From positions 1 through 26,288 of the IMG/VR virus record IMGVR_UViG_3300043410_000474: DNA of 26,288 nucleotides; one strand, 5' to 3'. Each line of letters starts with the position of its first letter. Position 1 is the stretch's first letter. Below are positions 1-26,288 of the stretch, one piece after another. A program made the translations under genes and the position numbers. The notes beneath the pieces were generated by a model. The model was not told where the DNA came from and searched no databases. It worked only from the letters and a program-made list of their open reading frames with translations. This DNA is from a virus.

Positions 1-976
1 AATTCTTGCCCTTGCTTTCGCACATTATGTCGAACTGGTCTGTGAAACTTATTGCCCAATTATTAACTTCCTTATTCCAATAAAAGTCGCTGTGAGCTCG
101 CAACTTTTGTTTTTTGTGCCCTTCTAATAGCAGAGACTCCATGTCTGGCCGATCATCAGTGGCATGACCCACAAGTACATCTTCACGACTAATGGAATAG
201 TGCATAGTAGGACGAATGCCCCGCCAACTATCAATGACTTTCTGCACTCGGGCATCTTCTGGTAAAATGTACTCACCTTCGCGAACCCAGTGATGATGTA
301 TATCGAGCACGATAGGTACAGTATCGCTAATACTGAGACAGTCATCCAATCCATGTGAGTTTTCCTCGTTTTCAATAGTAATACAATTTCGAGCCTCGGG
401 GCTCATCCGATCCAACGCAGCAATGACTCCCATTGGGCCTTGCTTTCCTGAGATATGAACATTGATTTTAAAGTCTTGAAATGTTTTGCCATATCCCATA
501 AACCGTGCCATATCCGCATGATATTCAAATTCCTCTATTGAACGCTCAACGATACCAGGATTATCAGAAGCCAGAACGCAAAACTGCCCAGGGTGCATTG
601 AAAGGCGTATTTGTTTATTGCGAGCCAAAACTCCGATTTTCGAAAATCCCTGCTCGAGCTTTGCCAGTACATCCACTCGCTTATAATAATCGCGAAAAAG
701 CTCATGAGTGTAAGCAGGGAGGATATCACTTCCAATGCGGACCATACGGAGTTGTTCATCTAGTTCCCCTACACGCTCTACTAAGTTATAAACTGCTGCT
801 AGGTTTTGGTCAGTAATATCCCAAAGTTTTTGTTCTGCAACATCTCTACTCTGTTTATTTAACCAAGTAATAGTAGTTGTATTAGTGTTGTATTTCTTAC
901 AGTCATCAGTTGGTTTGATGCCGTCTGTTTGGTGCGGGAAATCAATCCATTTACACGCAAAGCCAATCTTGCCCAT
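1..976 (-). CDS. uvdE: UV damage endonuclease (UvdE family), 3' end cut by window edge
   Basis: The reading frame is open from ATG at 976 to base 1 (325 codons, no stop), so the C-terminus lies outside the window. UvdE enzymes are TIM-barrel metal-dependent endonucleases that nick DNA 5' of UV photoproducts. The family metal-site motifs are visible: SMHPGQF near residues 126-132, ENEE at 202-205, DIHHHW at 225-230, RAHSDFYW at 293-300, and a late acidic segment DIMCESKGK near 317-324 that resembles the last metal-ligand region. Probably only a few residues are missing. The start follows an AAGG five bases upstream and gives the typical MGKIGFACKW opening. The gene sits just after the small membrane protein gene and QueD. 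Family call is firm; activity is inferred. Confidence 0.9.
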   Translation of the reverse strand, partial: MGKIGFACKWIDFPHQTDGIKPTDDCKKYNTNTTTITWLNKQSRDVAEQKLWDITDQNLAAVYNLVERVGELDEQLRMVRIGSDILPAYTHELFRDYYKRVDVLAKLEQGFSKIGVLARNKQIRLSMHPGQFCVLASDNPGIVERSIEEFEYHADMARFMGYGKTFQDFKINVHISGKQGPMGVIAALDRMSPEARNCITIENEENSHGLDDCLSISDTVPIVLDIHHHWVREGEYILPEDARVQKVIDSWRGIRPTMHYSISREDVLVGHATDDRPDMESLLLEGHKKQKLRAHSDFYWNKEVNNWAISFTDQFDIMCESKGKN

Positions 977-983
977 TTGTGCC

Positions 984-1145
984 TTACCAGTGGCGGATAA
1001 CACCTGCCACTATAAAAAAGTTAGTGATGACATATATTAACACGATTGCCGTACGTATGCAAGCAATTCGGTCTGCTTCAATATCCGAACTGCCTGCTTT
1101 TTCACCAAGGGCCTTGGCCCATAAATGCCAAAACTTTTTAAACAC
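984..1145 (-). CDS. Small single-pass membrane protein, GTG start
   Basis: A 53-residue protein that begins with GTG inside the QueD stop region (8-nt overlap), suggesting translational coupling. The N-terminal half is charged (KKFWHLWAKALGEKAGS). A hydrophobic stretch at roughly residues 32-50 (TAIVLIYVITNFFIVAGVI) forms one membrane helix, followed by RHW at the C-terminus. A longer reading with an upstream ATG at 1214 is possible but would run 77 bases into QueD. I recall similar small phage proteins ending in a helix plus HHW/RHW, but I assign no function. Confidence 0.65.
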   Translation of the reverse strand: MFKKFWHLWAKALGEKAGSSDIEADRIACIRTAIVLIYVITNFFIVAGVIRHW

Positions 1146-1689
1146 CGTCTCTATAAAATACGCTGCGACTCTTAGGAGTTTCCCACCACTCAATGCTGTG
1201 GACTTTAACTCCAAGTTTTGTCATTTTTGCTTCAACGAGCTCTGCCATCCATGAACTAAGGTGCTCTGAAGTAGGAACAAATCCAACAACCATAAAGCCT
1301 TCAAAGTATTCATATTCAGGACTGTTTGGTTCAAGCCCTGAGAGATCCAAATGATGTCCTGCAATGAACTCAGTGCCAGGAACATAAACAGGCACAAGCC
1401 CGCGGTCTCCAATAATTTTATCATAAAGTGGGTCGTTTCTATCAATAATAAATTGGTGATCAATAAACTCATTGATCCATTTCTTTAGCCATTCCAAATG
1501 TCTAAAGTCTGTAACCATACCAGTATTATCTAATCCGTTACCAGTTAAATGCACTTGCATTTTACCTTCGTGCCCGTGTAAGTGACGGCAGGCACATTTT
1601 AAGTCAGCGGCATATTCGCCGTTAAGTGTTTGAGTATGAACTCTGTGGCCATAACAGAATTCAAAAGTTTTATCAATGATCCAAGTCAT
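1138..1689 (-). CDS. queD: 6-carboxytetrahydropterin synthase (QueD / PTPS family)
   Basis: A 183-residue member of the 6-pyruvoyl-tetrahydropterin synthase family. QueD makes 6-carboxy-tetrahydropterin from dihydroneopterin triphosphate, an early step toward preQ0/queuosine and, in some phages, 7-deazaguanine DNA modification. Visible motifs are the zinc/catalytic CRHLHGH at residues 34-40, an upstream histidine pair (H15, H18), and PTSEHLSSW at 139-147 near the substrate-binding part. The ATG at 1689 has an AGGAT site seven bases upstream; a GTG eight codons earlier has none. No other pathway gene (FolE, QueC, QueE) is visible here, so its product may feed host queuosine or a phage pathway encoded elsewhere. 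Confidence 0.9.
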   Translation of the reverse strand: MTWIIDKTFEFCYGHRVHTQTLNGEYAADLKCACRHLHGHEGKMQVHLTGNGLDNTGMVTDFRHLEWLKKWINEFIDHQFIIDRNDPLYDKIIGDRGLVPVYVPGTEFIAGHHLDLSGLEPNSPEYEYFEGFMVVGFVPTSEHLSSWMAELVEAKMTKLGVKVHSIEWWETPKSRSVFYRDGV

Positions 1690-1799
1690 CTTGTTTATCC
1701 TATAAGATGACACGCAGAATATTTACTGAGGGATGAGCGTCTAAAGTCCTCTCGCCTATATGATGCCTGAATAAATGTGCCTTATCCAGTAATTATACT
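1690..1799 (-). other. QueD leader, about 95-nt transcribed UTR with a short hairpin
   Basis: Between the QueD start and the upstream gene lies an untranslated leader downstream of the promoter at 1792-1819. It holds a GAGG...CCTC pairing with a 16-base loop, followed by an A/T-rich stretch. A preQ1 riboswitch would make sense before queD, but the loop and tail do not match the preQ1-I consensus well, so I call only a leader. Confidence 0.35.
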
Positions 1800-1819
1800 T
1801 TATTTTTTAGTATCGTCAA
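1792..1819 (-). promoter_or_regulatory. Sigma70-type promoter for queD-uvdE
   Basis: On the minus strand, TTGACG and a perfect TATAAT are separated by 16 bases. The -35 lies inside the 3' end of the upstream membrane-protein gene, as with other promoters in this window. It would drive queD, the small membrane protein and uvdE. Confidence 0.6.
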
Positions 1820-2138
1820 CTTTTTTGACTAAAGTTAAATTCGGTTTACCAGCAGTTTGACTACGCAACTCTTCCAATGTCTTGTTGAGTTTATCAAAGT
1901 GGTCGTCAGTATCTTTCATAATTAATAACATCGTAACCATAGTTGATAGGCTCCAATGCCACCAACTAATACAAGTAATCGCTAGTATAATTAATCCAGA
2001 GTAAAAAATCGACTGGAACGGTGTACCATAGTGTAGGTACAGGAACGCCGCTGCCCCGCAAAAAATAGCAGGTGCGATTACTGAATAGATTCTCCATCCA
2101 GTAATTTGTTTGTAAAGATTTTTTGTAATCGGTCCCAT
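1800..2138 (-). CDS. Membrane protein with two transmembrane helices, unknown function
   Basis: A protein of about 112 residues with two hydrophobic segments near residues 16-33 and 42-61, separated by a short loop (YLHYGTPFQS). A charged C-terminal tail follows (KDTDDHFDKLNKTLEELRSQ) with heptad-like leucines that may form a short coiled coil. I start it at ATG 2138; a TTG two codons upstream is the alternative. There is no clear ribosome-binding site, and a T4-type late promoter element lies only 8 bases upstream, so the transcript could be nearly leaderless. The gene follows the tail-fibre-like gene. I do not recognise a family. Confidence 0.7.
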   Translation of the reverse strand: MGPITKNLYKQITGWRIYSVIAPAIFCGAAAFLYLHYGTPFQSIFYSGLIILAITCISWWHWSLSTMVTMLLIMKDTDDHFDKLNKTLEELRSQTAGKPNLTLVKKVDDTKK

Positions 2139-2146
2139 AGTCAAAT

Positions 2147-2154
2147 TATTTATA
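2147..2154 (-). promoter_or_regulatory. T4-type late promoter element TATAAATA
   Basis: An exact TATAAATA, the -10 element read by the T4 late sigma factor gp55, stands 8 bases before the start codon of the 1800-2138 gene. It lies in the short gap after the tail-fibre-like gene. The match and position support a late promoter; no experimental data. Confidence 0.5.
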
Positions 2155-2184
2155 AGCTATTGGGAGTAAGTAATAATACTAGTT

Positions 2185-3660
2185 TTACTGAGTATTAATA
2201 CTGCCGAACGGTAGCCATTCACCAGGATCACCAGACACCACGCACACCCAGCCAACGTAGCTATTTGCCTGTGGACGAATGTTCCAGCAAATGTCACCTA
2301 CTTCGTAAGATCCGGCAGCTGGTGCAGAAATACCATTTGTAAACTTCTTACCACCAATCTTAACATCACCATTAACAGAGAAGTTAACGCTTGGATCAGG
2401 ATTATTGATACCAACGCTTAATGGTCCGTATACTTTTACACCCTTGTCGTTTCTAGCTGGGTCACCAATTGTAATTTGAGTATCGTCTGCATAAATTACT
2501 CTAGCATTATTTGCAGTGAGTGTTAATGAACTTGTTGTTCCAAAGCCAGCATCATTTAGTGTAATATCACCAAAACGTACTGAGCTGGCATTAACGCTAT
2601 CTAAAATTACTTCGCCGTCAAATCTTGCTGTACCAGAAACAGTTAATGACTCCAATGTACCAACGCTGGTTAAGCTACTTGATACAACAGATGATCCAAT
2701 ACTTGTTTCTGATAAGACTTGTTTGCCACCAATAAAGAATGATTTACCAGAATCCAACTCAACGTGTTCTGTTGAACGGATTTTATCACCATCTTCAGAA
2801 GATAATAAAGTTAATTGCTTCTCTGGGCCAGTGCCGGTCCAAATTAAACCCAAACCATATGTTGATGTATCAACTGTTGCCTTGAATTCTAATGGATGTG
2901 TTCTTGTAATTCTGTTATCAGTTTGAATAGCATCAGCGTATAGTGTGCCATAAACACGTAATACACCAGTTTTACCAAACTCGTTACCAATGTGAACTTC
3001 ACCGTTTGCTTTTGCAGTAATTCTTGCAATGTTATCAGTTACAATGCTAACATCGTGTGATGTGTATGTACCAATGAATGCGCTATTTGGTGCTGGGCTA
3101 CCTAAGATAATTTCAACGTTGTTATCTAAAATACTCAACGATGCATTTGGTTCTTCAGTACCAATACCAACTCTATTATAAGTGCTGTTTAAGAACGTGA
3201 AGTCACCTAGTGAAACATCGCCAGAAACTGCTAAGTGGGATAGGGTACCCACGGATGTTAAACTACTATTAACAACTGCGTCTCCTAGCGAATCAGCTGT
3301 TAGAACAGGACTGTCGCCAATACTGAATACCGAGTCTGCTGCTAAATCGAAGTTTGCATTAGTCCAAAGTCTATTTCCATTTCTAAAAATTAGCTTTGTT
3401 TGTCCATCTGCCCACGCCCAAGTAAATCCCTTGCCGTTGAGCTCAACTTCAGTGTCGTAATTCCACTCACCAATGCTGGCTAATCCGCCATTATCAGTAA
3501 CTAAGTTTTTAACATTAATCGTGTTAGCTGTAACAGTTTCAACAGTTAGTCCCCCAGTAATATTCACTGATCCAGTATGCAATACTGCTCCAGCGGTATG
3601 TGAAAGGGCTAGTTTGTCAATAATGACTGTGTCTTCTACGATGTTGAATATTTGGCTCAT
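2185..3660 (-). CDS. Tail-fibre-like structural protein
   Basis: A 491-residue protein rich in Ser, Thr, Gly, Val and Asn with alternating beta-strand patterns, like trimeric phage fibre shafts. A module of about 45 residues occurs at least twice, near residues 114-158 and 308-353. Each copy has a D/E-S-x-x-G opening, a VVxSSLTSVGTL core and a L-x-VSG ending. Family-like segments VGIGTEEPNASL and VGINNPDPSVNFSV also recur in marine phage fibres. The C-terminus (GDICWN...GWVCVVSGDPGEWLPFG) resembles the tip of such proteins. The gene stands alone behind a late-promoter-like GATAAATA. Structural role is confident; receptor binding is inferred. Confidence 0.75.
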   Translation of the reverse strand: MSQIFNIVEDTVIIDKLALSHTAGAVLHTGSVNITGGLTVETVTANTINVKNLVTDNGGLASIGEWNYDTEVELNGKGFTWAWADGQTKLIFRNGNRLWTNANFDLAADSVFSIGDSPVLTADSLGDAVVNSSLTSVGTLSHLAVSGDVSLGDFTFLNSTYNRVGIGTEEPNASLSILDNNVEIILGSPAPNSAFIGTYTSHDVSIVTDNIARITAKANGEVHIGNEFGKTGVLRVYGTLYADAIQTDNRITRTHPLEFKATVDTSTYGLGLIWTGTGPEKQLTLLSSEDGDKIRSTEHVELDSGKSFFIGGKQVLSETSIGSSVVSSSLTSVGTLESLTVSGTARFDGEVILDSVNASSVRFGDITLNDAGFGTTSSLTLTANNARVIYADDTQITIGDPARNDKGVKVYGPLSVGINNPDPSVNFSVNGDVKIGGKKFTNGISAPAAGSYEVGDICWNIRPQANSYVGWVCVVSGDPGEWLPFGSINTQ

Positions 3661-3678
3661 AATAGGGTCTCTTTTGAG

Positions 3679-3686
3679 TATTTATC
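3679..3686 (-). promoter_or_regulatory. Late-promoter-like element GATAAATA
   Basis: GATAAATAC, one base off the T4 late consensus TATAAATA, lies 18 bases upstream of the tail-fibre-like start. It sits between the upstream terminator and the gene, the expected place for a late promoter of a structural gene. Confidence 0.45.
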
Positions 3687-3700
3687 AACATTCAGTCATG

Positions 3701-3722
3701 AAAAAGCCCGCCGAAGCGGGCT
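3701..3722 (-). terminator. Intrinsic terminator
   Basis: AGCCCGC-TTCG-GCGGGCT followed by a run of T on the minus strand. The stem is perfect with a stable UUCG-type loop. It closes the ligase-to-3731 operon and separates it from the tail-fibre-like gene. Confidence 0.9.
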
Positions 3723-3730
3723 AGTTTGTA

Positions 3731-4942
3731 TTATGCTACTTTTAACAGGATAATTTCCTCGTTAATTCGTCCGTTCATCTTAGTATCGGTAGCGTTGATA
3801 TCATCCAAGAACTTGCGTAACTGTACTTTACCCGCAGCTTTGAACTCCTTGAGCTTTTCTTCTGGTTTGCGTAAAGTTTTGCACACACTTGTATTCTCGT
3901 TGAATCCAGTGATAGTTGTGCCTTTTACACCAAGTTCCATGTATTCATTAGCTACATATCTACCCAACTTACGGTTTTTAGTATTGTATACCCACAATTC
4001 CTTGGTTCCGATAATATCAATTGGGTTGATACTAACTAACTTTAGCGGCTCATGTTGTTTCAAGTACTTGAGCTTGGCTACAACTTTAGCCTTGTCTGTG
4101 GGTTTCTTAGCACGTGGTGCGCGGTTAACTTTTGCTTCTTGAGCAAGCATATCACAAGCACTCATTACCTCTTGATAGAACGTGATGATCTTCTTCATAT
4201 TAGCTTTGCTAAGATGGCTATAACCCTCTTTAAGCTGTTCATCTGCATCCTTGCTACTTGCTTCTTCAAGCTCTGTTAAATTGCGCTCGTAAAAGCCCTT
4301 GATAATGCGAGCGTGTGCTGCCTTAGCTTCTACTGCTCTGAGCAAGTTTACAACTTTAAATGCTTTTGGGTCAAATGATTCCGGATCAGTTTGAAATGCT
4401 TCGATAGCATTTTCAATCTCTTCAGTCATTTTGTATGCTGCTTCGCGAACACGATCTTGAATGCTAGGAACATAAGTAACTGCTTTTGCTTCTTCTTTTT
4501 CAGCAGCAGTTACTTCTGGATCAACGTCATCTTTACCCTGTGCAATAATGTCAACGATTTGCTTACGAAGCCACTCTGAGGAATCTTTTCCACTATTAAA
4601 GTCGTCGCGCTGTGCAGTCATACCACGTAAGAGACAATGGGCGATTGCGCCAGCAGTTGTGCTTATACGGCTGTCTTTTACTTTCTTAATTGCGGCAATA
4701 TCTACCTTGGAACAGTTAATACTTTCCATCCACTTAATCAGAACTGGTTTGTATGATTTGATCTCTGATTCTAAACGATAATAATCCATTGCACGTTTAA
4801 AATGTCTGTGGAATTTATCACCATCCCAAGTTTCACACTCGTCCCATGTTGGGCTTGTGTCTTTAACTGCTCTTGTGCGGTGTGCGATTACTTGTTTTTT
4901 AGTAACTCGAGTTTTTGGTGCTGCCTTTGCCTTAGTTGCCAT
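3731..4942 (-). CDS. Conserved phage protein of unknown function, Lys-rich and helical
   Basis: A 403-residue soluble protein, last in the ligase operon. The N-terminus is basic (KAKAAPKTRVTKKQ). A segment near residues 30-75 (WDECETWDGDKFHRHF) is followed by long predicted helices with many Lys/Glu. A basic patch near residues 275-290 (PRAKKPTDKAKVVAKLKYL) could bind nucleic acid. The C-terminal third has a beta-rich stretch (KELWVYNTKNRKLGRYV). No signal peptide or membrane segment is seen. Similar proteins may occur in cyanophage-like myoviruses, but I cannot name a function. The start overlaps the upstream gene by 11 bases. Confidence 0.75.
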   Translation of the reverse strand: MATKAKAAPKTRVTKKQVIAHRTRAVKDTSPTWDECETWDGDKFHRHFKRAMDYYRLESEIKSYKPVLIKWMESINCSKVDIAAIKKVKDSRISTTAGAIAHCLLRGMTAQRDDFNSGKDSSEWLRKQIVDIIAQGKDDVDPEVTAAEKEEAKAVTYVPSIQDRVREAAYKMTEEIENAIEAFQTDPESFDPKAFKVVNLLRAVEAKAAHARIIKGFYERNLTELEEASSKDADEQLKEGYSHLSKANMKKIITFYQEVMSACDMLAQEAKVNRAPRAKKPTDKAKVVAKLKYLKQHEPLKLVSINPIDIIGTKELWVYNTKNRKLGRYVANEYMELGVKGTTITGFNENTSVCKTLRKPEEKLKEFKAAGKVQLRKFLDDINATDTKMNGRINEEIILLKVA

Positions 4943-5189
4943 CGTTGCCTTCTCCTGTCCATCTTAATATGAACCATTGTAAATGTTTATATTTCTTAAA
5001 TTCAAATATATTATATGCCGTTCTTGTATGCTTGCCGAACGACTCCTTGCACCAATCATTCATCTCTTGATAAAACTCTTCGGAATAAGTCGTCTGTGTT
5101 GCTTCAAAGTAATTGTCTTCTTCCCCTTCCCAAACGTATACAATATATTTGGGAACGGGGTATTTTTCTTCACGAACGTCTAAAATCAT
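4932..5189 (-). CDS. Small acidic/aromatic phage protein, unknown
   Basis: An 85-residue soluble protein with many Tyr, Trp and Glu (YIVYVWEGEEDNYFEATQTT). It overlaps the upstream gene by four bases (ATGA) and the downstream gene by 11, so it is a genuine coupled member of the operon. No recognisable domain. Confidence 0.7.
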   Translation of the reverse strand: MILDVREEKYPVPKYIVYVWEGEEDNYFEATQTTYSEEFYQEMNDWCKESFGKHTRTAYNIFEFKKYKHLQWFILRWTGEGNDGN

Positions 5190-6028
5190 GTCCAGAGACC
5201 ATGACGAACTTTAATTAGACGAATCATCATAGCTTCGTCTTCTTTCTCGTAAGCATCTTCAATCTTACGAAGTAACTTGTGTGCCTTATCACCTTGCTTC
5301 TTAAGAGCGGGACTCTTAGTTTCTGACATCATGGACATTATGCTGTCGTTGCCTGCTTCTTCTCGACATGCGTTACAGTAAGCACTCCAACCACTTGCTT
5401 CGTGCGGATCTGGTCTGTTACGATAAGTTTGTGTCCACCAAGTATAAAGATCAAGAATTTCTTGTGCTTTGATAGCTTGTGGTGTTGGCTTGCCGTAGTT
5501 TTTGTCGGCTTTGTCCATCCATTCGTCGTCAAAGATAAGTTTACGTTGCCACTCCAAGTTGTCAAGTCCAGCTTGGGGACAACGCCACTGGTGGAGGTTC
5601 CACCATCCAAAGTTCCACCAAGGTGCGCTGTACTTTGCTCTGTCTTCTTTGTCTGCCCAGAGCAAGTGCCACCAGGCGAGTTCCACTTCCACAAAATCCT
5701 GTAGCTCATTAAATAGGCAAGGCAAAAAGCGGCCTCCCACATCGTGCCAAGTCCCAGGTTTAATATCGCGAGGATGGGCAGTAAGAGCGTGAGTGCGAGT
5801 GATAAAACGGTTATTACAGTAATACTTAATGGCGCGGAGTTTTTCTGGAATCCAGAAAATAAATTTTTGAGCATAATCGAGACCTTCTTCAGCAAGCCAC
5901 CAACGAACGGGGAAATCTGCCTTAGCACGTTTTTCCCACGCCACCCATTCTTCACTAGTACCACATTTTAGTTTTGTAGTACCACGAAGCCAATCTGCAA
6001 ATTTTGAACATGTCCAGTAGTTACGCAT
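5186..6028 (-). CDS. Conserved Trp-rich phage protein, unknown
   Basis: A 280-residue soluble protein, unusually rich in Trp (about 20, many in the pattern WW or WxxW: ELAWWHLLWADKEDR, APWWNFGWWNLHQW). A pair CNAC near residues 217-220 could contribute to a metal site, but no second pair is visible. The C-terminus is helical and charged (KLLRKIEDAYEKEDEAMM). I believe similar proteins occur in other large aquatic myoviruses but cannot give a role. The start follows the 44-residue gene by one base. Confidence 0.75.
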   Translation of the reverse strand: MRNYWTCSKFADWLRGTTKLKCGTSEEWVAWEKRAKADFPVRWWLAEEGLDYAQKFIFWIPEKLRAIKYYCNNRFITRTHALTAHPRDIKPGTWHDVGGRFLPCLFNELQDFVEVELAWWHLLWADKEDRAKYSAPWWNFGWWNLHQWRCPQAGLDNLEWQRKLIFDDEWMDKADKNYGKPTPQAIKAQEILDLYTWWTQTYRNRPDPHEASGWSAYCNACREEAGNDSIMSMMSETKSPALKKQGDKAHKLLRKIEDAYEKEDEAMMIRLIKVRHGLWT

Positions 6029-6029
6029 T

Positions 6030-6164
6030 TTATTTTACCTTATCAATTCCAATTACATTACCATATGCAACTTTGTACACTGCAAACAATGTTGCTTCAT
6101 GAAGAGTTGCAAATGTTTTGCTAGTGGGTGTACCAGCAGTCATGTAGTATCTGACCTTATACAT
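6030..6164 (-). CDS. Tiny 44-residue protein
   Basis: Reads MYKVRYYMTAGTPTSKTFA, then a short helix-like stretch, ending GIDKVK. The start overlaps the MazG-like stop by 8 bases and the stop lies one base before the next start, the same coupling seen across the operon. The pattern (strand, turn, strand, helix) is compatible with a small folded phage protein. The ribosome-binding site is weak (AAAGA). Function unknown. Confidence 0.65.
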   Translation of the reverse strand: MYKVRYYMTAGTPTSKTFATLHEATLFAVYKVAYGNVIGIDKVK

Positions 6165-6531
6165 TTTTCTTTAAAAACGGCTTCAAGTCAGGTGCAACCC
6201 AGCCCACTGGCTTGAGAACTTTGCCATCTTCACGTTTACGAACTTTGCCAGTCTCTTTGTCGATCTTAGCAAAGTTAGTCTTCATTACTTCTTTCCATCC
6301 ACCTTCTGGGTCAGCACCCATACTATGCATTGCACCAATACAGACTACAACAATATCCAATAATGCGTCAAATTGTTCTTGTTCATTACTTGTAATAATT
6401 GCTTCTTGTAGTTCTTTATATTCTTCCGTAACCAATTTTAAGTACATCTCATACTGCTCACGGTCATGTGATTCAACAGTTTGATCACATGCCTTCATGA
6501 ATTTTTCTTGATCGCGAAATGGATTTGTCAT
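6157..6531 (-). CDS. MazG-like nucleoside triphosphate pyrophosphohydrolase
   Basis: A 124-residue all-helical protein of the MazG/phosphoribosyl-ATP pyrophosphohydrolase-like group, which hydrolyses (d)NTPs to monophosphate plus pyrophosphate. The metal-binding signature is present: EEYKELQEA near residues 36-44 and DALLDIVVV near 55-63 (ExxE...ExxD-like). The C-terminal GGWKEVMKTNFAKIDKETGKV...DGKVLKPVGW is typical of phage members. It lies in the DNA-ligase operon, consistent with nucleotide-pool control. Exact substrate unknown. Confidence 0.75.
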   Translation of the reverse strand: MTNPFRDQEKFMKACDQTVESHDREQYEMYLKLVTEEYKELQEAIITSNEQEQFDALLDIVVVCIGAMHSMGADPEGGWKEVMKTNFAKIDKETGKVRKREDGKVLKPVGWVAPDLKPFLKKNV

Positions 6532-6540
6532 TATTTTTCC

Positions 6541-6804
6541 TTATATTGTTATACGCTTATTACTTAGTTTCTCTTCGAAAAACCCGCCCCCGTCGTTACA
6601 ATTGACTGGGCGTCCATCATCATCTAACCACATAGTTCCCCATGTGTTGTATTTTTCTTCAAATTCTATAAACACTTTACCATTTGTGCAAAACAGACGT
6701 ATCTTTGTTCTGTCTTCACGAATAGGTTCGGGCCAAGCAGCCCATACAAATCCTACAACAAGCATAGTGGCAAATAGCCACTTATATTTGTTTTGTGAAC
6801 TCAT
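6541..6804 (-). CDS. Membrane-anchored small protein, unknown
   Basis: An 87-residue protein with a short basic N-terminus (NKYK) and one hydrophobic segment near residues 9-24 (WLFATMLVVGFVWAAW), acting as an anchor or uncleaved signal. The rest is likely periplasmic and contains two Cys (LFCTNGKV, VNCNDGGG). It overlaps the upstream gene by four bases. No family recognised. Confidence 0.65.
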   Translation of the reverse strand: MSSQNKYKWLFATMLVVGFVWAAWPEPIREDRTKIRLFCTNGKVFIEFEEKYNTWGTMWLDDDGRPVNCNDGGGFFEEKLSNKRITI

Positions 6805-7049
6805 CGTAGTGCCGCCAAAGTTTGTCTTTTTGCTTCTTCTTTAACTTCTTCTTGTTGAATTGTTTGCATACCGCGAAACATTTCTTCAACAACGTGTACA
6901 ATAGCATCCTTGCCTGAGTCTGTCAAATGGCTGTACTCCACACTAACTGAGCTTTCATGCCAAACAGACTTGTTTTTAACAAGTTCCATTAATGCACCAT
7001 AGACCATGTCCTTGTGCATGGAACGCTTTATATCATATTTTCTCGCCAT
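6801..7049 (-). CDS. Small helical protein, unknown
   Basis: I start this at ATG 7049, which has AGAGG eight bases upstream and overlaps the ligase stop by 17 bases. Longer readings would overlap the ligase by up to about 200 bases. The 82-residue product starts MARKYDIKRSMHKDMVYGAL and has a middle segment YSHLTDSGKDAIVHVVEEM that resembles the end of a winged-helix domain. It could be a small DNA-binding protein, but this is only suggestive. Confidence 0.6.
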   Translation of the reverse strand: MARKYDIKRSMHKDMVYGALMELVKNKSVWHESSVSVEYSHLTDSGKDAIVHVVEEMFRGMQTIQQEEVKEEAKRQTLAALR

Positions 7050-8361
7050 GCTTAAAGCCTCTAAAAGTCCGAAATCGTGGAAAACGTAGAGAATAAGTGC
7101 CATCCTGATTTTGGGTAATGGCATCCGCACGTACTTCAACAACATCGCCGATAACATTCTCACGATCGGCCCAAATAGCAATACGCTGGTCGTCACTATA
7201 ACCACCGCCCACATTGACAAGTATATCACGTCCATCATCTATTCCTCTGCAAATCAATGCGCCCAATCGTCCAACGTTTTTACCAGTACCTTCTTCAACA
7301 CCGACAACAGTCAATGACACCTCAATGAATGGCTTTAGTTTAAGCCAACTTGCGGTTCGTTTACATTCATAAGGAGACTGTGGATCCTTAATCATAATTC
7401 CTTCATATCCGCCTGCAATAGCAGATGCATTGATTTCTCTAAATCTACGATAGCCTTCTGTGGTTTCCAAATCAACAAGTTCATGGCCAACAACAGCTAC
7501 ATTAGACAATTCATCTTTGTAAGTCTTGTGCCAGTAATAGAGCATATCACTGCGTTCTGTTTGTGACTTGTCCCAGCCACCTTGTTCAAAGTTTGCGAGC
7601 GGCAAGAAGTCAAACAAGTGAAGTACGGCATCATTGGCCTGTACGTCTGACTTGCGGTGTACTTGCTTCATCAAATCTTGGAAGGTTGCTGACATAATCT
7701 CGCCATCAAGCACGAAATCAATGTTTCTTGTAGTGCCATGATTCTTAATTACTGCACTAATTTGATTACAAATATGTGGAAAGTTTACTAGTTCTTTACC
7801 ATTACGGCTGAACATTTCAACTTCACCATTTGCGCGAACAACAGTAATGACACGAACCCCATCAAGTTTGACCTCAATTAGTTTCTTGCCAGTTACTTTA
7901 GATTCATGTTTAGTTGAGTCATGTGCGAGCTGACAACTAAAAACAGGAATTGCATATTGGGGCCATTTATTTTCAACTACCTTATTAATAGTTTTTTCAC
8001 TCGCGCCACAACGCAAGTCTTTAATAAGGATACGACGATACCAACCATTCCACTGTTTCTTAGTGGCTGATTTCATCATTGTTTGAATCATATCCCTCGC
8101 TGTATTACCGGTGACATTGCGAGAGACAAAGCCAGTAATAGCGAGAGTAAAGCTATCCCAAGATAGGCCAGTGCCATCTTCATCTGTTTTCTCCGGTATT
8201 TGTTTAAGTCCAAATGTGATCATTGAGTCAAGTGCAAGGCGACAACCTTCAAAAAACTCATCGTTACCCATTTCTGCTTGTGCAAGAATAATAGCTTCTT
8301 TGTTTAAACGACTAGGATGATCTTCCAGACTGGAAATCACCGTATAGCATGGATCGCCCAT
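7033..8361 (-). CDS. ATP-dependent DNA ligase (T4 gp30-like)
   Basis: A 442-residue ligase that seals nicks in DNA through an enzyme-AMP intermediate. The N-terminal helical domain is followed by the catalytic core: motif I KLDGVR at residues 165-170 (Lys165 adenylated), a motif III-like VLDGEIM, motif IV EGIMIKD and motif V SWLKLKPF, then an OB-fold domain (LTVVGVEEG...LGALICRG). The chosen ATG (8361) has GAGG six bases upstream; a start 13 codons earlier lacks one. The gene is first in its operon behind a perfect sigma70 promoter, as expected of an early replication gene. Confidence 0.9.
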   Translation of the reverse strand: MGDPCYTVISSLEDHPSRLNKEAIILAQAEMGNDEFFEGCRLALDSMITFGLKQIPEKTDEDGTGLSWDSFTLAITGFVSRNVTGNTARDMIQTMMKSATKKQWNGWYRRILIKDLRCGASEKTINKVVENKWPQYAIPVFSCQLAHDSTKHESKVTGKKLIEVKLDGVRVITVVRANGEVEMFSRNGKELVNFPHICNQISAVIKNHGTTRNIDFVLDGEIMSATFQDLMKQVHRKSDVQANDAVLHLFDFLPLANFEQGGWDKSQTERSDMLYYWHKTYKDELSNVAVVGHELVDLETTEGYRRFREINASAIAGGYEGIMIKDPQSPYECKRTASWLKLKPFIEVSLTVVGVEEGTGKNVGRLGALICRGIDDGRDILVNVGGGYSDDQRIAIWADRENVIGDVVEVRADAITQNQDGTYSLRFPRFRTFRGFKHGEKI

Positions 8362-8389
8362 TTTGACCTCGTGATAATGTAATGTGTTT

Positions 8390-8418
8390 ATTATAAACAA
8401 TAGTTATCAGTATGTCAA
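8390..8418 (-). promoter_or_regulatory. Consensus sigma70 promoter for the ligase operon
   Basis: TTGACA, 17 bases, TATAAT: identical to consensus on the minus strand. The -35 side overlaps the last codons of the upstream HExxH gene. Transcription would start about 20 bases before the ligase start. Confidence 0.9.
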
Positions 8419-9135
8419 GTGGTCTGTAGTCTTAAATGGTTTACCATAGTATGCGTTTTCTAACTGGTGCATGACCTTGCGTTTCATTTTACGCATAATC
8501 TTATGGTTATGGTTGAAATCGAAAGCACGTAAGTATCTTAGATAAGTGCTTCTTTTATTTCGTTTAGCTCGGTCACTGTCAAGATATTTCCAAATTTCAT
8601 CAGGATTGTAGCCAAATTTGTCAACTAATTCACAAGCAATATTAAAAGCAAATGCACCTATCTCGTCTTTGTCACCGTAGTACTCTTGGTCTCTACGTTG
8701 CTTAGTTAAATGTGCCGTGCTTTCATATCCTGGAATAGATTTAAAGTTACGTGTGCGATACTGGCGCATATGGACTATCTCATGCAATATTGTATCTGCA
8801 AACAATGAGCAAGTGCGGTTCCATCGTGCTCTTGTTAACTTTAAATGCTGGTCAAATAAGTGATAACTCAGTACTACTTCAATATGGCGCTGACCGCCCT
8901 TATCGTAGTCTGCGTAATAAGTCCCGCCAATATAGATTAATCCAGGTTCTTGCCCTGGATCTTCTTTGTACTTTACACGGATTGGTAAGTGTGACTTAAT
9001 ATGCGTACTTAATATCTTGTGGATTTCTGCAATTGATAGCTTTTTTCCAACAATACTTGACCCCACCTCATTCAGCATTGAATGCAGGTTATATCTATCT
9101 AGTAGAGACCAGTTAAAAGGCTTACGAAAACCCAT
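8407..9135 (-). CDS. Putative zinc metalloprotease-like protein (HExxH), paralogue A
   Basis: A 242-residue soluble protein with HEIVH at residues 118-122 and a downstream acidic site DEIGAF near 157-162, giving an HExxH...E layout seen in zinc metallopeptidases of the SprT/gluzincin kind. It is preceded by a strand YYADYDKGGQ and followed by a basic C-terminus (KIMRKMKRKVMHQLEN). The gene at 14491-15144 has the same order of motifs and the same DEI(D/G)A(Y/F) segment, so the two are paralogues. Start ATG 9135 uses GGGGA six bases upstream, which is also the 3' arm of the ClpP terminator. Substrate unknown. Confidence 0.65.
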   Translation of the reverse strand: MGFRKPFNWSLLDRYNLHSMLNEVGSSIVGKKLSIAEIHKILSTHIKSHLPIRVKYKEDPGQEPGLIYIGGTYYADYDKGGQRHIEVVLSYHLFDQHLKLTRARWNRTCSLFADTILHEIVHMRQYRTRNFKSIPGYESTAHLTKQRRDQEYYGDKDEIGAFAFNIACELVDKFGYNPDEIWKYLDSDRAKRNKRSTYLRYLRAFDFNHNHKIMRKMKRKVMHQLENAYYGKPFKTTDHLTY

Positions 9136-9175
9136 GAAAATCCCCGAGTATGCTGTATTTAGCACAACCTCGGGG
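9136..9175 (-). terminator. Terminator hairpin after clpP that carries the next gene's ribosome-binding site
   Basis: CCCCGAG at 9175-9169 pairs with CTCGGGG at 9148-9142, with a partly paired 20-base loop and an ATTTTC tail. The tail is a weak U-tract, so termination is probably partial. The GGGG of the 3' arm is the Shine-Dalgarno site of the next gene. Confidence 0.65.
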
Positions 9176-9182
9176 AGTTTAA

Positions 9183-9803
9183 TCAGGGACGCTTATCAAT
9201 AACTTTATCAGCTAATCCGTAAGCTACTGCTTCTTCTGCACTGAGGAATGTGTCGAATTTCATGGATTCAAACATTTCATCGTACTTTTTACCAGCAGAA
9301 TTGTGCTTTACGTACAACTCTGTCAAACGCTTGTTCAAACGCTGACTTTCTTCAAAGCTACGTTTTGCGTCTTCAAACTGCAATTCCTGCACATGAACGC
9401 TACCACGGGTGCCAGGGGTACCTGAACTTACACGATGAATCATTGTGCGAGATTCTGGTAATACATACCTTTTACCTTTGGCTCCTGCCTGGGCCAGCAT
9501 AGAGCCCATGCTACAAGCCTGGCCCATAACAACAGTGCTAACATCAGGCCTAATAAACTGCATTGTGTCGTAGATAGCCAAGCCAGCAGTAACCAAGCCG
9601 CCAGGGCTATTAATAAACATTGTAATGTCTTCATTTCCTTGACTCTCCAGGAACAAGAGCTGTGCCACTAAAATGCTTGCACTATGTTCATTGACATCTT
9701 CGTCAAGCATAACAATGCGGTCTTTGAGCAAACGACTGTAAATGTCGTAAGCACGTTCTCCGCGAGCTTCAGTTTCAATAACTGTAGGGATTAACCGTGG
9801 CAT
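9183..9803 (-). CDS. clpP: ATP-dependent Clp protease proteolytic subunit
   Basis: A 206-residue ClpP with the full Ser-His-Asp triad: Ser98 in QACSMGSM, His123 in RTMIHR, and Asp184 in [11 protein letters not shown]. The SPGG oxyanion motif lies at residues 66-69. Length and layout match bacterial ClpP without a long propeptide. ClpP forms a tetradecameric chamber fed by ClpX or ClpA; no ATPase is encoded here, so it would borrow the host's, or serve phage maturation. It ends the lipoprotein operon and is followed by a hairpin. Confidence 0.95.
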
Positions 9804-9811
9804 ATTTTTCC

Positions 9812-10144
9812 TTATTTTCCGTTTTTAATTGTTTCAAATAGTTCGGCTCGTTCGGCCTTGAATGCATTATACATTACACTGACTGCGGTGTAAAGAAAAT
9901 AGAACACACAACCAAAGATATATCCAAACCAAGTTTCAACTGGAATTTGGATACCAGTGACATATTGTGTGCCAAGCAATACTAGGAATACGACGATTGA
10001 TGAGAACAGAGTCACCACAAACCAAACAAAAATTGTCACACCAGTTTCACGAACTAGACTGCGCTTAAATTCTTTATGTTGTTCAATTAGACCTTCTCCA
10101 ATTTTGGAGAAGATCCATGTAACAAAAGCCAACAATGTTCTCAT
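9812..10144 (-). CDS. Inner-membrane protein with two helices
   Basis: A 110-residue protein with an amphipathic N-terminal helix ([17 protein letters not shown]) and two strong membrane helices near residues 36-58 and 70-90. The C-terminus is charged ([16 protein letters not shown]). It overlaps the LPP20-like gene by ATGA and precedes clpP by 8 bases. No family recognised; the operon context suggests an envelope function. Confidence 0.7.
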
Positions 10145-10698
10145 TGATCAAGTTCCTTGAATGCTTCAGGCGCACGTTTTTGTGCGGCAGCTTGGGCACG
10201 TTGTGAATCACGAGCCTTACGCAACACGTTTGCATCACCAGTTGGTAATGCTACGAGAACGTATGCACGATAGCGGCCACCTTCGTTGATTACTTTACGA
10301 TCAGTAGTTTCTACACCAGTGATATCCACGCCCTTACATGAAGAGCGGATAATTGTTTCACTGACTTCAGAGCTACCATTTTCAGTATCAGCAAGGTACA
10401 ACTTAGTACGTTGGTCCATTGTACCACCAGCACTCATACAAACCTTTGCATAAGCAAAGTGCTTTGCTTTAATGAATGCCATGTTGTAGTCACGACTAAC
10501 GCTAGTACCAGATGCGTAGACTGCGCTGTTGCTGATTGGTAACTTCATCATCCAATCTGGAGACTGATCAATCATGCGTGATGCATACTTTTCCTGACGC
10601 TCACGTTCATTGTCTGCTCGACGTTCGTAAGCATCTTTAGTTGTACCGCAAGCGGTCAAAAGTGCAATAATAGGGATTAGCAAAAGAATTTTTTTCAT
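10141..10698 (-). CDS. LPP20-like lipoprotein
   Basis: A 185-residue lipoprotein. The signal peptide MKKILLLIPIIALLTAC has its lipidated Cys at position 17. The mature part has a charged helix (YERRADNERERQEKY), then the LPP20-type pattern PDWMMKLP...AVYASGTS...AFIKAKHFAYAKVC and GGRYRAYVLVALP. LPP20-family proteins are outer-membrane lipoproteins of largely unknown role. I start at ATG 10698 with AGGA upstream. Within the phage it could alter the cell envelope or block superinfection; that is inference. Confidence 0.75.
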   Translation of the reverse strand: MKKILLLIPIIALLTACGTTKDAYERRADNERERQEKYASRMIDQSPDWMMKLPISNSAVYASGTSVSRDYNMAFIKAKHFAYAKVCMSAGGTMDQRTKLYLADTENGSSEVSETIIRSSCKGVDITGVETTDRKVINEGGRYRAYVLVALPTGDANVLRKARDSQRAQAAAQKRAPEAFKELDQ

Positions 10699-10699
10699 T

Positions 10700-10831
10700 T
10701 TATTTTCCTGACATTTTATCTTTGGTCCAATTAGCAGTGTCTTGGATATCTTTACCAACACCTGCCACCGTACTACAAGCGGCGAATGAAACAGTGACCG
10801 CTACCAACATTAATTTGATAATGGTCTTCAT
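10700..10831 (-). CDS. Entericidin-like small lipoprotein
   Basis: A 43-residue lipoprotein: signal MKTIIKLMLVAVTVSFAAC with the lipidated Cys at 19, then STVAGVGKDIQDTANWTKDK. The mature sequence matches the entericidin A/B pattern (C-x-T-x-x-G-x-G-x-D-I). Ser at +2 predicts outer-membrane sorting. Entericidins are small membrane-active lipoproteins proposed to act as toxin and antidote in stationary phase. Start has AGGA upstream and overlaps the previous gene by ATGA. It sits one base before the LPP20-like start. Confidence 0.75.
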   Translation of the reverse strand: MKTIIKLMLVAVTVSFAACSTVAGVGKDIQDTANWTKDKMSGK

Positions 10832-10956
10832 TTCGCCATTTCCTGTGAATGTGTCTTTACTTGATCGATTGCTTTATCGCCCATACGAGCAATTCCAGTC
10901 AAACCGACGGTTGCAATGACAATACCAAAAATAGTGCCTGCAATGAAGTTCTTCAT
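10828..10956 (-). CDS. Small membrane protein, first gene of the envelope operon
   Basis: A 42-residue protein with one hydrophobic segment near residues 4-22 (FIAGTIFGIVIATVGLTGI), then a charged tail (RMGDKAIDQVKTHSQEMAK). It has a good AAGG site six bases before ATG and lies just downstream of a strong promoter. It overlaps the entericidin-like gene by four bases. Similar tiny proteins seem to occur in T4-like cyanophages, without known function. Confidence 0.75.
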   Translation of the reverse strand: MKNFIAGTIFGIVIATVGLTGIARMGDKAIDQVKTHSQEMAK

Positions 10957-10993
10957 TTGTTACCTTCTTTCTCTCTGTGTTAAAAGTGTTACC

Positions 10994-11022
10994 AGTATAG
11001 CATCAAATAATACCCGTGTCAA
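10994..11022 (-). promoter_or_regulatory. Sigma70 promoter (extended -10) for the lipoprotein-clpP operon
   Basis: TTGACA, 17 bases, TATACT, with TG one base before the -10 (TGCTATACT). It lies in the gap after the upstream lipoprotein gene and should drive 10956 through clpP. Confidence 0.85.
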
Positions 11023-11028
11023 GCCTTA

Positions 11029-11427
11029 TCAATTCCGTTCATGTAATTTACATGAAACGGATGATTCACTTTTAAAAGTACCACCAAGATCTAACAGTAA
11101 ATCCTCACGGGCACGTTCTCTTGCATAGTAGCAAATTGATGCCGTTTGCTCCATACCTTCTTCAGTTTCCTTAAGATGATACGAATTTCCATCAACGGTG
11201 ATATCAAATTCAACGGTACACTTATTAGTAATACCATTTTCTTCAACTTCTTTGTGTAGGTTTCGAATAGGCCCAACTTGATGTTGGTTCATCAATTTAC
11301 TACCTGAGTCAACGGTACAACCGTCTTCGTCAGGATGGCTTGCTTCTTGTTGTACTGGTACTGGTGCAGGGGCTGGTCCACATGCAACCAAACACATTGC
11401 TAAGAGAAATGCTGTAAGAGTTTTCAC
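11029..11427 (-). CDS. Lipoprotein, unknown
   Basis: A 132-residue protein with signal MKTLTAFLLAMCLVAC, lipidated Cys at 16, then a Pro-rich spacer (GPAPAPVPVQQ). The mature domain has Cys at about 37, 70, 98 and 126, possibly two disulfides, and beta-like segments (CTVEFDITVDGNSYHL). It overlaps the upstream gene by ATGA. No family recognised. It is the third lipoprotein within 1 kb. Confidence 0.7.
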   Translation of the reverse strand: MKTLTAFLLAMCLVACGPAPAPVPVQQEASHPDEDGCTVDSGSKLMNQHQVGPIRNLHKEVEENGITNKCTVEFDITVDGNSYHLKETEEGMEQTASICYYARERAREDLLLDLGGTFKSESSVSCKLHERN

Positions 11428-11843
11428 CGATAACTTTCATCTAATTCCACGTTAGTGAGACCCGCAATTATTTGGAATTTATCCCAAGCAGCTTTTGCGG
11501 CAGGATTGCGTTCTAGTTCAGAACTTGGCAGAACTGCTTCCAACCAAATTTCTGGTCGGCGCGATGGGTATGCACCGAACTTACGTGGCTGGTGTAGTTT
11601 ACCAGTTTCCCAAAGTTCGACACTCACACTGCGAAAACGGTCTTCGTCTTCTGGGGGATAGTTGCGCCATTCTGGATTACTCAATCCAAAACTATCATGG
11701 TAGCCACGCCAAATGCTTGACCATTCCTCGTCATTGTTTGGATCGAAGTCAGTTCGAGCAATGACTACAAGCACGTCTTCAATGTTAACAATTCCGTCAA
11801 CAATGTCACGTACACAGCGACTATAACTAAGACCAATTTTCAT
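11424..11843 (-). CDS. Conserved phage protein, unknown
   Basis: A 139-residue soluble protein beginning MKIGLSYSRCVRDIVDG. It has conserved-looking blocks VVIARTDFDPNNDEEW and RRPEIWLEAVLPSSELERNP. The first block resembles a short motif seen in other phage hypotheticals. No metal or nucleotide-binding motif is obvious. It sits between an SH3-like small protein and a lipoprotein. Confidence 0.65.
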   Translation of the reverse strand: MKIGLSYSRCVRDIVDGIVNIEDVLVVIARTDFDPNNDEEWSSIWRGYHDSFGLSNPEWRNYPPEDEDRFRSVSVELWETGKLHQPRKFGAYPSRRPEIWLEAVLPSSELERNPAAKAAWDKFQIIAGLTNVELDESYR

Positions 11844-11845
11844 GA

Positions 11846-12091
11846 TTATACCAATGCAGTATGTTTGACTGTTGACAGATTGAAGCTGCGCCAGTCGTTT
11901 TTCTCTAGATCAAAAACAGTAACATTTTCAGTACCGCTTGGGATATAGTCAACAGACTTACCCTTCATTGCAATGATTGATTCGTTTGTAGTACAAGGCA
12001 TAATACGTTCTGTACCATCCTTTTTAGTGAATGTAACAACAACTGGACCTGCTGCCAATTGTGCTTTTAATACTTCGTTATTGATCGTCAT
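11846..12091 (-). CDS. SH3-like beta-barrel small protein (DUF2693-type)
   Basis: An 81-residue protein with alternating strands: VVVTFTKKDGTERIMPCTTN, then NVTVFDLEKNDWRSFNLSTV. This KKDGTxRxMxCT...VFDxExxxWRSF pattern is typical of small phage beta-barrel proteins grouped with DUF2693/WYL-like folds. Such proteins are thought to be regulators or ligand-binding domains; the role here is unknown. The start overlaps the upstream coiled-coil gene by 14 bases. Confidence 0.6.
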   Translation of the reverse strand: MTINNEVLKAQLAAGPVVVTFTKKDGTERIMPCTTNESIIAMKGKSVDYIPSGTENVTVFDLEKNDWRSFNLSTVKHTALV

Positions 12092-12254
12092 TTGTAGTTC
12101 CCTCTAGTTCTGCGATACGTTTCTGTAAGTCTATTACAGTTTGTTCTAGTTTGTCAATATGTTCTGCAATTTGTTGCATAAAAACAACAGAATTATCTGC
12201 AGTCACTCTGACCATGTCTGATACTGATGGCGGTGCCAAGTTTTCATTTCCCAT
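12078..12254 (-). CDS. 58-residue coiled-coil protein
   Basis: Starts MGNENLAPPSVSDMVRVTAD. The second half (IAEHIDKLEQTVIDLQKRIA) has clear heptads with I/L at a and d positions, predicting a coiled coil. The start directly abuts the upstream TAA and has GAGG five bases ahead. Role unknown; probably an oligomerising partner. Confidence 0.7.
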   Translation of the reverse strand: MGNENLAPPSVSDMVRVTADNSVVFMQQIAEHIDKLEQTVIDLQKRIAELEGTTNDDQ

Positions 12255-13109
12255 TTAAACCTCCAATACAATGTTAGGATTCCAGCCAGTGTCTTCGCTG
12301 TATCCATCATTTTCGTAACCTCTAGGGTTACACACAACACGGGTTTCACCAATCATGTAATCGAATGGATGATGTGTGTGTCCGTGAGTCCACAATTTAA
12401 TCTGTGGACGATCTAAAATAAATTCTTCAAGGCTGCTGTGATATGCACCATTCATCAAGTATTCTGACTTGTATCCGTCGTGGACACTTTGGAAACTTGG
12501 TGAGTGATGTCCAACTACAACAAACTTTTCATCGCCACGTTCAGCAACTACGTTCTTGATGTAGTCAAGTGATTGTCGATGGCGCATAACAGTGTCGTGT
12601 GGTTTAAGAGTTGTGTAACCCTCTAACTCTTTACGAATGCATTTGTAGTCCATCATCATATCGCGAACAGCGTGAAGCGTAAGCGGATCACCCTTGTTCA
12701 TGTCAGTCCATAATGTACTACCAATGAAATTAACATCATCAATCTTCTTAAAACCACGCTCTAAAAAGTAAATGTTGGGAAATTGGCCACATTCCTCAGC
12801 AAGTGTCTCAAGGGTTTGTTGCCATTTACCATGATAGAACTCATGATTACCTGCCACATAGATTGTATGTGGGAATTGGAAACTACAACGTTTCAAGAAG
12901 TCACGAAAACGTTGAGCAGCCAATTGTCGGCGACCCAACCCACTGCGCTCTTCAAAGCCCCAGCCACCATACATTGGTGGTGGATGATCATGCAAGTCAT
13001 TTGCAATCATAATATCGCCAGATAGGATTAGGACATCACATGCTTCATCATTCGTGATGTTGATGTCACTAAACTCTAAGTGGAGATCACTAACTAGTTT
13101 TATCTTCAT
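12255..13109 (-). CDS. Calcineurin-like metallophosphoesterase
   Basis: A 284-residue metallophosphoesterase with every core motif: SDLHLE at residues 7-12, SGDI near 30-33, AGNHEFYHG near 85-93, VVGHHSP near 197-203, and THGHTHHPFD near 239-248. The fold binds two metals and hydrolyses phosphomonoesters or diesters of proteins, nucleotides or nucleic acids; the substrate cannot be read from sequence. The start overlaps the upstream gene by 20 bases. A second, shorter phosphoesterase lies at 19613-20161. Confidence 0.85.
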   Translation of the reverse strand: MKIKLVSDLHLEFSDINITNDEACDVLILSGDIMIANDLHDHPPPMYGGWGFEERSGLGRRQLAAQRFRDFLKRCSFQFPHTIYVAGNHEFYHGKWQQTLETLAEECGQFPNIYFLERGFKKIDDVNFIGSTLWTDMNKGDPLTLHAVRDMMMDYKCIRKELEGYTTLKPHDTVMRHRQSLDYIKNVVAERGDEKFVVVGHHSPSFQSVHDGYKSEYLMNGAYHSSLEEFILDRPQIKLWTHGHTHHPFDYMIGETRVVCNPRGYENDGYSEDTGWNPNIVLEV

Positions 13110-13353
13110 TTTCTTTACTCTGCTCGTATTGTTTAAACAGCCTTGTTACTTCTTCCATCTTTTCTTGGAATAGGTGTGGTGAATCTTTTGAAACTTCATC
13201 CATTTCATACTTGGATGGATAATGTCTCAATAACCACCTAGCAGTGTCCCTAACTGACTTTGGTACACGTGGTGTTGCTTGCGGGTTTAGTAACTCATGC
13301 AAGAAAATCCTCGTATGCATAACTGCTCTGTAACGTTCATCAGGTAATGTCAC
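13090..13353 (-). CDS. Small protein resembling the BPSL0761 family
   Basis: An 87-residue protein: LPDERYRAVMHTRIFLHELL, PRVPKSVRDTARWLLRHYPS. From memory, this matches the BPSL0761-type small proteins found in Betaproteobacteria and other proteobacteria (PxER...TRxFLxEL...P...VP...R..A...LRHYP). If right, it hints at the host group. Function unknown. It is coupled to its upstream neighbour by ATGA. Confidence 0.6.
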   Translation of the reverse strand: MTLPDERYRAVMHTRIFLHELLNPQATPRVPKSVRDTARWLLRHYPSKYEMDEVSKDSPHLFQEKMEEVTRLFKQYEQSKENEDKTS

Positions 13354-13769
13354 AACTCTAATCCATCTTGTTTTGCATGTTGAGCGTAACGGGCTTCACG
13401 TTCTGCGTGATGCTTATCACACAAAGTTTTAATCCATCCACCATTACGGCTTATTCCAACGTTGCCACACTCTTCGCATGTGCGGGCGGCCCAGCTTTCA
13501 GCCATACGCACCATGCCGTAGACTGCATCATCACCACCTTGATAATAAAAGCGAAGCCCACCGAACTTTTCTTTGACCTGCTGTACAACAACTTGGGGGA
13601 CAACTTCGCTATTTTTGTTTTTCCAGTCAATATGGTTTTGAATATTTTTGCACAGTACCTCAATGATTGGCCACCATCCTTGGCCAATCGCAAATCCACC
13701 ATATCTAGTGGAAAGCATCTTTGGAAACTGTTCAACCATCCTAGCTGAAAACTTTTCGTATTCTTCCAT
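13350..13769 (-). CDS. Zinc-ribbon protein, unknown
   Basis: A 139-residue protein with a helical N-terminal part (GQGWWPIIEVLCKNIQNH), a strand segment VKEKFGGLRFYYQGGDD, and a C-terminal CEECGN...LCDKHH, a four-ligand zinc site (Cys, Cys, Cys, His). The layout is familiar from conserved bacterial and phage hypotheticals. No known enzyme motif. It follows the 13782 gene in the operon. Confidence 0.65.
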   Translation of the reverse strand: MEEYEKFSARMVEQFPKMLSTRYGGFAIGQGWWPIIEVLCKNIQNHIDWKNKNSEVVPQVVVQQVKEKFGGLRFYYQGGDDAVYGMVRMAESWAARTCEECGNVGISRNGGWIKTLCDKHHAEREARYAQHAKQDGLEL

Positions 13770-13781
13770 TTTAAATTCCTC

Positions 13782-14459
13782 TTATTGGAACGCTTTAACG
13801 TAGTTTAGACGGGTTTCTTGTATACCATACTTCCAATGTAAAGAGTGATCTTTTACTTTACCTTTGATAAGAACACAGGGCCCGAGTTTTAACTCGTCCT
13901 TACCCATCCAACTGACTAACTTATTTTCAATGATAGCACAAGTATTCCATGCTTCAAAGTTTTTTGAACGTTTTACTTCGATAATCTCACAATCTTTATC
14001 AAGCAACTCACAACCAATTGTTCCAAGATGTTCTTTGTTTAAATCGTCAATAATCTTCTCAAATCTTGACTTAGCGTAGTCTCTAAAGTAGGTTGTAGGA
14101 AGACATGCAATAAATCCCATTCGATTAATTGCAACTTGTTCATTAATGAGCACGGCATTGAGCTGCGTATAAAACTCGTCGTCATTTTTAACAGCAGAAA
14201 ACACTAGCTTACGGAAGTATTTTCGAATGTCAGCAGCCAATTCTTTATCTTCATCATTTACGCGAAGCATCATGGGCTTAACGGTGTGCTTAACTAAATT
14301 CTCATCCAACGTAACTAGCATTAAGTCCTTGTTTGAGAATTTTCCAGCCATAGCTTTCCCATCATCAGCAAATACTGTTTCGTATTCTTTGACGTAGCCT
14401 TTATTAACGCGGTGAGCTGCACATGCAAGTTCCAAAACTTGCTGCGTTGGGAAATTCAT
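13782..14459 (-). CDS. Phage protein of unknown function, first in its operon
   Basis: A 225-residue soluble protein. The N-terminal part is helical (QQVLELACAAHRVNKGYV); the C-terminal part has strands and turns (KNFEAWNTCAIIENKLVSWM, GPCVLIKGKVKDHSLHWKYG) that resemble an OB-like or SSB-like nucleic-acid-binding segment, but this is weak. It stands directly behind a strong promoter, with an AAAGG site. I do not recognise the family. Confidence 0.7.
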   Translation of the reverse strand: MNFPTQQVLELACAAHRVNKGYVKEYETVFADDGKAMAGKFSNKDLMLVTLDENLVKHTVKPMMLRVNDEDKELAADIRKYFRKLVFSAVKNDDEFYTQLNAVLINEQVAINRMGFIACLPTTYFRDYAKSRFEKIIDDLNKEHLGTIGCELLDKDCEIIEVKRSKNFEAWNTCAIIENKLVSWMGKDELKLGPCVLIKGKVKDHSLHWKYGIQETRLNYVKAFQ

Positions 14460-14487
14460 TTGGTTAGCCTTTCGTATTTTAAACTAT

Positions 14488-14516
14488 ATTTTACACGAAA
14501 ATACAGTCAGTGTCAA
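14488..14516 (-). promoter_or_regulatory. Sigma70 promoter for the 14459-11029 operon
   Basis: TTGACA, 17 bases, TAAAAT on the minus strand. It overlaps the last codons of the upstream HExxH gene, the same arrangement as at 8390 and 16513. Confidence 0.8.
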
Positions 14517-15144
14517 GTTTTTGCAACCTCACGTATACTTTTTTAGCTAGTTTTCTTATTACTGGGTTTGGGAGTGTGCCAAACATATCAACGTATGCAT
14601 TGAGGTTTGGACTTACAAAGATTTCACGCATTTTCATTCGGCTTATGCTACTGAAACGGTGCATATATCGCAATGCGCGATACTTTCCTAGTGTGCGACA
14701 TAGTTCTATCGCTATTGAAATGGAGTATGCGTCAATTTCATCAGGGTCATCTAAGTAGTTATAGTGTCCCCAAAAAGTCTTGTATTGACGTTTCTTGCTC
14801 TGACGCTGATGTTTGTACTCATGTACTACTGCATCAAAGACTTGTACTAATATATCTGTAACTTGTTGCTTATCCCAGACCATATTAGCATCAAAATTGT
14901 GATGTATTACAACTTCAATGGGTGTTAGATGATTTTGGTCATCGTCTGCATCGTAATACGCATTGACATAAAACTCTTCAGTGTTGAGTTTCTTATGTTT
15001 CATTGTGCGTATGCGTAGATCAAAATCGTTTTTACGAAATTCCCTACGCATTAATGTTAGCAATTGCTGGAAACTAATGCCATGTTTACCGTTTAATCTT
15101 ACTGTGTTACACACACCGCAAACAGTTTCCATTATGCTATTCAT
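14491..15144 (-). CDS. Putative zinc metalloprotease-like protein (HExxH), paralogue B
   Basis: A 217-residue protein with HEYKH at residues 108-112 and DEIDAYSISIAIE at 135-147, parallel to HEIVH and DEIGAFAFNIACE in the 8407 gene. A CxxC pair near the N-terminus (VCGVC, Cys9-Cys12) may bind zinc. The C-terminal part is basic and helical (PVIRKLAKKVYVRLQKL). The start codon overlaps the IF-1 stop (TAATG), so it is translationally coupled to IF-1. Function unknown; a SprT-like protease is one possibility. Confidence 0.65.
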   Translation of the reverse strand: MNSIMETVCGVCNTVRLNGKHGISFQQLLTLMRREFRKNDFDLRIRTMKHKKLNTEEFYVNAYYDADDDQNHLTPIEVVIHHNFDANMVWDKQQVTDILVQVFDAVVHEYKHQRQSKKRQYKTFWGHYNYLDDPDEIDAYSISIAIELCRTLGKYRALRYMHRFSSISRMKMREIFVSPNLNAYVDMFGTLPNPVIRKLAKKVYVRLQKLDTDCIFV

Positions 15145-15362
15145 TATAATCTATAAGTTACTCTGCCCTTCGTTAAGTCATATGGACTTACTTCAATCTT
15201 CACATTATCGCCCAAGATAATGCGAATCTTATGTTGTTTGAGCTTACCGCCCATATAACATAGCAAAGTGGTGGGCACGTTTTCCACTTTGACCCTAAAC
15301 ATATTGCCTGGTAGGACTTCGTCCACTTTGCCTGTAAGTTCGATAATATCGTCTTTAGCCAT
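15144..15362 (-). CDS. infA: Translation initiation factor IF-1
   Basis: A 72-residue S1/OB-fold protein of the exact length of bacterial IF-1. The hallmark blocks are present: MAKDDIIELTGKVDEVLPGN, MFRVKVEN, then GGKLKQHKIRI, GDNVKIEVSPYDLTKGRVTYR. IF-1 binds the ribosomal A site and helps IF-2/IF-3 select the start codon. The stretch NVPTTLLCYMGGKL differs from host-type (usually HxVxAHISGKMR), so this is a diverged phage version. It overlaps the AbrB-like gene by 8 bases and the HExxH gene by TAATG. Confidence 0.92.
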   Translation of the reverse strand: MAKDDIIELTGKVDEVLPGNMFRVKVENVPTTLLCYMGGKLKQHKIRIILGDNVKIEVSPYDLTKGRVTYRL

Positions 15363-15531
15363 TCTTCTTACTTATGGTAATTTTACCATCCTCTGCTTTA
15401 ATATTCAAAACATCTCCTTCTTTCCAACCTGTTTCTGCTAATATTTCATCAGGTATTTTCATCATGACATTTTCAGGATCATTTGGTATGTCCTGAAATA
15501 TTTCATCTGTATTATATGTATACTTATTCAT
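15355..15531 (-). CDS. AbrB/SpoVT-type small DNA-binding-like protein
   Basis: A 58-residue protein: an N-terminal tail (MNKYTYNTDEIFQDIPNDPE), then the swapped-hairpin AbrB pattern MKIPDEILAETGWKEGDVL and IKAEDGKITISKK. The I-P-x-E-I-x-x-x-x-G-W-x-x-G-D signature is diagnostic for this fold, used by antitoxins and transcription regulators. No toxin gene is adjacent. It overlaps its neighbours on both sides by 8 bases, so it is expressed with IF-1. Target unknown. Confidence 0.75.
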   Translation of the reverse strand: MNKYTYNTDEIFQDIPNDPENVMMKIPDEILAETGWKEGDVLNIKAEDGKITISKKNG

Positions 15532-16051
15532 CTGGCCATGGACTAGGAATCCATCCTAATTTATTTAAGTCCTTCTCGATCTCTTCTGTGATAGTTCCTT
15601 CTGGAACATATCCGTTTGGTTCAGCAGTAATCTCAGGATCTTGCCAACCGTCATTTCGGATACCGCTACAGTACCAATCAATGTAGTCACCTTTTTGTTG
15701 CATATTTGCAACAATGCCACCAGCTGAACGCCAGCTGCAACTCCAATATTCTTCTTTAAGAAGTGGCCACATTTCGCGACGAATCCAGCGCATGTTACAC
15801 ATAGCCGCATAAAGGTTTTGTGCATAGTCATCGCTGGTTCGAACTTTCTCTAGGATCCAATCTGTTGATCGCAGATCGTATTCCATATTATTCTTCTGCC
15901 ACTCAGGATCTTGTTCACGCTCAAAAACTTGTTGTTCCCAAGTCTTTAGTAAATCTAAATAAGACTCACTGGGCTCTTCGCCCTTTTCGGTGGCAGATTT
16001 AACGTGACTCTCTCGTGAGAAAGAGCCACGGTCTGGACTTTTACTAATCAT
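15524..16051 (-). CDS. Conserved phage protein, unknown
   Basis: A 175-residue acidic, Trp-rich protein. The central block YAQNLYAAMCNMRWIRREMW and WSCSWRSAGGIVANM...GDYIDWYCSGI looks strongly conserved and is familiar from other phage hypotheticals. The C-terminus (VPEGTITEEIEKDLNKLGW) is helical. It overlaps the secreted HExxH gene by ATGA. No function can be given. Confidence 0.7.
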   Translation of the reverse strand: MISKSPDRGSFSRESHVKSATEKGEEPSESYLDLLKTWEQQVFEREQDPEWQKNNMEYDLRSTDWILEKVRTSDDYAQNLYAAMCNMRWIRREMWPLLKEEYWSCSWRSAGGIVANMQQKGDYIDWYCSGIRNDGWQDPEITAEPNGYVPEGTITEEIEKDLNKLGWIPSPWPDE

Positions 16052-16374
16052 TTATGGTAGCTACCTTGTAGGCAATGGCGCATTTCGTGGCCAATTGTGT
16101 GATAGTTAGTTGTTTTACCAACTACAATAGTACATTTGTTATTGGTTCTGCTTGATTCCCAGAAGCTACATGCTTCGACATCAGTTTGGAAACCACCATA
16201 ACCACGCTTCTTGCTCTCAACGTCGCAAGTTTTACGGATGTTATCAGCAGCAATAAACGTAACTTGGATATTATTAGCGTTCACTCGGGTGACATCGAAA
16301 ACTTCATGTGGGTTTTCAGTACTAGCCATTGCGGCTGAACATGTAAAAACCAAAGCGGCCAAAATATATTTCAT
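16048..16374 (-). CDS. Secreted HExxH protein
   Basis: A 108-residue protein with a signal peptide (MKYILAALVFTCSAAMASTE, likely cut after AMA). The mature part has four Cys (50, 69, 81, 101) and a zinc-type GHEMRHC with HEMRH at 96-100, close to the C-terminus. This is a minimal periplasmic metalloprotease-like domain; a third metal ligand is not obvious, so it might only bind metal. I start at 16374; a longer reading would run through the tRNA-like gene. It is the first gene after that RNA. Confidence 0.65.
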   Translation of the reverse strand: MKYILAALVFTCSAAMASTENPHEVFDVTRVNANNIQVTFIAADNIRKTCDVESKKRGYGGFQTDVEACSFWESSRTNNKCTIVVGKTTNYHTIGHEMRHCLQGSYHK

Positions 16375-16401
16375 TTTTATCTTTCTGTGTGTGTTAAAAA
16401 A

Positions 16402-16506
16402 TGGTGTGGACGGCAGGATTTGAACCTGCAAAGGTACCGTATCGGTTAACCTTGTGCCCCCTATGCCCGAAAGCATAGGGGAGGTATACATTCCACTCAC
16501 GTCCAC
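16402..16506 (-). tRNA. Aberrant long tRNA-like gene with encoded CCA
   Basis: Seven perfect acceptor pairs (GTGGACG/CGTCCAC), discriminator A, encoded CCA, and a perfect T-arm (GCAGG-TTCAAAT-CCTGC). A D-arm-like segment follows the acceptor. The anticodon position instead holds a 9-bp hairpin (CCCCTATGC-TTTCGG-GCATAGGGG) with a 6-base loop, and the variable region a long arm (AAGGT...ACCTT with inner ACCG/CGGT). At 102 nt before CCA it is longer than class II tRNAs (about 85-93). No normal 7-base anticodon loop is possible; an 8-base loop CTTTCGGG is the nearest. It could be a class II tRNA with an expanded anticodon arm, or a tRNA mimic. Confidence 0.6.
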
Positions 16507-16512
16507 GCATAT

Positions 16513-16541
16513 ATTATATAGCCGTTTCAGCTCAATGTCAA
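16513..16541 (-). promoter_or_regulatory. Consensus sigma70 promoter for the tRNA-like gene
   Basis: TTGACA, 17 bases, TATAAT: a perfect match on the minus strand. The expected start (about 6-7 bases after the -10) falls on the first base of the RNA acceptor, so no 5' trimming would be needed. The -35 overlaps the stop codon of the kinase gene. It also drives 16374 through 14491, including IF-1. Confidence 0.9.
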
Positions 16542-17002
16542 GTGACATACCAGATTTCGGTGAAACCTTCGTCTTCAGTTGGCATATCGAAACGGTCAAT
16601 CATACTACGCATAACGTGATCTGGGATATTCTTACCTGGACGGCTTGCTAATCGACGTGCCAATTCTTCCTTTTCAGGAGTTTTGAACACTACTGCAATA
16701 TGCTCGTACTTTGGTAATGTGTTGAACTTGCGCTTACGTGAAGCAATAGTTGTAGAAGTTTGATCCCAGATTACATCCAAGTTGTTTGCTTGACAAATCA
16801 ATGCTTGGTTTGCCATCAATTTGACAGCAATTGGCATGTATTCGTCAAAAACTTCAGAGTAAGTCTTGCCCACACTTGCTGCGTGATCATCGACAAACTT
16901 GTCAGTAGAGACTACAGGAATATCCACAGCCCAGTCTTGGTTTTTAATCCAAGTGGACTTTCCGCTTCCTGGAACTCCAATTAATTGATAACACTTTGGC
17001 AT
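16538..17002 (-). CDS. Polynucleotide-kinase-like P-loop kinase (T4 PseT kinase-domain type)
   Basis: A 154-residue P-loop protein with Walker A GVPGSGKST at residues 9-17, STDKF at 32-36 (Asp34 in the place of the T4 Pnk general base), and DQTSTTIASRKRKFNTLP near 104-121, similar to the D-x-T-N...R...R block of T4 Pnk. It covers only the 5'-kinase domain; the 3'-phosphatase domain of T4 Pnk is missing. An Rnl1-like RNA ligase lies 0.9 kb upstream in the same operon, so a role in RNA (tRNA) repair is likely but inferred. It might also be another small-molecule kinase. Confidence 0.7.
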   Translation of the reverse strand: MPKCYQLIGVPGSGKSTWIKNQDWAVDIPVVSTDKFVDDHAASVGKTYSEVFDEYMPIAVKLMANQALICQANNLDVIWDQTSTTIASRKRKFNTLPKYEHIAVVFKTPEKEELARRLASRPGKNIPDHVMRSMIDRFDMPTEDEGFTEIWYVT

Positions 17003-17215
17003 TTAACTCTCCATTCGTTGTGCGACAAATGCCGCAACTGTCCCTTGTAATTGTTCAATTTCACTAGCAGCTTCGTCTAACAAATCTGCTATACGATCGT
17101 TTGCACCCTCTTGCACACTCTTTCTTGTAGAAATCTGTCTACGAATTTCTGCTCGTTTACGTAAACGAAAAACTAAACTTTGTTGTGCAACTGGTAAATG
17201 ACTTTCATCTTCCAT
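17003..17215 (-). CDS. Small coiled-coil protein
   Basis: A 70-residue protein with a basic segment (VFRLRKRAEIRRQISTRKSV) followed by a helix (RIADLLDEAASEIEQLQGTV) with heptad spacing. The R-x-R-A-x-I-R-R-Q-I-x-T-R pattern is common in small phage proteins from several groups. Directly precedes the kinase gene (one codon apart). Function unknown. Confidence 0.7.
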   Translation of the reverse strand: MEDESHLPVAQQSLVFRLRKRAEIRRQISTRKSVQEGANDRIADLLDEAASEIEQLQGTVAAFVAQRMES

Positions 17216-17447
17216 CTTTTTCTGCCTTTCCCATCTCGTATTTTTGCATCATGCGTAATACTGGTTCACCTTCAGTAATGAGAAGTCGTTCTGGATAACG
17301 CATGGCTTGTTTACTCTCATCAAGATATATCTTGCCATCTTGAATTTTAGTCACAGTACAAAGTTCAATGTGTGGGCTTTTTCCATACAACACTGGGCGA
17401 GCAACCTCGTCACCGACAGAAAATGTAAATCCCTTCATATCTTTCAT
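17205..17447 (-). CDS. Small beta-rich protein, unknown
   Basis: An 80-residue protein. FTFSVGDEVARPV...IELCTVTKIQDGKIYLDES reads like a small SH3/Tudor-like barrel (G-D-x-V...V-x-x-I...G-K-I-Y-L). The C-terminus is helical and charged. Overlaps the upstream gene by ATGA and the downstream gene by 11 bases. No firm family. Confidence 0.65.
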   Translation of the reverse strand: MKDMKGFTFSVGDEVARPVLYGKSPHIELCTVTKIQDGKIYLDESKQAMRYPERLLITEGEPVLRMMQKYEMGKAEKDGR

Positions 17448-17713
17448 ACTGTTTGACTCTTTAATTTAATCCAAAAGAACTCTTTCATATCAACTTTTAC
17501 TAATGGTACGTCAGCAAATCTGTGTTTAATGTAACGGACAACGCCTTCATCATTTTCTTCCCAGATCCTATCACTAGCACGAGCCATACCAGCATACTTA
17601 ATACCGCCTAAGATAGCACTCTTACGTGCATCATATACCGCAAAGTGCCTTCCAGGATACCCAATCGTTTCACCACCAGTCATGCACTCAGATAGTTCAA
17701 AGAAGTAATTCAT
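17444..17713 (-). CDS. Small conserved protein, unknown
   Basis: An 89-residue soluble protein with mixed strands and helices (HFAVYDARKSAILGGIKYAG, DEGVVRYIKHRFADVPLVKV). Overlaps both neighbours by ATGA. No motif recognised. Confidence 0.65.
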   Translation of the reverse strand: MNYFFELSECMTGGETIGYPGRHFAVYDARKSAILGGIKYAGMARASDRIWEENDEGVVRYIKHRFADVPLVKVDMKEFFWIKLKSQTV

Positions 17714-17925
17714 TCATCACCTCTAATTACATCAAAAATGTTACCATACTCATAGCGTTTCCAATCATCCATATCAACGTAAGTGTTAACGCAACGGCGG
17801 TACACAGATTTAAGCCATGTACGCCGTCCGTTTACTTTTACTGGATGCCACGCAAACCATTTAATCCAAGGACTCGTTGTTTGCTTTCGCGGAACATAAG
17901 TTGTGCCCCATGTTCCATCAAACAT
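17710..17925 (-). CDS. Small basic Trp-rich protein, unknown
   Basis: A 71-residue protein, basic and aromatic (SPWIKWFAWHPVKVNGRRTW, KSVYRRCVNTYVDMDDWKRY). An AAGG site precedes ATG, 7 bases after the RNA-ligase stop. The W-x-x-W-F-A-W-x-P-V pattern recurs in short phage hypotheticals that I recall, without known function. Confidence 0.65.
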   Translation of the reverse strand: MFDGTWGTTYVPRKQTTSPWIKWFAWHPVKVNGRRTWLKSVYRRCVNTYVDMDDWKRYEYGNIFDVIRGDE

Positions 17926-17932
17926 TTCATCC

Positions 17933-18838
17933 TTAGGCCACCTCCATATAGTTACGTACCCAAGCTAGGCGAGCTTGCTCGTCCATAGCTGTGTATTCAA
18001 CAATGTTAGCACGGATAGCGTCTACTAGTGGATAGTATTCTTCATCCAAGTTGTGCTTAATGTCCTTGTTCAAGTCTACTAACTTATCTGTACGTGGATT
18101 GCGAGCAACCCACTTTGAAGTCAAGTAGTATGGCGACTTAATCTTAGCACTTACACCATCTTCTGTATAAAATACATAACCTTCATGCTTGCATTCCTTA
18201 GCTAATTGCTTTAGTCGGGCCATGTTAGTTGTTACACTTTCTGGCACGTGGCAATTAAGCGTGTTAGCCAAGTCCTTTAGCACAAATGGATCGTGGCCTA
18301 CTTTGCTACCAAACTCGTTTTCACGATAACCTAAAACATACATGCCAGCCTTTTCAGGAACAATGTGTGGATCTTCTGGATGAACACATTCAAACATTAC
18401 AGTTAAGCCACGCATATCGTTGTTAGCAAAAGCCATTTGCCAATCAGCCCAGGATTGATGTGTTAGCATCATTTCCTTAGCCATAGCAACGTATGGGCTA
18501 TCTGTAGAACCAGTAGTAGACACTAATACATCGCCATTGTACCAAGTACATGCCACCATGAAACCATTAACTTTACGAAAAGCAGTTACCTTAGTATCGT
18601 CGGATAGGACAGGTGCTTCCTTTTCAATTCCATAGTTGTAAATCTTTGTAAATGGGTATGCAACTAGGTTGAAATCTTCATCTACAATAGATCCACGACA
18701 TTCAGCGATGTATTCGTTCCACAAGTTATCATAGAACACTTTCTTCTTATACTTTAACACGTAGATACCGTCGCCGGCTTCCTTCATGTTAACTAGCTTA
18801 GAAGTTTGTACGTATTCCTTTAATTCATCCTTAAACAT
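17933..18838 (-). CDS. RNA ligase, T4 Rnl1-like
   Basis: A 301-residue nucleotidyl-transferase ligase. Motif I is KVNG at residues 89-92 (Lys89 takes the AMP). The preceding ECRGSIVDED...AYPFTKIYNYG is the usual Rnl1-type lead-in. Motif III-like VMFECVHPEDPHIV lies near 147-160, motif IV HEGYVFYTEDG at 218-228 and motif V AKIKSPYYL at 231-239. Such ligases reseal RNA, classically tRNAs cut in the anticodon loop by host defence nucleases. With the kinase at 16538 it could form a repair pair. It lacks any fused kinase or phosphatase. Confidence 0.85.
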   Translation of the reverse strand: MFKDELKEYVQTSKLVNMKEAGDGIYVLKYKKKVFYDNLWNEYIAECRGSIVDEDFNLVAYPFTKIYNYGIEKEAPVLSDDTKVTAFRKVNGFMVACTWYNGDVLVSTTGSTDSPYVAMAKEMMLTHQSWADWQMAFANNDMRGLTVMFECVHPEDPHIVPEKAGMYVLGYRENEFGSKVGHDPFVLKDLANTLNCHVPESVTTNMARLKQLAKECKHEGYVFYTEDGVSAKIKSPYYLTSKWVARNPRTDKLVDLNKDIKHNLDEEYYPLVDAIRANIVEYTAMDEQARLAWVRNYMEVA

Positions 18839-19107
18839 TACTTTACTCTTTTCAATTGGTAAACATTGTCTTTAAATTCATGCATTTCGCACATGCTATG
18901 CTCAAAGTCAAAAAAGACTATTGAATCCATCTCAGGTGCATTGCAACCGTAACCAATTGTACGAGTAATACTACCTTTTGTCAACTCATTTTTATTCCAT
19001 GGATGACAAACAATTGGTTTTTGATACCTACAGTTACAGCAACAACGACCAGCAGTGTTTAACTCCTGGTCGTTCCAGCCTTTATGACATGGAGTATGTG
19101 CTGTCAC
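18838..19107 (-). CDS. Cys-rich, probably zinc-binding small protein
   Basis: An 89-residue protein with eight Cys and several His, including CHKGW, GRCCCNCRYQKPIVCHPW, YGCNAPE and MCEMHEF. This suggests one or two structural zinc sites. Overlaps upstream SAH by ATGA and the RNA ligase by TAATG. No enzyme motif; it may bind RNA or protein. Confidence 0.65.
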   Translation of the reverse strand: MTAHTPCHKGWNDQELNTAGRCCCNCRYQKPIVCHPWNKNELTKGSITRTIGYGCNAPEMDSIVFFDFEHSMCEMHEFKDNVYQLKRVK

Positions 19108-19616
19108 TTTGATACAATCTCATTAGCACGGTCCCACAACCCCTTATCACCCTTTGTAAGCACTTCGAGAAGCAACCGCTTTTCCTCTAAGTAAGTCTTT
19201 GCAAAGTTAGCATCATGCTCAACAATGCTAGTGCAGTTACTAATTAGATCCGCCAACTTAATGGTTTGCGCTTCGGCGCTTGCCATTGCTGTATGCGCCC
19301 TGTCAACTGCTTTGCGGGCTGCGCGGTTGCCGTGGTCTGGACGACTGACGTCTGTAAGCCATCCAACCAATTCTGCGACTTTTTCACCGAACTCTGCTCG
19401 AATAGTTTCAATTGTGACTCCTGTGTCTTCTACAACATCGTGTAACCAAGCAGCCGCCACCATATCAGCAGTAGCACCTTCCAATTTGTCAATAATACTA
19501 GCAACTTCAGCAGGATGTACAATGTAAGGCTCGTTTGTGTACTTGCGTAATTGAGCAGCCGCAGCATGAGCCGCTGTGGCAAATACTCTAGCTTTTTCAA
19601 TAACGTCTATTATCAT
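19104..19616 (-). CDS. Small alarmone hydrolase-like HD-domain protein (MESH1/SpoT-type)
   Basis: A 170-residue HD-domain hydrolase like the stand-alone SpoT/MESH1 enzymes that hydrolyse (p)ppGpp to GDP/GTP plus pyrophosphate. Metal and substrate motifs are in order: AAHAAAAQLRKYTNEPYIVHP (His17, RK24-25, His34), WLHDVVEDT (HD at 59-60, ED at 63-64) and IKLADLISN (Asp123). No synthetase domain. A phage could use it to relax the stringent response and keep translation high. Overlaps the phosphoesterase by ATGA. Related HD enzymes act on other nucleotides, so ppGpp is inferred. Confidence 0.75.
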   Translation of the reverse strand: MIIDVIEKARVFATAAHAAAAQLRKYTNEPYIVHPAEVASIIDKLEGATADMVAAAWLHDVVEDTGVTIETIRAEFGEKVAELVGWLTDVSRPDHGNRAARKAVDRAHTAMASAEAQTIKLADLISNCTSIVEHDANFAKTYLEEKRLLLEVLTKGDKGLWDRANEIVSK

Positions 19617-20161
19617 ACATGATGTCCTTTAATTGCACCAGTCATTGCATCACGGATTGCAACTTCCATTGGAACAGCAATAAAGCCTGTTGCATCCATA
19701 CCCATATCACGACAACGGAATTTCTCCATGCCGCTTTCACCACCATGCAAGTGACCATGCAAGTGTACTGAACCACGATGCATTTGGTCCCACTCTGCAA
19801 TAGGGTAGTGAAACATGACAACCATAGTCTTATCGTATGTAATGTGCAAGTATTTGTGTACTTCTTCAAAACATCCGCGGAAGACTGGATCGTTTAACAA
19901 CTTACGATCGTGGTTGCCCTCGATCAAAATTTTACGACCATTCAAACGCTTCATAATCTTAACAGCCTTATCAGCTGGCAAGAATGCAACGTCACCCAAA
20001 ATGTAGACCAAGTCGTCAGCCGCAACAGTTGCGTTCCATTCACGAATCATTTCTTCGTTCATGAAGTCTACATCGTTTTTATATCGTGCCCTAGACTGTG
20101 GGCAGAACTTCATAATGTTCGTATGCCCAAAGTGCAAGTCACTTGTTACCCAAGTTCTCAT
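19613..20161 (-). CDS. Small calcineurin-like metallophosphoesterase
   Basis: A 182-residue phosphoesterase of the short phage/bacterial type: TSDLHFGHTN at residues 6-15, ILGDVAF near 54-60, IEGNHDRKL near 79-87, MFHYPI near 115-120 and HLHGHLHGG near 133-141. All two-metal ligands are present. Substrate unknown; related enzymes include 2',3'-cyclic phosphodiesterases and 3'-phosphatases, which would complement the nearby kinase and ligase. It leads directly into the SAH-like gene (ATGA). Confidence 0.85.
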   Translation of the reverse strand: MRTWVTSDLHFGHTNIMKFCPQSRARYKNDVDFMNEEMIREWNATVAADDLVYILGDVAFLPADKAVKIMKRLNGRKILIEGNHDRKLLNDPVFRGCFEEVHKYLHITYDKTMVVMFHYPIAEWDQMHRGSVHLHGHLHGGESGMEKFRCRDMGMDATGFIAVPMEVAIRDAMTGAIKGHHV

Positions 20162-20168
20162 TTTAATC

Positions 20169-20537
20169 TCATTTCTTCATTGCTTCCATTTGTGCAAACA
20201 ACTCTGCCCATTGATGGCTTGGGTTTGCACCAGGATTAAGGTTTTTAATTGCCAAGAAATCTTTATGGTTCTCAGGAACCTTAAAGTAAATATTGGCGTA
20301 TGTGCAGTCGAAGTCATCATCTGCATCATGGCTATACCAAGGATGGCTTGACATTTCATCAAACACATCTTCGTAATCTTCACGATTACCACCACCATTA
20401 CGTGTGTGGACAACAATGTATCCATCTTCCATGAATACGCTGCGGAAGCGACCAAAGTCGCCTTGTGTTTTACCCAATAACTGCAATAGTGCATCATTAT
20501 CTGGGTTAGTACCGAAAATCATGTTATACATACTCAT
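20169..20537 (-). CDS. Conserved protein, unknown
   Basis: A 122-residue protein: MYNMIFGTNPDNDALLQLLG, then GRFRSVFMEDGYIVVHTRNGGGNREDYEDV, and a Tyr/Asp-rich middle (PWYSHDADDDFDCTYANIYF). The RNGGGNR block is a hallmark of a family I recall from phages and bacteria, without known activity. Start codon overlaps the upstream phosphatase stop by ATGA. Confidence 0.7.
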   Translation of the reverse strand: MSMYNMIFGTNPDNDALLQLLGKTQGDFGRFRSVFMEDGYIVVHTRNGGGNREDYEDVFDEMSSHPWYSHDADDDFDCTYANIYFKVPENHKDFLAIKNLNPGANPSHQWAELFAQMEAMKK

Positions 20538-21031
20538 ATATCACCTTCGTAATTCTTTGGGACAATTAGTCCACTGTCTAATTCAATACCATTAATGGTG
20601 TGCGGTTCATTCTCATCGTATGTCCAGCCTAAGACTTTCATCATCTTATGCTTAACTAAGAGATTAGGACTTCTGAATACTTCAGTATCACGGAACCCCA
20701 ACATCACACCAACCTCACAAACTGCGCCACTACGGCACACTCCTGCCACGCAGTGTACTACAACGTTCATTCGATTGTCAAGTGCATGTTGTAATAGACC
20801 AACAAGTTTTTCAGCCTGCTCGTCAGTAATTTTAAATTCCTCACCCCATGGATCATCCTTTTCCAAATCTAAAAACTCAAACTGATGAGTTTCACGAAAC
20901 TGATGTATAGGAGTAGGAAATTCCATTGCTGGGTCAACAATTTGAATCAACATGGAATTAATGCCAGCATCAATGTGGTGGCCTTTGGGTATGTCAGCTA
21001 GTGCTACGTTTTGAATCCACGGATTCTGCAT
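20534..21031 (-). CDS. Dual-specificity-like protein phosphatase
   Basis: A 165-residue protein with the Cys-phosphatase loop HCVAGVCRSG (Cys94-x5-Arg100, preceded by VV). An upstream Asp-rich segment DLEKDDPW near 55-62 may supply the general acid. The overall layout fits phage members of the DSP/tyrosine-phosphatase fold. Targets could be phosphoproteins, nucleotides or RNA 5' ends. It starts inside the 3' end of the SLOG gene (38-base overlap) with GGAG eight bases upstream. Confidence 0.75.
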   Translation of the reverse strand: MQNPWIQNVALADIPKGHHIDAGINSMLIQIVDPAMEFPTPIHQFRETHQFEFLDLEKDDPWGEEFKITDEQAEKLVGLLQHALDNRMNVVVHCVAGVCRSGAVCEVGVMLGFRDTEVFRSPNLLVKHKMMKVLGWTYDENEPHTINGIELDSGLIVPKNYEGDI

Positions 21032-21371
21032 TTGTCATCTCCACATGGACCTTGAGTCCTTTTTTAGTTGCGTAATCAATCATATGTTTAGTGCCGCGAC
21101 TTTGACCATCCCACAATGCAATTAAGGCATCTGCAAAATCACCCATTACTTGATTGCGTATTGGACCAGCAGCACGACCATGTTTATCCCAATCTGCTGG
21201 AAATTTAAACAATTGTAATCCTGCTTCTTCTGCAAAACGTTCACCCATTGCATCAGCACCACGGGCTCCACCACTCACAACTGCGGTAATATCGAAGCCA
21301 GCATTAAGTATAGCTTGTAGTAAAAGCTCATAGTCATTAATCTCTCTGCCGCCTGCGATAATTACTTTCAT
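20994..21371 (-). CDS. SLOG-family nucleotide-binding protein (DUF2493-like)
   Basis: A 125-residue Rossmann-like protein. MKVIIAGGREIND at the start, VVSGGARGADAMGERFAEE in the middle, and PADWDKHGRAAGPIRNQVMGD complete the SLOG signature (GxR, GGxxGAD, GxxRN). SLOG domains bind nucleotide ligands and occur in DprA, LOG and stress-sensing proteins. DUF2493-type members are common in phages; the ligand is not known. Confidence 0.8.
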   Translation of the reverse strand: MKVIIAGGREINDYELLLQAILNAGFDITAVVSGGARGADAMGERFAEEAGLQLFKFPADWDKHGRAAGPIRNQVMGDFADALIALWDGQSRGTKHMIDYATKKGLKVHVEMTNAESVDSKRSTS

Positions 21372-21541
21372 TTGTATCTCTCCAATAAATCCTTTTCCTT
21401 CTGATCAAGCATTTTCATGTGATCATCAAGTTTCTTTTGAAATTTATTACGATCAGATTTTGCCTTCTGCCATAAGTCCCAGAGCATAAATGCTTCGCTA
21501 TTACGCATTAGCATTACGCCCTTGTACACAACGTCTTTCAT
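21368..21541 (-). CDS. 57-residue helical protein
   Basis: Reads MKDVVYKGVMLMRNSEAFML, then a long charged helix (KKLDDHMKMLDQKEKDLLER). It overlaps both neighbours by ATGA, so it is a real coupled gene despite its size. A short amphipathic coiled-coil is likely. Function unknown. Confidence 0.7.
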   Translation of the reverse strand: MKDVVYKGVMLMRNSEAFMLWDLWQKAKSDRNKFQKKLDDHMKMLDQKEKDLLERYK

Positions 21542-21801
21542 TCTGTAATCTCCACAAACTCTTGAATAAACAACTTAGCTTCAAGATTGCTTTGCATGTC
21601 TTCTAGGATCTGATCCATGCTTGGTGCATGACCAGGATTGCCACCCAAGTTACTGTGTTCTTTAAGGTCATCTGCGATGTCGGGGAAGTCATGAATAAAC
21701 CAATACCCAAGACGAATATTGGGGTTGCGGATACTGGCAAAGTCAAACTCTGCCAAGTATCTTTCCCATTCTTTACGTGTTAACGACAGTTTTAGTTCCA
21801 T
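21538..21801 (-). CDS. Small protein, unknown
   Basis: An 87-residue acidic protein (LTRKEWERYLAEFDFASIRN, HDFPDIADDLKEHSNLGGNP, MDQILEDMQSNLEAKLFIQE). The start lies 10 bases inside the release-factor 3' end. No motif recognised. Confidence 0.65.
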   Translation of the reverse strand: MELKLSLTRKEWERYLAEFDFASIRNPNIRLGYWFIHDFPDIADDLKEHSNLGGNPGHAPSMDQILEDMQSNLEAKLFIQEFVEITE

Positions 21802-22472
21802 AGTAATTCAAAGTTGCCCTTGAGTACAGTGTTACACTTGGCACGTTTACCAGTTAAATGATCCTGTACAGAATCATCCTGGAAACGATACGTGCGGATT
21901 TTATCCCCACGCATACCAGAGCCCACTTGCTCTCGGCGGTTAATAGATATGTTGGAATTATACTGCATAAGGGCTATGTTGTCAACCCTTTTCTGAATGT
22001 CTTGCATCGCTTCGTCGTAACTATTTTGACGACTGCGACATTGTGCAGTGGCAACAAGGCCAGATGGAATGTGAGTTATCCGACAAGAATTCTGATGCTT
22101 ATTGCGATGTTGACCGCCGGCACCAGTCCCGCTATACCACTCGACTTTTAAATCAGAATATGGTATAAGCACACCCGAAGATGCTTGTTCGCCGCTATCT
22201 ATGACAGCAACGGTAACGGTGCTAGTATGAACCCTTCCCTTCCGTTCAGTTGGAGGAACCCGTTGGATTCTATGACCACCACACTCGTTATTCAAGCCGG
22301 ATAAATCAGTACCCTCGACTAAGATATGAACTTCGCCAAGATACTCATTTATCAGGCGGCTAGTTCAGCCTTTACTTTGTGCAAATTTAATGTAGGCTTG
22401 TGCCAAATCTTTTACAAATAGTTTACTATCATCACCGCCTTCTGCGGCACGTATCTCAATCACTTTTTTCAT
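21792..22472 (-). CDS. RF1-type peptide chain release factor, frame interrupted by an in-frame TGA (codon 36)
   Basis: A class I release factor lacking the N-terminal domain 1. Reading from ATG 22472 (site GGAGG upstream), the first 35 codons (IEIRAAEGGDDSKLFVKDL...AQSKG) are canonical domain 2. Codon 36 is TGA (22365-22367), then the same frame continues for 190 codons with HRIQRVPPTERKGRVHTS, the GGQ loop GAGGQ at 117-121 and IRTYRF. PPT at 73-75 is the RF1-type PxT tripeptide (UAA/UAG). TGA falls where family members carry Trp (KG-W). Readthrough, recoding, mutation or sequencing error are all possible. Confidence 0.8.
22365..22367 (-). promoter_or_regulatory. In-frame TGA inside the release-factor gene (possible readthrough site)
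   Basis: GGC-TGA-ACT context. The codon before it is Gly and the family normally has Trp (TGG) here, so one G-to-A change would create the stop. Downstream translation could otherwise restart only at weak non-ATG codons such as TTG 22295. Confidence 0.5.
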
Positions 22473-22647
22473 GTGCTTTCCTCCAAAATTGTACTTCATT
22501 TAAAAATGGAACGAGTTGATCTAAAACCTTTGAGTCGAATCTTACTGTGTAATTATTGGCAGCAAAATTACGAAACTCAATAAAGTCACCATCATAAACG
22601 GCGGTCATATATTGAGACCCATCAGGTCTTACGATCTTTCGTTCCAT
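22456..22647 (-). CDS. Small protein, unknown
   Basis: A 63-residue protein with strand-like segments (YMTAVYDGDFIEFRNFAANN, YTVRFDSKVLDQLVPFLNEV), a small beta-rich fold. Its end overlaps the start of the release factor by 17 bases, so the two are coupled. Function unknown. Confidence 0.65.
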   Translation of the reverse strand: MERKIVRPDGSQYMTAVYDGDFIEFRNFAANNYTVRFDSKVLDQLVPFLNEVQFWRKAHEKSD

Positions 22648-22649
22648 CT

Positions 22650-22667
22650 ATTTACATTAGAATGTAA
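22650..22667. repeat. Inverted repeat TTTACATT-AG-AATGTAAA
   Basis: A perfect 8-bp palindrome with a 2-base centre across the stop codon of the 22657 gene. It may be an operator half-site pair or an mRNA hairpin (6-bp stem, TTCTAA loop) controlling the next small gene. Confidence 0.4.
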
Positions 22668-23232
22668 AGATTGTCACAGTACCGACAAGGATGACAATTG
22701 CGGCGGCAAACAACCATCCTGCGGCATTCTCGTCATCAACTGCTGTGCGTTGAGCACTTTCAACAACAAAGTTACCAAAGATGTTCTTATGTTCTTTGCT
22801 ATACGTAATTTTATCAGGATATGCACGTTTGAACATGAAGTAAATAAACGACAATCCAACAACCATAATAAGCAAACCGCCAAAGATATGCACTAGTACA
22901 CCACCAACCATATGCCAAACAATCAGCATCATAGTAAGTTGGCCAACTGGCGTCTTAGAAAAGTCATTGACTGCCACACCTAGTTCTTTAGCAGCACCTG
23001 CCAGTCCTTGACCAACTTGGCTACCAATCTTGACCCACTTCTCAACCTTTTCTTCACTAGGAACGACTGCGTCTTTGTTCTTGCTCGATGCATCCGCAAT
23101 TTGTTTAATAACGTCAGCCTTTTGTGCTTCGGTTAAACGACTAAATCCAGCATTAGCAACGCTGTCGGTAGTTAGTGCGGCAAATGTATTGAAGCTGAAC
23201 ATCAGTGCAAAGATTGCGATAAACTTTTTCAT
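22657..23232 (-). CDS. Exported membrane protein with a signal peptide
   Basis: A 191-residue protein. Signal MKKFIAIFALMFSFNTFAAL (probable cut after FAA), a charged helical region (AQKADVIKQIADASSKNKDA, EKWVKIGSQVGQGLAGAAKE), then membrane helices near residues 98-130 (MMLIVWHMVGGVLVHIFGGL...) and 172-190 (LFAAAIVILVGTVTIF). No recognised family. It is the second gene of the operon after Pth2. Confidence 0.7.
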   Translation of the reverse strand: MKKFIAIFALMFSFNTFAALTTDSVANAGFSRLTEAQKADVIKQIADASSKNKDAVVPSEEKVEKWVKIGSQVGQGLAGAAKELGVAVNDFSKTPVGQLTMMLIVWHMVGGVLVHIFGGLLIMVVGLSFIYFMFKRAYPDKITYSKEHKNIFGNFVVESAQRTAVDDENAAGWLFAAAIVILVGTVTIFTF

Positions 23233-23241
23233 TTCAAATCC

Positions 23242-23625
23242 TTAAAATAGGGGTAAATGTTTACAAATAGCATCAACCCGATCTTCACGATCAGGACCAA
23301 CTGCTACTGCTGTTAGTGTAGCAACACCGTGGAACTCTGTCAAGCCTGCATCTTTAATTAAACTACAAATTAATCCAGCATCTTTAGCTTTGTTGTAAAT
23401 TTCCAACAATTCTTCTTCTGTGTTTACATATACACAGATCTTTTTAAAACGACCAGTTAGCCAGGGAGCCATGCGCTCGTCGTTCAAATCCAAAACCAAC
23501 TTGTCACCGTCTTGTTTCGCTTGTCCAAGAATTGCACCCAAAGACGCATGTGCGCCCTGAGCAATATATTTGCCCTTACGCATTTCCTTAAACTTACGCA
23601 TTACAATTACTTGTTTGTGTTCCAT
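23242..23625 (-). CDS. Peptidyl-tRNA hydrolase, Pth2 (archaeal/eukaryotic type)
   Basis: A 127-residue Pth2-type enzyme that frees tRNA from peptidyl-tRNA that has dropped off ribosomes. The signature runs HKQVIVMRKFKEMRKGKYIAQGAHASLGAI (K-M-x-x-G-K-x-x-A-Q-x-x-H-A), then WLTGRFKKICVYV, and IKDAGLTEFHGVATLTAVAVGP (DAGxTE...T...GP). Bacteria normally use the unrelated Pth1. ATG 23625 is chosen over a GTG three codons upstream. It begins the long operon, downstream of the Ro-like gene's terminator. Confidence 0.88.
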   Translation of the reverse strand: MEHKQVIVMRKFKEMRKGKYIAQGAHASLGAILGQAKQDGDKLVLDLNDERMAPWLTGRFKKICVYVNTEEELLEIYNKAKDAGLICSLIKDAGLTEFHGVATLTAVAVGPDREDRVDAICKHLPLF

Positions 23626-23636
23626 AATTTTCACTC

Positions 23637-23664
23637 AAAAAAATAGGCCCCTAAAGGCCTATTT
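23637..23664 (-). terminator. Intrinsic terminator after the Ro-like gene
   Basis: AAATAGGCC-TTTAGG-GGCCTATTT followed by more T: a perfect 9-bp stem with a U-run on the minus strand. It lies between the Ro-like and Pth2 genes. Confidence 0.9.
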
Positions 23665-23671
23665 AAACTAC

Positions 23672-25087
23672 TTAGGCCAACTTGTAACGGTCAACCATAA
23701 CTGTTTTTCGCATGATGCCTTCTGGAGTGAATTCACTCATGTCAGCTTGCAACAATGCCTTCATGATGCTTGGGCTGAACCCTGACACCAATGCAGCACC
23801 GCTCTTATCTGCCTTAACAGGAACGTTGTCGCTACTGTTAATGTTCCAGAAAACAACTTGTGGGACAGTGTAACCTGCCGCAACATACTTGCGTTCGATC
23901 ATCTGCATTGCAGAGTCGTTGTGTTCAACGCAACCGTTGAACTGCATGTCACTCAAGATCAACAGCATCTCTGGCATTTCTGCTTGAGGTACGTTGCCCT
24001 TGACCGCAACATCAAGAATCTTCTCAAATGCTGCGTGGAGGTTGGTACTCATTCCCCACTTGCTACGAACCATTTGGTCCATCTTTTCAACAATGTTACC
24101 CTTTAGGGTCAACAGTTCTGGAGATGAACTGAAAGTTAGGAACGTGTCCTTGAACTTACCTTGGTTCTTTTCAGCCAAGTACAAGCCTAGGCTGACCGCA
24201 ACATCCATACAAGTTGTGGTGCTCTTTCCACCTGCTGGGCAGCACATGGAACCGCTAACGTCAACCAATGGAAGAATGTTAGCATCACCAACAAAGTTTG
24301 GCAAAGCATTCCATTGAGCCACAATGTGGTCAAGTTCTGTCTTACCATAGTTGTTGCTGTAAGAGTTGATACCCTTCAACACGTCATATGGGTAAACTGC
24401 TGCGGCGTTAACCTTAACAGTTGGGTCTTCACCCTTTACCAATGCTGCAACATACTCAGCGAACTTTGTAGTGTTGCGGTTGAATGCCTTCTTGTAACGT
24501 GCGCTAGCAACGCTAGGTACGTGACTGAAGTTGATGCTGTCCCAATCTTGGGCACACATCTGAGTTTCAACAACATTTGTAAGAGCAACAAGGCTCTTAC
24601 GATACTGCTTTGGAGTCATTCCAAAGAACTCGCGAACTTCACGAGCAACTTGACCCTTACGAGGAGTCCACTTTGCTGCCAAGCCGTTTGATGCACGGAG
24701 TGCGTCACCCAACATGGTGTAAGCGGCCTTCTTCATTTCGGGGGTCTGGAAGACAAAAATGTCATCCCAGCGGCCAAGTTCAGGTACCTTAGCCAACATA
24801 GCCTTAGCTGTGTCAACGTCGGTTTTTTCTAGATGAACTAGAATGTCACGGAAGAGTTGGCGTTCACCAGCACCACCGCGAGCATCACGTGCCCAAAGGG
24901 CAACACGCAATGCCAAGTCCTTGTCTTCCACATAAGCTGCGGTGAAGGCAGGGACGATATCTTTGCCACGGCTTGCGCCGATGTTGTAAAACAAGTCAAC
25001 AACCTTGCTAGCGGTTGACTTACGTGCCTTCATACCATTGGTAGTAAGGGCTTCTTGATTTGCTACTGCGTTTACAAAAGTGTTCAT
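23672..25087 (-). CDS. Ro60/TROVE-like protein with vWA domain (DUF2828-type)
   Basis: A 471-residue protein. The first ~265 residues are helical repeats with DUF2828/TROVE-style blocks (ARDARGGAGERQLFRDIL at 67-83, VPELGRWDDIF at 101-111, KWTPRKGQ at 139-146). The C-terminal von Willebrand A domain has a full MIDAS: DVSGS at 276-280, T348 in GMSTNL, and D380 in ILSDMQ. Ro proteins are RNA chaperones: the helical ring binds misfolded RNA and Y RNA. This gene follows a 1.2 kb structured RNA region with tRNA mimics, supporting RNA binding. Start has GAGGA eight bases upstream. Confidence 0.75.
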   Translation of the reverse strand: MNTFVNAVANQEALTTNGMKARKSTASKVVDLFYNIGASRGKDIVPAFTAAYVEDKDLALRVALWARDARGGAGERQLFRDILVHLEKTDVDTAKAMLAKVPELGRWDDIFVFQTPEMKKAAYTMLGDALRASNGLAAKWTPRKGQVAREVREFFGMTPKQYRKSLVALTNVVETQMCAQDWDSINFSHVPSVASARYKKAFNRNTTKFAEYVAALVKGEDPTVKVNAAAVYPYDVLKGINSYSNNYGKTELDHIVAQWNALPNFVGDANILPLVDVSGSMCCPAGGKSTTTCMDVAVSLGLYLAEKNQGKFKDTFLTFSSSPELLTLKGNIVEKMDQMVRSKWGMSTNLHAAFEKILDVAVKGNVPQAEMPEMLLILSDMQFNGCVEHNDSAMQMIERKYVAAGYTVPQVVFWNINSSDNVPVKADKSGAALVSGFSPSIMKALLQADMSEFTPEGIMRKTVMVDRYKLA

Positions 25088-25097
25088 GTGTGTTTTC

Positions 25098-25605
25098 CTC
25101 AGGTTACAATTAAAAATGTTTGCTGTTAATAACCTATTAACAGGATGATCGGAACGGTAGCTTATTTTCTGCTCTACCCCATCCCCAGTATATCGGTTCA
25201 GTCCCTAGAGCCTAGCTGTCCTTGTGTCTGCGACAGCGCATATATGTCTTTCCATAAGTCGGCAGTTCCGTTGATGTCTAGCCTAGGACTAGATGCTCTA
25301 AGTATCCTTAGAGGTAATACAAATTTCTCTGTACTACAGCTTTCCGGGCCATCGTCTACTGCATTAGTTGGCGTTAGTATTTTAAATTGCTGTAATCATC
25401 CAATTTAACAGAATCGTTGTCTACTTTTTGTTTTTATCGAGGAGACTAATCGAAACTCCTCTATCTAGTTTGATCTTCAAGTATAACCTTCAATGCACTC
25501 GGGCGAACCTCTGCGCTCCAATTATACCCAATCTTACTAGCGTTCCATAGTATTAATATGATTGCTGTACCGATTCTAAAACTTCTTAGTAGTGTTACCT
25601 ACTAT
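25098..25605 (-). ncRNA. Long structured leader or separate RNA upstream of the Ro-like gene
   Basis: About 500 nt without a convincing reading frame, transcribed from the promoter at 25612. Perfect hairpins follow one another: GTATAA...TTATAC (25527-25481), GAGGAG...CTCCTC (25461-25439), CTCTAAG-GATA-CTTAGAG (25313-25296), TCTAG...CTAGA (25293-25277), GCTGTC...GACAGC (25237-25215) and CTGTTAATA-GGT-TATTAACAG (25143-25123). The last lies just before the Ro-like ribosome-binding site. Confidence 0.5.
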
Positions 25606-25611
25606 TCTTCT

Positions 25612-25640
25612 ATTATGACATCTTTTATTCTAAATGTCAA
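25612..25640 (-). promoter_or_regulatory. Sigma70 promoter upstream of the structured leader and Ro-like gene
   Basis: TTGACA, 17 bases, CATAAT (one mismatch). The start would be near 25605, giving a leader of about 515 nt before the Ro-like start codon. It lies about 20 bases after the end of the tRNA-like element at 25659-25753. Confidence 0.75.
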
Positions 25641-25658
25641 CTAATTTCGATGCAATGC

Positions 25659-25753
25659 AGGATACTTTTATACAAGCCGAAGCCTGTTTAAAGGATTTGA
25701 ACCTTTTATTGCCATGAGCAAATTAACCAATTAGGTGTTGCTGTAAGTATCCT
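25659..25753 (-). ncRNA. Compact tRNA-like RNA, candidate Y-RNA-like element
   Basis: A 95-nt element closed by a perfect 9-bp stem (AGGATACTT/AAGTATCCT). Inside, in order: a D-loop-like AATTGGTTAATT (25732-25721), a mini-hairpin TTGC-TCATG-GCAA (25721-25709), a perfect T-arm AAAGG-TTCAAAT-CCTTT (25706-25690), and a hairpin CAGGC-TTCG-GCTTG (25686-25673). There is no normal anticodon arm, and an insertion sits between the T-arm and the closing stem. This resembles bacterial YrlA/Y RNAs, which carry a tRNA-like module on a long stem. It might also be a degenerate tRNA. Confidence 0.55.
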
Positions 25754-25762
25754 AAAAAGGAC

Positions 25763-25887
25763 AGGTTAGTTTGTTGCCAGATTTTTTTTCGCCATGATCT
25801 AGCTAACATGCGCGATAGTGTGCCCTTGCGGACAGCACCACCAGTGGATGCGATTATTAGTCGCTAATGGTTTGCTGAACCTAACCT
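25763..25887 (-). ncRNA. Structured RNA element closed by a 7-bp stem
   Basis: AGGTTAG (25887-25881) pairs with CTAACCT (25769-25763), with a possible G-U and A-U extension. Inside are GCGA-CTAATAA-TCGC (25864-25850) and TGTCC-GCAA-GGGCA (25834-25821) with a GNRA loop. It ends 9 bases before the tRNA-like element. Confidence 0.4.
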
Positions 25888-25903
25888 ATAACTGATTGAG
25901 CTT

Positions 25904-25975
25904 CCTGTTGACGTAGATCTCGTCACTCTGTCTTACCCTTTCGGTTACTTACTACTCAGGGCAGCAAGCTACAGG
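25904..25975 (-). ncRNA. Structured RNA element next to tRNA-Cys
   Basis: CCTGT (25975-25971) pairs with ACAGG (25908-25904). Inside are CC-GAAA-GG with a GNRA loop and TGACG...CGTCA. AGCTT and AAGCT flank the pairing in an order that would allow a pseudoknot. It starts 12 bases after tRNA-Cys. Confidence 0.35.
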
Positions 25976-25986
25976 TTCTCAAAACT

Positions 25987-26064
25987 TGGAGCAACGGGAG
26001 GGATTTGAACCCCCGGTTTTACGGATTTGCAATCCGTTGCATTGGGCCTCTCTGCCACCGTTGC
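25987..26064 (-). tRNA. tRNA-Cys(GCA) with encoded CCA
   Basis: Acceptor GCAACGG/CCGTTGC (perfect), discriminator T and CCA encoded at 25989-25987. The anticodon arm ACGGA-TTGCAAA-TCCGT gives GCA (26030-26028) with T33 and A37. The T-arm is GGGGG-TTCAAAT-CCCTC. A normal-looking, probably functional tRNA lying between structured non-coding elements. Confidence 0.92.
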
Positions 26065-26081
26065 ATTGATGAATTTGTAGT

Positions 26082-26140
26082 TTGGCATCCTCAGGTTTAT
26101 TGCCAATGTTTAGACGTACAGAGCCGGACTTCCTTACGTC
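26082..26140 (-). ncRNA. Two hairpins upstream of tRNA-Cys
   Basis: GACGTA...TACGTC (26140-26113) with a 16-base loop AGGAAGTCCGGCTCTG, then TTGGCA...TGCCAA (26106-26082). The first loop superficially resembles the RNase P P4 region, but no other RNase P parts follow. They look like parts of a larger folded RNA. Confidence 0.35.
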
Positions 26141-26197
26141 GAGTTCTTCCAGGACTTGTTACTTGAGATACTAAGCCAGCGCCATCCAATCTGGGCC

Positions 26198-26288
26198 GAT
26201 CTTCCGATCAGCTGGGAGTTGAACCCACATCTGCTTTACGTTAGTTCGACTTTCGAACATCTTGCTAACGTGCCTTTCTCTTGCTAAC
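26198..26288 (-). ncRNA. Partial tRNA-like element at the window edge
   Basis: A hairpin ACGTTAG...CTAACGT (26271-26238) with inner GTTCGA/TCGAAC pairing is followed by a T-arm-like TGGG-TTCAACT-CCCA (26227-26213). Next comes GATC-GGAA-GATC (26209-26198), a tetraloop hairpin. The order T-arm then tetraloop hairpin matches the 25659-25753 element. The 5' part lies beyond the window. Confidence 0.4.
26261..26288. repeat. Direct repeat CTTGCTAAC
   Basis: CTTGCTAAC occurs at 26261-26269 and again at 26280-26288, 19 bases apart. On the minus strand this is GTTAGCAAG twice, and the downstream copy forms part of the 7-bp stem of the tRNA-like element. Confidence 0.4.

Follow-up and report, generated by a model that had tools for sequence, protein, structure and literature searches.

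A phage gene for an RF1-type release factor with a conserved in-frame UGA, probably controlled by programmed readthrough

Is the in-frame TGA that interrupts a release-factor gene in this viral DNA an accident of mutation or sequencing, or a programmed element on which synthesis of the protein depends? The window, i.e. the whole stretch of DNA analysed, is a 26,288-base viral record, an IMG/VR phage fragment. Its minus strand, translated from 22472 to 21792, reads MKKVIEIRAAEGGDDSKLFVKDLAQAYIKFAQSKG up to the TGA and TSRLINEYLGEV...NFELLWN from there to the final stop. The TGA is the sole break in the frame; counted as one residue, it gives a protein of 226 residues. The original prediction had described a release-factor frame split by TGA at codon 36 and preceded by a strong start site, and both points are borne out by the layout of the gene:

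21792 to 22472, minus strand: the whole release-factor gene, with its ATG at 22472-22470, the internal TGA and a final TAA at 21794-21792
22480 to 22484, minus strand: ribosome-binding site GGAGG, read directly, 7 nt 5' of the ATG
22368 to 22472, minus strand: ORF1, 35 codons, covering the first strand and helix of domain 2; the product of normal termination; dN/dS 0.118
22365 to 22367, minus strand: internal TGA, codon 36, at the Trp position of RF1 and conserved in the family; the +4 base is A
21795 to 22364, minus strand: ORF2, in the frame of ORF1, with the remainder of domain 2, the PPT recognition loop, GGQ and the C-terminal part; dN/dS 0.113
22339 to 22357, minus strand: 5' arm of a conserved stem, beginning 7 nt 3' of the UGA
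22296 to 22314, minus strand: 3' arm of the conserved stem, partner of 22339 to 22357

With its TGA taken as Trp, the protein aligns from residue 2 to residue 219 with the RF1 of T. maritima (PDB 2fvo, E 1.2e-40), and the TGA lies opposite the Trp of 'ERKGWNLEV'. Membership of the RF1-type class-I superfamily is supported by a match to PF00472 over the cut-off, by conserved GGQ and PPT motifs and by RF1 structures as best matches. Profile scores are highest for RF1 (195.7 bits), followed by RF2 (116) and PrfH (37), all below the full-length cut-offs. The protein fails as an RF1 (prfA) equivalog (195.7 bits for a curated TIGR00019 cut-off of 423, the match starting at profile position 115): domains 2-4, GGQ, PxT and the recognition residues are common to both, whereas the window factor begins at domain 2, lacks domain 1, has only 226 residues and carries the internal UGA. 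It fails likewise as a PrfH, the RtcB-associated accessory factor of similar length which also lacks domain 1 (TIGR03072, 37.4 bits for a cut-off of 166.65), and differs from it in retaining the PxT loop. The stop-recognition residues PPT, Gln, His and Thr are those of RF1, and they are RF1-like in both clades of the family described below; the RF1 type originally read from the PxT tripeptide thus holds, and these residues point to UAA and UAG as the stops that the factor would read. The GG-x-E motif of domain 2 has Asp in place of the Glu of RF1 and RF2. RF1 structures are also the best matches (E 1e-17) of an AlphaFold model (mean pLDDT 78, pTM 0.59), which places residue 36 at the turn that links the first helix to the next strand.

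The state of codon 36 was analyzed in viral relatives. The query was the part of the protein after the TGA only, which cannot favour either codon state. There were 253 viral relatives, and the best 80 of them, 66-89% identical, were examined: the codon is TGA in all 78 loci that reach it, and never TGG. Further members, retrieved with a DNA pattern preceding the TGA and with a profile of divergent members, again have TGA at the same codon, and it persists even in members whose following residues are unrelated. In a single viral locus (L180) the codon is TGG, and an in-frame TGA follows two codons later; among the viral loci retrieved, no relative with TGG and no nearby stop was found. The presence of TGA in close as well as in far more divergent relatives excludes chance or error. 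Moreover, TGG is only one A-to-G change away and is never found alone in phage members, which argues that the stop itself is selected; the absence of TGG-only phage members would be hard to explain otherwise. Each scan was limited to the best 80 loci and may miss the most divergent members. The loci are partly redundant or related, and clustering reduces this redundancy without removing it. None of the GenBank phage records listed exceeds about 41% identity to the window protein, so the phage members are known here from metagenomes only.

Selection acts on both ORFs, as seen from a median dN/dS of 0.118 before the UGA and 0.113 after it. Codon choice is unusually uniform right after the UGA (ATA in 70 of 70, CGC in 67 of 71). 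Excess homozygosity reaches 0.46-0.49 in this region, with a second peak of 0.36 at the 3' arm of the stem and values mostly of 0.05-0.25 elsewhere. RNAalifold, applied to 32 sequences, gave a long covarying stem which pairs columns 25-38 with 63-76. Its cells are paired at 93.3%, compared with 33-45% when the stem is slid, and 30 cells are double-changed, compared with 9.2 in shuffles; some of the changes are common to subclades, and the double-changed cells are not all independent events. The extended stem has 17 pairs, with 92.5% of its cells paired. Over 70 clusters, the mean fold z of the 75 nt following the UGA is -2.69 relative to shuffles that keep both protein and codon usage; in a sample of 40 clusters it is -2.65, compared with -0.16 to -0.86 elsewhere in the gene. 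The window's own fold has -27.3 kcal/mol (z -3.35). Divergent phages have hairpins of unrelated sequence in the same place, and the outer stem begins exactly 7 nt after the UGA in 19 clusters. No Rfam family matches the stem-loop. A short hairpin noticed by eye (CGCC-U-GAUA/UAUC-UU-GGCG) is probably not the conserved structure, RNAalifold having given the longer covarying stem. A conserved in-frame stop, coding selection on its two sides and a conserved putative stimulatory element together satisfy the comparative test for programmed readthrough, without data on the product, and the view that the full-length protein needs UGA readthrough gains support.

The +4 base in the 70 readthrough clusters is A in 51, G in 12, C in 7 and never T; +4U is associated with reduced readthrough (PMC5289835). 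Of the long ORFs of four large relatives, 32-41% end in TGA and few in TAG, so UGA serves as a normal stop codon there. A tRNA with anticodon UCA, i.e. tRNA-Trp(UCA), was not found in the loci and genomes searched. In a scan of called genes and stops present in both genomes, no gene other than the release factor was found to have an in-frame stop that is conserved in each of the four large relatives. By their appearance, the remaining single hits would be antisense frames or adjacent genes. The view formed from the window alone, that full UGA recoding is unlikely, is thus supported: the checks proposed with it gave no tRNA-Trp(UCA) and no other conserved in-frame TGA in sense genes of the genomes compared. 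As for the residue inserted, Trp is likely, judging by the Trp of RF1 at this site and by the TGG found at the usual codon in two members of the phage/alphaproteobacterial clade whose stop has moved (L180 and L263). The Hirsh suppressor nucleotide A24 is present in 18 of 20 different phage tRNA-Trp(CCA) from related loci (e.g. L047:390-463), and 39% of the other tRNAs of the same loci have A at position 24; no base rate from ordinary tRNA-Trp genes enters this comparison. A published description has G24A facilitating the readthrough of UGA (PMC13092985).

The family is not restricted to phages. A scan of 84,980 prokaryote genomes yielded 35 family loci, and the overall tally is 217 loci in 105 clusters at 90% identity, distributed as follows: 85 with UGA readthrough, 18 with +1 frameshift, all bacterial, and two with neither. 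An in-frame TGA stands at the same codon in Jiella, Thalassospira, Rhodovibrio and two alphaproteobacterial MAGs, and about ten codons later in Variovorax and another MAG. In Myxococcota (Nannocystis, Minicystis and others), Achromobacter and a few more, ORF2 is in the +1 frame at CTT-TGA-C/G; the frameshift site is CTT-TAG-C in two lineages (L263 and L269). Shine-Dalgarno-like pairing upstream, with the anti-SD at -5 kcal/mol or better, characterizes 16 of 18 frameshift sites as against 2 of 70 readthrough sites. The test for a prfB-type +1 frameshift is passed in Myxococcota and some other bacterial relatives, and fails for the window and all the phage members found, where ORF2 is in the same frame. 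Three related copies in one Myxococcales MAG (nzgw250; L276, L280, L282) have no internal stop and Tyr at the site; they are natural controls in which the gate was lost or never present. The N- and C-terminal frames of L277 and L291 fit neither simple readthrough nor a single-site +1 shift, owing to an assembly error or to another event. The carrier genomes that were viewed closely also encode ordinary RF1 and RF2, most of their prfB having the usual frameshift site. In samples of the phyla or classes of two bacterial carriers, the matches listed besides the carrier itself were canonical RF1; the family is thus sporadic in bacteria.

In a tree including canonical RF1, RF2 and other phage release factors, the family forms one side of a branch whose support, 96/68, is not strong. 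The phage/alphaproteobacterial clade has 70 rows (69 readthrough plus L263), and the myxobacterial/betaproteobacterial clade 20 (17 frameshift, 2 readthrough, 1 with none). At least four changes between readthrough and frameshift are required on this tree of 39 substitutions per column, 24.9 of which are spanned by the phage/alphaproteobacterial clade alone.

These distributions bear on the explanations that would dispense with programmed readthrough. A mutation, pseudogene or sequencing error was put forward originally as the main alternative, and a single TGG to TGA change would indeed suffice; with TGA in 78 of 78 reaching relatives and throughout the family, and a dN/dS of 0.11 past the stop, it is refuted. 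General reading of UGA as Trp by the phage or its host (code 4) would account for a UGA at a Trp position, and is just as negligible: the use of TGA as a stop in four large relatives, the lack of a suppressor tRNA-Trp(UCA) in the loci and genomes searched and the absence of other conserved in-frame TGA in sense genes all contradict it. Insertion of selenocysteine is brought to mind by a UGA followed by a stem-loop, as in bacterial SECIS elements. These elements are short, unlike the present stem, which has about 17 pairs and a loop of some 24 nt; the site is moreover a Trp of RF1 and reads TGG in members whose stop has moved. The selenoprotein test fails in addition for want of a Rfam SECIS match and of SelB, for which four large relatives gave no hit and three bacteria with the readthrough form none over the cut-off, and we hold this explanation to be very improbable. 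Scarcely better placed are a ribosomal hop across the UGA, whose product would lack residue 36, and re-initiation past it, which would leave out ORF1. The downstream frame is unchanged, as it would be after a 3-nt hop, and an in-frame TTG exists at 22295; however, the take-off and landing codons do not match (GGN UGA ACN/GCN), and ORF1, which supplies domain 2 with its first strand and helix, is selected as strongly as the rest.

The reading that we favour, with a probability of roughly 0.7, is that of an accessory RF1-type factor of a large phage, whose synthesis would be gated by programmed readthrough at UGA-36, stimulated by the stem and responsive to RF2. It is built on comparisons (UGA conservation, two-sided selection, conserved RNA structure, interchange with prfB-like cassettes, TAA stops), and no expression, ribosome-profiling or peptide data support it. 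Termination at the UGA would release a 35-residue peptide without the catalytic part; readthrough, an inferred event in which tRNA-Trp most likely takes part, would give the full factor, Trp being itself an inferred residue, and the stem-loop about 7 nt past the UGA is inferred to stimulate it. Termination at UGA requires RF2, so a limiting supply of RF2 should favour readthrough. Competition between readthrough and RF2 would raise output when UGA termination is limiting and lower it when it is sufficient, i.e. a homeostatic valve akin to prfB control, with readthrough replacing +1 frameshifting; RF2 as the variable sensed and induction at low RF2 are both inferences. With a recognition motif of RF1 type, the factor is not expected to read UGA, and feedback would be indirect: by taking over UAA, one of the stops it is inferred to read, it may free RF2 for UGA and so relieve the shortage. 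The final stops of the family are TAA in 81 of 89 clusters, including those of the G+C-rich Myxococcota, TGA in 5 and TAG in 3, compared with TGA in 10 of 14 RF1 and RF2 genes from the bacteria that carry the family. A TAA end fits a gene that has to be completed when UGA termination is poor; other reasons for TAA are possible.

The indirect circuit is the simplest inference, and a direct loop remains possible, in which the factor would terminate at UGA despite its PPT, through an RF2-like or broad specificity, and close the loop by its own activity as prfB does. That the internal stop is UGA in nearly all members, that frameshift members use the prfB-type cassette CTT-TGA and that Glu is replaced by Asp in GG-x-E make such autoregulation conceivable; it is nonetheless the less probable course, because every RF1 stop-recognition residue is present, the CTT-TAG sites of L263 and L269 would not be sensed by an RF2-type reader, and the dominance of UGA may reflect only its being the leakiest stop. 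Somewhat more doubtful still is an unregulated leak, where the UGA would merely fix a low output of a factor harmful in excess, without any sensing of RF2. A set readthrough ratio could be obtained from the stem-loop, and overexpression of release factors lowers fitness in B. subtilis (PMC12421855), but a weak start site would be a simpler means, yet GGAGG is strong, and a stop codon in both recoding modes together with TAA final stops fits a sensor better.

The proposed RF2-responsive readthrough in an RF1-type factor can be set beside two known systems. Like the prfB frameshift (PMC5009743, PMC12421855), it concerns a class-I release factor whose full length requires bypass of an early UGA, and the likeness extends, mostly in Myxococcota, to members with CTT-TGA-C/G and an upstream Shine-Dalgarno-like sequence. 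It differs in that the window factor is RF1-type and devoid of domain 1, with its recoding site in domain 2, and in that phage and alphaproteobacterial members have ORF2 in the same frame and a downstream stem-loop instead of the upstream SD. Mimivirus R726 and Megavirus mg280 are also viral class-I release factors that need UGA readthrough, where Trp is thought to be inserted (viral tRNA-Trp with a Hirsh-like adenine), in addition to a frameshift (PMC3521657); unlike the present family they are of eRF1/aRF1 type, unrelated in sequence to RF1, are translated by eukaryotic ribosomes and combine both events in one gene. Control of RF2 by an early in-frame UGA read through at low RF2 was imagined before sequencing and found in no bacterium (PMC5009743). 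The same 2016 review reports no RF2 gene with an early in-frame UGA and a same-frame ORF2, no known RF1/UAG counterpart and no known organism in which readthrough replaces regulatory RF2 frameshifting, the Mimivirus gene being cited as an example from giant viruses where both occur. In prfA, for which programmed recoding is not known, a 2025 survey of prfB saw no compelling case of a programmed frameshift (PMC12421855). In the open-licence PMC literature we found no description of an accessory release factor with recoding. We consider it quite probable that this is a new family of accessory release factors, widespread in large phages and sporadic in bacteria, controlled almost always by recoding, with repeated swaps between readthrough and +1 frameshifting. 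No earlier release-factor system of bacterial type would then have readthrough in place of autoregulatory frameshifting. If so, the family would supply the missing readthrough design, in phages and some chromosomes, and both solutions within one protein family make their evolutionary exchange directly open to study. It would also be a case of structure-stimulated UGA readthrough on bacterial ribosomes other than selenocysteine insertion, and hints that large phages track translation termination and tune it in the course of infection.

The neighbours of the gene in the window include a tRNA-Cys and four protein genes:

23242 to 23634: peptidyl-tRNA hydrolase PTH2
17933 to 18838: T4-type RNA ligase
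16538 to 17002: AAA_33 kinase
9183 to 9803: ClpP

The four proteins constitute a set for RNA and for translation and protein maintenance. In several large relatives the release-factor gene lies within or beside clusters of 13-35 tRNA genes. Among tRNA genes of relatives G001, G002 and G004, we observed some with the amber anticodon CUA (L100:3408-3482, L117:19529-19603 and L141:7515-7589); TAG is a rare stop in these genomes and no in-frame TAG is conserved in genes. G001, G002, G004 and G006 each have a predicted tmRNA gene, with tags such as ANDSVFALAA. The window also encodes, at 23672-25087, a protein matching DUF7788 and DUF2828 which looks TROVE/vWA-type. A different phage RF1-like gene (HRVQRCPPTE) is present in L179, a 476 kb record (minus strand near L179:12980), and in L190, a 296 kb record. 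Its N-terminal frame ends in CTT-TAG-C and the rest lies in the +1 frame, possibly a prfB-like frameshift at the RF1-specific stop UAG.
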